Source: Bacteroidia bacterium (GTDB lineage: Bacteria > Bacteroidota > Bacteroidia > SpSt-205). Taken from it: DNA of 49,384 nucleotides. The DNA lies in the NCBI GenBank assembly GCA_025057135.1, contig JANWXY010000053.1, positions 1 through 49,384 of the forward strand. The letters are read 5' to 3'. Position 1 is the stretch's first letter. Each line of letters begins with the position of its first letter. Below the pieces are notes generated by a model, which did not search any database, was not told the origin of the DNA, and saw nothing but the letters and a program-made list of their open reading frames with translations. The translations under genes and the position numbers were made by a program. Below, one piece after another: positions 1-49,384 of the stretch.

Positions 1-789
1 TGGGCGCAGAATGTAGGTATAGGCACGACTCTCCCAAGTGCCAGACTCCATGTGAGAAATCATGCAGCCGTATCCACCGTTCTTCAAGTGGAGAATAGTA
101 GCAGTCAACCGATTTTAGTAGCTACAGAAAATGGGAGAGTAGGGATCGCGACCGCTCTGCCCGTAGAAGTCCTTCATGTTGCTGGTAACTTTCAGTTTGA
201 AGGTGACTTTCGTCCCAATGGCAATCCGGGCAATCCGGGAGAAGTTCTCTTCAGCGAAGGAGCCACGGTCTCGCCCACATGGCGTAATATAGGCTGGAAG
301 TGCTATGGAGTGGACACATGGACTTCTGGCGGGGGTACTAACGGCTGGTTAGGGGCAGGTATCACGAACTGTGCGGATCAAGTACTCCTCGGAGGCTATG
401 GACAGTGTGGGACTGGATGCAATCTATCTAAAACCTTCACTAGTCTACCCCCGCATACAGAGGTCATGGTAGAGGTTGGGTGGTGGGCCCTTGATACGTG
501 GGATCAGACAGACTGGTTCGGTAGAGATAGGATAGCTCTCATATTAGATGGAATGACCGTAGCTATCGGTGTTCCCTCTCAGGTCTACACATCAGTGGTA
601 AATCATATAATACTCTCTAATACCAGCCACTGTGGAGATGTGCCTTGGATAGATAGGGGACCTTTTTGGCTAATAGGACGAATGCAACACGCCAGCTCAT
701 CACTAAATGTCACAATACAGAATCTGTGTGATGAGTCATCTACGAATGAACCCCTCGGAATCAGCATAGTCAGGGTATGGCTAAGGTAA
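1..789 (+). CDS. Secreted VGIG-repeat protein, copy 1 (5' partial)
   Basis: The reading frame is open from base 1 and begins mid-protein with WAQNVGIGTTLPSARLHV, which matches the post-signal-peptide part of the two paralogues downstream, so the start lies before the window. Two VGIG/LHV-type segments, a FRPNGNPGNPG linker and a C-terminal domain of about 150 residues follow. That domain has a Cys cluster (CGTGC), an LPPHTEVMVEV segment and a WALDTWDQ segment. VGIG..P...LHV segments are known from phage tail-fibre stalks and large Bacteroidota surface proteins; the H...D.WD domain looks like a beta-sandwich, lectin-like module (inference). It overlaps the next copy by 13 nt, so the three copies are probably co-transcribed. 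Function unknown; probably exported. Confidence 0.7.
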   Translation, partial: WAQNVGIGTTLPSARLHVRNHAAVSTVLQVENSSSQPILVATENGRVGIATALPVEVLHVAGNFQFEGDFRPNGNPGNPGEVLFSEGATVSPTWRNIGWKCYGVDTWTSGGGTNGWLGAGITNCADQVLLGGYGQCGTGCNLSKTFTSLPPHTEVMVEVGWWALDTWDQTDWFGRDRIALILDGMTVAIGVPSQVYTSVVNHIILSNTSHCGDVPWIDRGPFWLIGRMQHASSSLNVTIQNLCDESSTNEPLGISIVRVWLR

Positions 790-1622
790 GGTATGTTATC
801 TTTTACCTATCTCTGCTGTCGGCTCAGTATGTAGGGATAGGTATTTCTAATCCCTCTGCTCGGTTACATGTTGTTGGTAGCACTTCAAACGCAGCCGCTC
901 TCGCTCTCAGAGTAGAAAATAGCGCTTCCACACCGATTATCGTTGCGAGGAATGATAGACGAGTAGGAATAGGAACCCTTTCCCCCGCTCAGACGCTACA
1001 CGTCATGGGAAATGTTCAGTTTTCGGGTACATTCCGGCCCAGTGGTAATCCCGGCACTTCTAATCAATGGCTGACGAGCCAAGGTACAAATAATCCGCCC
1101 ATTTGGCAGACCTATGAAGCTAGATGGGTATTATGGGCAGTAGATTCTTGGGATGCTGTGAATAATACTAATCAAGGATGGACAGGGTCTGCAGTTACTT
1201 CCTGTGATAATCAGGTGATGCTTGGAGGATATGGACAGTGTGGTAATGGCTGTGTTCTTGAGAAAACCTACACAGGGCTTCCCCCTCATTCAGAGGTGAT
1301 GGTGGAAGTGTATTATTGGGCGGTGGACTCTTGGGACCAGTCAAATTCTAACGGTGTGGATCATGTACGCCTTGATTTAGACAATACGGCCGTAGCATAT
1401 GCTCTGCCCGGCCAAGTCTCTACGGAAAATCTGAATGCAGTATCAACTGACTTAAGCATTTGTGGTGCTCAATGGTTCGTAGATAGGGGGCCATTCCCAA
1501 TCATCGGACACAAAAATCACACAAATAACACACTCAATGTGAAGATTCGCTCGTTAGTGAATCAGCATCCTTTTGATGAAAGTTTGGGTATCTCAGCTGT
1601 ATATATCTGGATAAAGCCATGA
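777..1622 (+). CDS. Secreted VGIG-repeat protein, copy 2
   Basis: A 281-residue protein with a short hydrophobic leader (VIFYLSLLSAQ) and then VGIGISNPSARLHV. A second VGIG/LHV.GN segment, a FRPSGNPG linker and the C-terminal domain follow, with GGYGQCGNGC, GLPPHSEVMVEV and WAVDSWDQ. The same order and spacing occur in the copies on either side, so these are tandem duplicates. The ATG lies inside the end of copy 1, and its stop overlaps the start of copy 3 as ATGA, consistent with translational coupling. No sorting domain of the T9SS type is visible at the C-terminus, so the export route beyond the signal peptide is unclear. Role unknown; a cell-surface binding protein is a guess. Confidence 0.75.
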   Translation: MAKVRYVIFYLSLLSAQYVGIGISNPSARLHVVGSTSNAAALALRVENSASTPIIVARNDRRVGIGTLSPAQTLHVMGNVQFSGTFRPSGNPGTSNQWLTSQGTNNPPIWQTYEARWVLWAVDSWDAVNNTNQGWTGSAVTSCDNQVMLGGYGQCGNGCVLEKTYTGLPPHSEVMVEVYYWAVDSWDQSNSNGVDHVRLDLDNTAVAYALPGQVSTENLNAVSTDLSICGAQWFVDRGPFPIIGHKNHTNNTLNVKIRSLVNQHPFDESLGISAVYIWIKP

Positions 1623-2464
1623 CAACAATAGTTCGAATATCACTCGGTTATCTCGTGGCTTTTGCACAGAACGTGGGTATAGGAACGATACTACCTCAGG
1701 CTCGTCTTCATGTACAAGGAATAGGCACTACCGGCGCTACCACAGCTCTCCTCATAGAGCGTTCTAATGGTTCTCCTGTGCTCGTAGCGCGAGATAATGG
1801 TAGAGTAGGGATAGGTATCTCAAATCCTACTCAGGTACTGGACATTGCAGGTAATATCCATCTCACAGGCGATCTTCGTCCCGCCGGCGATCCTGGTACT
1901 CCTCTGCAAATCTTGTATAGTCAGGGGGCTAATCAGCCACCTATATGGAGAGCAAGACCATTTATGCTCTGGGAGGTAGACGTTTGGGGACCAGACAGAA
2001 CAGGTAATCAAGGCTGGGCTGGGGCGGCTGTCACAAACTGCGGCGGCCAATATATGCTCGGCGGTCATACTCAGTGTGGGAATGGTTGTATCTTATCTAA
2101 AACCTACACAGGTATCCCAGCACACTCAGAAGTGATGGTAGAAGTATTTTATTTTGCATTAGACTCCTGGGACCAGCACACCGGCGGAGGTGGAGTTGAC
2201 CATATGAAGCTGGAGCTGGACAATGTCATAGTCGGCCGAGGGGGATCTACCCAGAGTCAGCCAAGCAGTTATGATCCGCATGTAGTACTCAGCAGTGCTT
2301 CTTTTTGTGGGGAGTCCATCTGGATAGATCAGGGACCGATCCGTGTCATTGGACATCTTCCCCATACAAACTCAAATCTACAAGTACGGATACTCTCTGC
2401 ACTGTCGGGAGGACCTTGGGATGAGTCTATAGGGGTTGTCGCAGTAAAAGTGTGGATCAGATAA
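1619..2464 (+). CDS. Secreted VGIG-repeat protein, copy 3
   Basis: Third tandem paralogue, also 281 residues. A leader (ISLGYLVAFAQ) precedes NVGIGTILPQARLHV. Then come a second VGIG/LDIAGN segment, the linker FRP-like LRPAGDPGTP, and the C-terminal domain with GGHTQCGNGC, GIPAHSEVMVEV and FALDSWDQ. The ATGA overlap with copy 2 supports one transcript. Divergence among copies is greatest in the leader and in the loop after DSWDQ, while the Cys pair and the H-x-E segment are constant, suggesting these are structural or ligand-binding. Function unknown. Confidence 0.75.
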   Translation: MTTIVRISLGYLVAFAQNVGIGTILPQARLHVQGIGTTGATTALLIERSNGSPVLVARDNGRVGIGISNPTQVLDIAGNIHLTGDLRPAGDPGTPLQILYSQGANQPPIWRARPFMLWEVDVWGPDRTGNQGWAGAAVTNCGGQYMLGGHTQCGNGCILSKTYTGIPAHSEVMVEVFYFALDSWDQHTGGGGVDHMKLELDNVIVGRGGSTQSQPSSYDPHVVLSSASFCGESIWIDQGPIRVIGHLPHTNSNLQVRILSALSGGPWDESIGVVAVKVWIR

Positions 2465-2545
2465 AGTCGCTCTTTAGTGTAATCGTATTACTGAGCCAGT
2501 AGTTTCTGAATGAGCATCATACTGGATACAGAAGGAGTTCAGCTA

Positions 2546-2553
2546 TACTTTTG
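2546..2553 (+). promoter_or_regulatory. -7 promoter box TACTTTTG, N4 before ATG
   Basis: Matches the Bacteroidota -7 consensus TAnnTTTG and ends 4 nt before the TolC-like gene's ATG, predicting a leaderless or nearly leaderless mRNA. Confidence 0.65.
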
Positions 2554-2557
2554 CTGA

Positions 2558-3841
2558 ATGTGGAGTAGGCTGCATCTATTAGCCACTCTCCTTTGGGCAC
2601 AAGATACGCTCTACCTTACGATTTCGGAAGCTGAGCGTCAGTTTCTGCAAAAAAACCTTTCACTCATAGCTCAGCATTTACAAATCGAATCTCAGAAAGC
2701 GCTCGCATGGCAAGCTCGCCTCTGGCCTAATCCCTCTTTTACGGCCGAGCAGGTGGATATTTTCACGAAAGCAGAAGCAGCTCTACCGCCTTTTTTATCG
2801 CAGCCGAGGGTAAATCAAGTAGCTTTGACCCTCTCTCAAACCATCCTTACAGCTCGTAAGCGTCTCAAAGGCGTAGCTTTGGCTAATGCTGAGGTGACTC
2901 TGAAAGAAGCAGCTTTGGAGGAGCTACTTCGTCAGCTTCGGTATGAGCTTCGTAGTACGATAGCTACTTTGCAGAGAGAGCAAATACTGATTCAGCTTTT
3001 GGTAGGTGAAGCCAGTTTTCTTCATCAACTTGTAGAGCAGTATAGAGCTCTCATGGAAAAAGGGCTTATTCCACTTTCAGACTATTTTCGCCTTCAAAAC
3101 CTTCACTTTCGGATACAAGCTGACTTACGCGGCGTTCGTGAGCGCTGGGAGGCGGCACAGCATACCTTACGGCAGCTTTTGCAAATATCCCCTCCAGCCC
3201 CGATTATCTGGGTAGATACAACGGGCTTTTTTGTAGGAAGTCTTCCCAATCTGCCGCCGCTGAATATACTTTTACCTTGCGCCCAAGAGCGCGGTGATGT
3301 ACGGATAGCTGCGGCTCAGGTACGCATTCAGGCAGCGTCTTTGTCCGTAGAAAGAGCAAGTGCTTATCCAGACATAGATTTTCGCATAATGTATGATAGA
3401 CTGGGCGGATATCGCCTCAATCAGTGGGGAATAGGATTGGCATTTCCCCTCCCACTTTTCAATCGTAATCAAGGAAAAATAACCGCTCTGACCTATAACC
3501 TCCGAGTAGCTGAGCTTGAGTATGAGCAGACGCTACTTAGAGCACAATCTGAAATAACTCAGGTTTGGAGAAAAGCACTCAACCTCCAAGAGCAGTGGCA
3601 AAAGATGCCTCACGATGTAGTGTCTCAGTACCAACAAGCCACTGCGATTTACCGAGAAAATCTTCTGTCTGGGCGAGTTAGCTTGAATGACTTCTTGAAC
3701 TTTTCCCAGAGTTCTAGGGAAATGCTCACCCAATATGTAGATATGCAGCTTGCCGCTAAACTTTTAGAGGATGAGCTAAAATATGTAACAGCTGGGAAAA
3801 ACTGCGACTCAGCTATTGGAGAAAGCCATCCGAAGAATTAG
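2558..3841 (+). CDS. TolC/CusC-family outer-membrane efflux protein
   Basis: A 427-residue protein with a signal peptide ending near LLWAQ, followed by the long alpha-helical repeats typical of outer-membrane efflux proteins. WPNPSF near residue 50 and the later PLPLFNRNQGKI are classic TolC/CzcC-type segments, where FPLPLFNRN.G is strongly conserved in the CusC/CzcC branch. It would form the trimeric outer-membrane channel of a tripartite efflux pump, most likely for metal ions or small toxicants. No membrane-fusion or RND pump gene is next to it; the neighbours are the VGIG proteins and gdhA, so the partner must lie elsewhere. The ATG is fixed by the promoter box 4 nt upstream. Confidence 0.85.
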   Translation: MWSRLHLLATLLWAQDTLYLTISEAERQFLQKNLSLIAQHLQIESQKALAWQARLWPNPSFTAEQVDIFTKAEAALPPFLSQPRVNQVALTLSQTILTARKRLKGVALANAEVTLKEAALEELLRQLRYELRSTIATLQREQILIQLLVGEASFLHQLVEQYRALMEKGLIPLSDYFRLQNLHFRIQADLRGVRERWEAAQHTLRQLLQISPPAPIIWVDTTGFFVGSLPNLPPLNILLPCAQERGDVRIAAAQVRIQAASLSVERASAYPDIDFRIMYDRLGGYRLNQWGIGLAFPLPLFNRNQGKITALTYNLRVAELEYEQTLLRAQSEITQVWRKALNLQEQWQKMPHDVVSQYQQATAIYRENLLSGRVSLNDFLNFSQSSREMLTQYVDMQLAAKLLEDELKYVTAGKNCDSAIGESHPKN

Positions 3842-3887
3842 CCTGCGGGAGCTCCCTTCTACAAGTTAGAGTAAAAAGAATACCTCG

Positions 3888-5180
3888 TCAGTACTTGCCG
3901 TGCATACGCAGAGCGCGTGCTACACGCTCCACGGCGAGGAGGTAAGCTGCCTCTCTCAGGGAGACTTTATTTGCGGCTGCACGAGTAAAAACATCGTCAA
4001 AGGCCTGCTTGATGGTATTATCGGCGCGGTCTTGCACCTCAGACTCGGTATAGTAGTGTCCTCGGCGATTTTGTACCCACTCGTAGTAGGATACTATCAC
4101 ACCGCCAGCGTTGGCTAAAATGTCGGGGATTACAGTGATTCCTTTCTCGTTCAAAATAGGATCAGCTTCGGCCGTTGTCGGACCGTTAGCACCTTCTGCA
4201 ATCAACCAGGCTTTGATATTTGGAGCATTCTGGGGGGTGATTTGGTCTTCAAGCGCTGCGGGAACGAGAATATCCACATCCAGCGTGAGAAGCTGTTCGT
4301 TGGTGATACGCTCTCCGCCTTTGAAGCCCTCTAAACTGCCGCCGTGATTGTCGCGATATTGGATGGCTTGATGGATAAGTATGCCATTTTCATTGTAGAA
4401 GCCGCCTGTTTTGTCTGAAATTGCCACGACTTTGATGCCGTTTTGAGAAAGGAACCGAGCAGTGATAGAGCCGACATTTCCAAACCCTTGTACGGCTGCG
4501 GTTAGTCCCTCGGGGCGTCGTCCCATGCGTTGGAGCGCCTGTAGTATCACGGTTGTAACACCGCGTCCCGTAGCTTCTACCCGTCCCTTAGACCCTCCCA
4601 GTTCAAGCGGCTTGCCTGTGACTACGGCAGGGGTATAGTTTCCTCGCTGTAAGCGAGAATACTCGTCGGCTATCCATGCCATCTCACGAGCGCTGGTACC
4701 CATGTCAGGTGCTGGAATATCTTTATCAGGTCCGAAGACCTCGGCCATAGCCCGCGTATAAGCGCGAGTGAGCCGTTCCAGCTCGCCCACGGACATCTTT
4801 TTGGGTTCGCAAGTGATCCCGCCTTTTGCTCCTCCGTAGGGGATATTCACCACGGCGCATTTCCAAGTCATCCATGCGGCAAGCGCCATTACTTCACGCA
4901 TATTTACTTCTGGAGCGTAGCGAATGCCTCCCTTCCCTGGTCCTAATGCTCTTGAATGGATTACTCGGTAAGATTCAAAAACGCGCACGCTACCATCATC
5001 CATCGCCACGGGAAGGTACGCAATATGGATTTCTGATGGTCGGCTTAGGATATCAACTTCATCAGGAGATAATCCAAGCTTCTCTGCCGCTGCATGAAAG
5101 CGGCTCAGCATAGAAGAGTATGGGTCAGTATGTGTATGTGCTTTTGCTTCGGCGGTCATGTCATCTTTTTTGCGTCCCAT
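3888..5180 (-). CDS. gdhA: Glutamate dehydrogenase (Glu/Leu/Phe/Val dehydrogenase family)
   Basis: A 430-residue protein that interconverts glutamate with 2-oxoglutarate and ammonia using NAD(P). Visible family motifs are GPGKGGIRY (residues 81-88), the substrate-binding Lys in TWKCAVVNIPYGGAKGG (catalytic Lys 119), the catalytic Asp in PAPDMGT (about 159) and the dinucleotide fold VQGFGNVG. Length matches the hexameric short form. The strict PYGGAKGG context and the C-terminal NAGGVIVSYYEWVQN favour glutamate rather than leucine or phenylalanine as substrate. The start is the ATG that lies 4 nt after a TACCTTTG box; a second in-frame ATG occurs at codon 8. It is divergent from the UPF0173 gene with only 54 nt between the two start codons. 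Confidence 0.92.
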   Translation of the reverse strand: MGRKKDDMTAEAKAHTHTDPYSSMLSRFHAAAEKLGLSPDEVDILSRPSEIHIAYLPVAMDDGSVRVFESYRVIHSRALGPGKGGIRYAPEVNMREVMALAAWMTWKCAVVNIPYGGAKGGITCEPKKMSVGELERLTRAYTRAMAEVFGPDKDIPAPDMGTSAREMAWIADEYSRLQRGNYTPAVVTGKPLELGGSKGRVEATGRGVTTVILQALQRMGRRPEGLTAAVQGFGNVGSITARFLSQNGIKVVAISDKTGGFYNENGILIHQAIQYRDNHGGSLEGFKGGERITNEQLLTLDVDILVPAALEDQITPQNAPNIKAWLIAEGANGPTTAEADPILNEKGITVIPDILANAGGVIVSYYEWVQNRRGHYYTESEVQDRADNTIKQAFDDVFTRAAANKVSLREAAYLLAVERVARALRMHGKY

Positions 5181-5184
5181 GCTG

Positions 5185-5192
5185 CAAAGGTA
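5185..5192 (-). promoter_or_regulatory. -7 promoter box TACCTTTG, N4 before gdhA ATG
   Basis: Perfect TAnnTTTG on the minus strand, 4 nt before the gdhA start. A box on the opposite strand 30 bp away drives the divergent neighbour. Confidence 0.7.
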
Positions 5193-5222
5193 GAAAGTAT
5201 GAATTGAAGGCGTTCATTTGCG

Positions 5223-5230
5223 TACCTTTG
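5223..5230 (+). promoter_or_regulatory. -7 promoter box TACCTTTG, N4 before ATG
   Basis: Perfect TAnnTTTG 4 nt before the UPF0173 hydrolase ATG at 5235. Confidence 0.7.
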
Positions 5231-5234
5231 CCCT

Positions 5235-5957
5235 ATGAATATCCGTTACCTCGGCCACTCGGGCTTCCTAATCACAACTACTAATGGGATTCAGCTTCTC
5301 TTTGACCCCTTTATAACCCCTAATCCGCTTGCTAAGGACAAGGTGGCTTTATCCGATATCAAACCCAACTTTATATTTCTCTCCCATGCGCATTTTGACC
5401 ACATCGCCGATGCGGAGGAGATTTCCAAAGCTTCTGATGCACCTATTATAGGGGTGTGGGAAATACATTCATATTTTTCTGAGAAGGGATGTAAGACTTA
5501 CCCGATGAATGTTGGCGGTACATGGCGCCCTTCACCCGAGAGCCCGGTGTCCGTCAAACTTGTTCCGGCTGTCCATACCAGCAGTTTTCCAAATGGTCAG
5601 TATGGGGGCGTTCCTGTCGGGTTCATTATTTCTGACGGATCATATGTACTGTACTACGCTGGGGATACTGCCCTTTCTCTGGAAATGGAGCTCATCTCTG
5701 AACGCTATACGCTTGATGCGGCTATCCTCCCCATAGGAGGGACATTTACGATGGATATAGAAGATGCGGTGGAGGCGGCCCTCCTGCTGGATGTGGAGCA
5801 TGTGATTGGCATGCATTACGACACATTTGACCCGATTAAGATAGACCACGAAAAAGCTAAGCAAGAATTCAAAGATAACGACTGTACCTTACACCTCTTG
5901 TCAATCGGTGAAACGATAGACATGGCAAAGCTTGCCCGAGCCAGCATCAGGGAATGA
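5235..5957 (+). CDS. UPF0173 metal-dependent hydrolase (beta-lactamase fold)
   Basis: A 240-residue protein of the UPF0173/YtkL group in the metallo-beta-lactamase superfamily. The metal-binding signature is SHAHFDHIAD (His51, His53, Asp55, His56), with later ligands in VPAVHTSS, YYAGDTA and the C-terminal GMHYDTF. Full length for the family. The physiological substrate is not established for this family, so only a metal-dependent hydrolase role is supported. The ATG lies 4 nt after a perfect promoter box, and the stop overlaps the gltX start (ATGATG), so it heads a gltX operon. Gene order gives no further hint about substrate. Confidence 0.85.
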   Translation: MNIRYLGHSGFLITTTNGIQLLFDPFITPNPLAKDKVALSDIKPNFIFLSHAHFDHIADAEEISKASDAPIIGVWEIHSYFSEKGCKTYPMNVGGTWRPSPESPVSVKLVPAVHTSSFPNGQYGGVPVGFIISDGSYVLYYAGDTALSLEMELISERYTLDAAILPIGGTFTMDIEDAVEAALLLDVEHVIGMHYDTFDPIKIDHEKAKQEFKDNDCTLHLLSIGETIDMAKLARASIRE

Positions 5958-7480
5958 TGGTTCTTCGGTTTGCTCCCAGTCCGACCGGTCCTCTACATAT
6001 TGGAGGTGTTCGTACCGCTTTGTATAACTACCTTCTTGCGCGCAGGTACGGTGGTCGGTTTATCTTACGGATAGAAGATACGGACCAGACTCGTTTTGTT
6101 CCTGGAGCTGAGGAGTATATCATAGAGGCGCTTTCGTGGTGTGGGATAGTTTTTGATGAAGGGCCGCATATCGGCGGGTCGCATGCCCCTTATAGACAAA
6201 GTGAGCGCAAGGCTATTTACGGGCGGTACGCTCATCAGCTGGTCGAGCGTGGATGGGCTTATTATGCTTTTGATACGGAGGAGGAGCTGGAGGAAATGCG
6301 CAGGCGATTTGAGGCGGCTGGTATGGTCGCCCCTCAATACAATGCTATTACTCGCCCTTACATGAAAAATAGCCTTACCCTCCCCCCGGACGAAGTTCAA
6401 GAACGCCTCCACACACAACCCTATGTGATTCGCTTCTTAGTGCCGAGGGGGCGAGAGGTACGCTTCTATGATGAGATTCGGGGTTGGGTCAGCGTCCATA
6501 CCAAGGAAATGGATGACAAAGTTCTTTTGAAGAGCGATGGCATGCCCACTTATCACCTGGCAAATGTCGTGGATGACCATCTCATGGGGGTTACGCATGT
6601 GATTAGGGGGGAAGAATGGCTGCCATCCACGCCTTTGCATGTGCTTTTGTATGAAGCTTTCGGTTGGGAGATGCCCAAGTTTGCGCATTTACCGCTCCTC
6701 TTGCGTCCAGATGGCGGGGGTAAGCTCAGCAAACGAGATGGAGACCAACTCGGCTTTCCTGTATTCCCGCTTCGGTGGAAGGACCCTCACACAGGTGAGA
6801 CATCCGAAGGGTACCGAGAGCGAGGGTTTTTGCCTACTGGGGTGATAAACTATCTCGCTCTTTTAGGCTGGCATCCCGCAGAGGAGAAAGAAATCTTTAC
6901 GATGGAAGAGCTTATTCAAGCTTTTTCCATAGAACGGGTCAGTAAGTCCGGGGCTCGTTTTGACTACGAAAAAGCTCGCTGGATAAATCAGCAGCATTTG
7001 CGTGCTCTACCCATGGAAGCTTTGCTCCCGCTGATCCGACCCCTGTGGGAAGCTCGCCAACTCCCGCCCGTCTCAGATGAGCAGCTCACAGCTTTGATAG
7101 ATATCGCCCGAGAGCGAGCCAGTCTCCTCCCCGAAATAATAGAAGCTGTACGCTTCTTCTACGAACTTCCTACTCTACCGCTTTCCCCTGAGAAGGAGGC
7201 TAAGATTAATTCGTCTTTCGCAGAAGCGTTTCCAGCATGGATCGCCGAGTTTAGAAGCCTTTCCTCATGGGAGGCTCATGATTTAGAAGGCTTTATCAAA
7301 GCTCGCGCAAAAGCTGCGGGACTTCCTCTCGGGAAAGTTTTGCCTACCCTAAGGTTAGCTCTCACAGGGGAGGATGCAGGCCCTTCTCTGTATGCGATAA
7401 TGGCGGTTTTGGGGAAAGCAGAGGTACTTAGCCGTTTGGAGCGGTTTATGTCGGTGTATGGCGTGCAACGGTGGGTGTAA
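5954..7480 (+). CDS. gltX: Glutamyl-tRNA synthetase
   Basis: A 508-residue class I synthetase that charges tRNA-Glu with glutamate. The N-terminal ATP-binding HIGH-type motif is SPTGPLHIGGVRTALYN (residues 9-25), and the KMSKS-type loop is KLSKRDGDQLG (around residue 256). The GFLPTGVINYLALLGW segment typical of Bacteroidota enzymes follows. No zinc-binding CYC motif is seen in the usual position, as in many bacterial homologues. Start could be codon 1 or the adjacent second ATG (MVLRFAPSPTG fits other family members). It overlaps the upstream hydrolase by 4 nt and the downstream PSP1 gene by 23 nt, indicating a three-gene operon. Confidence 0.95.
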   Translation: MMVLRFAPSPTGPLHIGGVRTALYNYLLARRYGGRFILRIEDTDQTRFVPGAEEYIIEALSWCGIVFDEGPHIGGSHAPYRQSERKAIYGRYAHQLVERGWAYYAFDTEEELEEMRRRFEAAGMVAPQYNAITRPYMKNSLTLPPDEVQERLHTQPYVIRFLVPRGREVRFYDEIRGWVSVHTKEMDDKVLLKSDGMPTYHLANVVDDHLMGVTHVIRGEEWLPSTPLHVLLYEAFGWEMPKFAHLPLLLRPDGGGKLSKRDGDQLGFPVFPLRWKDPHTGETSEGYRERGFLPTGVINYLALLGWHPAEEKEIFTMEELIQAFSIERVSKSGARFDYEKARWINQQHLRALPMEALLPLIRPLWEARQLPPVSDEQLTALIDIARERASLLPEIIEAVRFFYELPTLPLSPEKEAKINSSFAEAFPAWIAEFRSLSSWEAHDLEGFIKARAKAAGLPLGKVLPTLRLALTGEDAGPSLYAIMAVLGKAEVLSRLERFMSVYGVQRWV

Positions 7481-8486
7481 AGGCGGCTGTTCTAATAGCC
7501 TATTCGTAGGCGACTGGCTGGCAGGCGTCGCCCCTCCTGCCGATGCCCCTCCTTTGGTAGAAGTCAAATTCAAAGGCACTCGCAAGGCTCTTTTTTGGAC
7601 CTCTATCGACCCTCCCCTCACTACGGGTGAGTGGGTAGTCGTACCCGAAATAATCCGGCGCAGTAGTGAAGGCGCGACACAGATCGGTCGTGGATATGAC
7701 ATTGGCATGGTTAGTCTGACTGGACATTTGGCAGAGGCTCGCCGGCGCAGTTCCAAAGAGGATATACCGCCTAATCAGCGCGTTTTACGCCGCGCTACAG
7801 CTGAGGACATGGAAAACTATAAACAGCTGCGTCTGAAGGAGCCGCAGATTTTGCGAGAGGTACGAGCTATCGTAGAAGAGCTCGGACTCGGTCCCAATCA
7901 TCAAATGAAGGTGACCGATGTAGAGTTTTATGGCGATGGGCGAAGTTTGATATGCTATTTTACTGCGGAGGGGCGAGTAGATTTCAGAGAGCTGATCCGT
8001 ATATTGGCAGACAAATATAAAGTCCGTCCTGATTTGCGTCAGATTTCCAACCGCGAAGATAGTGGTTATGTAGGAGGTATTGGAGTCTGTGGCAGGGAGC
8101 TGTGCTGTACTACATGGCTAAATAGCCCCCTTACCATTACCACTGAGATGGCACGATATCAAGGCTTAGCTTTGAATAGTACGAAAATCCTCGGGCTATG
8201 CGGTAAGCTCAAGTGCTGTATAAGCTACGAGCTGGATGTGTATAAAGAGATTGTCCAGCGCATCCCGAAGGTCAAACATATATTTACCGAGGACGGGGAA
8301 TGGCGATACCTTCGTACGGAGCTTCTTTTAGAACGAATGTGGTTTGAGAAAGTCGGCGAGGGCAAGCAGGTGTGTTTATTGGCATCAGCTGTACGAGAGA
8401 TTTTAGAATGGAATGCGCAAAACAAGAGGCCGCCCTCTATTGAGCCGTATCTGGTGAAGTTTCCTGATTTACCTACTCGGATTTGA
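7458..8486 (+). CDS. PSP1 / RicT (YaaT)-family protein
   Basis: A 342-residue protein with a Cys-rich N-terminus (CNGGCKGGC) followed by VGDWLAGV, a layout typical of Bacteroidota PSP1-domain proteins. The PSP1 core runs about residues 40-290. It contains GYDIGMVSLTG, GDGRSLICYFTAEGRVDFRELIR, the IGVCGRELCCTTWL Cys cluster and CGKLKCCISYELDVY. In Bacillus subtilis RicT (YaaT) acts in the RicAFT complex with Fe-S clusters and RNase Y to modulate RNA maturation; the equivalent role here is inference. It overlaps gltX by 23 nt upstream and the convergent AAA+ gene by 14 nt at the 3' end. Confidence 0.85.
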   Translation: MACNGGCKGGCSNSLFVGDWLAGVAPPADAPPLVEVKFKGTRKALFWTSIDPPLTTGEWVVVPEIIRRSSEGATQIGRGYDIGMVSLTGHLAEARRRSSKEDIPPNQRVLRRATAEDMENYKQLRLKEPQILREVRAIVEELGLGPNHQMKVTDVEFYGDGRSLICYFTAEGRVDFRELIRILADKYKVRPDLRQISNREDSGYVGGIGVCGRELCCTTWLNSPLTITTEMARYQGLALNSTKILGLCGKLKCCISYELDVYKEIVQRIPKVKHIFTEDGEWRYLRTELLLERMWFEKVGEGKQVCLLASAVREILEWNAQNKRPPSIEPYLVKFPDLPTRI

Positions 8487-9492
8487 AAGCTCGCCAGAGG
8501 TCTTCTTCGGTTATGGTTTGAGGTTCGCCTTCCCGATAATGTCGCAGGAAAGCATAATATCCCGCTTGTCTGATTAGAGCGGTTAGGTCTGCCCGAGAAA
8601 ATCCTGCTGTGCGTTCGGCCCAAAGTTCCCAGTTGATGTTTTTAGCAAAGGGCATGTCTCGTGCCATTAGGGTCAGTATCAGGTAGCGCTCTTCGTACTC
8701 TGGATGAGATATGTACAGGCGCAAATCAAATCGCTCGCTTCTGAGGAGAGCCTCCTCTATGCTGTGGGCGCGATTTGTGATGCCGATTAGAGCGACGCCG
8801 CCTTTGCTTTTGAGCTCATCTACAAGGAGGAGAAATTGATTAATGCTGCCGTTGAGCCATTCCAGGTTATTTTCCCTCTTGGGGAAAAGGGCATCCAACT
8901 CTTCAAAGATGAGAATAGCTGGTGTATGACGCGAGGCTTTATGAATGATACCGCGCAGACGCTGCTCTGTCTCTCCGTACCATTTGGAGGCTAATGCAGG
9001 CGTGTGTATGACTTTATAGTAAAATCCGGAAGCCTGAGCGAAACGCCGAGCAATAAAGCTTTTACCACTACCCGGAGGACCTTCTATCAGGAGTGTAGGA
9101 GCGGACTTTATGCCGTAGTATGAGGCTTGCTTGGGGAGAGCTAATGGGAGATAAACCCGCTCAATCAAAATCTCTTTCTCCGAGTCCATGCCATATACCT
9201 CTGGGAAAAGCCTCTGCATGAGCTTAGAGATAGGGGGAAGCGCTATATTTTCAGTGTGTGCCTCTTCGCGATGAGTGCGGCGAGCGTATTTTTCTAATAG
9301 GATTTGTACCGAAGGGAGCTTGGATAGGCGGTCTGTATGCCGACGCAAGAGGCGACGAAGGTTAGGGGCGTCGTAATGGCTAAGTGGATAGGTCGGTCGT
9401 ATGATCCCGGCTTGGCGGCCTTCTCGGGCTATCAGGAGCAGTTCTCGCCTGTCTAACCGCTCTAAAATCTCCTCTAAGGTGAGGATGGCCAT
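8473..9492 (-). CDS. AAA+ ATPase (FtsH/CDC48-like AAA core)
   Basis: A 339-residue protein from the ATG at 9492. The helical N-terminal part (EEILERLDRRELLLIAREGRQ) precedes one AAA module. That module has Walker A GPPGSGKS, a pore-loop-like SKWYGETEQRLR, Walker B ILIFEELDALF, sensor 1 GITNR and an arginine-finger-like RSERFDLRLYI. The SKWYGE..LR segment and the C-terminal helical AAA lid place it with classic AAA proteins, but no protease or second module is fused. Substrate unknown. The frame stays open to 9609 (39 more codons), but that part spans a stable hairpin and reads poorly as protein, so I start at MAILTLEE. A start at 9609, 7 nt after a TACCGTTG box, is the alternative. Confidence 0.75.
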   Translation of the reverse strand: MAILTLEEILERLDRRELLLIAREGRQAGIIRPTYPLSHYDAPNLRRLLRRHTDRLSKLPSVQILLEKYARRTHREEAHTENIALPPISKLMQRLFPEVYGMDSEKEILIERVYLPLALPKQASYYGIKSAPTLLIEGPPGSGKSFIARRFAQASGFYYKVIHTPALASKWYGETEQRLRGIIHKASRHTPAILIFEELDALFPKRENNLEWLNGSINQFLLLVDELKSKGGVALIGITNRAHSIEEALLRSERFDLRLYISHPEYEERYLILTLMARDMPFAKNINWELWAERTAGFSRADLTALIRQAGYYAFLRHYREGEPQTITEEDLWRAFKSE

Positions 9493-9494
9493 GT

Positions 9495-9536
9495 GGCGAG
9501 GGTAGGAGTCGCACCCACCTAAGTGCTCTGCTCGCC
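9495..9536 (-). other. tRNA minihelix-like hairpin before the AAA+ gene
   Basis: On the minus strand GGCGAG (9536-9531) pairs with CTCGCC (9500-9495), and GGTGGG pairs with CCTACC around a 7-nt loop TGCGACT. The two 6-bp stems stack with no gap on the 3' side and an 11-nt bulge on the 5' side. Twelve coaxial base pairs and a T-loop-like heptamer mimic a tRNA acceptor/T-arm without D and anticodon arms. It ends 2 nt before the ATG. It may be a tRNA relic or a leader structure controlling the ATPase gene. Confidence 0.4.
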
Positions 9537-9616
9537 TATATGCTTCTATAAAGGTATGCGTTTTTCTGTAAATGCACTCAGAGAGGAAAGCTGAGCCGAC
9601 ATTCCACATCTTACTT

Positions 9617-9624
9617 CAACGGTA
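9617..9624 (-). promoter_or_regulatory. Probable -7 box TACCGTTG for the AAA+ gene
   Basis: One mismatch to TAnnTTTG on the minus strand. If used, the transcript has either a 7-nt spacing to the ATG at 9609 or a structured leader of about 120 nt to the ATG at 9492. Confidence 0.35.
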
Positions 9625-9642
9625 GCATCCAGAGAGATGCTT

Positions 9643-9650
9643 TATATTTG
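9643..9650 (+). promoter_or_regulatory. -7 promoter box TATATTTG, N4 before GTG
   Basis: Perfect TAnnTTTG 4 nt before the GTG of the peptide-binding lipoprotein gene. Confidence 0.65.
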
Positions 9651-9654
9651 AGGC

Positions 9655-11451
9655 GTGCGTTATCTCTGCGTTAGTTTAGCGTTTTTCTGGTTCGGCTGCT
9701 CAGGTAGTCGCGAGAAAGAGGGCAGTAAATATGTCTCTGATCAAACAACCCCTACTCGTGGTGATTGGGTGATCACCTTTACTCTTTCGGACCCCGAGAA
9801 TCTGAATCCGACAAACTCTACGAGCGCGGATGCTCAGTACATTCAGAGCTATATTTATCTCTCTCTACTGAGTGTGGACCCGAGGGATACGAATTATCCG
9901 TATGTGCCAGCGATTGCTGCTGCTCTCCCTGAGGTTTCACCCGATGGTATGCGCTACACTTTTGAAATCCATCCGGCGGCCCGCTGGGATAATGGCGAAC
10001 CCATTACCGCCAAGGATGTGGAGTTCTCCTTCAAAGTCATCAAGAATCCCCTTGTGGATTGTCCCCAGCTCCGCCCATATTATGAGTTTGTAGAGGATGT
10101 TAGTATAGACCCTAAAAATCCTCGCCGCTTCACGGTCATTACTAATCGGAAGTACATGCTGGCACTTTCTTCAATCGGCACAATGTTTATTCTGCCAAGG
10201 TATATTTATGATCCTGAGAACCTTCTGGATAAATACTCCATCCGACAGCTCAATAAAGAGGCTGATAGGCTGCGCAATGATCCGAATATTCGTCGCTTTG
10301 CTGAAAGGTATAATGCTATGCAGCGGGAGCCCAAAGATATCGTCGGAGCAGGTCCTTATGTCTTAGAAGAATGGGTTACGGGGCAGCAGATAGTCCTTCG
10401 CCGCAAGCCCACATGGTGGGGGGATACGCTCAAAGGTGTGGCTTATGAGGCTTATCCAGATAAAGTCGTCTATCGTATCATCAATGATCCTAATACTGCT
10501 ATTACGGCCCTCAAAGCTCAGAAGATTGATGTAATGAATGGCATACCCGCGAAAGACTTTATGGAACTAAAAAAGAATGCGAGTTTCTTAGAACATTTTC
10601 GTTTAGAGACGCCCCCTTCTTTTGCGTATTCTTACATTGGGTTGAATATGCGTCCGCAAGGTCGTCGTCCTATATTCACCGACGTGCGGGTTCGACGCGC
10701 TCTGGCGCACTTGGTGGATGTAGATATGATCATCAAAAAGTTTTCGTACGGGCTGGCCCAGCGGGTAACAGGACCTCTCTATCCGATGCATAAGGGCGCA
10801 TATAACGACACTTTACGTCCCATACCGTATGACCCACAAAAAGCGGCCCAACTTCTGGATGAAGCTGGCTGGAAAGATAAAGATGGTGATGGTGTCCGAG
10901 AGAAGGATATAGACGGCAAGCGGATTCCCTTAGAGTTTGATATTTATGTCAATGCAGGAAATGAAGTTCGCCTGCAAATCGCTCAGATCATCAAGCAGGA
11001 AGCTGAAAAAGTAGGCATGAGAGTTAACATTGTACCGCTGGAATGGGCCGTCTTTTTAGAGCGTATGAAGAAACATGATTTTGATTGCTACATTGGGGCA
11101 TGGATTGGCAGTCACAATCCGCAAGACCTTAAGCAGATATGGCATTCTCAGAGTTGGGCTGAGGGCGGATCCAACTATGTGGGCTTCGGGAATGCTCAGA
11201 CCGACGCTATCATAGAGGCGACGCGTTCTGAGCTTGATCAAGCGCGACGAGACTCCCTCTACCGAATTTTTCATAGGCTTGTCTACGATGAACAGCCGTA
11301 TATCTTCTTGAGCTCTCCGTTGGAGCGCATCGCCATTCATAGGCGCTTCCGAAATGCCTATGTGAGTGCCATTCGTCCAGGATATTTCCCTTCTGGCTTT
11401 TGGACGCCTAAGAACCTCATACGGTACGGTAAATCCAGCACTGCGCAATGA
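9655..11451 (+). CDS. Peptide/oligopeptide ABC transporter substrate-binding lipoprotein (DppA/OppA type)
   Basis: A 598-residue SBP_bac_5 protein. The N-terminus is a lipoprotein signal with lipobox FWFGC, so the mature protein is lipid-anchored. Family segments include LNPTNSTSADAQYI, YTFEIHPAARWDNGEPITAKDVEFSFK, the GAGPYVLEEW block, and VRRALAHLVDVDMIIKKF plus KAAQLLDEAGW. It should capture peptides or similar solutes for the two permeases encoded immediately downstream. GTG start set by the promoter box. The stop overlaps the permease start as ATGA. No DppD/DppF ATPase is encoded in the window. Confidence 0.9.
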   Translation: MRYLCVSLAFFWFGCSGSREKEGSKYVSDQTTPTRGDWVITFTLSDPENLNPTNSTSADAQYIQSYIYLSLLSVDPRDTNYPYVPAIAAALPEVSPDGMRYTFEIHPAARWDNGEPITAKDVEFSFKVIKNPLVDCPQLRPYYEFVEDVSIDPKNPRRFTVITNRKYMLALSSIGTMFILPRYIYDPENLLDKYSIRQLNKEADRLRNDPNIRRFAERYNAMQREPKDIVGAGPYVLEEWVTGQQIVLRRKPTWWGDTLKGVAYEAYPDKVVYRIINDPNTAITALKAQKIDVMNGIPAKDFMELKKNASFLEHFRLETPPSFAYSYIGLNMRPQGRRPIFTDVRVRRALAHLVDVDMIIKKFSYGLAQRVTGPLYPMHKGAYNDTLRPIPYDPQKAAQLLDEAGWKDKDGDGVREKDIDGKRIPLEFDIYVNAGNEVRLQIAQIIKQEAEKVGMRVNIVPLEWAVFLERMKKHDFDCYIGAWIGSHNPQDLKQIWHSQSWAEGGSNYVGFGNAQTDAIIEATRSELDQARRDSLYRIFHRLVYDEQPYIFLSSPLERIAIHRRFRNAYVSAIRPGYFPSGFWTPKNLIRYGKSSTAQ

Positions 11452-12863
11452 CAGCTTACCTTTTACGGCGCCTGTTGTTTTTTATCCCGACCCTGTTTAT
11501 CATAACTCTACTTTCGTTTTTGATTAGCCAGTCAGCGCCCGGCGACCCTGTAGAACAGATGCTTGTAGGAAAAGTGGGTGGGGGGGGTGAGCAAATGGCT
11601 GAGCGGCAGGCTACTCTTCAGGCTTATCTGGAAAAGCGGCGGGAGTTAGGATTAGACTTGCCGATCTTCTACTTTGCGATTGCCCCTTTGGCAGAGCCTG
11701 ATACGCTTCATCATATTCCTCAGGTACAGGTTCAGGATGCCTTGCGGCGTCTCGTGTATAAGTTTGGCAACTGGGATGCGGTACAGGAAGCCTATCATGC
11801 CTACTTGCGGTTAGACTCGGCATTTTATGCTACTGCTGGTGATACGACTTGGGGGGAAAAGCGCACAGAGGCGCGAGCCCTCCTTGCCCTTCTCCCACAG
11901 GAGAAAGATTACGAGGAACTAAAGTATCGTCTGCGTCAGTTAGAAGGGCTACTTATTCCCGTGTTGCGTCCGTATTATTCAGCTTACTTGCAGGCGGTAG
12001 ATGCCCTTCCCCAAAAAAGTCAGACATGGAAGGTATATGTGCCTACTATTCACTGGTATGGTACGCACAATCAGTACCATCGCTGGCTTGTAGGACTTTT
12101 GCGTGGGGATTTCGGGATATCTTATCAAGATAAGCGTCCCATCGCGCAGAAGCTCGGAGAGGCGGTTCGTTGGTCACTGGTCATAAATATCATCTCCATA
12201 GTACTGGCCTATGTGATTGCCATTCCTCTGGGGGTGACCTCAGCGGTACATCGGGGCACTTTTCGCGACCGCTCTATCAGCCTCGCTTTGTTTATGCTGT
12301 ACTCTTTACCCAGCTTCTGGGTCGGGACGATGAGTATAGTATTCTTGTGTGGGGGGGATTATTTGTCTATCTTTCCTCCTGGCGGTGTCCAGAGTACAGA
12401 ACATTCCGCTGAATGGCCTCTGACAGAACGGGTCTTAGATTGGGCTTATCATCTCATTCTGCCTGTGATAGTATATACTTATGGCTCGCTTGCCTTTTTG
12501 AGCCGGCAAATGCGGACAGCTCTCTTAGAGACTCTGCAGCAGGACTATATTCGGACGGCTCGAGCTAAGGGGCTTCCGCACTTTCTCGTGGTGTGGAAGC
12601 ATGCCTTCCGTAACTCTCTGATTCCTATCATTACATTGCTGGCTTCGGTCTTTCCAGCTATGATTAGTGGGTCGGTGATTTTAGAGACGATATTTTCTAT
12701 CCCAGGGATGGGCTTTTTGAGCTATGGGGCGATGGTCGCTCGGGATTATCCTGTCATTATAGCGGTATTCACGATAGGAGCGATTCTCACGTTGGTGGGT
12801 ATTCTGGTGGCGGATATTTTATATGCGGTCGTTGATCCTCGCATCAGCTATACCAAACGCTAA
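11448..12863 (+). CDS. DppB-type ABC permease with a large extracytoplasmic insertion
   Basis: A 471-residue inner-membrane permease. TM1 (LLRRLLFFIPTLFIITLLSFLI) and the SAPGDPVE segment are typical of DppB/OppB. The C-terminal binding-protein-dependent transport domain includes RQMRTALLETLQQDYIRTARAKGL, the EAA loop that contacts the ATPase, and IPGMGFLSYGAM. Usual members have about 310-340 residues. The excess sits between TM1 and the transmembrane core as a charged segment of roughly 150 residues (about 45-195), which should face the periplasm. A G8 run lies near its start (11,580s), but the frame is intact on both sides. Operon with the binding protein and DppC-type gene. Confidence 0.88.
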   Translation: MTAYLLRRLLFFIPTLFIITLLSFLISQSAPGDPVEQMLVGKVGGGGEQMAERQATLQAYLEKRRELGLDLPIFYFAIAPLAEPDTLHHIPQVQVQDALRRLVYKFGNWDAVQEAYHAYLRLDSAFYATAGDTTWGEKRTEARALLALLPQEKDYEELKYRLRQLEGLLIPVLRPYYSAYLQAVDALPQKSQTWKVYVPTIHWYGTHNQYHRWLVGLLRGDFGISYQDKRPIAQKLGEAVRWSLVINIISIVLAYVIAIPLGVTSAVHRGTFRDRSISLALFMLYSLPSFWVGTMSIVFLCGGDYLSIFPPGGVQSTEHSAEWPLTERVLDWAYHLILPVIVYTYGSLAFLSRQMRTALLETLQQDYIRTARAKGLPHFLVVWKHAFRNSLIPIITLLASVFPAMISGSVILETIFSIPGMGFLSYGAMVARDYPVIIAVFTIGAILTLVGILVADILYAVVDPRISYTKR

Positions 12864-12867
12864 GCCT

Positions 12868-14160
12868 ATGGCGGAAGTAGTAGCCATATCCCACTCCCCC
12901 CGAGCGCGAGCATGGGAGTCCTTCAAAAAAAATAAGCCTGCCTATTATTCCTTGTGGATAGTTGTTGGGTTAGCTGTAGTGGCTCTTTTAGCGGATTTCA
13001 TTGCCTACAATAAACCAATTGTGGCTTCTTACCGAGGGCAGGTGATTTTTCCGATTTTTCGGGATTATGGGGAGCGATTGCTTGGATTGAGGCTTTGGGA
13101 GCCTGAGCTTCGTAATATGAAGTGGCGCCAAGCGGAGTTAGATTGGGCGATTTGGCCTGTGGTCCGATATGCGCCTGAGGAGCTTGATTTGCGGAATGTC
13201 CCCGCTGTTGGTCCATTTGGAGAGCAGGTCATCGCTTCTCCTTCGGAGCGTCATTATCTCGGCACAGATAATCTTGGGAGAGACCTTCTGAGTGGGCTTA
13301 TTCACGGGACTCGCATATCTCTCACGGTCGGATTAGTGTCAGTAGGTATCTCTGCTCTGATTGGAATCTTCCTTGGAGCGCTTGCTGGGTATTTCGGGGA
13401 TACCTCCCTTCAAGTCAGCCGGGCGACGCTCTGGTTGGGCCTGCTGGGGGTGTTTGTGGGGCTATACTATGGATTTTATATTCGTCGGTATGCTCTGGGT
13501 GAAGCTTTGGGGGAAAGCTTCTTTTCTTTTCTCGGCTCTTTACTGGTGTCCTTTTTGATTGCTGCTGCCACTGCGACCGTGATATGGTTACCCTCTCGCT
13601 TGCTCAAGCGTACCACCTGGGGCGGAGAGCGGGTTCATTTATGGGTAGATATTGCCGTCAGCCGAGTCATAGAGATCATGATTTCCCTTCCGACTACTCT
13701 GCTTATTTTTACTGTGGCGGCGATTGCTAAGCCGAGCTTGTTTCTCGTAATGGCAGTGATTGGACTTACCTCTTGGACGGGTATAGCTCGTTTTACCCGA
13801 GGTGAAATGCTCAAAGTACGCAGCTTAGACTACATCCAGGCTGCTCGGGCATTAGGGTATCCTGACTGGCGGATTATGTTTCTACATGCCCTGCCAAACT
13901 CGCTCGCTCCTGTACTGGTGTCTATAGCCTTTGGGATTGCCTCGGCAATCTTAGTAGAGTCGGGGTTGAGCTTTTTAGGCATAGGTGTGCCGCCTACGAC
14001 TGTGACATGGGGCTCTCTATTGTCTGCGGCACGCAGCGCTACTGGCGCTTGGTGGCTGGCAGTTTTTCCCGGAATGGCGATATTTTCCGTGGTTACCATT
14101 TTCAACTTACTCGGTGAAGGCATTCGGGATGCCATAGACCCTCGCCTCCAAGAGCGTTGA
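12868..14160 (+). CDS. DppC-type ABC permease with two inserted membrane segments
   Basis: A 430-residue permease starting at the ATG 4 nt after the dppB-type stop (an upstream in-frame ATG inside that gene is less likely). It has an N-terminal TM, GTDNLGRDLLSGLIHGTRISL, a GALAGYFGD segment, and the EAA loop RGEMLKVRSLDYIQAARALG. The end is SFLGIGVPPTTVTWGSLLS and DPRL, all typical of DppC/OppC. Between GALAGYFGD and the VSRVIEIMISLPTTLLI segment, adjacent in ordinary DppC, lie about 75 extra residues with two hydrophobic stretches (LWLGLLGVFVGLYYGFYI and LGSLLVSFLIAAATATVIW). This suggests two additional TM helices. A linker of about 60 residues after TM1 is also extended. Confidence 0.88.
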   Translation: MAEVVAISHSPRARAWESFKKNKPAYYSLWIVVGLAVVALLADFIAYNKPIVASYRGQVIFPIFRDYGERLLGLRLWEPELRNMKWRQAELDWAIWPVVRYAPEELDLRNVPAVGPFGEQVIASPSERHYLGTDNLGRDLLSGLIHGTRISLTVGLVSVGISALIGIFLGALAGYFGDTSLQVSRATLWLGLLGVFVGLYYGFYIRRYALGEALGESFFSFLGSLLVSFLIAAATATVIWLPSRLLKRTTWGGERVHLWVDIAVSRVIEIMISLPTTLLIFTVAAIAKPSLFLVMAVIGLTSWTGIARFTRGEMLKVRSLDYIQAARALGYPDWRIMFLHALPNSLAPVLVSIAFGIASAILVESGLSFLGIGVPPTTVTWGSLLSAARSATGAWWLAVFPGMAIFSVVTIFNLLGEGIRDAIDPRLQER

Positions 14161-14849
14161 GTAGTACAGGAATAGTCCTTCTTTTATTTTGGACGCTACT
14201 TATCGGGGTTTGGCTTGTTCGTCTGCCAGCAGATATACTGTATGCTGAACGCCCATGGATATACCTGTGGCTTACTGTCCGTGCCCTCTTACGATTAGGA
14301 TTAGGGGTCTTTGGGGTATTAGCTTGGGAGAGTTACAAAGTGCCGACAGATAGGCGGTTCTACACCATAGTCATAGAGGGCACTTGTATGGAAAGCTGGT
14401 CAGGGGCGGAGAAAGTGGCTCAATACCTTTTTAGCAAGGGCCAACCAGTGGGGCTATTGATTGCTACGCCTACTTCTGCGTTTTGGGGAATCCCCCCGAC
14501 GATAGACCGATCCGCATTTTTTTACCTTCTGAAAACTTGTCAGCTTGCCGCATCTCCTGCTCCAAAGCCGTCAAGTGCAGAAGAAGTCTATCGTCAGCTT
14601 CGTCCGTATGAGGAGATGGTGATAGCAGCTATATGGCTGGGCCGCTTCCACGGGACTAAGTACATAGATGGGATACACTTTGCTTTGTGTGATAGTTCTG
14701 CTGAAAGAATAGATTTTAGAAAACTGCCTTCGCCGCCACTCTCTGAACGGCGCTGGTATGGGATAGGTTTCTCACTGTGCCTCTTTCTCCTCCTCTTCGG
14801 GGAGGGGTACTTCTATCTCATGCGGAAGCACCTGCCCCTTCGCTCGTAG
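14157..14849 (+). CDS. BatA-like membrane protein with degenerate VWA domain
   Basis: A 230-residue protein with two N-terminal TM segments and one near the C-terminus, enclosing a domain that reads like a von Willebrand A domain of the Bat (aerotolerance) type. The segment GLLIATPTSAFWGIPPTIDRSAFFYLL resembles the G...F......PPT.DR..L core of BatA/BatB, and the two-TM start followed by the soluble domain is the same layout. The MIDAS motif DxSxS, expected where VIEGTCMESW stands, is missing, so metal binding is doubtful. TTG start overlapping the permease stop (TTGA) places it in the transporter operon. It overlaps the convergent dnaX end by 78 nt. Function unknown. Confidence 0.55.
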   Translation: MSSTGIVLLLFWTLLIGVWLVRLPADILYAERPWIYLWLTVRALLRLGLGVFGVLAWESYKVPTDRRFYTIVIEGTCMESWSGAEKVAQYLFSKGQPVGLLIATPTSAFWGIPPTIDRSAFFYLLKTCQLAASPAPKPSSAEEVYRQLRPYEEMVIAAIWLGRFHGTKYIDGIHFALCDSSAERIDFRKLPSPPLSERRWYGIGFSLCLFLLLFGEGYFYLMRKHLPLRS

Positions 14850-16441
14850 GCGCAGCTCTTCTATTAGGGGATTGACTTGGCGCAAATAGTCCCATTTTTC
14901 CTGCGAAGTATGAATAGCTCTGACCTCTGGAAATGCGGATGGCTTGGCAATCAGACTGACCCGAATATCTTCTCGCTCTAACTGAGTGCGTAAAAAGCTT
15001 TCCAACTGGGCAGCTTGGACGGCATACATTGTTATATGGCTCTCATGAGGCATCCAGATAGTCAGTCGCTGCTCAGAGAGTTCGTATTTGTTCTCAGTAA
15101 TGCAGGCGACAAGCTGAGGACTTGCGTTTTCGCTTGTTATGTAAGCCTCTAAGGCTTTTCTATACTGGTCAAGGGTGAGGGGGGCTTGTCGAGGGGCGAG
15201 GACTTTTTTTTTACCTCGTCTAAGCTGCGTGGGATGTTTGAGAGGGAAGTAGAGGGTTTAGCGGTGGAGGAGGATGAAGGTCTGGCGGCTGCCTGAGGAG
15301 CCGTAGAGGGACGGGCAGGGGCTGTTTCGCTAACCTCCTCTCGCTGAAGGGCTTGTGGCAGAAGCGCTACTTTCAGAAAAGTCGTTTCAATCACCACTTC
15401 GGGAAAGCGTGTATAGCTCATGCGCCGTTCCCCTTCCAGAAGGATGTCTATTGCATGGAGTAGAAAAGCCTCGCTATATGTAGGAGCGATTTCTTCGTAG
15501 CGGGAGCGATAATGTGGCGGGATAGTCTGTCCCAGGGCTTCGGGTTCATATTGAGCCAGAAGTAAATTCCTAAAATGCTCTAATAGCCCTTGCAGGAGAG
15601 TCGCCGGCTCGTAACCCGCTTCTGTGTAGCTGCGGAGCGTTCTGAGAGCTTGTGTAGCGTCCCAGTTTTGAAGGGCTTCACTAATCTTGAAGTATGCGTC
15701 GTAGTCCAAAGCCTCCAACGCATCCAAGACAGCCGTGTAAGTAAGCTGCCCACCGGTGCGGCTGCTGAGCTGATCAAAAAGACTGAGAGCATCTCGCAAG
15801 CCTCCTTCGGATTTAGTAGCTATTAGGAAAAGAGCTTCTGGTTCAGCGAGAATCCCCTCTCGTTGAGCGATATATCCTAACCTTGCGGTTATCTCTTCAA
15901 CAGGTATCCGTCTGAAGTCAAACCTCTGGCATCGGGAGAGGATGGTCGCGGGGATTTTGTGCTTTTCAGTAGTGGCTAAAATAAATACTGCATGGGGTGG
16001 GGGCTCTTCCAAAGTCTTGAGGAACGCATTGAAAGCAGCTGTACTGAGCATATGAGCTTCGTCTATTATATAGACCTTATAGCGTCCTTCGGGAGGGGTG
16101 AGTTGTACTTGGTCTGTGATGAGCCGAATATCATCTACACTATTATGCGAAGCGGCATCCAGTTCTATGAGATTGAGGGTGCGTCCTTCGGCGAACCTTC
16201 GGCAAGAAGCGCATTCTCCACAAGGGTCGCCCTCGGGTGTCAGATTTTCGCAGTTGATAGCTTTTGCTAAGATGCGAGCGCAGGTAGTTTTTCCTACACC
16301 TCTCGGCCCGAAAAACAGATAAGCATGGGCGAGTTTGCCGCTACGAAGGGCATTTCGTAGCGTTTGAACTACAAAAGGTTGCCCTACCACATCCGCAAAA
16401 GTGCCTGGGCGGTACTTGCGCGCAGAGACTTGATGCCCCAC
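14772..16441 (-). CDS. dnaX: DNA polymerase III gamma/tau subunit, tau domain in the -1 frame
   Basis: The clamp-loader ATPase starts at the GTG 4 nt after a TAGCTTTG box. The zero frame (16441-15149, 430 residues) has Walker A GPRGVGKT (45-52), zinc ligands Cys64/74/77/80, DEAH (127-130), a sensor-1 ATTEKHKIPATILSRCQRFDF segment, and a Pro/Ser-rich linker. It stops about 20 codons after an A9 run at 15204-15212. In the -1 frame from that run a further open stretch reads through LTLDQYRKALEAYI to NPLIEELRLR and ends at 14772. This looks like the C-terminal tau domain (polymerase binding). So the zero frame gives a gamma-like short form and slippage gives tau. A homopolymer sequencing error (A10) is the alternative. 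Confidence 0.85.
15197..15218 (-). promoter_or_regulatory. dnaX A9 slippage site in a small hairpin loop
   Basis: Nine consecutive A (15212-15204 on the minus strand) contain the heptamer A AAA AAG in zero frame, the same slippery sequence as Escherichia coli dnaX. Thermus dnaX also uses an A9 run, by transcript slippage. CGAGG (15218-15214) and CCTCG (15201-15197) flank the run and can pair, leaving it in the loop. Moving one base back leads from the short frame into the tau frame. Confidence 0.6.
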
Positions 16442-16445
16442 ATCA

Positions 16446-16453
16446 CAAAGCTA
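16446..16453 (-). promoter_or_regulatory. -7 promoter box TAGCTTTG, N4 before dnaX GTG
   Basis: Perfect TAnnTTTG on the minus strand, 4 nt before the dnaX GTG. The remaining 200 nt up to the tRNA hold a short open frame (16452-16535, 27 codons, no good start) and no other recognisable feature. Confidence 0.65.
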
Positions 16454-16649
16454 CGACATTCAGAAGTTGCGTGAAGTGGGTCGTAAATGGGATAAGCTCA
16501 TGGCTGAAATTTTGACTCAAATATGTGGTGTTTAGTCTATAGAAGCCCCATTTTCATGGGCATGACCCAATCCTTTTTATTCCCGATCGGCCAAGCGTTC
16601 AAAATATATTCCTTTTAGGCGGTGACACTCAAGTTTCATTCAATCTGCA

Positions 16650-16657
16650 TAAATTTG
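16650..16657 (+). promoter_or_regulatory. -7 promoter box TAAATTTG for tRNA-Leu
   Basis: Perfect TAnnTTTG ending 10 nt before the mature tRNA 5' end, leaving a leader of a few bases for RNase P. Confidence 0.6.
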
Positions 16658-16667
16658 CCTCGTCCCA

Positions 16668-16749
16668 GCCGAAGTGGCGGAACTGGTAGACGCGCACGTT
16701 TCAGGGGCGTGTGGGGTTTCCCGTGTGGGTTCGAGTCCCACCTTCGGCA
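16668..16749 (+). tRNA. tRNA-Leu (anticodon CAG)
   Basis: An 82-nt cloverleaf with a seven-base acceptor GCCGAAG/CTTCGGC and discriminator A. The anticodon stem CACGT/GCGTG holds loop TTCAGGG (anticodon CAG), and the variable arm is long (TGGGG...CCC), as expected for tRNA-Leu. The T-arm is GTGGG-TTCGAGT-CCCAC. CCA is not encoded. A promoter box lies 10 nt upstream, and the next gene's own box begins 10 nt downstream. Confidence 0.95.
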
Positions 16750-16759
16750 CTGTAGGCTG

Positions 16760-16767
16760 TACATTTG
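16760..16767 (+). promoter_or_regulatory. -7 promoter box TACATTTG, N4 before GTG
   Basis: Perfect TAnnTTTG 4 nt before GTG 16772. It decides the start of the DUF1599 gene, whose frame is otherwise open through the tRNA. Confidence 0.65.
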
Positions 16768-16771
16768 TGGT

Positions 16772-17281
16772 GTGCCATTACCTGCATACACCCACTGGCA
16801 GCATATTGCACTTGATATTTTCTCTCAAAAGTATCATCAATATGGCGAAAGCTGGTCGGAGTTGTCGCTGCCGTCCCTTGTAGACATTTTGTATATCAAA
16901 GCCAGTCGTATTCGGACGCTTATGCAATCTAATGCACCAGCCGCTACGGGTGAATCTTCCCTCAACGACTGGCTCGCTCTGGCAAATTATGCCGCTCTCA
17001 CAATAGCTCGTCTCCGTCATCTCTCTCCTGACCACCTCTCGCAGATATATGCAGAGGCGGAAGCGTTATTAGAGCGTAAAAATGCCGATTACGGAAATGC
17101 GTGGCAGCATATGAGGCCTCTGGCCTTTATTGAGTTTATTCTCATGAAGCTGGCGCGCATCCGACAGATGGATGCTTCTCCCGCGACTTATGCGGATTCT
17201 ATTAGCGATAATCTGTTTGATATCATCAATTACGCTTTCCTTTACCTGAGTCGCTATGGAGATACGACTGCTACCACTTAG
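16772..17281 (+). CDS. DUF1599-family protein (two tandem copies of the domain)
   Basis: A 169-residue protein made of two similar halves. Half one has [27 protein letters not shown] and [13 protein letters not shown]. Half two has [28 protein letters not shown] and [19 protein letters not shown]....., D.I..K..RI and NY......L are the DUF1599 signature, a Bacteroidota family normally carrying two copies. Its function is not known; the spacing of acidic and Lys/Arg residues vaguely resembles MazG-like all-alpha NTP pyrophosphatases (weak inference). The GTG start follows the promoter box by 4 nt. The next membrane-protein gene overlaps its end by 26 nt. Confidence 0.8.
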
Positions 17282-17882
17282 ATATTGGATGCAGATGGCT
17301 GCATGGGCCATCATCGTGCATACTCTCGGGGCCTTGGCGATAGATTATCTCGCATGGAAACTCGGTTTCGTTTATGAGATTATGGCGGGGCAGCTCCTTC
17401 TCTTAGCTGGGGGAGGCTGGCTGCTGATAGTATTGCTGTTTCCGCTCTGGCGAATGCGCCGCTTCGGCTATTTAGACCCTATTCGGATTATTCTGTGGGT
17501 GCTCGGTGTCAGCATAGTTAGCGCTCCGGTCAAGGCTATCGGCGAGAGATTGATGGAGCCTGCTCTTCGGTCTGAATATGAGGCTTATCCCGAGAAACGA
17601 GCCGCGGCTTTACGCGCTTACTTTCGGGCACAATCTGAAAGTGGACGAGTAGATATTCCTTTGGAGCAGCGCGAGACGATTATTCGCCAGCAAATAGACT
17701 TATACCAGGCTTATCGGGAAAGGCAGAAGCACCTTGGCTACGCCATCGTGGATAGATTGAAAATACTGAGCATCTTAGGTATCATATACGGTCTTATTCT
17801 TGGGCTGCTGATGCGCGGGGGTGGTATTTCCGGAGGATATGCGCCAGCTGCGTCGGCAAAATCTGCAAATAATGCTGAGTAG
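17256..17882 (+). CDS. Four-helix membrane protein, possibly DUF4199-like
   Basis: A 208-residue protein with hydrophobic segments around residues 14-32, 44-64, 76-94 and 168-188. Between the last two is a charged, soluble loop rich in Arg/Glu ([27 protein letters not shown]). The topology of four helices with a long loop before the last one resembles DUF4199 proteins common in Bacteroidota, but I cannot confirm membership. It overlaps the DUF1599 gene at its start and the convergent xerD gene by 89 nt at its end, so the final 30 codons are read on both strands. An internal ATG at codon 12 is an alternative start. Function unknown. Confidence 0.6.
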
Positions 17883-18690
17883 TTGTGAGAGAAGCGTGTC
17901 CTAATAGCTGCCGCAGGTAGGCGATATCCATTCCTGCCAGAAGGAGGTGCGTGGCATAGCTGTGTCGTAAAGCATGGGGGCTTATGGGCTTGCCGATATT
18001 TGTAAGTAAGGCAGCCTCTCGTACGATAGTGAAGGCTTGTATCCTCGTAAGTGCTCCACCTTTCTGACTAAGAAGTAAATAGGTTGTGCCTTTGTCTGGA
18101 TAGGCTTTACGAGTAGGAAGGTAGGCTTCCATAGCCTGCCTGATTCCTCTGCCATAGGGTACCCATCGAACTTTTCCCCCCTTGCCCTGAATCAGTATCA
18201 TTTCCTCGGCAGAATGTATATCCTCTAAGCGCAGTTGACAGGCTTCACTAATGCGCAATCCAGCTCCATACAAGAGCTCCAAAAGAAGTTTATTGCGTAA
18301 GCTGTGACGGCGGTTCATAGGATAATCGTCTATGAGTTTTTGTACTTCTTCTGGGGTGAGATAGGTGGGAACTTTGCGCCAAAAGCGGGGGTTCTCCCAG
18401 AAATCAGACCAATCCTCTGGCAGCTGCCCAGACTGGTAGAGGTACTTGAATAGACTACGCAGGGCAGACAGTTTCCGAGCGATAGTAATGGCCTGCCACT
18501 CGCGTATGCGAGAAAGCGAAGCCAATCGTTCCTGTACAGCCGCTCTGTCAAGCGGCATACCTATGAAGTCAGTCAAGTCTCTGGCGTAGGCTTGGAGAGT
18601 AGCTGTTCTGAGCCCTTTTTCTATGCGGAGGTAATGAAGCCAGAGGGTCAAGGTATCTTTGGATAGATGAAGCGCATTCGTATCCTCCAC
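17794..18690 (-). CDS. xerD: Tyrosine recombinase XerC/XerD family
   Basis: A 298-residue site-specific recombinase for chromosome-dimer resolution. The N-terminal SAM-like domain (LTLWLHYLRIEKGLRTATLQAYARDL) is followed by the catalytic domain. Active-site residues are the Arg in YGAGLRISEACQL, a Lys in QGKGGKVRWVP, HALRHSYATHLL, the LLGHAS His and the nucleophile Tyr in TTTQHYLQI. No mobile-element genes surround it, so a housekeeping Xer protein is most likely; XerC and XerD cannot be told apart here. The frame continues to 18732, but GTG 18690 lies exactly 4 nt after a TACATTTG box and gives a normal family N-terminus. Confidence 0.88.
   Translation of the reverse strand: MEDTNALHLSKDTLTLWLHYLRIEKGLRTATLQAYARDLTDFIGMPLDRAAVQERLASLSRIREWQAITIARKLSALRSLFKYLYQSGQLPEDWSDFWENPRFWRKVPTYLTPEEVQKLIDDYPMNRRHSLRNKLLLELLYGAGLRISEACQLRLEDIHSAEEMILIQGKGGKVRWVPYGRGIRQAMEAYLPTRKAYPDKGTTYLLLSQKGGALTRIQAFTIVREAALLTNIGKPISPHALRHSYATHLLLAGMDIAYLRQLLGHASLTTTQHYLQILPTQLAHILRKYHPRASAAQE
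18654..18661 (+). promoter_or_regulatory. -7 promoter box TATCTTTG, N5 before aroQ ATG
   Basis: Perfect TAnnTTTG 5 nt before the aroQ ATG; it lies inside the xerD coding sequence. Confidence 0.6.
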
Positions 18691-19089
18691 GGTCCAAATG
18701 TACCCTATATCGGTAAAGGACGCGAGCCTCAATGGTATGGACAGCAGCCTTGGTCCGAGTTTTTTGAGTATCTCCGAACAAAATATGCTAACCAGGCGAG
18801 TATGACCTACTTAGAGAGCCCATATGAAGGGCAGCTAATCGAATGGGTTTGGGAAACGCACTTATATGATGCACTCATCCTCAATCCGGGCGCTCTGGCG
18901 CATACAAGTTATGCCTTATACGACGCCCTGAGTGCTTGTGAAAAGCCTTGCTTTGAGGTGCATTTTAGTCAAATCTACAAGCGTGAGCGCTTTCGGCACC
19001 GTCTAATCACGGCGAGAGCTTGCCGAGGGGTCATCAGTGGATTTGGCTGGAAAGGCTATGAACTGGCAATAATTGCGATTTTAGGCTAG
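18667..19089 (+). CDS. aroQ: Type II 3-dehydroquinate dehydratase
   Basis: A 140-residue enzyme of the shikimate pathway that dehydrates 3-dehydroquinate to 3-dehydroshikimate. Family landmarks are LHGPNVPYIGKGREPQWYG (the Arg and catalytic Tyr of the flexible lid), ESPYEGQLIEW, ILNPGALAHTSYALYDAL and EVHFSQIYKRERFRH with the catalytic His. GVISGFGWKGYELAI closes the protein. Length is normal, though HGPN replaces the usual NGPN and the sequence is rather divergent. It overlaps xerD head-to-head by 24 nt and the Wzz-like gene tail-to-tail by 4 nt. Confidence 0.88.
   Translation: MKRIRILHGPNVPYIGKGREPQWYGQQPWSEFFEYLRTKYANQASMTYLESPYEGQLIEWVWETHLYDALILNPGALAHTSYALYDALSACEKPCFEVHFSQIYKRERFRHRLITARACRGVISGFGWKGYELAIIAILG
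18695..18702 (-). promoter_or_regulatory. -7 promoter box TACATTTG, N4 before xerD GTG
   Basis: Perfect TAnnTTTG on the minus strand, 4 nt before GTG 18690; it lies inside the aroQ coding sequence. Confidence 0.6.
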
Positions 19090-20048
19090 TTGGATACGAT
19101 GAGAGGTTCTATATCTTTTTTGGGCTCATGACCTATTATCCCCAGGTGGTGAGCATAAGTTATTAGTATAGTACTCACGATTAGACTGCTTACCAAAGCC
19201 ACAGCCGTTATTATGAAAGGATTATGCCCAACGGGGTAGGAGGGCTTGTAAGGAGGCTGGATTATAAATATTGGTGTAGAGTATATGCGTACTAAATCTT
19301 CTCTGCGTCCTTTTTCCTCTAAGAGGTCAGCGTAAGTTTCCTGTAGCTTTACGAGGCGGCTCTCCATGCTGAGCAGCTTATCATATTGCGCAAAGCCTGC
19401 TTTCGTGGGAATAGAGACTGTGCTACCGCGATGCTCACCAGAGGTAATAATTTGATATTCCACCCGAATAGCTGATAGCTTTTCTTCTAAGGTCCGAATT
19501 TCTTGCATGAGTTCTTGGAGCTGCCTTACCTTTTCTGATAGAGCTTTGTCCATTCCTATTACTTCTCTGCAAAATAGTTCTACCTTGTTTTTGAGGAACA
19601 AAGCAACCTTATATGAAAAATCAGGGGATGCATCGTAGATGCGAATGGCTATGGTAGCGTTTTTAGTGATGCTGATCCGAATATTATCCCTTAGAATATC
19701 CTCCAATCTTTGAGCTCGGCGCCTCGGATTGGAGATTCTCTGTAACCCATAGTGCTCGTACAGATTGAAGCTGTCAATCAGCTCCTGCCTAAGTGAAAAA
19801 GAGTGTAAGTAGCCGTAGGTTCTCTCTAAATCGCTGGCACTTCCCGGAACCAATGCGGCATTTTTCAGAAGGGGAGATGCAACGCTGAAATCCGGGGGCA
19901 CAAACTCCATCTCACACATGTAAATATCAGGACCAGCTAAAAGAATATAAGCGGAAATACTCGTCAGAGCCCCAGAGAAAATGGCTATAAACTTCCAGTA
20001 TCGCTTGATAACTTCTGCTATTTTGTGTAATGCTGCCGGATTATGCAT
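19086..20048 (-). CDS. Wzz-like chain-length/polysaccharide co-polymerase protein, copy B
   Basis: A 320-residue inner-membrane protein with one TM near the N-terminus (FIAIFSGALTSISAYILLA) and one near the C-terminus (PFIITAVALVSSLIVSTILI). Between them is a periplasmic domain with coiled-coil segments (LSEKVRQLQELMQEIRTLEEKL). The layout, and the PPYKPSYPVG-type Pro-rich motif just before TM2, are those of Wzz/Wzc-type co-polymerases that set polysaccharide chain length. No cytoplasmic tyrosine kinase is attached. It is paralogous to the gene just upstream, from which it is separated by 2 nt, so both are probably on one transcript. No glycosyltransferases are adjacent. Confidence 0.72.
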   Translation of the reverse strand: MHNPAALHKIAEVIKRYWKFIAIFSGALTSISAYILLAGPDIYMCEMEFVPPDFSVASPLLKNAALVPGSASDLERTYGYLHSFSLRQELIDSFNLYEHYGLQRISNPRRRAQRLEDILRDNIRISITKNATIAIRIYDASPDFSYKVALFLKNKVELFCREVIGMDKALSEKVRQLQELMQEIRTLEEKLSAIRVEYQIITSGEHRGSTVSIPTKAGFAQYDKLLSMESRLVKLQETYADLLEEKGRREDLVRIYSTPIFIIQPPYKPSYPVGHNPFIITAVALVSSLIVSTILITYAHHLGIIGHEPKKDIEPLIVSN

Positions 20049-20050
20049 TC

Positions 20051-21046
20051 CTATGAGACCTTTTCAAATAGCTCAATCTCGGGTGTAGCTTGCTTGGAAC
20101 GGAGAAGCCTCATGTGAGAAGCATATATACTCATCGCAGAAAGAAGGCTGAATGTGACTACGGCACTAATGATCATCCATCGTAGAGGACGAGGATAGGT
20201 AGGTAATAAAGGACGGGCGGGAGGGATGATGAGCCAGAGCTTTTCACTATGAATAGAAAGAAACTGAGACCGCTCTGCTTTATAGGCTCTTAGTTTGCTT
20301 TTGAGGTCTATCCAATGATAGAGCTCTTTTTCTAGTGCGATAGCCTCATCGTAGTAGCTCATGGCTTCAGGCTTGATATTATCTCTTCCGATTCCGAGAT
20401 TAACTCTACCCGCATCGGTATGGATTATGGTGATGATATTGTAGGTTTTGCGTAGGTAAGACAGCCTACTCGTAATCTCATGAATTTTTTTGTCTATCAG
20501 GGAGTCCTCTGGTGTATTGAATAGTTTGAGTTTGTTCTCTTGTGTGAAAATATTCACCTGCTCTCGCACTTTATCTAATATGAATCGGCAGATTTTGTAA
20601 GCATAGTCTGGGTCTGGGTCGGTTACATAAAAGTACAAAGAAGAGTTCTTTGTGATGCGTGATTTGGTGCGCCAGGCAAGTTCAGCTTGGAGTTTGCGTT
20701 GAAGGCTTATATAATCTGTACTACTTATCCCGTAGTGTTCTATTAAGTGAAAGCTATCTACCACTGCCTGCCAGAGTGCTGGCGATTGTAGATAGCTGTA
20801 AAACCTTTCCATATCAGCGGGCTCAGCAGGTACGAGCCTAGGGGGATAGGCTGATAAAAATTCCAAAGAAGGCGGCACAAACTCTACTTCACATAAATAC
20901 TCTTTTTGTTGGAGAGCTTGCCAAACGCCGACACCTGCACTTACTATTACCGTGCTTCCGATTATCCAGAATAATGACCTTCGCCATGCTTGCCAATAAG
21001 GCAATACACCAGGAGGGATAAACCACAGAAGCTCTTTGCTTCCCAC
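20051..21046 (-). CDS. Wzz-like chain-length/polysaccharide co-polymerase protein, copy A
   Basis: A 331-residue paralogue of the downstream gene with the same plan. TM1 is LFWIIGSTVIVSAGVGVWQAL. A shared block follows: CEVEFVPPS (CEMEFVPPD in copy B), D.ER.Y.YL.S..L, IEHYG, ITKNSS. Then come a helical stretch, the Pro-rich IIPPARPLLPTYPRPLRW and TM2. The shared Cys in CE(V/M)EFVPP directly after TM1 is unusual and could be lipidated or form a disulfide (inference). GTG start set by the promoter box 4 nt upstream. Likely role: length control or export of a surface polysaccharide, possibly as a hetero-oligomer with copy B. Confidence 0.72.
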   Translation of the reverse strand: MGSKELLWFIPPGVLPYWQAWRRSLFWIIGSTVIVSAGVGVWQALQQKEYLCEVEFVPPSLEFLSAYPPRLVPAEPADMERFYSYLQSPALWQAVVDSFHLIEHYGISSTDYISLQRKLQAELAWRTKSRITKNSSLYFYVTDPDPDYAYKICRFILDKVREQVNIFTQENKLKLFNTPEDSLIDKKIHEITSRLSYLRKTYNIITIIHTDAGRVNLGIGRDNIKPEAMSYYDEAIALEKELYHWIDLKSKLRAYKAERSQFLSIHSEKLWLIIPPARPLLPTYPRPLRWMIISAVVTFSLLSAMSIYASHMRLLRSKQATPEIELFEKVS

Positions 21047-21050
21047 ACAG

Positions 21051-21058
21051 CAAAGGTA
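21051..21058 (-). promoter_or_regulatory. -7 promoter box TACCTTTG, N4 before GTG
   Basis: Perfect TAnnTTTG on the minus strand 4 nt before the Wzz-like copy A GTG at 21046. Confidence 0.68.
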
Positions 21059-21096
21059 AGTATAGCTTCATATCCTGTGTATCTCAAAAAAAGTCG

Positions 21097-21104
21097 TACA
21101 TTTG
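21097..21104 (+). promoter_or_regulatory. -7 promoter box TACATTTG, N7 before cmk GTG
   Basis: Perfect TAnnTTTG 7 nt before the cmk GTG. The spacer AGGAGAG looks like a Shine-Dalgarno sequence but sits too close to the predicted transcript start to be certain. Confidence 0.55.
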
Positions 21105-21111
21105 AGGAGAG

Positions 21112-21798
21112 GTGCGTCCGATCATCATCGCCATAGATGGTTATGCAGCCACAGGTAAGAGTACCACTGCCAGAGCGGTAGCAGAACTGCTGGGGTACAT
21201 TCATGTGGACTCTGGGGCTATGTACCGAGCAGCAGCATGGTATCTATGGAAACGGGGCATACGACAGATAGAGCCTAATCTTTCACCTGAGATAATGAGG
21301 GGATTTGACTTAGAGGTAGAGAGAAATGGCTCTGAGATGCTGATTAGATTAGCGGGAAAGACGCTGAGCGATGAGCTACGCAGTCCTGAAATAGGTACTT
21401 TTGCCAGTGAAATCAGTGCTATCCCTTGGATTCGGAAGTTCTTGATAGCTGAGCAGCGCCGTATGGGGGAAAAAGGAGGGCTTGTCATGGATGGCCGTGA
21501 CATCGGCACAGTGGTATTTCCTCATGCAGAGCTTAAGGTCTTTATGCAAGCAAATCTCGCCGAGCGAGTAGAGCGCCGTTATCAAGAGCTTCTCCTCAGA
21601 GGGATATCAACTACTCGTGAGGCAGTCATGGCTGATCTGCAAATGCGCGATTACCGAGATGAAACTCGCCCCATAAGCCCGCTCATCAAGGCGCCCGATG
21701 CTCGAGTACTTGATACTACAGGGCTTACTATTCCTGAACAGGTAGCGATTGTCATGCGGTGGGCAGAGGCATTGATATATGCTGCTTCTCCTTCTTAA
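21112..21798 (+). CDS. cmk: Cytidylate kinase
   Basis: A 228-residue NMP kinase converting CMP/dCMP to the diphosphate. The P-loop IDGYAATGKST lies at residues 8-18, HVDSGAMYRAAAW follows the CMP-binding pattern, and VMDGRDIGTVVFPHAELKVFM plus RRYQEL and RDYRDETRPISPL complete the family signature. Length is normal. GTG start; the frame has no better start. It heads a run of same-strand genes (ispH, porQ, dprA) with short or no gaps, suggesting an operon. Confidence 0.93.
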   Translation: MRPIIIAIDGYAATGKSTTARAVAELLGYIHVDSGAMYRAAAWYLWKRGIRQIEPNLSPEIMRGFDLEVERNGSEMLIRLAGKTLSDELRSPEIGTFASEISAIPWIRKFLIAEQRRMGEKGGLVMDGRDIGTVVFPHAELKVFMQANLAERVERRYQELLLRGISTTREAVMADLQMRDYRDETRPISPLIKAPDARVLDTTGLTIPEQVAIVMRWAEALIYAASPS

Positions 21799-21812
21799 TG
21801 TTTTTCATAAGT

Positions 21813-22679
21813 ATGCCGAAGGTTACGATCAGCTCTAGCTCGGGCTTCTGCTTTGGGGTCGTGTATGCCGTGGAAATGGCAGAGGCTTACCTATCGGAGC
21901 ATCCGTATCTTTATTGTCTGGGAGATATCGTTCATAATGACGAAGAAGTCCGTCGTTTGAAAGAGAGAGGCCTGCGAATTATTACTCATGCTGACCTTCC
22001 CGCGCTTTCAGGCGAGACTGTGCTGATACGGGCACACGGAGAGCCGCCGGAGACATATGAGCTTGCCTTGCGATATGGTATTCGGCTACTGGATGCATCG
22101 TGTCCTGTCGTCCTCAAGCTGCAAAATCGTCTGCGTGATATAGACCAGCCGGATGTGCAGATTGTTCTCCTTGGGAAGCTCGGCCATCCCGAAGTCGTGG
22201 GATTGGTAGGACAGCTGCAACACGCTAAGTTATTCATCGTCTCCAGTGCGGAAGAAGTGGATGCCCTTCCCTTAGAGGTTGAAAAGGTTACCTATTTATT
22301 CAGTCAGACAACTAAGGCCCCTGCTCTATTTGCGGCAGTGGCAGAGAGGCTAAAGGCACGTGTGCCTGACGCTATCATAGCGGATACCCTTTGTAGGCAG
22401 GTGTCTAATCGGGAGCCACATTTAGAAGCCTTTGCTCGGAGTCAGGATGTAGTGCTCTTTGTCGCTGGCAAGAAGAGCTCCAACGGAAAATCGCTCTTTT
22501 CAATCTGCTTGAATGCTAATCCTCGTAGCTACTACATATCGTCCCCAGAGGAGATTGATTGGCAGTGGTTAGAAGGAGCGGACAATATCGGTATTGCCGG
22601 TGCCACATCTACGCCGCAGTGGCTGATGGAAAAAGTCAAAATCCACATAGAAAGGCACTTTGCAGCGATGGTGGTTTAG
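21813..22679 (+). CDS. ispH: 4-hydroxy-3-methylbut-2-enyl diphosphate reductase
   Basis: A 288-residue Fe-S enzyme catalysing the last step of the MEP isoprenoid pathway. The three cluster cysteines are in SSGFCFGV, LDASCPVV and DTLCRQVSNR. The GDIVHN and RAHGEPPE substrate-binding segments and the late AGATSTPQWLMEKV are all present. I start at MPKVTISSS, 14 nt after the cmk stop; the frame extends 18 codons further upstream, but that part overlaps cmk and does not resemble the family. Presence of ispH implies the MEP rather than the mevalonate route. Confidence 0.93.
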   Translation: MPKVTISSSSGFCFGVVYAVEMAEAYLSEHPYLYCLGDIVHNDEEVRRLKERGLRIITHADLPALSGETVLIRAHGEPPETYELALRYGIRLLDASCPVVLKLQNRLRDIDQPDVQIVLLGKLGHPEVVGLVGQLQHAKLFIVSSAEEVDALPLEVEKVTYLFSQTTKAPALFAAVAERLKARVPDAIIADTLCRQVSNREPHLEAFARSQDVVLFVAGKKSSNGKSLFSICLNANPRSYYISSPEEIDWQWLEGADNIGIAGATSTPQWLMEKVKIHIERHFAAMVV

Positions 22680-23679
22680 CGGTATAATCGGGCTCCTGTG
22701 GGGTCAGATTGCCGGTGGATGGAGCTACGATTTTCTGAATCTGCCTCCTTCCGCGCGCAGCGCAGCTCTTGGGGGCTTGGCTTGGGGGGGAGCTAATGAC
22801 CTCAATGCCTCTGCTCAAAATCCCGCATTCCTGCGTCCGGCTTATCATCACAGCTTCCATCTCACTGTACAGCCATATTTGGCGGATATCTTCATGAGCC
22901 AAATAGCTTACGCTCATCACCAGCCGAGCATTGGTACATTTTGGGCGGGGCTTCTGTATATCAACTATGGGCAATTTCGTCAGACAGATGAACTCGGCAA
23001 CGCTCTGGGCAATTTTTATGCGTATGAAGGTGCTCTGATGATGGGGGCCTCCCGCCATTTCGGTCGCTGGCACACGGGAATGAACATCAAGTTTCCCTTT
23101 TCAGTGCTCTCGGTAGATAGACATCAACGTTTAGGACTCGGAGCGGACATCGGGATGGCCTATGAGGACTCTGCGCGTGGTCTTAGTGCTTCGTTGGTGG
23201 TGCGAAATCTTGGTACAGAGCTGTACAGGCCGAGTGGAAGACCTTTCGCCCAACCTTTTCCCACTTCTCTCCAAATGACGCTGAGCTATCGCGTTCCACA
23301 TGCGCCGTTTCGCATACATGTGGGGGCTATCCATTTGGAGAGGTGGAAAATGGCATATAACGACCCTTTACAGCCTATTCGGTATGACCTGTCTGGCAAT
23401 CCTGTACCACCTCCACCGCCTAAATGGACAGAGCATCTTTTCCGGCATTTCGTTGGTGGAGTGGAGCTTTTGCCAGAAGGTTTCGTTCGTTTTCGTATGG
23501 CATATCACGTTCAGCGCCGCCGCGAGCTTAATCCTGTTGGTTCTTCGGCACTGGGAGGTATGAGCTTTGGGGCAGGTATCTACGCCCGCAAGTGGCAGAT
23601 AGACTACGCTTACGCTTTATTCTTTCGCCGAGCAGCGGCTCATACAATCTCTCTGGCAGTCAAGCCCTTCCGAGAATAA
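22660..23679 (+). CDS. porQ: Type IX secretion system PorQ-like outer-membrane protein
   Basis: A 339-residue predicted outer-membrane beta-barrel. After a signal segment (FSGIIGLLWGQIAGG), YDFLNLPPSARSAALGGLAWGGANDLNASAQNPAFL matches the start of PorQ. PorQ belongs to the PorV/FadL-like group and in Porphyromonas anchors the attachment complex that places cargo on the surface. Alternating aromatic beta strands with GLLYINYGQF and FDVG-like segments continue to the end. The likely TTG start overlaps ispH by 20 nt; a promoter-like GCACTTTG is nearby. The stop is followed at once by the dprA ATG. Confidence 0.8.
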   Translation: MQRWWFSGIIGLLWGQIAGGWSYDFLNLPPSARSAALGGLAWGGANDLNASAQNPAFLRPAYHHSFHLTVQPYLADIFMSQIAYAHHQPSIGTFWAGLLYINYGQFRQTDELGNALGNFYAYEGALMMGASRHFGRWHTGMNIKFPFSVLSVDRHQRLGLGADIGMAYEDSARGLSASLVVRNLGTELYRPSGRPFAQPFPTSLQMTLSYRVPHAPFRIHVGAIHLERWKMAYNDPLQPIRYDLSGNPVPPPPPKWTEHLFRHFVGGVELLPEGFVRFRMAYHVQRRRELNPVGSSALGGMSFGAGIYARKWQIDYAYALFFRRAAAHTISLAVKPFRE

Positions 23680-24786
23680 ATGGAAGAACTAATAGCGCTA
23701 ATTACCCTTCTCCAGATAGACGGGCTTGGCGGTCGTCAGGTCAGAAGGCTTCGTCAGTTATGGGGGGCCTTGCAGGCTATATGGGATGTTTCCTCTGCAA
23801 AGCCTATGCCCTCATTATTACAAAAGCATCTTTCTAACCTATCTATTTACCGAAAGAAAGCTGAAAATATCCTCCACCTGTGCGATAAACTGCGCATTCA
23901 GGTCATCCCCTATTATGAGCGTGATTTTCCTCCACTCTTAGAGGAGGTTTCCTCTCCGCCTGCGCTGCTTTACAAAAAGGGTGAGCATTCTCTTATGGGA
24001 CAGCCTCTCGTTGCGGTGGTCGGTACTCGTAAGCCCACAGCGTATGGTTTGAGAGTTACGGAGGTCTTTGTAGAGGCCCTCGTGGATGCGGGGGTGGGGA
24101 TTGTCAGTGGTTTGGCGTATGGGATAGATGCGAAAGCCCACCAAGTCGCATTAGCGAAGCGCGGAAAAACAATCGCTGTACTGGCACATGGATTAGAACG
24201 GATATATCCGCCTGCACATCGTCGGCTGGCGGAAGCCATCCTCGCCGAGGGTGCTTGGGTCAGCGAGTATCCTCCCGGCTCAAAGCTTCATCCGCTGAAT
24301 TTCCCCCATAGAAACCGAATCTTAGCCGGGTTATCTCACATTACCCTCGTGGTGGAGTCGCGGCTAAAAGGAGGAGCTCTCTTTACAGCCAGGGCAGCTT
24401 TTGAAGCTAACCGCCCAGTTTTTGCCATTCCTGGGGACATTTTTTCTCATGCCTCTGAGGGGGCTCATGTCCTCATAGCCCGTCATATTGCGCAGCTGGC
24501 ATATTCTCCCCAAGCGCTTTTAGAGGAGCTGCGGGTTCAAACAGAGAGGATTCCACTACCTACTTCCCTTCCATCTGAGTTCAAGGGTCCTGAAAGCCCT
24601 CTCCATGCTAAAATCTATGACCTTCTAGCCGAAGGCCCCAAGCACATAGACGAAGTGTGCGCGAGAGTAGGTTGTTCTATTACAGAGATTAGCCATCACC
24701 TCCTTCAAATGGAAATAGACGGTTGGATCAGACAGAAGCCTGGTGGCTTTGTTATTCGGGAAGGCCCTCCAAGTGCCACATCTTAA
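23680..24786 (+). CDS. dprA: DNA processing protein DprA (Smf)
   Basis: A 368-residue protein that binds incoming single-stranded DNA and loads RecA during natural transformation. The N-terminal helical domain (LLQIDGLGGRQVRRLRQLWG) is followed by the Rossmann-like DprA core. Motifs there are VAVVGTRKPTAYG, VSGLAYGIDAKAHQVAL, TIAVLAHGLERIYPPAHRRLAEAI, and FPHRNRILAGLS with VVESRLKGGALFTARAA. A C-terminal winged-helix (DLLAEGPKHIDEVCARVG) ends the protein. Full length. It starts on the base after the porQ stop and overlaps the convergent WD40 gene by 35 nt. Confidence 0.92.
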   Translation: MEELIALITLLQIDGLGGRQVRRLRQLWGALQAIWDVSSAKPMPSLLQKHLSNLSIYRKKAENILHLCDKLRIQVIPYYERDFPPLLEEVSSPPALLYKKGEHSLMGQPLVAVVGTRKPTAYGLRVTEVFVEALVDAGVGIVSGLAYGIDAKAHQVALAKRGKTIAVLAHGLERIYPPAHRRLAEAILAEGAWVSEYPPGSKLHPLNFPHRNRILAGLSHITLVVESRLKGGALFTARAAFEANRPVFAIPGDIFSHASEGAHVLIARHIAQLAYSPQALLEELRVQTERIPLPTSLPSEFKGPESPLHAKIYDLLAEGPKHIDEVCARVGCSITEISHHLLQMEIDGWIRQKPGGFVIREGPPSATS

Positions 24787-25651
24787 TCATTCCGTCGTCT
24801 CCGGCTGAGGCGAGGGTTTCTGGATTTAGCCAAATGAGGGCATTCACGCTTCGTTGATGCCCGGATAAAGTCAAGAGCTTTTCACCTGTATGAATATCCC
24901 AAATGTGAATATATCTATCTCGCCCACCCGTAGCGAGAGCATGTCCGTTGGGATGCCACGCTATGGCATTGAGAGTGAAAGCATGGGCATGTTTTTCTTG
25001 TAGTAGATGCAGGTTGGCATCCCACAGTTTGAGATACCCAGATTTGCCGCCCGTGGCAATGATATTTTGCTTGGGGGAACTTTGGATGGCGAAAACAAAA
25101 TGGGTATCTGCTTGCACTTGCTTGATAAGGGTGCGCTCGGTTCTACTTACTTCATACACATATCCATCACGACCCGCACACAAGAAGCTGTCACCTCTGG
25201 GAGAGAGTATAAATCCTCGCAGGCCTGCTGGCGCTACTTGAACCTGAGCGAAAGGTTCGCTGCGATGGGTGTCCCAGTACAGGAAATAGCCATCTCTCCC
25301 GGAGCTCCATCCTTCTGGGTCTGAGGGGTGAGAGTTTAGTCCAAAAACGCTACCCTTATGGGCTCGGATAGAGCGTCTCAGTTTTTTTTCAGAGAGGTCT
25401 AAGACATATACTACGCCGGTGCTCTCCCCTATGTATAAGTGGCGCAGTTCGGAGGCGAAATGAAGAGCATACACTGCATTTGGAGTACGAGCTACAGCCT
25501 GAGCGTGCTTGCCGGTTGCGCATCTCCATTCTGCAATATAGCCATCTGCTCCTGCGGAAAAGAGCGACTTTCGCTCATAGTCGCAGGTCAAGGCATACAC
25601 TGGCCCGCTGTGTCCAGGTAGATCCCAAGCTCCGATTAGCCGCACACTCAC
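24752..25651 (-). CDS. WD40-repeat beta-propeller protein
   Basis: A 299-residue protein composed of about seven WD40-type repeats. Clear endings are SAGADGYIAEWRC, SSGRDGYFLYWDT, CAGRDGYVYEVS, ATGGKSGYLKLWDA, ATGGRDRYIHIWDI and ASAGDDGMIKMWHL. No signal peptide, TM or extra domain is visible, so it is probably a cytoplasmic scaffold. The GTG start follows directly on a TAG stop of a small open frame, as in coupled genes, and it may belong to the transcript of the TPP enzyme upstream. Partner unknown; bacterial single-propeller proteins of this size have no common defined role. Confidence 0.82.
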   Translation of the reverse strand: MSVRLIGAWDLPGHSGPVYALTCDYERKSLFSAGADGYIAEWRCATGKHAQAVARTPNAVYALHFASELRHLYIGESTGVVYVLDLSEKKLRRSIRAHKGSVFGLNSHPSDPEGWSSGRDGYFLYWDTHRSEPFAQVQVAPAGLRGFILSPRGDSFLCAGRDGYVYEVSRTERTLIKQVQADTHFVFAIQSSPKQNIIATGGKSGYLKLWDANLHLLQEKHAHAFTLNAIAWHPNGHALATGGRDRYIHIWDIHTGEKLLTLSGHQRSVNALIWLNPETLASAGDDGMIKMWHLEGLPE

Positions 25652-25777
25652 CTAAACAATATCCATGATAAAGTTTTCTACAATAGCGGGAGAACACAAC
25701 GTGACAGCGGCATTTCCAAACCTGACTCGAGGGCCTCCTTTGTCTTGCAAGAGTAACGGCTCAGTCAGTACGCTTCC
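25652..25777 (-). other. Gap between TPP enzyme and WD40 gene with a short open frame
   Basis: A 41-codon frame open from a TGA at 25778 ends exactly at the TAG that abuts the WD40 GTG. Its translation contains KGGPRVRFGNAAVTLCSPA and reads like protein, but the only early starts are CTG 25768 and TTG 25750. The opposite strand also has a 53-codon frame from ATG 25664. I cannot choose; either may be spurious. Confidence 0.2.
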
Positions 25778-25783
25778 TCATAC

Positions 25784-27397
25784 CTACATAGATATAGACC
25801 CTTTTCGGAAATCTGTCTCGCCGATATGAACATTCACAAGGGCGGGCTTTTGGGAGGCCAAAGCGGCCTGAAGCGCATTGGGCAGTTCGGAGGTATCCTC
25901 TACGAAGGCGCCCCAACCGCCTAAGGCTTCTACCATTTGGTCGTAGCGAGAGAGGCGAAGCTCGGTCGCAATAGCTCGCCCATAAAATGGCAGTTGGGCA
26001 CGCTTGATTTGCGTCCATGCAGCATCATTGCCTATCACACCTACAAAGGGGAGGTTGAAGCGTACGGCAGTATCATATTCCATGCCATTTAGACCGAAAG
26101 CCCCATCTCCAAAAACAACCCAAACATCACTGTCCGGATAGAGAAGCTTAGCAGCGATGGCGTATGGGGCACCTGCACCGAGGGTACCCAGAGGCCCTGC
26201 GTCCATCCAGCCTCCAAGGCCTCGGGGACGCACCGTGTAAGCCGCACTCCCTACGATGTCACCGCCATCTCCTATTACGATGCTTTTTGGTGATAGGAGC
26301 TTATTGATTTCTAATCCCAGCCGTAGAGGATTTACTGGTCGTGTAGAGGCGTCAGCTTCGGCCTGGATGCGGGCGTAGCGTTCCTGTTCTTCTCGCTGAA
26401 GGGTCTCCTTCCAAGTTCGCCAGCTATGGGAGGGAGGGATAAAGTTTTTTGCTAATTTGGCTAAAAAGTCTCCGGGGTCTCCATGGGCGCTTATATTGCC
26501 TGGACGATTACGGCTGAGTTCTGCGGAATCGCGGTCTATTCGTATGAGTTGGGCCGTATCGGATATAGACCCTCCGTAGTTTAGACGAAAGTCTAATGGC
26601 ACGCCTGCTAAAATGACGACATCCGCTTGACTCAGAGCCGCTTTTCGAGCATGAAGAAAGAAAAGTGGATGCTCCGAGCCTAAAGCTCCGCGAGCCATTC
26701 CGTTCGTAAAAGTTGGCACATTCAGCGACTCCACAACCTCTCTTATATGGTGGGCATGAGGCGAGAAAAGTATTTGGCTTCCCAGGAGCAGAACGGGCCG
26801 TTCCGCCGACCGTAGGAGCTCGGTGGCTTTCCGCACATCTATCTCAGATACAGGCAGGGGTTCTACTTCAGAGGGCATGCTCTCTGCATCTACTGAGGCT
26901 TTGTCAAATAATATGTCCATCGGGCATTCTAAAAAAACGGGCCCCATCACGCCAGTGGTCGCAGCGGTAAAGGCACGTTTGAGGTAGTCAGGAATTTCTC
27001 TGGGCGATGTAACCCTGACGGACCATTTTGTAATCGGCTTGAGAACGGACACATGGTCCATCTCTTGTAAGGCGCCCATTCCGAGGGTAGGCTGAGCCGC
27101 TTGACCACCGATGACTATTATTGGTGTCTGTGAGCGCCAAGCGTTAGCCACGGCAGTAACTACATTCATCACGCCTGGCCCAGCAGTCACCGCACAAACT
27201 CCTATTTTCCGAGTCAAGCGGGCGGCGGCTTCGGCTGCGAAGCCTGCCGACTGTTCATGCCGAAAATCTATAACAGGCACACCAATATCTGCGCAACCTT
27301 CGTATATCTCCATGATATGCCCGCCAGATAACGTAAAAAGGTGGGTCATGCCCATGTCCCGTAAGTAGCGCGCCATTAGACGCCCGCCTGTACTCAT
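25784..27397 (-). CDS. Thiamine-diphosphate enzyme (acetolactate synthase/ILVBL-like)
   Basis: A 537-residue TPP-dependent protein with the usual three domains. The N-terminal Pyr domain has the activating Glu in IDFRHEQSAGFAAEAAARLT and the AVTAGPGVMNVVTAVANAW segment. The middle domain is NAD/FAD-fold-like. The C-terminal PP domain has GDGAFGLNGMEYDTAVRFN...GND, the TPP/Mg motif. The N-terminal third resembles animal ILVBL/2-hydroxyacyl-CoA lyase as much as biosynthetic acetolactate synthase, and no small regulatory subunit or ilv gene is nearby. So a 2-hydroxyacyl-CoA lyase-like or other decarboxylase role is likelier than branched-chain synthesis. Start at ATG 27397, 4 nt after the box. 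Confidence 0.82.
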   Translation of the reverse strand: MSTGGRLMARYLRDMGMTHLFTLSGGHIMEIYEGCADIGVPVIDFRHEQSAGFAAEAAARLTRKIGVCAVTAGPGVMNVVTAVANAWRSQTPIIVIGGQAAQPTLGMGALQEMDHVSVLKPITKWSVRVTSPREIPDYLKRAFTAATTGVMGPVFLECPMDILFDKASVDAESMPSEVEPLPVSEIDVRKATELLRSAERPVLLLGSQILFSPHAHHIREVVESLNVPTFTNGMARGALGSEHPLFFLHARKAALSQADVVILAGVPLDFRLNYGGSISDTAQLIRIDRDSAELSRNRPGNISAHGDPGDFLAKLAKNFIPPSHSWRTWKETLQREEQERYARIQAEADASTRPVNPLRLGLEINKLLSPKSIVIGDGGDIVGSAAYTVRPRGLGGWMDAGPLGTLGAGAPYAIAAKLLYPDSDVWVVFGDGAFGLNGMEYDTAVRFNLPFVGVIGNDAAWTQIKRAQLPFYGRAIATELRLSRYDQMVEALGGWGAFVEDTSELPNALQAALASQKPALVNVHIGETDFRKGSISM

Positions 27398-27401
27398 AGG
27401 A

Positions 27402-27409
27402 CAAAGGTA
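27402..27409 (-). promoter_or_regulatory. -7 promoter box TACCTTTG, N4 before ATG 27397
   Basis: Perfect TAnnTTTG on the minus strand; it moves the TPP enzyme start five codons inside the longest frame. Confidence 0.68.
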
Positions 27410-27518
27410 CATTTCGTCTCCTTCTCAGGGTCTCTCAACCCTATCCCAAGCATAAGGTCGGCCAAGAGATAGCTCATTCTTGAAGCTTTTATCGCAAGAA
27501 TATCGTTATATTCACATC

Positions 27519-28619
27519 ATGCAGTATCTCCTCTTTCACGGCCCCCTTCCTGAGAGTAGGAAGCCGAAAAAGTTTGAACAGCTTTTGAGTGTTTTTTTAG
27601 AGCTTCTTATGAAAACCGGCGGTAATGTTTCCGAAGCGCTCAGATGGCTTGCCTATTTTGATAAGCGAAATAACATCACCGACTCTACTTACACTATGGG
27701 GGACTTTCTGCGTGAGCTGCGGGAAAAAGGCTACATCAGTGACTCTACTAGTTCGCAGCGCGTTCCAGTTCCCTCCATAAAAGCTCAGGCGGAGATTCGT
27801 CAGCGTAGTTTAGAGGAGATATTTACCGCTCTAAAATCTGGTCCTATGGGTGACCATCCTCTCCCCAAGTCTGGTCCAGGGGATGACCTCAGTTTTGAGA
27901 CGCGATCGTATGAGTTCGGAGATAAACTCGAGCATCTTCACCTTACAGAAACCCTAAATAATGCCTACCTACACCACGGCATAGAAGAGTTTAGCCTTAC
28001 CCAAGATGATCTTTCTATCATTCAGACCGAAGAGAAAACGCAAACAGCCACTTTCGTGTTGATAGATGCTTCCCATTCCATGGTTTTATACGGAGAGGAT
28101 CGGATAACGCCAGCTAAAAAGGTAGCCATGGCTCTGGCTGAGCTGATTCGTCGGCGCTATCCGAGGGATATACTTTTTGTCGGCGCATTCGGTGACCATG
28201 CATGGCAAGTAAGTATTGACCAGTTACCATTCCTCCAAGCGGGACCTTATCACACCAATACTCGTGATGCGATAGAGATGGCTATTAGCATCCTAAGCCG
28301 AACTCGGGTGACAAATAAGCAAATCTTCCTGATTACTGATGGCAAACCAACTTGTATAAGAGAGGGTGGCCGCTTTTATAGAAATAGCTTTGGTTTAGAC
28401 CCCAAAATAGTGAATAAGACCTTAGAGATGGCTGATAAAGCCCGCCGAGAGAAGATAGTGATTACGACTTTCATGATAGCGCGGGATACCTATCTCCAGC
28501 AGTTTGTTCAGAAATTCACCGAAATGAACCGTGGTCGGGCATATTATGTCCATCCCCAGCGGATGGGAACTTTTATATTCCAGGATTTTATTCGGAACCG
28601 CCGAAAGGAGCTGCGGTAG
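27519..28619 (+). CDS. VWA-domain protein with intact MIDAS
   Basis: A 366-residue cytoplasmic protein. The N-terminal 180 residues are charged and helical. The C-terminal half is a von Willebrand A domain with MIDAS motif LIDASHSMVLYG, the Thr in GPYHTNTRDAIEMA and FLITDGKP. It resembles the CoxE-like or BatA-unrelated VWA proteins that usually partner a MoxR-type AAA+ ATPase, but no such gene is adjacent. The nearest AAA+ gene in the window is at 8473-9492. The frame extends to a TTG at 27480; I prefer ATG 27519 because an imperfect box (TATATTCA) lies 4 nt upstream. It overlaps the convergent lipoprotein gene by 32 nt. Confidence 0.78.
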   Translation: MQYLLFHGPLPESRKPKKFEQLLSVFLELLMKTGGNVSEALRWLAYFDKRNNITDSTYTMGDFLRELREKGYISDSTSSQRVPVPSIKAQAEIRQRSLEEIFTALKSGPMGDHPLPKSGPGDDLSFETRSYEFGDKLEHLHLTETLNNAYLHHGIEEFSLTQDDLSIIQTEEKTQTATFVLIDASHSMVLYGEDRITPAKKVAMALAELIRRRYPRDILFVGAFGDHAWQVSIDQLPFLQAGPYHTNTRDAIEMAISILSRTRVTNKQIFLITDGKPTCIREGGRFYRNSFGLDPKIVNKTLEMADKARREKIVITTFMIARDTYLQQFVQKFTEMNRGRAYYVHPQRMGTFIFQDFIRNRRKELR

Positions 28620-29949
28620 GCGGCCGTAGATTTTTGAAGCTATCGTCAGAAGGCGGAAGGGATAAAGCAGTCCAGATGGTATCCATGGGAATGCTCCGGG
28701 GGGGTAACGGAGTGATAGATTGTTTCTGGGCAGCGGATTTTGTTCCATCTGGTATCGGGGGGAGGGTAGCCTGGGGATTTTTACGCACTGCCCACAGGAG
28801 GTTACTCTGTCCAGGAACTACATGATAGCCTATGTTGAATGGTAGGCGCTTGACAGGGTAAGTGCGGTAGGCTTTCCAGAGGTCGGATTGAAACTTACTC
28901 CTAAAAAGAGGTATGGGCTTCTCATAGACGCCAAAAAGCTGTATATGCCATGCGGTGCTGTCAAATGACCGAAAAGGCATCCCGCTATCCTCTTGCAGGA
29001 TAGCCACGCTCTGTTTGAGAATGAGGTCTCTTATTTCAGTAAAGTCCGGTCCATACATTAGGTACGAAGCCGACTTGATAAGCGTTACACAGGGACGCAT
29101 GCGACTGAGAATGTCTCGGCTGCCAATTTGTGTCTGTATGCCGGCATTTGCAGCATTCAGGCTGAGATAAAGAATCTCTTGGATAGGCTCTTCTGGACGG
29201 GCTACTAAGAAACGCAATCCTGTGATAGGATTGTCCCAACAGGATTGGGCGGGTTTAGGCTTATTGGGAGAAAGAGTATCTACGACGCCACCCTCTTTGA
29301 GATAAATATGTTCCACCTTGTAGATGAGATGTCCCGTACGCGCAAAAAGTGCAAGAAAAACGGGCAGAAGTCCCCGTACCTTGCCTTGAGCAAGCTGGAC
29401 CTGCATGTCTTTCGTACAGAAAAAGCTCAGGCGTAGGAGGTCTTCTAAGGTAAGATAGGTACCTCGTAGATTCCTTACTATGTCCAAGGGGTATAGCTTG
29501 CGTAGATAGTGCGGATCGCCCTCCTGCTCTAATCCGAAAAATAGATAAAACGACCCTTTGGGATAGGTGTAATACACCGTAGCCCAGTCTGCCCCACTGA
29601 AGGGGTAGAAGACTTTACCTGACCATGTATGGTAAGGATGTAGCTCACGAGCTGCCCAAACTAAGAGGGAGTCATACAGCGCTTGCTTACGCTTAGACCA
29701 GAGACGCTCTACCTGAGTAGCGTAGTTAGTCCAGGCAGTGTCTCGGATAGCGCTTCGCCAGTATATGGTATCTCTTGGGAGGAGGCCAGCGAGGATGCGC
29801 GATAGATCAGTCCAGTAGGGATCGGGGGATAGGGCAGGAGGTAATGCTCGCAGTGTATCCTTGTCGGAGGGGTTATTGCTTTGAGTAGGTTGAGGTGCTG
29901 ATTGACATGACCATAAAGCGAGCACCCCTACAATCAATCTACTTCTCAT
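28588..29949 (-). CDS. Predicted lipoprotein, function unknown
   Basis: A 453-residue protein with a lipoprotein signal (MRSRLIVGVLALWSC, Cys15). A Pro/Ser/Asn-rich linker follows, then a long region with no family I recognise. It has many aromatic residues (YYTYPKGSFYLFFGLEQEG, RAYRTYP-like repeats) and the C-terminus is Pro-rich (PPIPDG, ITPLPPRSIP). A GLEQEGDPHYLRKLYPLDIVRN segment reminds me of GWxTD-type outer-membrane-associated proteins, but this is weak. Its ATG overlaps the APC permease stop by 4 nt, yet it has its own -7 box inside the permease gene. Probably in the outer membrane facing the periplasm. Confidence 0.65.
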   Translation of the reverse strand: MRSRLIVGVLALWSCQSAPQPTQSNNPSDKDTLRALPPALSPDPYWTDLSRILAGLLPRDTIYWRSAIRDTAWTNYATQVERLWSKRKQALYDSLLVWAARELHPYHTWSGKVFYPFSGADWATVYYTYPKGSFYLFFGLEQEGDPHYLRKLYPLDIVRNLRGTYLTLEDLLRLSFFCTKDMQVQLAQGKVRGLLPVFLALFARTGHLIYKVEHIYLKEGGVVDTLSPNKPKPAQSCWDNPITGLRFLVARPEEPIQEILYLSLNAANAGIQTQIGSRDILSRMRPCVTLIKSASYLMYGPDFTEIRDLILKQSVAILQEDSGMPFRSFDSTAWHIQLFGVYEKPIPLFRSKFQSDLWKAYRTYPVKRLPFNIGYHVVPGQSNLLWAVRKNPQATLPPIPDGTKSAAQKQSITPLPPRSIPMDTIWTALSLPPSDDSFKNLRPPTAAPFGGSE

Positions 29950-31196
29950 CGTCGCGCCCAAAAGTACGAACTGCCCAGAATTGTGAGGGTAGCGAGTCCT
30001 GCAAGGCTTTCCCATGGGCGAGTCCAGAGATTATTCAGGATCATCCATACTGTAAGCAGCACAAATAGAGAGCCAAGGTCCCAGGGCAGGTTCTTTTCAG
30101 AATAGTGTCGTAAGAAAAGGCCAAATACAGTCATCCCTGCAAATAGTGATAAAGTGAAGCCGATATAGTTTAGCACAGCATCGAAAGCGGCAGAGAATAT
30201 GAATATCCACGCCAGCAATCCGACTACGATGAGAGCTCGGAGTGGTACTCCCCGAGAGGTCCGGTAAGCTAAGGTGTTTAGAGAGGGGAAATCTTCTCCC
30301 ATGACACTGGCGACACGCGGGGCTATCATCAGCATGGCGCTCACGGATGACACCATCGCTATGCTCACACCCCATCCGAAAAGTATTTCTCCCCTACTGC
30401 CCCAGAGCTTTCTGGCTAAAAGGCGTCCCACAGCAGCTTCACCAGAGAGCTCATTCAGAGGAACGTACCTCAGCAGAGCCCAGTTGAAAGCAATATACAG
30501 CCCCATAACGATGAGCGTACCAGTTATGATGGCCCGAGGAACGATCCGTTCTGCCTTAGGCACTTCACTCATAATGTAGGCGGCAGCATTCCAGCCGGAA
30601 TAAGCAAAGCTGATGAATATCAAAGAAACAGCCGATACACGCAAGGTGTCCCAAGACAGGCGTGGGCAGGTAAGCTCCTGTGGGGTGTCGTTTGTGAAAA
30701 TAGCCCCTCCGACTAAAAGGAGCAGAAGACTGATTTTCAGCATGACAAAAAAGTTCTGTATGCGGGCGCTGCGACTTAGTCCCATTAGGTGGATACCGAC
30801 GAGAGAAAGAATAAGAGCGGCAGCGGCTATTTTACGCTGCATCTCAGACAGAGGTAGAGGTAAATATGCAGCAAAAGTATATGCAGAGGCAGCTATTGGT
30901 GCGCTGAAACCTGCTACGAGGGATACAAGTCCCGCCACATAGCCTAAAAATGGATGATATAGAGTGGTAAGAAAATGGTATTCTCCACCTGAACGCGGGT
31001 AACGCTTGGCAAGTTCAGCATAGGCAAGTGCGCCACCAAGGGCGGCTATTCCTCCTAATCCCCATAATAAAAGCACACCAATACCCGCCGGTAGTTCTGC
31101 TACGATGAAGCCCGTAGTGGTGTATATGCCTGTGCCGATCATATTCGCAATCACGAGGAGAGTGGCAGAAAGCCATCCGAAGCTTGATTTTGTCAT
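29946..31196 (-). CDS. APC-superfamily amino-acid permease
   Basis: A 416-residue integral membrane protein with about twelve hydrophobic segments. The TM1 unwound-helix motif is VIANMIGTGIYTTTGFI (G-S/T-G-I/V pattern of APC transporters). GGEYHFLTTLYHPFLGYVAG matches the family's R-S-G-G-E-Y loop, and FAYSGWNAAAYIMSEVPKAERIVPRAIITGT corresponds to the TM6-TM7 region. It should import or exchange amino acids by secondary transport; substrate cannot be told from sequence. It starts 5 nt after a TACTTTTG box and is followed by the lipoprotein gene with a 4-nt overlap. Confidence 0.88.
   Translation of the reverse strand: MTKSSFGWLSATLLVIANMIGTGIYTTTGFIVAELPAGIGVLLLWGLGGIAALGGALAYAELAKRYPRSGGEYHFLTTLYHPFLGYVAGLVSLVAGFSAPIAASAYTFAAYLPLPLSEMQRKIAAAALILSLVGIHLMGLSRSARIQNFFVMLKISLLLLLVGGAIFTNDTPQELTCPRLSWDTLRVSAVSLIFISFAYSGWNAAAYIMSEVPKAERIVPRAIITGTLIVMGLYIAFNWALLRYVPLNELSGEAAVGRLLARKLWGSRGEILFGWGVSIAMVSSVSAMLMIAPRVASVMGEDFPSLNTLAYRTSRGVPLRALIVVGLLAWIFIFSAAFDAVLNYIGFTLSLFAGMTVFGLFLRHYSEKNLPWDLGSLFVLLTVWMILNNLWTRPWESLAGLATLTILGSSYFWARR
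29959..29966 (-). promoter_or_regulatory. -7 promoter box TACTTTTG, N9 before lipoprotein ATG
   Basis: Perfect TAnnTTTG on the minus strand inside the end of the APC permease gene, 9 nt before ATG 29949. Confidence 0.5.
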
Positions 31197-31201
31197 TTGT
31201 G

Positions 31202-31209
31202 CAAAAGTA
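31202..31209 (-). promoter_or_regulatory. -7 promoter box TACTTTTG, N5 before APC permease ATG
   Basis: Perfect TAnnTTTG on the minus strand, 5 nt before ATG 31196. Confidence 0.62.
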
Positions 31210-31283
31210 GTGGAGAAGGGGAGTGAAGAGGTAAGGTAGGGCTTCCTTAGCGTAGGCTGGATAAAACGACTGTGTATTTTCTC

Positions 31284-31318
31284 AAAAAAAGAGGGGGTAG
31301 TGTATAACCTACCCCCTC
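31284..31318 (-). terminator. Rho-independent terminator after the gldJ-like gene
   Basis: On the minus strand GAGGGGGTAG (31318-31309) pairs perfectly over 10 bp with CTACCCCCTC (31300-31291) across an 8-nt loop, followed by T7 (31290-31284). It ends the porP-gldJ transcript about 25 nt after the gldJ stop and insulates the APC permease. Confidence 0.88.
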
Positions 31319-31343
31319 GTCATCTTAGCTATTGTGACTTGCG

Positions 31344-32546
31344 TCAGAATGGTCTGCCCACACGCACCATGGCGCAACGGAAACCGATGGTGGCCGAGGC
31401 AGAGTCCGCGTGGAGGTAGCGACGTGCGCCACAGGTTACATAATAAGCGATGTCAGCCCATGACCCACCTCTATATACTTTTGCGGCATCAGCACCTAAA
31501 TCAGGCCAAGCACCCGTTTGCCCTCCACCAGCGGCGGCTTTGGGGCTGTACAGGAGGCTAGTCTTAGGGTCATATTCGTCGTCATATTGGAACTGATCCT
31601 TCTGTACATTCCCACGGCGGCGGTGAGGATTTAGGTCTTCAGCATCTTCATAGTTGAGCACGCGATAAGTATCCTCTGTCCATTCTGCTACGTTACCTGC
31701 CATGTTATGCAGCCCATAATCATTGGGATAGAAAGCCTTTACAGGAGCAGGTATCATATACGCATCGTTTAGCCCCTCATATAAGAGAGAGCCTCCTTTG
31801 TTACTGCGTCCGGCATAGTCACCCCGCCCTCGTTTGAAGTTCGTTCTAAACCGTCCTTTCATATCCCGAAGACTACGCCCTTCCCACGGATACAATTCTT
31901 GTTCATATCCAGCCCGAGCAGCATACTCCCACTCTGCTTCTGTGGGCAGACGATAATCCGGATATAGAATAGCCTCAGGGTCTCTGTCCAGGAGCTGTTT
32001 ATTGACTATGGATGTGCGCCATGCAGCAAACTCCCGGGCTTGATGCCAATTTACACCCACGACGGGGTACATATGGTAGCCCTCATGCTGAAAATAATAG
32101 CGCACATACGGGTCGTTGTAAGCCATTTCACGAAACCAGACATTCGTGTCTGGATAAAGGAGCTGAGCTTTCTGGTCTCCGGAGTCCTTCTGAACGTAGA
32201 AAAGAAACTGCTTGTATTCCACATTCGGAACCTCAGTTTCATCCATGTAGAAACTCGCAACTGTTACTTGACGGACTCGGGCGTTATGCTCATAATCTAA
32301 GTCCTTTTCCGTACCCCCCATGTGGAAAGTACCCCCTTCTATGAACACAAGGCCTGGTCCTGGGGGCATTTCGCGATACCTTTTCACATAAAAACCTTCG
32401 CCACCGCTTTTACGAGCAAACTTTAGCCCTGTCAGACGACTGGTACTCCCAGGGTCTTCTATGTTGCCTTTATTGCCGCAGGCTGTAAATACAGACGCGG
32501 CAAATACGGCAACTACTCCGTATATCCATCTTTTTGCCATAGGCAT
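31344..32546 (-). CDS. gldJ: Gliding/T9SS lipoprotein of the GldJ/GldK (SUMF1-like) family
   Basis: A 400-residue lipoprotein (lipobox ASVFTAC) with a formylglycine-generating-enzyme-like (SUMF1) fold. Landmarks are GPGLVFIEGGTFHMGG, VASFYMDETEVPNVEYKQFL, YPVVGVNWHQAREFAAW, YRLPTEAEWEYAARAG, NMAGNVAEWTEDTY and a terminal YRGGSWADIAYY...IGFRCA. In Bacteroidota this fold serves as an outer-membrane ring or scaffold of the type IX secretion/gliding machinery rather than as an enzyme. GPGLVFIEGGTF favours GldJ over GldK, and no gldLMN genes follow, which also fits GldJ. Start at ATG 32546, 3 nt after the box. A strong terminator closes the transcript. Confidence 0.78.
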   Translation of the reverse strand: MPMAKRWIYGVVAVFAASVFTACGNKGNIEDPGSTSRLTGLKFARKSGGEGFYVKRYREMPPGPGLVFIEGGTFHMGGTEKDLDYEHNARVRQVTVASFYMDETEVPNVEYKQFLFYVQKDSGDQKAQLLYPDTNVWFREMAYNDPYVRYYFQHEGYHMYPVVGVNWHQAREFAAWRTSIVNKQLLDRDPEAILYPDYRLPTEAEWEYAARAGYEQELYPWEGRSLRDMKGRFRTNFKRGRGDYAGRSNKGGSLLYEGLNDAYMIPAPVKAFYPNDYGLHNMAGNVAEWTEDTYRVLNYEDAEDLNPHRRRGNVQKDQFQYDDEYDPKTSLLYSPKAAAGGGQTGAWPDLGADAAKVYRGGSWADIAYYVTCGARRYLHADSASATIGFRCAMVRVGRPF

Positions 32547-32549
32547 GCG

Positions 32550-32557
32550 CAAAGGTA
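32550..32557 (-). promoter_or_regulatory. -7 promoter box TACCTTTG, N3 before gldJ-like ATG
   Basis: Perfect TAnnTTTG on the minus strand, 3 nt before ATG 32546; it lies in the 21-nt gap after porP. Confidence 0.6.
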
Positions 32558-32567
32558 TAGGTTTTTT

Positions 32568-33557
32568 CTAAAATCTTGGGCAAGGATAGTTACGACGATG
32601 CTTCATTCCTACACGCCGTTCTTTATCAAACTCTACTACTACGGAAACCTCGTGAGAACCCGCTGATATACGATTCGTCAAGCTGGATATGGTATAGTCA
32701 TACGAATATCCAACTCTGAACATCCCCTTTTGGAGCCCAACTAATCCTATCACTGCGTCCTGATTTCTATACCACAACCCGATAACTACAGGGTCTATGG
32801 TGTAATACAGCCCTAAATCTAACTGCTGGAAAGGCTGCTGTATGCGATACATAATCGCGGGGCCGATAGTTTGCCTTCCCTCCCGATTTCTATCCACAGG
32901 AATCTGAGCGCCGCCAAAAAAGGTGGCACGAATGGGAAGGCGGGCAACCGCCGGATTAGTCAGAGTAACGTTGTAGAAGCGCTGCTGCGGTTGTGTAATG
33001 TGTAGTACAGAGGTGCCCAAATAAATGTATTTGTTGTAATACAGCGCTCCAGCGTTTATATCCTCATGAATCCGACTCTCAAAGAAGTTTCTTTCCTGCG
33101 TCGGCAGGATGAAACCAGCGTTAGGGTCTATCTGGTCAGGGAACCTCAACCGAAAGAAGTCTATACTGGCTTGCATTACCCCTGCGGCCAGCCCGAGACT
33201 TAGGGCGCTATTTCTGGTTAGCTCTATGTGCAGAGCATAGTTAAGTAGGACGTTTAGTTTTGTGAGGTTTCCCTCGCCCGCTTGGTCTGCGATAAAGGAT
33301 AACCCGAGACCATTTCGGATATTTCCAAAAAAGATGGGTTGGTCATATGCTGCGGCGAAAGTTCGGTAATATCCGGGTATCGCGGTCCATTGCATTCTGT
33401 ACGCTAAGGCGAGCCGGGGACCCTCAGTAATGCCCGTAAATGCAGGCGACAGAACAACTTGATTGGCAAAAAATTGTGAAAACTGCGGGTCCTGTGCTCG
33501 CAATATGCCTAAGCCCAGCCATAGTCCTAATGCAGAGTAGCCAACTTGTCTCCACAT
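32568..33557 (-). CDS. PorP/SprF-family type IX secretion membrane protein
   Basis: A 329-residue outer-membrane protein. The signal peptide ends near LGILRAQ, and the mature protein starts DPQFSQFFANQVVLSPAFTGI, the PorP/SprF hallmark. It continues with repeated beta strands, a LGLYYTIDPVVIGLWYRN segment and KGMFRVGYSYDYTISSLTNRISAGSHEVSV, also typical of the family. Members assist surface placement or secretion of T9SS cargo such as SprB-like adhesins. Start at ATG 33557, 20 nt after a TATATTTG box; longer upstream starts precede the box. The gldJ-like gene follows 21 nt downstream. Confidence 0.88.
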   Translation of the reverse strand: MWRQVGYSALGLWLGLGILRAQDPQFSQFFANQVVLSPAFTGITEGPRLALAYRMQWTAIPGYYRTFAAAYDQPIFFGNIRNGLGLSFIADQAGEGNLTKLNVLLNYALHIELTRNSALSLGLAAGVMQASIDFFRLRFPDQIDPNAGFILPTQERNFFESRIHEDINAGALYYNKYIYLGTSVLHITQPQQRFYNVTLTNPAVARLPIRATFFGGAQIPVDRNREGRQTIGPAIMYRIQQPFQQLDLGLYYTIDPVVIGLWYRNQDAVIGLVGLQKGMFRVGYSYDYTISSLTNRISAGSHEVSVVVEFDKERRVGMKHRRNYPCPRF

Positions 33558-33577
33558 ACGAAGCTTTTTTTCCAGGG

Positions 33578-33585
33578 CAAATATA
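33578..33585 (-). promoter_or_regulatory. -7 promoter box TATATTTG for porP-like gene
   Basis: Perfect TAnnTTTG on the minus strand, 20 nt before ATG 33557, giving one of the few transcripts here with a real leader (about 15 nt). Confidence 0.5.
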
Positions 33586-33638
33586 AGCAAAAAACGATTT
33601 AGCAAATCTGCTAAGCTGCTTTTTCGTTATTTCGCTGT

Positions 33639-34826
33639 ATGTCAGCGTCCGCAAAGACCTACGCTGTAACTGTGGATTATTTTGATGTAGAAGGATTTTA
33701 TACTCCAGAGCAGCGCACCATCCGTGATACGGTGCGCCAATGGGTCGAGGCTCGGGTCAAGCCGATTATTGATGACTATGCTCAGCGTGCTGAGTGTCCG
33801 ACACACCTTATACCAGAAATGGCTCAGTTGGGTATTTTTGGTCCTTTCATTCCTGAGGAATATGGAGGGGCGGGATTAGATTATCTATCGTATGGGCTAA
33901 TAATGCAGGAAGTGGAAGCGGGAGACTCGGGCATTCGCTCCATCGCTTCGGTTCAGAGCTCGCTCGTAATGTATCCTATATGGAAATTCGGTTCAGAAGC
34001 TCAGCGTCAGAAGTACCTTCCACGCTTAGCTCGGGGTGAGCTTATGGGGTGTTTCGGCCTTACTGAACCCAATCATGGTTCTAATCCTGCAGGAATGGAG
34101 ACCTACTTCTACGAGGAGGGCGATTACTACGTGGTCAATGGGCGTAAAATGTGGATATCTAATGCGCCTTTTGCGGATATAGCTGTAGTTTGGGCGAAAG
34201 ACCCTGAGGGGAAGATTCGGGGGCTCATTTTGGAGCGAGGCATGGAGGGTTTTTCAACGCCAGAAATGCATCGTAAATGGTCTCTGCGAGCATCGGCAAC
34301 CGGAGAGCTTATTATGGACCAAGTGCGAGTCCCCAAGGAAAACCTGCTTCCTGGTGTGGTCGGTCTAAAAGGCCCACTCTCCTGCTTGAATAGTGCGCGG
34401 TATGGGATCGCGTGGGGAGCCATCGGTGCCGCAATAGATTGTTACAGAACGGCTGTTCAGTATAGTTTGGAGCGAAAGCAGTTTGGCAAGCCTATCGCTT
34501 CCTTCCAACTCACCCAGAAAAAACTCGCTGAGATGCTTACCGAAATTACCAAAGCCCAACTATTAGCTTTACGGCTCGGTCAGCTCATGAATGAAGGTAG
34601 AGCTACCCCGCAGCAAATATCTATGGCTAAACGCAATAATGTAGCCATGGCGCTGGAAGTCGCCCGTACCGCCCGTCAGATTTTAGGCGGCATGGGTATT
34701 ATGGGCGACTATCCCATCATGCGTCATATGATGAACTTGGAGTCCGTCATTACTTACGAAGGCACCCATGAAGTACATCTTCTAATCACTGGGCAGGATA
34801 TTACGGGCTTATCCGCTTTCGTTTGA
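33639..34826 (+). CDS. Acyl-CoA dehydrogenase, glutaryl-CoA dehydrogenase-like
   Basis: A 395-residue flavoenzyme. Motifs are SVQSSLVMYPI, CFGLTEPNHGSNPAGMET (FAD and substrate contact), WISNAPFADIAVVWAK, ARYGIAWGAIGAA, RKQFGKPIASFQLTQKKLAEM and the C-terminal YEGTHEVHLLITGQDITG with the catalytic Glu. SVQSSLVMYPI and the NPAGMET block are characteristic of glutaryl-CoA dehydrogenase, which oxidises and decarboxylates glutaryl-CoA to crotonyl-CoA in lysine and tryptophan breakdown. Family call is firm; substrate is likely but inferred. Only an imperfect promoter box (TTATTTCG, N4) precedes it. scpB follows with a 1-nt overlap. Confidence 0.88.
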   Translation: MSASAKTYAVTVDYFDVEGFYTPEQRTIRDTVRQWVEARVKPIIDDYAQRAECPTHLIPEMAQLGIFGPFIPEEYGGAGLDYLSYGLIMQEVEAGDSGIRSIASVQSSLVMYPIWKFGSEAQRQKYLPRLARGELMGCFGLTEPNHGSNPAGMETYFYEEGDYYVVNGRKMWISNAPFADIAVVWAKDPEGKIRGLILERGMEGFSTPEMHRKWSLRASATGELIMDQVRVPKENLLPGVVGLKGPLSCLNSARYGIAWGAIGAAIDCYRTAVQYSLERKQFGKPIASFQLTQKKLAEMLTEITKAQLLALRLGQLMNEGRATPQQISMAKRNNVAMALEVARTARQILGGMGIMGDYPIMRHMMNLESVITYEGTHEVHLLITGQDITGLSAFV

Positions 34827-35428
34827 TGGAGAGTAACGAGGTTCAGACTGGATACCCTTTGGAGAATCTCATAGAGGCGATTCTCTTTACCAATAGCAAT
34901 CCTGTTTCCATCTCTGCCCTTCAGAAGGCGGTAGAGTACATAACTGGGACTTCCTATGTGCAGAAAGATATAGAACATGCCTTAGAGATACTGCGGCAGA
35001 GGTATTCTATCAGTAGTATTGAGATCATAGAGGTTGCAGGGGGATATGCACTGAGGACACGCCCGGGCTACGGTGAGGCCCTGGCGAAATATATCGGCTT
35101 GCAAAATCCCCTTCATTTATCTAAGCCACTCTTAGAAACTCTAGCCATAATTGCGTATCACCAACCGGTTACTCGTCCATTCATTAATCACTTGCGCGGT
35201 GTGCAGAGCGATTATGCAGTAGATAGACTTTTGGAGCTTGAGCTGATAGAACCCGCTGGTCGTGCGAACCTTCCAGGTAAGCCGCTTTCCTATCGTACAT
35301 CGGCAAAGTTCTTGGAACTTTTGGGATTGCGCAGCCTGGAGGACCTTCCTAAGCTTAGAGAACTTTCAGATACGCCATCTCCGCCAGACCCATCGCAGAT
35401 ACATCCAGCCGAAAATCAATCCGCATAA
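34826..35428 (+). CDS. scpB: Segregation and condensation protein B
   Basis: A 200-residue kleisin-associated winged-helix protein of the SMC-ScpAB condensin. Typical segments are LIEAILFTNSNPVSISALQKAV, IIEVAGGYALRTRPGY, and SKPLLETLAIIAYHQPVTRPFINHLRGVQSDYAVDRLLELELIEPAGRANLPGKPLSYRTS with the family's ETL..IAY.QP....I...RG..S core. The C-terminal tail is Pro-rich and dispensable-looking. ATG overlaps the upstream stop (TGATG). No scpA or smc is in the window. The last 63 nt overlap the convergent rhomboid gene. Confidence 0.9.
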   Translation: MESNEVQTGYPLENLIEAILFTNSNPVSISALQKAVEYITGTSYVQKDIEHALEILRQRYSISSIEIIEVAGGYALRTRPGYGEALAKYIGLQNPLHLSKPLLETLAIIAYHQPVTRPFINHLRGVQSDYAVDRLLELELIEPAGRANLPGKPLSYRTSAKFLELLGLRSLEDLPKLRELSDTPSPPDPSQIHPAENQSA

Positions 35429-35929
35429 GTGTCCGAAGTGGGATATCCCACCTAAGTTTGGACTCCACAGAAATGCTACGAGAGATATGATGCCGAAGGT
35501 AATCAGTAGCCAGCGGGCAGAAATCGGAATCGGAAAAGGAAAAATCACCAGTTGAGAGCGGGGAAAGAAGTAGGCATAAGCTAAAAGTACTCCGCTGACG
35601 CTGGTAGAGGCTCCGACCACGGGTACAGGTGACGGGTCTAAAAAGGCTAAAGCTAGTCCAGAGGCTATCCCCACGGATAGATAAAAAATCAGGAAGTTTC
35701 TCGGTCCCATCACCGCCTCCACTGGACCCCCTAAGCTCCAGAGGGCAAGCATATTAGCCAAGATGTGCCAGAAACTGCTATGAGTGAAAAAATAGGTGAC
35801 TAACTGCCAGACTCCGAAGTTCGCAGTTTTGTGTATAGCAAATAGAAATATAAGCTCAGGGAAACGAAAGTGCGCGAGCCAAATCAGAGCATTGATGATA
35901 ATCAGATGGGGGAGGGCTGAGTTTTTCAT
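35366..35929 (-). CDS. Rhomboid-family intramembrane serine protease, GAST variant
   Basis: A 187-residue membrane protein with about six TM helices. FTHSSFWHILANMLALWSLGGPVE matches the rhomboid H-x-x-x-N element. VVGASTSVSGVLLAYAYFFP carries the catalytic-Ser segment, and ISHFGHLCGLIFGW the catalytic His. The usual GxSG motif reads GAST, with the Gly after the Ser replaced by Thr. The next residues (SVSG) offer a second S.SG-like match, so which Ser is active, if any, is uncertain. It would cleave TM segments of membrane proteins. The start is 6 nt after a TAGCTTTG box. Confidence 0.82.
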   Translation of the reverse strand: MKNSALPHLIIINALIWLAHFRFPELIFLFAIHKTANFGVWQLVTYFFTHSSFWHILANMLALWSLGGPVEAVMGPRNFLIFYLSVGIASGLALAFLDPSPVPVVGASTSVSGVLLAYAYFFPRSQLVIFPFPIPISARWLLITFGIISLVAFLWSPNLGGISHFGHLCGLIFGWMYLRWVWRRWRI

Positions 35930-35935
35930 CTTTCA

Positions 35936-35943
35936 CAAAGCTA
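35936..35943 (-). promoter_or_regulatory. -7 promoter box TAGCTTTG, N6 before rhomboid ATG
   Basis: Perfect TAnnTTTG on the minus strand, overlapping the stop of the gene upstream, 6 nt before ATG 35929. Confidence 0.58.
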
Positions 35944-36822
35944 CAGACGCCTGCGCTTCTTTTGCCGCCGGGAAGCTGATTCAGACCGAGGCGGCTCATA
36001 GCGAGGTAAAGCATATGGCGCAGAATAGATAGAGTATGTCAGCGTACGATTGAAAGGAAAATCTAAGAAAAACTGAATCATGCCTTTGTCCGAAGCTTTG
36101 GCACTTCGTAATTTTTTGTAAAGTTCATAGTAAGCCTCCGCATAATCCAAAGAGTCAGCCACCTTCTCCAAAGTTCTCTCTTGCTCTTCAGCTTGAATGG
36201 CATCTTCGGAGACAGGCTGCTTCATGAGGCTATCTAATACCATCCTAAGCCTTTTTTTTTCTCTTTTGAAGTACTTCACGATTGTGTCCCCGTAGTCTAC
36301 AATCCCTTTCAACATAAGGGCTGGCGTCTCTAAGACCACCGGTACATCTTCTAAGCTTTCCGCAGAACTCACTATGGCTAAGTACACTGGTAGACTCCGA
36401 GTGTGTATGACCTTTCCATCTATCCGGACCTGTTCTGTCTTGACGACATAAAGATACCATGTTTCAAATCCATAAATCAAAGGATACCCCTTGCTGTTCT
36501 GCAATTTGGGGCGGACGAGCTGCACTAAAAAAGGACGCTCTGTGGATACTCGTAGGGTCTGAATATCCCCTATAGGCAGGTATTGCTGGACGGGGGAGTC
36601 TATGAGCCGAAGGGGCGGAAGAATTTTTGGTGGATTGAGCAGAGTATCCTGCTCCAAAGGTGGAGGGGCTGTGGTTAGGCTGGTAATCGTATCTCGGCTT
36701 GTACTATCTGAGGGGGCGGACGACTCTGAAAAAATATCCTCCAGAAAGTCCTCATCTATTTGGTCTCTGCCCTGTCCATACAGTAGAACTACAAATAGTC
36801 CAAACCAGACTCCTAAGCGCAC
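35941..36822 (-). CDS. Secreted protein, function unknown
   Basis: A 293-residue protein with a signal peptide (VRLGVWFGLFVVLLYGQG) and then an acidic, Ser/Thr/Pro-rich low-complexity stretch (DEDFLEDIFSESSAPSDSTS to about residue 75). A folded part with GFETWYLYVVKTEQVRIDGKVIHTR follows. Further on is a highly charged helical region with KYFKREKKRLRMVLDSLMK and the tail ends in a basic patch (RRQKKRRRL). I recognise no family. The GTG start lies 5 nt after a TACTTTTG box; the longer ATG start nine codons upstream precedes that box. The stop sits inside the promoter of the rhomboid gene. Confidence 0.62.
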   Translation of the reverse strand: MRLGVWFGLFVVLLYGQGRDQIDEDFLEDIFSESSAPSDSTSRDTITSLTTAPPPLEQDTLLNPPKILPPLRLIDSPVQQYLPIGDIQTLRVSTERPFLVQLVRPKLQNSKGYPLIYGFETWYLYVVKTEQVRIDGKVIHTRSLPVYLAIVSSAESLEDVPVVLETPALMLKGIVDYGDTIVKYFKREKKRLRMVLDSLMKQPVSEDAIQAEEQERTLEKVADSLDYAEAYYELYKKLRSAKASDKGMIQFFLDFPFNRTLTYSIYSAPYALPRYEPPRSESASRRQKKRRRL

Positions 36823-36827
36823 TTTGC

Positions 36828-36835
36828 CAAAAGTA
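36828..36835 (-). promoter_or_regulatory. -7 promoter box TACTTTTG, N5 before GTG 36822
   Basis: Perfect TAnnTTTG on the minus strand; it sets the GTG start of the secreted protein. Confidence 0.6.
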
Positions 36836-36944
36836 TGAAAGTATCTCAATAGCTATCAAGCAAGAGACATGGTACTATTACAGGGTCATAAACGAAGGTA
36901 GAGGCATGGTGCCCACTCAAAGGCTAATATTACTCTATTTAGCG

Positions 36945-36952
36945 TACCTTTG
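36945..36952 (+). promoter_or_regulatory. -7 promoter box TACCTTTG, N6 before ATG 36959
   Basis: Perfect TAnnTTTG 6 nt before the small membrane-protein ATG. Confidence 0.6.
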
Positions 36953-36958
36953 GCGGGT

Positions 36959-37300
36959 ATGAGATTTCTGCTGTACATCCTGCTCGGAATAGCAAGCCTA
37001 CGACCTGCCTACAGCGTCGTGAGTACTAACAATGTTCAAGTGGTCGAGTTGACTTCCGCTGAACCCGTCAAACGGAAAAGCTTCTGGCATCGCCTAAAGG
37101 AAAAAGCTCAGCGGTACTGGCAGACACTTAGTGAAAAGTTGCGTACCGCTGCTGATGACCTTGTGAGGCTACTAATCATAGCACTCATTATAGCGTTGGC
37201 GGTGAGCATCGTAGTCTGGTTTTTGCCATGGCCTCTGGATGTGTTGATAGCTACTTTGGCGCTGGTGATATTACTTATTTTCCTCCTACGCTATATTTGA
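36959..37300 (+). CDS. Small membrane protein, function unknown
   Basis: A 113-residue protein. The N-terminus is a cleavable signal or first TM (FLLYILLGIASLRPAYS). A basic amphipathic stretch follows (KRKSFWHRLKEKAQRYWQTLSEKLR), then two closely spaced TM segments (LLIIALIIALAVSIVVWFL and LDVLIATLALVILLIFLL). Small proteins of this plan are common in Bacteroidota, but I do not recognise a named family. The frame also opens at a TTG inside the promoter box, which cannot be the start. The tRNA-Arg follows after 29 nt and has its own box. Confidence 0.6.
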   Translation: MRFLLYILLGIASLRPAYSVVSTNNVQVVELTSAEPVKRKSFWHRLKEKAQRYWQTLSEKLRTAADDLVRLLIIALIIALAVSIVVWFLPWPLDVLIATLALVILLIFLLRYI

Positions 37301-37313
37301 CAATGTAAAGTAG

Positions 37314-37321
37314 TACTTTTG
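37314..37321 (+). promoter_or_regulatory. -7 promoter box TACTTTTG for tRNA-Arg/rplY
   Basis: Perfect TAnnTTTG, 8 nt before the tRNA 5' end. It is the only visible promoter for rplY as well. Confidence 0.62.
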
Positions 37322-37329
37322 CGTACTCT

Positions 37330-37403
37330 GCACCCGTAGCTCAATTGGATAGAGCACCAGACTTCGGATCTGGCGGTTGGGGGTTCGAGTCCTCCCGGGT
37401 GCG
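37330..37403 (+). tRNA. tRNA-Arg (anticodon TCG)
   Basis: A 74-nt cloverleaf with acceptor GCACCCG/CGGGTGC and discriminator G. The D-arm segment is GCTCAATTGGATAGAGC, the anticodon arm CCAGA-CTTCGGA-TCTGG (anticodon TCG) and the T-arm GGGGG-TTCGAGT-CCTCC. CCA is not encoded. The rplY ATG begins 2 nt after the discriminator base. Confidence 0.95.
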
Positions 37404-37405
37404 CT

Positions 37406-37969
37406 ATGCAGGTGTATAAGTTGAGTGGGGAACGGCGGATTCCTGATGGCACGCGTGAAGCTCGCCGCCTACGGCGGGCAGGATTGGTACCTTGTGCGCT
37501 CTATGGCAAAGGCATACAGGAAACTTTTGTTCTGCCGCAGACAGAGGCGCATAAAGTCGTTTTTACCCCTCATGTGTATTTATTTGAGATAGGTTTGGGG
37601 GAGCGGATGCATAATGCTATTCTGCGGGAGTATCAGCTTCACCCCGTGCATGATTATGTCCTACATTTAGATTTTATGGCTTGTGGGTTAGAGGATGAAG
37701 TTACGGTGGCCTTGCCGGTCAAGCTCACTGGCGTGGCTGAGGGTGTGCAAATGGGTGGAAAGCTCGTTCCGCTCACCCGACGGCTGCGTGTGCGTGGCCG
37801 CGTGAAAGATTTACCTGCTGTCTTAGAAATAGACATTTCGCCCCTAAAGCTTGGGAAAACTTTGAGTGTAGGTAAGCTCTCCTTCCCTAATCTGCAGATT
37901 GTAGCTTCCCCAGATACAGCGATTGCGCGCATTGAGATACCTCGGGCACTCCGCACCCAGCAGGGATAA
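37406..37969 (+). CDS. rplY: 50S ribosomal protein L25 (Ctc/TL5 type)
   Basis: A 187-residue long-form L25 that binds 5S rRNA. The N-terminal L25 domain (SGERRIPDGTREARRLRRAGLVPCALYGKG) is followed by the C-terminal TL5-type domain. That includes HPVHDYVLHLDFMA, VKLTGVAEGVQMGGKLVPLTRRLRVRGRVKDLP and the DISPLKLGKTLSVGKL segment. The ATG comes 2 nt after tRNA-Arg, leaving no room for a promoter or ribosome site, so the mRNA is probably released by tRNA 3' processing. The DUF4230 gene overlaps its stop by 1 nt (TAATG). Confidence 0.92.
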   Translation: MQVYKLSGERRIPDGTREARRLRRAGLVPCALYGKGIQETFVLPQTEAHKVVFTPHVYLFEIGLGERMHNAILREYQLHPVHDYVLHLDFMACGLEDEVTVALPVKLTGVAEGVQMGGKLVPLTRRLRVRGRVKDLPAVLEIDISPLKLGKTLSVGKLSFPNLQIVASPDTAIARIEIPRALRTQQG

Positions 37970-38580
37970 TGCGCGCCTTCCTGCGCTATGGTATAGTTGG
38001 GATTATCGGTGTAGTCGCGGGTTTATTTTTGGCGTATTATATCAAGCGTTCGGCTCCGAGAGAGAACGCTCCCCCTCCCTCAGTTGAGGCGCATGCGATA
38101 CTTATTCAGCGAATCGCTGAATTGGGACAAATGGAGCTTCTACAGTATCAGACTCGGGACGTTGTGCGCAAGGAATGGACGTATGTTGTCCCTTTTACCA
38201 GTTCTCGTTTGCTGATTGTGGTGGCAGGGGAGGGGCGAGTTTGCATGGATTTTTCTGCGGTGAAGGTTTTAGAAGCTGACTGGAATAGCCGTTCTGTCAA
38301 ACTGGGCTTGCCCCCACCGACGCTCTGCGTGGTGCGGATAGACCCTTCCCAATCACAGGTGTATGATGCAGATTTTTCCGTCATAGAATGGTGGCAAGGA
38401 AACGAAGCTGATAGGGTGCGAGAGGCGCTATCAGCGGCTCAGGAGACACTTCGGGTACAGCTTATTCGGCAGCTTCCCGTGGAGTCTGCGCAGAGGCAGG
38501 CGGAGACTTTGCTGCGCAGCTTTTGCGAAGGTATGGGATGGAAAACAGTGTCTTTTGTTCCGCTTTCCCGAGACAGTTGA
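37969..38580 (+). CDS. DUF4230-family membrane-anchored protein
   Basis: A 203-residue protein with one N-terminal TM (YGIVGIIGVVAGLFLAYYI), then a soluble domain. ILIQRIAELGQMELLQYQTRDVV is the DUF4230 signature (I..LG.L......). It is followed by beta strands (RLLIVVAGEGRVCMDFSAVKVLEAD) and a C-terminal amphipathic helix. The family is common in Bacteroidota and Firmicutes with no assigned function. Topology puts the domain outside the cytoplasm. It is coupled to rplY by a 1-nt overlap, which gives no functional clue. A convergent folA gene ends 11 nt downstream. Confidence 0.75.
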   Translation: MRAFLRYGIVGIIGVVAGLFLAYYIKRSAPRENAPPPSVEAHAILIQRIAELGQMELLQYQTRDVVRKEWTYVVPFTSSRLLIVVAGEGRVCMDFSAVKVLEADWNSRSVKLGLPPPTLCVVRIDPSQSQVYDADFSVIEWWQGNEADRVREALSAAQETLRVQLIRQLPVESAQRQAETLLRSFCEGMGWKTVSFVPLSRDS

Positions 38581-38591
38581 GCATTCATTAT

Positions 38592-39089
38592 TTATTGTAA
38601 CGCCTGCTTTTGGCGGTGATATTCTACCCGCGTGAATGAGATACACCCCTCATAAAAGTACTCCCATGCATACGGCTGCCACTCTTCCTCCGATATAGCG
38701 GGAAAAGTGGTATCACCCTCAGTGTGGATAAATATCCATGTAAGATACAGGCGCTGCACTTCGGGGATGCCAATCGCCCACCGGAAGATCATCTCCCCCC
38801 CAGCGAAAAAAACGGGCTTACTCTGGTTAGCCAAAGCTTTGACTAACTCCGAGGGAGTGGCGAATATGCGTCCGTGGGGAAACTCCGTCATCTGCCGACT
38901 AAGAAGCCATATTTCTCGTCCGGGAAGGGGACTGGTTATGCTTTCCCAGGTACGGCGTCCCATGACTAAAATACCGCCCCAAGTCAGTTCCCGAAATAGC
39001 CTGAGCTCTAAGGATATCCTCCATGGTAACTTTCCTGACCGCCCTATCACTCGGGATGGGTATGCTGCAGCCGCTACAATGCTCCACAT
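38592..39089 (-). CDS. folA: Dihydrofolate reductase
   Basis: A 165-residue enzyme reducing dihydrofolate to tetrahydrofolate with NADPH. The family pattern is visible as GRSGKLPWRISLELRLFRELT, ILVMGRRTWESI, LPGREIWLLSR and VFFAGGEMIFRWAI. DTTFPAISEEEW is the usual C-terminal segment. The active-site acid that is Asp27 in Escherichia coli is Glu here (LPWRISLEL), as in vertebrate enzymes. It starts 4 nt after a TACCTTTA box. No thyA is adjacent. Confidence 0.92.
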   Translation of the reverse strand: MWSIVAAAAYPSRVIGRSGKLPWRISLELRLFRELTWGGILVMGRRTWESITSPLPGREIWLLSRQMTEFPHGRIFATPSELVKALANQSKPVFFAGGEMIFRWAIGIPEVQRLYLTWIFIHTEGDTTFPAISEEEWQPYAWEYFYEGCISFTRVEYHRQKQALQ

Positions 39090-39093
39090 GTCG

Positions 39094-39101
39094 TAAAGGT
39101 A
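39094..39101 (-). promoter_or_regulatory. -7 promoter box TACCTTTA, N4 before folA ATG
   Basis: One mismatch (final A) to TAnnTTTG on the minus strand, with the standard 4-nt spacing. Confidence 0.55.
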
Positions 39102-39133
39102 GGCATTGCAGAAATTGATTCGCCGTTTTTTTG

Positions 39134-39141
39134 TTTCTTTG
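39134..39141 (+). promoter_or_regulatory. Probable -7 box TTTCTTTG for sufB
   Basis: One mismatch to TAnnTTTG, 15 nt before the sufB ATG; a short leader would result. Confidence 0.35.
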
Positions 39142-39156
39142 GTCTAAATAAAAACT

Positions 39157-40611
39157 ATGGAAGCACCTGCGCAAGATCAAGTCCTCACGCAGCATCTGTC
39201 CAAGGAATATGAATGGGGCTTTGAGGCTCTGCTGGAAGAGGAGTTAGCTCCCAAAGGCCTCAACGAGTCCGTCATAGAATTTATCTGGTCCAAAAAGAAA
39301 GAACCACCTTTCATGCTGGATTTTCGGATGCGAGCGTATCGCGCCTGGAAAGAAATGAAGGAACCCCACTGGCTCAATGCTCACTATGAGCCCATAGACT
39401 ATCAGGATGCCTACTATTACGCCGCACCAAAAACCTTGTCTGAAAACCGTCCCAAATCCATGGACGAAGTAGACCCTGAGATTCGGCGGATCTTTGATAG
39501 ATTAGGTATTCCTCTACATGAGCAGGAGATTCTCGCTGGTGTAGCAGTGGATGCCGTCTTAGATAGCGTGTCTGTGGCTACTACATACAAAGAAAGGCTC
39601 GCCAAAATGGGTATCATCTTCTGCTCTATGAGCGAAGCCCTGGAAAACTATCCTGACCTCGTGAAGAAGTATCTGGGTACGGTCGTCCCGTATAACGATA
39701 ACTTTTTCGCTGGCTTGAATTCCGCTGTCTTTAGCGATGGAAGCTTTGTATATGTGCCCAAGGGGGTTCGTTGTCCAATAGAACTCTCTACTTACTTCCG
39801 CATCAACGCTCGTAAAACGGGACAGTTTGAGCGAACTCTCATTATAGCGGATGAAGGGGCTTATGTAAGCTACTTAGAGGGATGTACGGCGCCTAAGAGG
39901 TCCGAGCATCAACTGCATGCGGCGGTGGTAGAGCTTGTGGCGCTTCCGAATAGTTACATCAAGTACTCTACCGTCCAAAACTGGTATCCAGGCGATAAGG
40001 AGGGACGTGGCGGTATCTTGAACTTCGTGACTAAGCGCGGGATAGCCTACGAGCGCGCTAAAATATCTTGGACTCAGGTAGAAACCGGCTCTGCTATCAC
40101 CTGGAAATATCCCAGCGTTATCCTCAAAGGCGATCATTCGGTTGGAGAGTTTTATTCGGTCGCAGTGACCAATAATCATCAACAGGCAGATACGGGGACT
40201 AAGATGATTCATATAGGGAAAAATACCCGTAGTCGTATCGTCTCCAAGGGGATATCAGCTGGTAAAAGTAATAATACCTATCGTGGGCTCGTTCAGGTTA
40301 TGCCGAGCGCTGAGCAAGCCCGCAACTTCTCTCAATGCGACTCCCTTTTGATCGGTAGCACTTGCGGAGCGCACACTTTTCCCTATGTAGATGTGCGCAA
40401 TCCCTCTGCTATTGTTGAGCACGAAGCCACGACTTCTAAGATTGGCGAGGACATTCTTTTCTACTGTAATCAGCGCGGCATCCCTACTCAAGAAGCAGTG
40501 GAGCTAATTATCAATGGCTATTGTCAAGAAGTTTTAGCCCATTTACCGTTGGAGTTTGCGGTAGAAGCTCGGAAGCTCCTCGCCATCAGCTTGGAGGGAA
40601 GCGTAGGATGA
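39157..40611 (+). CDS. sufB: Fe-S cluster assembly protein SufB
   Basis: A 484-residue scaffold subunit of the SUF system that builds Fe-S clusters with SufC and SufD. Characteristic segments are [17 protein letters not shown], the [35 protein letters not shown] block, [40 protein letters not shown] with the conserved Cys used for cluster building, and a C-terminal [22 protein letters not shown]. Full length. It is usually the first gene of sufBCDS, but here no sufC follows; the next gene is convergent gmhA. An unusual separation of sufB from its partners. Confidence 0.94.
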
Positions 40612-40727
40612 AGGGTATGAGGCTTCTGCTCTGATATATCCCGCAGTCACATCTACTGGAAGGTAGTTTTTGAGTGGATGAGTTTTTGATGGAGAATCCC
40701 GGGTAGGAGAGTTATGCCTATACTTTG

Positions 40728-40824
40728 ATGCTAAGGGAGCGCGTCCCGGACGCTTGGAGAATGCCTCGGTGCGTACTCAGTCCAGCAGCCACTACCTATA
40801 GCTTGCTGACTCTGTACGCTTTTC
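40728..40824 (+). ncRNA. Candidate small RNA between sufB and gmhA
   Basis: The gap 40612-40876 holds no convincing protein gene. A promoter-like TA-N3-TTTG lies at 40719-40727, a GGGA/TCCC hairpin at 40735-40747 and a long interrupted stem followed by TTTT at 40771-40823. Together they would define a transcript of about 95 nt. It does not match SRP RNA (no GGAAGNAGC loop) or tRNA. The box has an N3 rather than N2 spacer, and the hairpin could instead be the sufB terminator, so this is tentative. Confidence 0.3.
40771..40823 (+). terminator. Terminator-like interrupted hairpin with T4
   Basis: GCGTAC (40771-40776), AGT (40779-40781) and CAGCA (40783-40787) pair with TGCTG (40804-40808), ACT (40809-40811) and GTACGC (40814-40819). 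The breaks are a symmetric TC/CT internal loop and one bulged C; TTTT follows. The U-run lies on the plus strand only, so it ends sufB or a small RNA, not gmhA. Confidence 0.55.
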
Positions 40825-40876
40825 TATACAACTCTCTGAACAACCAGGCTCTGCCTTGCAAAGCGGATACCGCGTT

Positions 40877-41449
40877 TCAAAAGAGGGCTTTTTCCACTAT
40901 CTCGCAGATAATATGTCCTACGAGCATGTGAGCTTCCTGAATCCTGGGGGTATCCGTAGAAGGTACTTGTAGAAGGTAATCGCAGCGTCCGACCATTTTT
41001 CCGCCCGTAGCGCCCGTGAGTCCTATTGTGAGCATGCCGATTTCTCTGGCGGTGTCAATCGCCTTGAGGATATTTGGGGAGTTGCCGGAAGTGCTCATAG
41101 CCCATAGTAAATCGCCCGGGCGCCCCCATCCCCGCAGTAGACGGGAAAAAGTTTCCTCATAGCTGTAATCATTCGCTACGGCTGTCAGAAATGAAGTATT
41201 CACATGAAGGGCTTCGGCTGGAAGCGGTGCCCGATCCTTGTAATATCGCCCAGTAAATTCTGCAGCAAGGTGTTGAGCGTCGGCTGCACTACCCCCATTC
41301 CCGCAGAAAAATAGTCGTCCTCCCGACTGAAAGGTCTTGATAATCGTTTGGGCGATTTGTTCTATGAGCTGCAGATAGCTTTCTGAGCTGAGGATAGCCT
41401 GCTTTACCGCTAAGCTATCTGAAAATGCCCGTTGGATGACTGCACGCAC
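40877..41449 (-). CDS. gmhA: Sedoheptulose-7-phosphate isomerase (SIS domain)
   Basis: A 190-residue SIS-domain enzyme making D-glycero-D-manno-heptose 7-phosphate for lipopolysaccharide core or other heptose glycans. Diagnostic segments are FFCGNGGSAADAQHLAAEFTGRYYKDRAPLPAEAL, VANDYSYEETFSRLL, AMSTSGNSPNILKAI, TIGLTGATGGKM and RIQEAHMLVGHIICEIVE. The longest frame starts at 41482, but GTG 41449 lies exactly 4 nt after a perfect TACCTTTG box, which lies inside the longer frame. That makes the GTG the start. Other heptose genes are not nearby. Confidence 0.9.
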   Translation of the reverse strand: MRAVIQRAFSDSLAVKQAILSSESYLQLIEQIAQTIIKTFQSGGRLFFCGNGGSAADAQHLAAEFTGRYYKDRAPLPAEALHVNTSFLTAVANDYSYEETFSRLLRGWGRPGDLLWAMSTSGNSPNILKAIDTAREIGMLTIGLTGATGGKMVGRCDYLLQVPSTDTPRIQEAHMLVGHIICEIVEKALF

Positions 41450-41453
41450 GATG

Positions 41454-41461
41454 CAAAGGTA
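41454..41461 (-). promoter_or_regulatory. -7 promoter box TACCTTTG, N4 before gmhA GTG
   Basis: Perfect TAnnTTTG on the minus strand that resets the gmhA start to GTG 41449. Confidence 0.7.
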
Positions 41462-41470
41462 GGTTTCATT

Positions 41471-41478
41471 TAACTTTG
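41471..41478 (+). promoter_or_regulatory. -7 promoter box TAACTTTG, N5 before ATG 41484
   Basis: Perfect TAnnTTTG 5 nt before the PKD giant's ATG; only 9 bp separate it from the gmhA box on the other strand. Confidence 0.65.
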
Positions 41479-41483
41479 CCAAG

Positions 41484-44400
41484 ATGTATATACCGATTCG
41501 AAGATTTGTATGGTTTTTGCTTTCAGTGTCGTACTTGGGGGCGACTCATTATTTGGGGGGAAACCTCAGCTATGAATGCTTAGGACCTGCTCCGGGTAAT
41601 CCTGGGCTCACCCGTTATCGGGTAACGGTCGTGATCTACAGGGACTGCAATGGCATCAGCATAGGTTCTATAACGGTCAGATGGCGCTCTATCCAGTGTG
41701 GCGTGGATCAGTCAGTTACTATTCCTGAGCCTACTTTTGGCTCTCCGGGATATGGGCGGGATGTGACCCCTGTCTGTACAGGTCAGCCCACAGCATGTCC
41801 CAACGGTGCGGCGGGGCTTTATGGCATTCAGCGTTGGGTATATCAGACGACTATTAGCCTGCCCTCTGGCTGCGGGAGCGATTGGATCATATGGCACGAT
41901 AACTGCTGTCGCTCAAACTCTATTGACAACTTAGACAATCCAGGCGGCCAAGGTACGGTCTTTTATGCTTTTTTAGACAATACCATTTCACCGTGTAACA
42001 ACTCGCCTCAGTTCACAAATCTGCCTCAGTTCTTCAACTGTGTCAATAGGCAGACACTGCTCAACTTAGGGGTCGTTGATCCTGATGGAGACTCTCTGGT
42101 TATATCTTTGGCTTCCTGTTTGAATAATGACCCGCCGACTACTATTCCTCCTTATTTCACGCCTACTACATATGTCCCAGGGAGGGGAGGGACAAACCCC
42201 TTCCCTACGCTTACGGGTTTCTTGATTCAGTCTGGGGGGCTTTTCACATATATCCCTTCTCAGATATACCAGGCTGCCTTTTGTTACAAGGTAGAAGAGT
42301 ACCGAAATGGCGTCAAAATAGGTGAGACATTCCAAGATGTATATTTAGTCATTCAAAACTGTCCCACCCCAGCTCCACCAGTGGCTACTACTACTTCTCC
42401 TAATCGTCCTCCCACAGTTTATGATGAGACCAATGCTAACTCATTCATTTTCACCGTTCCTATTTGTCCTGGGTCGGCGCCGCAGCAGCACTGTGTTACA
42501 TTCAGCTATCGTGATACCGTGAGTCCATCTCCGCAGAATAACCTACGAGTAAATGTCGTTCAAATACCCCCCGGAGCTACCACCACTATAACAGGCAATA
42601 ATACCAACAACCCCAGAGTACAGCTATGCTGGTCGCCTACCATGGCTGATATTGGAGATCATCCTGTGGTTATCACAGTTGAAAACAATAGCTGCCCAAT
42701 ACGCGTGCGATGGGATTATACCTATATTCTGCGAGTGCGTCCGGGGTTGAGCCGGAATGGGGGTATCGCTGTCATCAGAGGTCCCGGCGACACGGTGCTG
42801 ACGCGGGATACTACGGTGTGTGTGGGAACTCAGCTCAGGTTATATCTAACCGTCAGAGACTCCGTGCCCAATCCTTCTGACATTGCCTCTATATCATGGA
42901 CTACTACGGGTGGGCTTTCTGCCCCTCCATCTTTTCCTCCTCCGCCTTTGAGCGGAGCTGTACGGCCGACAGTTACCGTGACTGGTCCTGGACAATATAT
43001 CGCCACCGTAACTTTTAGAGGGGGCTGTGTAGACAGAGACACTTTACAGGTGCGGATATTCCCACCGGATACCGTACGAATTCAAGAGCCGATCCGCGCC
43101 TGTGCAGGCCAGAATGTATCTCTTTCGGCTTCATCTTCTCTTGGACTTATTATTAGGTGGTACGTCGTAGCTCCACTTACAGGCACCCTTATCGGGACAG
43201 GAAATAATATATCTTACCCTGTCCCTGCTTCTTCTGTCGGGAATGTGCCGATTTATGCCGTGACTACTGATGCCAACGGGTGTGTATATATTGATACGGC
43301 GATAGCGATTTTTGAGCCTGGTCCGAACTTTACGACGCAGACTACTCCTGCGACTTGCCGCGGGCTAAATAACGGTGCTATTACCGCCACTCCTTCAAAC
43401 CCGGGAACCTATATCTATACCTTATTAGACGCAGGGGGTGGGGCGGTAGCTGGCCCGCAGGCTTCTGGGACTTTTTCCTCCCTGTCGCCAGGGCGTTATA
43501 TCGTTGTGGTTCAGGGGCCTTCTCCGAGTGTATGCAGTCGGGCTGATACGGTTTTTGTTGCTCAGGGGGATAGCGTGAGTGCGCAGTTTGTAGGGGATAG
43601 TATTCGGTATGCGTGCCCTCCTTTTTCTACTACCTTAGAAGTACAGGCATCTTCTACGCTGGGAGGGAGTTTGACCTACACATGGAGCTTCGGAGATGGT
43701 ACTACTCAAACGACAAACACTCCGAGTGTGAGCTATACTTTCTCAAACTCCGCCCAACATATCGTCGTAGTTCGTGCTTCCACAGCGCAGGGATGTTTTG
43801 CCACCGATACCATCATCGTAGATACAAGGAATAGTATAGGCCTTTCTGCTACACCTTCACGAGTTTGTAAGGGAGCTATCACGGCTGATGTATCGCTCAC
43901 TGTGGCAGCTAATGCCGTACCCCCCATTTCTTACCAGGCCGTTCCGGTGAATGCTGGCTCAGGGCCTACTTTCGGTCCTCAGAGCTCTCCTACTTTCTCA
44001 AACATTCCCGTGGGGATTCCTTATGAGTTTATCGCTCAAGACAGTCGTAACTGTCAGGGAAGGCTAATCCTTACACTCCTTCCGACCGACAGCGTGGAAG
44101 CTTTGGCCCTTAGTAATGGTCCGATAGAAAACTGCTATCCTGTGGCGGTAGATTTTACCGCCGTAGCCCAAGGTAGCGGAAATTTGACCTATTTTTGGGA
44201 TTTTGGGGATGGGAATACGGATACCACTTCACTTCCTGTCGCGACTGGATTGTACCAAAATGGAGGAAGCTATATCGTCCGCCTAATAGTACGGAATGAT
44301 GCAGGTTGTGCAGATACGATCGTTCTGCCTATAAACGTGCCTGCGACGGGCGAACAGATTACTGCACAGCTCACCTCTGCACTCCCCCAACCTCTCAGCG

Positions 44401-45149
44401 GTTGTGTACCCCTCACAGTGAGCTTAGCGGCTACTGGAACAAGTAGCCTCGGCAGTCCTCTGAATTTTCGTTGGGAGATGGGAGATGGAACGGTGATTCA
44501 GGATACCTCAGTAACGCATACATACACGCAGCCAGGTATTTATGAAGCGGTATTTTACGCTCAGAGCTCACCGAGATGTTATGATACCGTGCGAGTAATA
44601 GTTACGGTTGATGGCACACCGAATGCTCAGCTCATCCCTCCACCACAACCCAGCAGCATAGGATATTTCGTAGCTTCCCCAATAACTTTCACAGCCGCGC
44701 AGGGGCCTTACAATGTTCGGTATTTCTGGCGAGCGGATAGCCAGGCTGCTGGTACAGGTCAGACCTATACGATTTCTTATGTTCAAAAGGGAACCTACTG
44801 TGTATATCTCTCCGTAGAAAGTCAGCTTGGCTGTGTAGATACAGCGTCTTACTGCTTTGAAGTTTCGGGCTACGTTTTGCTCATTCCGAATGCGTTTAGT
44901 CCTAATAATGATGGTATCAACGACCGCTTCACTGTCATAGGATATGGGATGGAGTCTCTGGAATTGAGCATACACGACCGATGGGGCGGCTTGATTCATA
45001 CTGCTACTGGTACTGAACAAGTCTTCTGGGACGGTACAAAGAGAGGCTCGCCCGTACCAGAAGGTGTCTATGTGTATGTACTGCGCTACAAGCCAGTTGA
45101 CAAAAAGCAGGTGGAGGTGCGAACTGGCACTATCACACTTCTTCGCTGA
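41484..45149 (+). CDS. Large secreted PKD-domain protein with T9SS type B sorting domain
   Basis: A 1221-residue exported protein. The signal peptide (FVWFLLSVSYLGATHYLGG) is followed by a Cys-rich N-terminal region (YRVTVVIYRDCNG, WHDNCCRSNSIDN) common in Bacteroidota giant surface proteins. Ig/PKD-like repeats follow; the clearest are TWSFGDGTTQTT, YFWDFGDGNTDTT and RWEMGDGTVIQDT. The last 90 residues, IPNAFSPNNDGINDRFTVIGYGM to FWDGTKRGSPVPEGVYVYVLRYK, form the gliding-motility-associated C-terminal domain that targets cargo to the type IX system and the cell surface. Likely an adhesin or gliding-related surface protein. It is divergent from gmhA with 34 nt between start codons. Confidence 0.9.
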   Translation: MYIPIRRFVWFLLSVSYLGATHYLGGNLSYECLGPAPGNPGLTRYRVTVVIYRDCNGISIGSITVRWRSIQCGVDQSVTIPEPTFGSPGYGRDVTPVCTGQPTACPNGAAGLYGIQRWVYQTTISLPSGCGSDWIIWHDNCCRSNSIDNLDNPGGQGTVFYAFLDNTISPCNNSPQFTNLPQFFNCVNRQTLLNLGVVDPDGDSLVISLASCLNNDPPTTIPPYFTPTTYVPGRGGTNPFPTLTGFLIQSGGLFTYIPSQIYQAAFCYKVEEYRNGVKIGETFQDVYLVIQNCPTPAPPVATTTSPNRPPTVYDETNANSFIFTVPICPGSAPQQHCVTFSYRDTVSPSPQNNLRVNVVQIPPGATTTITGNNTNNPRVQLCWSPTMADIGDHPVVITVENNSCPIRVRWDYTYILRVRPGLSRNGGIAVIRGPGDTVLTRDTTVCVGTQLRLYLTVRDSVPNPSDIASISWTTTGGLSAPPSFPPPPLSGAVRPTVTVTGPGQYIATVTFRGGCVDRDTLQVRIFPPDTVRIQEPIRACAGQNVSLSASSSLGLIIRWYVVAPLTGTLIGTGNNISYPVPASSVGNVPIYAVTTDANGCVYIDTAIAIFEPGPNFTTQTTPATCRGLNNGAITATPSNPGTYIYTLLDAGGGAVAGPQASGTFSSLSPGRYIVVVQGPSPSVCSRADTVFVAQGDSVSAQFVGDSIRYACPPFSTTLEVQASSTLGGSLTYTWSFGDGTTQTTNTPSVSYTFSNSAQHIVVVRASTAQGCFATDTIIVDTRNSIGLSATPSRVCKGAITADVSLTVAANAVPPISYQAVPVNAGSGPTFGPQSSPTFSNIPVGIPYEFIAQDSRNCQGRLILTLLPTDSVEALALSNGPIENCYPVAVDFTAVAQGSGNLTYFWDFGDGNTDTTSLPVATGLYQNGGSYIVRLIVRNDAGCADTIVLPINVPATGEQITAQLTSALPQPLSGCVPLTVSLAATGTSSLGSPLNFRWEMGDGTVIQDTSVTHTYTQPGIYEAVFYAQSSPRCYDTVRVIVTVDGTPNAQLIPPPQPSSIGYFVASPITFTAAQGPYNVRYFWRADSQAAGTGQTYTISYVQKGTYCVYLSVESQLGCVDTASYCFEVSGYVLLIPNAFSPNNDGINDRFTVIGYGMESLELSIHDRWGGLIHTATGTEQVFWDGTKRGSPVPEGVYVYVLRYKPVDKKQVEVRTGTITLLR

Positions 45150-45298
45150 GCAAGGCCCATCGGTGCTGCGATTAGTATAGGGTATGTCTCTAGTTTAGGT
45201 ACTTTTCATACTCAAAAGTGTATGCGGTTATGATGAGCGCTGCCGGATTGAAGGGTGGCTAACCATCGTATCTGACAGGGCATTCATACTTTTGAGCC
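45150..45298. promoter_or_regulatory. Intergenic region with promoter-sized inverted repeat
   Basis: This 149-nt gap contains CTCAAAAGTGTATG (45211-45224) and its near mirror CATACTTTTGAG (45285-45296), which overlaps the pepP -7 box. The left arm has a 2-nt insertion relative to the right. A further TACTTTTC lies at 45200-45207 on the plus strand. The arms could be an operator, or the left arm a degraded antisense promoter. No terminator for the PKD gene is obvious. Confidence 0.3.
45287..45294 (+). promoter_or_regulatory. -7 promoter box TACTTTTG, N4 before pepP GTG
   Basis: Perfect TAnnTTTG 4 nt before GTG 45299. Confidence 0.67.
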
Positions 45299-46549
45299 GT
45301 GTTACGCCACCCTTCGCTGCCGAGTTCATTTTTTCAAAAGAGCCGTTCAAAGCTGAAGGCGGAGCTACCTGCCGGTACCGCCGCTATCATTTTTGCGAAT
45401 GAACCTTTACCTGGGGAAGCCGATACTACGCTGCCTTTTCAGCAGAATAGTAACTATCTCTATCTCACGGGCATAGAGACTCCTGGGGGGCTCTTATGGA
45501 TATATCCCGATGCGCCTTCGGAGGATGCGCGTGAAGTGCTTTTTATTCAGCCGCCTTCGCCTGAGAAAAAACTATGGGAGGGATGGAGCTACGGTATAGA
45601 AGAAGCTCGAGAACGCAGCGGCATATCTGAGGTGCGACCGCTCTCTGAATGGAATGCATTCTGGAGGCGCATGGTAAATCGCGTAGAGGCGGTTGCTTTG
45701 GATTTTAATGAGCATGAACGCCAAACCCATGGTTATTTTCCTTCCCCTGCTCATCGGTTTGCTCGTCGTCTCCAGCAGGAGCTCCCTGGGCATAGGATTG
45801 TCCGTTTAGCGCCGATTTTGACACGCCTCCGTATGGTGAAAGCCGATGAGGAGATTGCGCTCATGCGTGAAGCGATTGCCATCACCATAGAGGCATATCA
45901 GACAGTTTTGCCTTTATTACAGGCTGGGGTGATGGAGTACGAGATAGAAGCGGAAGTTCAGCGTGTATTCCTGAGGCGGCGGGCAGTTGCTGCTTTTCCA
46001 CCGATTATCGGGGGGGGGGAGCGGGCTTGTATTCTTCATTACACGCATAATAGTCAGCCTATTCAAGCGCAGACCTTAGTTCTTGTAGATATAGGTGCGC
46101 GACTGGGGTCTCACTGCGCAGACTTGACCAGAACCATCCCAGTCGGGGACATCAGTCCTCAAGCTGAAAAGTATCTCCGCTGGATAGCTGAGGTAAATAG
46201 TTATGCTCAGCAGCAGCTTAAGCCGGGTATTTCGATTGAGGCGTGGTATAAGAGTGTGTCTGCGTTTATGTCTGAGGGAATGAAAGCCCACGGCATACTA
46301 CCACATGATGCGCCACCTGATGCCTACAAGCGATATTTTCCGCATGGATTAGGGCATTTCCTCGGTATAGATGTACATGATGTAGGTTCGCGCTATGAGC
46401 CTTTGCCAGTCGGAGCTGTGGTCACTTGTGAGCCGGGGCTTTATCTTCCTAATGAGGGTATCGGTATTCGCATAGAAAATGACCTTCTCGTTACATCTAA
46501 TGGCTGTGAGAATCTTAGCGCTGCTCTTCCTGACCTTCTGGGCATGTAG
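45299..46549 (+). CDS. pepP: Xaa-Pro aminopeptidase (aminopeptidase P, M24B)
   Basis: A 416-residue dimetal peptidase that removes N-terminal residues preceding proline. The N-terminal creatinase-like domain (FQQNSNYLYLTGIETPGGLLWIYP) precedes the pita-bread catalytic domain. Its metal ligands are Asp in VDIGARLG, Asp in CADLTRTIP, His in GLGHFLGIDVHD, Glu in VTCEPGLYLP and Glu in IRIENDLLV; HYTHNSQP is also conserved. A G9 run near 46010 keeps the frame. GTG start set by the promoter box. The gldH gene begins inside its last 50 nt. Confidence 0.93.
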   Translation: MLRHPSLPSSFFQKSRSKLKAELPAGTAAIIFANEPLPGEADTTLPFQQNSNYLYLTGIETPGGLLWIYPDAPSEDAREVLFIQPPSPEKKLWEGWSYGIEEARERSGISEVRPLSEWNAFWRRMVNRVEAVALDFNEHERQTHGYFPSPAHRFARRLQQELPGHRIVRLAPILTRLRMVKADEEIALMREAIAITIEAYQTVLPLLQAGVMEYEIEAEVQRVFLRRRAVAAFPPIIGGGERACILHYTHNSQPIQAQTLVLVDIGARLGSHCADLTRTIPVGDISPQAEKYLRWIAEVNSYAQQQLKPGISIEAWYKSVSAFMSEGMKAHGILPHDAPPDAYKRYFPHGLGHFLGIDVHDVGSRYEPLPVGAVVTCEPGLYLPNEGIGIRIENDLLVTSNGCENLSAALPDLLGM

Positions 46550-46955
46550 CTCACCTAAAAAGCGCATACTCACCCGTGAGTTTCCTGCCTCTGTATGGGT
46601 ATTTCCTGACACCATATGGGGCGAGCTATCGGTATCTGCCTCCGGAGAATGCTTTGATATAGAACTGGGCATTACAGTAGAAGATAACTATCCCTGGCGT
46701 AACCTTTATACCCTCGTCTTCATTGAGTCGCCTGACGGCTTTCGCAGTCAGTCTCGGATTAACTTAGTTTTCTCGGACACACTTGGGAATTGGTACGAGC
46801 CGAATAGAAAATTCCGAACACTTGTTGCGCGCCGTACATCTTTTGCTTCGGCGGGAACCTATCGTTTTGGACTCCTCCCATACATTCGTAGTGATAGTGT
46901 GTATGGCGTGCGGGAGGTTAGCCTGTATGCTGAGTCGTGTTCTTCCGCTGAGTAA
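46500..46955 (+). CDS. gldH: Gliding motility lipoprotein GldH
   Basis: A 151-residue lipoprotein (ALLFLTFWAC, Cys15) matching GldH in length and in order of segments. These are SVWVFPDTIWG, DIELGITVEDNYPWRNLYTLVFIESPDG, NLVFSDTLGNWYEPN, and GTYRFGLLPYIRSDSVYGVREVSLY at the end. YPWRNLY and the terminal P.IR.D...GV..V.L are the best markers. GldH is required for gliding and protein secretion in Flavobacterium but its molecular task is not settled. I start at ATG 46500 inside pepP; GTG 46506 is equally possible. The next T9SS-type gene follows after 31 nt. Confidence 0.82.
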   Translation: MAVRILALLFLTFWACSSPKKRILTREFPASVWVFPDTIWGELSVSASGECFDIELGITVEDNYPWRNLYTLVFIESPDGFRSQSRINLVFSDTLGNWYEPNRKFRTLVARRTSFASAGTYRFGLLPYIRSDSVYGVREVSLYAESCSSAE

Positions 46956-46986
46956 AATGGCGTAATTTTTGTTATGGATATTTCGT

Positions 46987-47307
46987 ATGAGAGGCTATAT
47001 TCTACTTTTTCTGCTTGGGCTTGCTGGTTGGGCGCAATCTATGGATAGCGAGGTACGCGCCTCCATCCATTACGATGAGTCGCGCCAGGCTCTGATTGTT
47101 GCTTCGGATCAGCCTATTGGCCCTGAGAAGTTGGAAATAATAGACCTGATCGGTCGTCGCATTCGTATTCTGGCACTGCCTCCGATTTTGTCAGCTGAGG
47201 TGGTAGCTGTGCCTGTGGCGGACCTCCCAGAAGGGTTATATTATGCCCGTTGGCTCACGGAGAACGGCCGCGTTCGCATGGTGCGGCGCTTTTCTGTGGA
47301 GCGGTAG
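46987..47307 (+). CDS. Small secreted protein with T9SS type A-like C-terminus
   Basis: A 106-residue protein: a signal peptide (GYILLFLLGLAGWAQS), a short strand-rich middle and a C-terminus that reads like the type A Por-secretion sorting domain. Segments are KLEIIDLIGRRIRIL, VADLPEGLYYARWLTENG and VRMVRRFSVER, matching the usual (D.)L.G......L..G.Y......G....KF.V pattern. Hardly any cargo domain precedes it, so it is almost a free-standing sorting domain. A TAATTTTTG box-like sequence lies at 46963-46971. This is the last intact gene before the G26 tract, starting 29 nt after its stop. Confidence 0.65.
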   Translation: MRGYILLFLLGLAGWAQSMDSEVRASIHYDESRQALIVASDQPIGPEKLEIIDLIGRRIRILALPPILSAEVVAVPVADLPEGLYYARWLTENGRVRMVRRFSVER

Positions 47308-47336
47308 GGCGACTTTTCACAGTGCGTGCTGTTGGT

Positions 47337-47362
47337 GGGGGGGGGGGGGGGGGGGGGGGGGG
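47337..47362. repeat. G26 homopolymer at the junction of two unlike sequences
   Basis: Twenty-six consecutive G separate Bacteroidota-type DNA on the left from GC-rich DNA on the right. About 105 nt to its right (47363-47468) are very GC-rich and break the proC frame's homology. This is most consistent with an assembly join through a poly-G read artefact. Confidence 0.85.
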
Positions 47363-47393
47363 CCCCAGGCAGGGCCGCCCCGGGCACCACGCC

Positions 47394-47702
47394 TCAGGGG
47401 CGGAACACGAAGCACCGCCCCCCGGGGAGCCCAACACGTTGAGCGCGCTGTGAGTAGAACACCCACCGCAGCACCTGCGGTTTCACAGAGAGCACGACGA
47501 TGTCCGCTTCGTGCGCAGCCTGGGCATTGTCCGTCGTCGTGCGAACTTTATACAGCTCACGCAGGCGCTGGCCACGTTCCTCGCGCGGGCCAGAGGCGAT
47601 CAGGTTGGACGGTTGGGCCATGCCCTTGTTGAGCAATCCGGAAATCATGGCTTCGGCCATGGCGCCGGAGCCGATGAAGGCGATGCGAGAGTCGTTCAAC
47701 AC
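47394..47702 (-). CDS. proC: Pyrroline-5-carboxylate reductase, broken at the junction
   Basis: The first 78 residues are a clear ProC N-terminus: a Rossmann motif IAFIGSGAMAEAMISGLL, then ASGPREERGQRL, the TTDNAQAAHEADIVVLSVKPQVL segment typical of the NADPH-binding half. After residue 78 (near 47469) the sequence loses any resemblance to the family and ends in Arg/Gly-rich residues at 47394, just before the G26 run. Most of the roughly 270-residue enzyme, including the proline-binding domain, is absent. It lies 16 nt after the yjjX-like stop, presumably one operon in the source genome. Confidence 0.75.
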   Translation of the reverse strand: MLNDSRIAFIGSGAMAEAMISGLLNKGMAQPSNLIASGPREERGQRLRELYKVRTTTDNAQAAHEADIVVLSVKPQVLRWVFYSQRAQRVGLPGGRCFVFRP

Positions 47703-47718
47703 AGGTCAGTCTTTTCTA

Positions 47719-48252
47719 TCAGTCGTCCCGGTACAGGGCCTCGTTCCGAAACGGCACGAGCGCCGTGACCATTGCGTGTTCATAGTAGCTCAGCCGGTCA
47801 ATCACATCGTTGGTCAATAGGCCGATGGCGCCATTCTGCTGCTTGGAGTTGGAGCGGCCGAACACGCGGTCATCGGCCTCGCCCAGCTCCACGCCCCGGC
47901 GCACCAGCCGCGCTACCGCCTCCGGCAAAAAGAACAGACCGGTGCGGCCTTTGCCCGTGAGCACCCGCGAGCGGACGACGACCCAGGCAAAGCAAGCCAG
48001 TTCACCGTCCAGGTCTTCGCAGCCGCCCTCGATGCCGACCCAGTAATCGGCCTCGGGCACGGCGGCCTGCGCCGCAGCTGCGCGGTTGAGCGCGCCGCGC
48101 AAGGTCTCGGCGTCCGTCAGCGGCTGATGGCCAACGCCCGACTCCACCGCCAGGCCCTGCGCCTCGAAGTCCTGTTGTGGGAACATCCGCCGAAAGCCGT
48201 TGAGCGCGGCCTGGATCTTGACCGGGTTCGTGGAGGCGACAATGATGCGCAA
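47719..48252 (-). CDS. Inosine/xanthosine triphosphatase (YjjX/DUF84 family)
   Basis: A 177-residue house-cleaning NTPase that removes non-canonical purine triphosphates. Family markers are IIVASTNPVKIQAALNGF, GVGHQPLTDAETLRGALNRA, DYWVGIEGGCED with acidic metal ligands, and DRVFGRSNSKQQNGAIGLLTNDVIDR. Full length. Codon use is strongly G/C-ending, unlike all genes before 47,336. The N-terminal ATG is 3' to a repeat-rich gap that separates it from ruvA. Confidence 0.85.
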   Translation of the reverse strand: MRIIVASTNPVKIQAALNGFRRMFPQQDFEAQGLAVESGVGHQPLTDAETLRGALNRAAAAQAAVPEADYWVGIEGGCEDLDGELACFAWVVVRSRVLTGKGRTGLFFLPEAVARLVRRGVELGEADDRVFGRSNSKQQNGAIGLLTNDVIDRLSYYEHAMVTALVPFRNEALYRDD

Positions 48253-48710
48253 GTGTTACCTATCAACCACGAATGAACACGAAGAGGCGCGAATGTTCAC
48301 GAAGGCCTTCGAGCAGGCTCAACATCATTTGAGACAAACAGCTCAGGCAATGATGCGCATGCTTCAGCCACGAATAGACACGAATGGGCGCGAATGTTCA
48401 CGAAGGCCTTCGAGCAGGCTCAACATCATTTGAGACAAACAGCTCAGGCAATGATGCGCATGCTTCAGCCACGAATAGACACGAATGGGCGCGAATGTTC
48501 ACGAAGGCCTTTGGAAAAGCCAAGCGCCATTCGAGCCAACCGGCTCAGGCAGGGCATACTCCTTTATTCGTGCCCATTCACCCGCATTCGTGACCATTCG
48601 TGTACCACCCATTCGCGTTCATTCGCAACCATTCGTGACCATTCGTGTTCCACCCATTCGTGCCCATTCACCCGCATTCGTGACCATTCGTGTTTTCCAG
48701 GGCACCGGCC
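48253..48710. repeat. CACGAATG-family repeats: two perfect 101-bp units and an inverted cluster
   Basis: Between yjjX and ruvA. Units 48291-48391 and 48392-48492 are identical 101-bp direct repeats; a third begins at 48493 and diverges after about 18 nt. The units carry CACGAAT motifs in one orientation. From about 48560 to 48700 the reverse complement ATTCGTG recurs about eight times. The arrangement is a broad inverted repeat, intergenic and without protein-coding sense. Confidence 0.85.
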
Positions 48711-49292
48711 TTAGGCAAAGTAGGCCAGCGCCAGACGAATGCGGTCCTCGAGGGTAGGCGTGCTCGCGTCTTTGGGGATGGCCTGCACGGCGGCCTGCGC
48801 CTCCACTACACTGTAGCCGAGGGCGGTGAGCGCGGCGATGACCTCGGTATCCACATCACTGGCCGTCGTCACGCCTGCCAAGCTGAACTCTGCGCCCAGT
48901 TTGTCCTTGAGCGTGACCACAATCTTTTCCGCCGTCTTCTTGCCCACGCCCTTGACCCGGCCAAACACCTCCGGCTGCTCGCTCACAATGGCACGGCGCA
49001 GCACATCGGGCGAGAGCGACGACAGGATGGCCAGCGCCAGCCGTGGCCCCACGCCCTGCACCGTCAGCAACAGGTCGAAGAGCGCACGCTGTTCTTCGGT
49101 GGCGAAGCCGTAGAGCGCCAGCGCATCTTCGCGCACGATTAGCTGTGTGTGCAGGAAAAGGCTGCGCCCGACTTCCAAGCCATCCAGCACCGAGGTAGGC
49201 ACGAAGACCCGGTACCCCACGCCGCCGACTTCCACCACGCAGGCATCGGGAGGCTGGAGGGAGAGCAAGTGACCGTGCAGAGAAGCAATCAT
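48711..49292 (-). CDS. ruvA: Holliday junction DNA helicase subunit RuvA
   Basis: A 193-residue protein that binds four-way junctions and loads RuvB. The N-terminal OB fold (MIASLHGHLL, VVEVGGVGYRVFVPTS) is followed by the two helix-hairpin-helix motifs (LFDLLLTVQGVGPRLALAIL and GRVKGVGKKTAEKIVVTLKDKL). The C-terminal domain III (EVIAALTALGYSVVEAQAAVQAI) is the RuvB-contacting part. Normal length. Codon use is GC-rich as in the rest of the right-hand fragment. No ruvB or ruvC in the remaining 92 nt, which show nothing recognisable. Confidence 0.93.
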   Translation of the reverse strand: MIASLHGHLLSLQPPDACVVEVGGVGYRVFVPTSVLDGLEVGRSLFLHTQLIVREDALALYGFATEEQRALFDLLLTVQGVGPRLALAILSSLSPDVLRRAIVSEQPEVFGRVKGVGKKTAEKIVVTLKDKLGAEFSLAGVTTASDVDTEVIAALTALGYSVVEAQAAVQAIPKDASTPTLEDRIRLALAYFA

Positions 49293-49384
49293 GTGCCAAT
49301 GACGGAGTGAGACGGTGAGGTCACCTGCCTACCCTGTCATCCTTTCGTTCATCCAGGAGAGACTTCAGCTTCAGCGAATGGAGA

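Follow-up and report, generated by a model that had tools for sequence, protein, structure and literature searches.

About a third or more of the terminal tRNA genes in one lineage of Bacteroidia are followed, within a few nucleotides, by the start codon of a protein-coding gene. The arrangement is exemplified here by rplY (ribosomal protein L25), whose ATG lies two nucleotides behind a tRNA-Arg(UCG) gene in the stretch of DNA that was analysed (the window, 49,384 nucleotides, contig JANWXY010000053.1 of assembly GCA_025057135.1; all features described below are on its forward strand). On comparative grounds we consider it likely that RNase Z cleavage behind the discriminator base, itself inferred, releases such genes as leaderless mRNAs, which would amount to a bacterial form of tRNA punctuation. 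The genome with the window (2.08 Mb, 98% complete) belongs to a Bacteroidia genus whose hot-spring origin we read from the names of its relatives (the MAGs KatS3mg025, KatS3mg026, SKYB95 and SKW103).

The tRNA-Arg/rplY junction

The tRNA-Arg gene (anticodon TCG in the DNA), in which CCA is not encoded, was placed at 37330-37404 by ARAGORN and at 37330-37403 by RF00005, the latter making G at 37403 the discriminator. The junction reads ...CGGGTGC-G-CT-ATGCAGGTG, with the CT spacer following the discriminator and the rplY ATG at 37406. The initial annotation had given the tRNA end, the start codon and the 2 nt between them, and its coordinates are exact when held against ARAGORN, RF00005 and the sequence. 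The ORF at 37406-37969 encodes a protein of 187 aa, in which the L25 domain (PF01386) and the TL5/CTC C-terminal domain (PF14693) both score above the Pfam cut-off (68.6 and 63 bits). The start at 37406 is correct because the PF01386 match begins at residue 6, with profile position 1 (E 6.5e-19). From the upstream stop to 37406 there is no alternative in-frame ATG, GTG or TTG. At the other end of the gene, the rplY stop codon overlaps the start codon of a DUF4230 protein gene (37969-38580) in a TAATG at 37967-37971, an overlap that suggests translational coupling; the DUF4230 gene would be the second gene of the predicted released mRNA.

The ten remaining species of the genus also have rplY, with L25 identities of 72-80% to the query, and the order tRNA-Arg(UCG), CT, ATG is found in 11/11 species, with a spacer free of variation and indels. 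At conserved residues, the third codon positions of rplY have a mean identity of 42%, i.e., they are saturated. Identical junctions in 11/11 species at such synonymous divergence exclude chance, and a two-base spacer that is invariant and without a single indel, when set against saturated synonymous sites, indicates purifying selection on the junction. Variable spacing in close relatives had been named beforehand as an outcome that would refute the link between the two genes; the tRNA-Arg/rplY distance proved constant, and that refutation failed. G012, a genome of a related family, and two other Bacteroidia have rplY behind prs and prs behind tRNA-Gln; in the present genus, prs is still found behind tRNA-Gln, and rplY comes after tRNA-Arg.

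Promoter boxes and probable leaderless starts

A Bacteroidota sigma-A -7 box, TACTTTTG, was located by pattern scan at 37314-37321, 8 nt 5' of tRNA-Arg. From the placement of the Flavobacterium -7 box at -12 to -5 relative to the transcription start site (PMC9723704), transcription is predicted to start at about 37326. The initial annotation had taken this for the only box, which is wrong, as the same scan places a second TAnnTTTG, TATATTTG, at 37292-37299, 30 nt 5' of tRNA-Arg and within the last part of the upstream ORF; the tRNA-rplY transcript may have an additional start from it. That ORF (36950-37300) has a leaderless-type promoter of its own (TACCTTTG, 6 nt, ATG), and its transcription may read through into tRNA-Arg. 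In the alignment of the 11 species, read by eye, TAnnTTTG lies ~7-10 nt 5' of tRNA-Arg in eight and ~24 nt 5' of it in two, and is absent upstream of tRNA-Arg in one (G006), where the tRNA may rely on the upstream gene for its transcription. Across the genus, the promoter upstream of tRNA-Arg is less fixed than the junction.

The leaderless pattern that had been noticed elsewhere in the window is real. When the distance from TAnnTTTG was measured for ORFs that begin with ATG and have 80 aa or more, 24 ORFs of this genome lay 3-9 nt after a box, roughly an eightfold excess over the rate at 20-59 nt, and the distances peaked at 4 nt (10 ORFs); a sample of the closed congener G005 gave 46 ORFs, roughly an elevenfold excess, and a sharp peak at 4 nt (19 ORFs). 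The same test detected no excess of short box-to-ATG distances in the distant Bacteroidia genome G047. Combined with a box at -12 to -5, a gap of 4 nt between box and ATG would make the A of the ATG the first transcribed base. Judged from these distances, leaderless mRNAs look common in this lineage, unlike in the Bacteroidota that have been studied, where short-leader mRNAs account for 3.7% (PMC7366714) and 5.5% (PMC9723704) and where a survey of 37 Bacteroidetes/Chlorobi genomes detected a leaderless signal in one, at 2.4% (PMC3160421).

Boxes of this kind also precede tRNA genes: TAnnTTTG lies 3-12 nt 5' of the first tRNAs of clusters in 27/31 and 29/34 cases, with 0.004 expected per tRNA. 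Among the genes behind tRNAs in this genome and in G005, 12 and 12 start at most 7 nt away (the first class) and 3 and 7 have their own leaderless promoter (the second); four genes per genome fit neither class by strict consensus. Genes further from the tRNA mostly carry their own TAnnTTTG. The window itself provides an internal contrast in its other tRNA, tRNA-Leu(CAG) at 16668-16749 (ARAGORN and RF00005), behind which no gene is tRNA-led; the 169-aa ORF that follows is of the second class, with a TACATTTG box, 4 nt and a GTG start at 16760-16774 (pattern scan).

tRNA-led genes across the lineage

To count such junctions, all tRNA loci of this genome (41 tRNAs) and of G005 (44 tRNAs) were used, and loci were sampled only from a sister genus (G011), the next family (G012) and G047. 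Terminal tRNAs were counted, leaving out those with another tRNA next to them, and a same-strand start at most 8 nt after the discriminator was scored; the gene starts are codon-score calls and not annotation, made on stretches around tRNAs and not on whole genomes. A start 1-7 nt after the terminal tRNA was present in 12/28 cases in this genome, 12/34 in G005, 10/21 in G011 and 5/21 in G012, and in none of the 23 terminal tRNAs of G047 (Fisher test against G047: 2e-4, 8e-4, 1.4e-4 and 0.019, respectively). With a stricter ORF filter the numbers, in the same order through G047, were 12, 12, 9, 4 and 0. The tRNA-led genes of this genome are rplY, prs, dxr, fbp, secE, ligA and those for an OsmC protein, a DUF2480 protein, a PhoD-like protein, a cytochrome c554-like protein, an outer-membrane barrel protein and a short ORF; elsewhere, tig is tRNA-led in G005, and a similar ORF and purK in G011. 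These start calls are supported by the Pfam profiles, which open within the first residues for most of the genes.

The dxr gene lies one base after tRNA-Val(CAC) in 10/10 congeners, the junction always being C and then TTG. The distance from tRNA-Gln to prs is 4-5 nt in 10/10 genomes (nine congeners and G011), but three outgroups have 10, 11 and 25 nt. For fbp, the start is within about 3 nt of tRNA-Ser(UGA) in 12/12 genomes (11 congeners and G011); the script sometimes set the discriminator one or two bases early, and correcting this by eye gives offsets of 1-3 nt. The DUF2480 gene starts 1-2 nt after tRNA-His in 8/9 genomes, the sole exception being G006, in which no tRNA precedes it.

Several other loci were seen along the way. 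In three draft genomes dxr has in-frame stops or frame breaks (L179 in G004, L182 in G009, and G007:C3), which are either assembly errors or decay. In G012, hisS (histidyl-tRNA synthetase) lies 4 nt behind tRNA-His (L112, G012:C227, ORF 731-2149), so a tRNA and its charging enzyme would share one transcript. Behind tRNA-Leu(CAA) at L077 and L159 there is a large ORF (1351 and 703 codons, counted from its first GTG) that reaches the tRNA yet lacks any ATG, GTG or TTG in the tRNA's vicinity, and whose start may be a CTG or ATT 0-6 nt after the discriminator; the gene behind tRNA-Leu(CAA) in G011 starts with TTG, 1 nt after the tRNA. A phylum-wide pattern scan of 297 genomes, intended to date the trait, was too noisy to use, and the hits in eight of the other high-count genomes were mostly ATGs that open no coding ORF. 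A few plausible tRNA-led starts occur in G262, from another class of the phylum (L234-L239), such as a tRNA-Arg(CCT) 3 nt before an epimerase-like ORF, and given these cases outside the family, the arrangement may arise repeatedly.

The same junctions could be the product of compaction only, a deletion bias having removed the spacers between tRNAs and co-transcribed genes and left the junctions tight but without function. The genomes are indeed small (about 2 Mb) and their tRNA clusters also have spacers of 1-7 nt. We nevertheless find this explanation improbable, since the spacers have not drifted (CT in 11/11 before rplY and C in 10/10 before dxr, against the saturated synonymous sites of rplY) and since compaction would allow starts to overlap the tRNA, of which none was called for the tRNAs examined, with the caveat that most scans began at the discriminator. 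The survival of leaderless promoters in front of many more distant genes, and of promoter boxes 5' of the tRNAs, also speaks against it.

RNase Z and the proposed release of leaderless mRNAs

RNase Z cuts after the discriminator (PMC7479834), and with the enzyme present the predicted cleavage point, an inference, is the discriminator/trailer boundary at 37403-37404. Most congeners have a full-length RNase Z (E about 1e-80, 298 of 302 positions), which scores slightly below the NCBIfam cut-off and whose HxHxDH metal motif is HLHADH in the two copies that were read (G001 and G004). The RNase Z of G007 is in two pieces, and no strong match to the enzyme was found in the incomplete genome G008. 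RNase J is a family of 5' exonucleases that would threaten 5'-monophosphate mRNAs, and no match to it (TIGR00649) was found in the whole genomes of G000 (this genome), G005 and G011.

Several points count against punctuation: the RNase Z scores below the cut-off, the tRNA-less DUF2480 gene of G006, the reliance of the gene starts on codon scores, a few downstream genes that start 9-150 nt away without a tight junction or a perfect box, and a property of the trailers that is a genuine difficulty. The RNase Z enzymes tested in PMC7479834 cut CCA-containing precursors after CCA, and a few trailers read CC or CCA into the ATG (in G005, secE behind tRNA-Trp, with the junction G-CC-ATG, and the DUF2480 gene; in G006, fbp); cleavage after CCA would destroy those start codons. 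Nearly every trailer opens with C, and the RNase Z enzymes that have been characterised work more slowly when cytidines follow the discriminator (PMC7479834). The idea that this C is a special leader signal was dropped, as G047, which is without tRNA-led genes, has it too.

In the mechanism that we propose, a single transcript starting from the box at 37314-37321 would contain tRNA-Arg(UCG), rplY and probably the DUF4230 gene. RNase P would trim the 5' end of the tRNA and RNase Z would cut behind 37403, giving a CCA-less tRNA, to which CCA would be added later, and an rplY mRNA with a 5'-CU-AUG end, where CU (37404-37405) is a two-nucleotide leader that by comparison is the same in 11 species. 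Ribosomes of this lineage would then initiate on the near-leaderless end, as they presumably do on many promoter-made leaderless mRNAs, and the same device would serve the other tRNA-headed genes of the family (secE, prs, dxr, fbp, ligA, tig and others). An RNase Z cut links the fixed junction, the missing box between tRNA and gene, and the tendency of this lineage towards leaderless mRNAs. The punctuation reading, which is also that of the initial annotation, appears strongly backed by the observed geometry, conservation, recurrence, promoter positions and presence of RNase Z; it is unproven by RNA, there being no transcript, RACE or ribosome data for any member. Cleavage, translation of the cleaved mRNA and the coupling of output to tRNA maturation are all inferred.

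No experimental data exclude that the uncut tRNA-mRNA is translated directly by ribosomes that bind the AUG beside the folded tRNA. We regard this as very unlikely, as the AUG is 2 nt from a stable acceptor stem, which by inference leaves no single-stranded mRNA for the 30S subunit, and the mature tRNA needs the cut anyway. Least credible of all is an unrecognised promoter within the tRNA gene with transcription starting at or near the rplY ATG, conceivable as promoters are in tRNA genes and in a lineage that uses transcription starts at start codons: the pattern scan found no TAnnTTTG between 37322 and 37406, every species has unchanging T-arm and acceptor sequence in the final 20 nt up to the ATG, and such promoters would have to exist in a dozen different tRNAs.

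If RNase Z does release these mRNAs, punctuation could operate genome-wide in this family, a broader claim that we favour with distinctly less assurance. About a third or more of tRNA transcripts would then include the mRNA of an essential or housekeeping gene (rplY, secE, prs, dxr, fbp, ligA or tig), with a translatable 5' end that comes into being only once RNase Z has processed the tRNA, and the rate of tRNA maturation would directly set the output of ribosome, translocon and nucleotide-synthesis genes. RNase Z would thus make the mRNA 5' ends of essential genes in a bacterium, and mitochondrial tRNA punctuation would have a free-living bacterial counterpart. These genes would also mark out a Bacteroidota lineage rich in leaderless mRNAs, in a phylum where such mRNAs are rare and the initiation mechanism is unusual, which would make it possible to test how start codons are recognised by its ribosomes. 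Software for gene prediction that assumes a leader may put tRNA-led starts in the wrong place.

In the literature, of which our coverage was partial, we found neither bacterial tRNA punctuation nor leaderless mRNAs made by RNase Z. The tRNA punctuation of animal mitochondrial transcripts was reportedly described by Ojala, Montoya and Attardi in 1981. There, as in our proposal, tRNA excision sets the 5' ends of mRNAs, leaders are of zero to a few nucleotides and translation is leaderless; however, mitochondria make one genome-length transcript, whereas in this free-living bacterium a -7 box precedes most tRNAs and only part of the genes are involved. The thrU-tyrU-glyT-thrT-tufB operon of E. 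coli likewise has tRNAs and a protein gene behind one promoter, with tRNA processing parting tRNA and mRNA, but tufB has a normal leader and ribosome site, whereas in this lineage the start lies 1-7 nt from the tRNA, and behind many tRNAs. The leaderless mRNAs of Actinobacteria, Deinococcus-Thermus and archaea resemble the proposed ones in having a 5' terminal start codon and no Shine-Dalgarno sequence; their 5' ends are made by transcription initiation, and those of the tRNA-led set would be made by RNase Z. Unproven by RNA as it is, a family-wide set of tRNA-punctuated leaderless genes would be a bacterial variation, and a new one, on a principle known from mitochondria.
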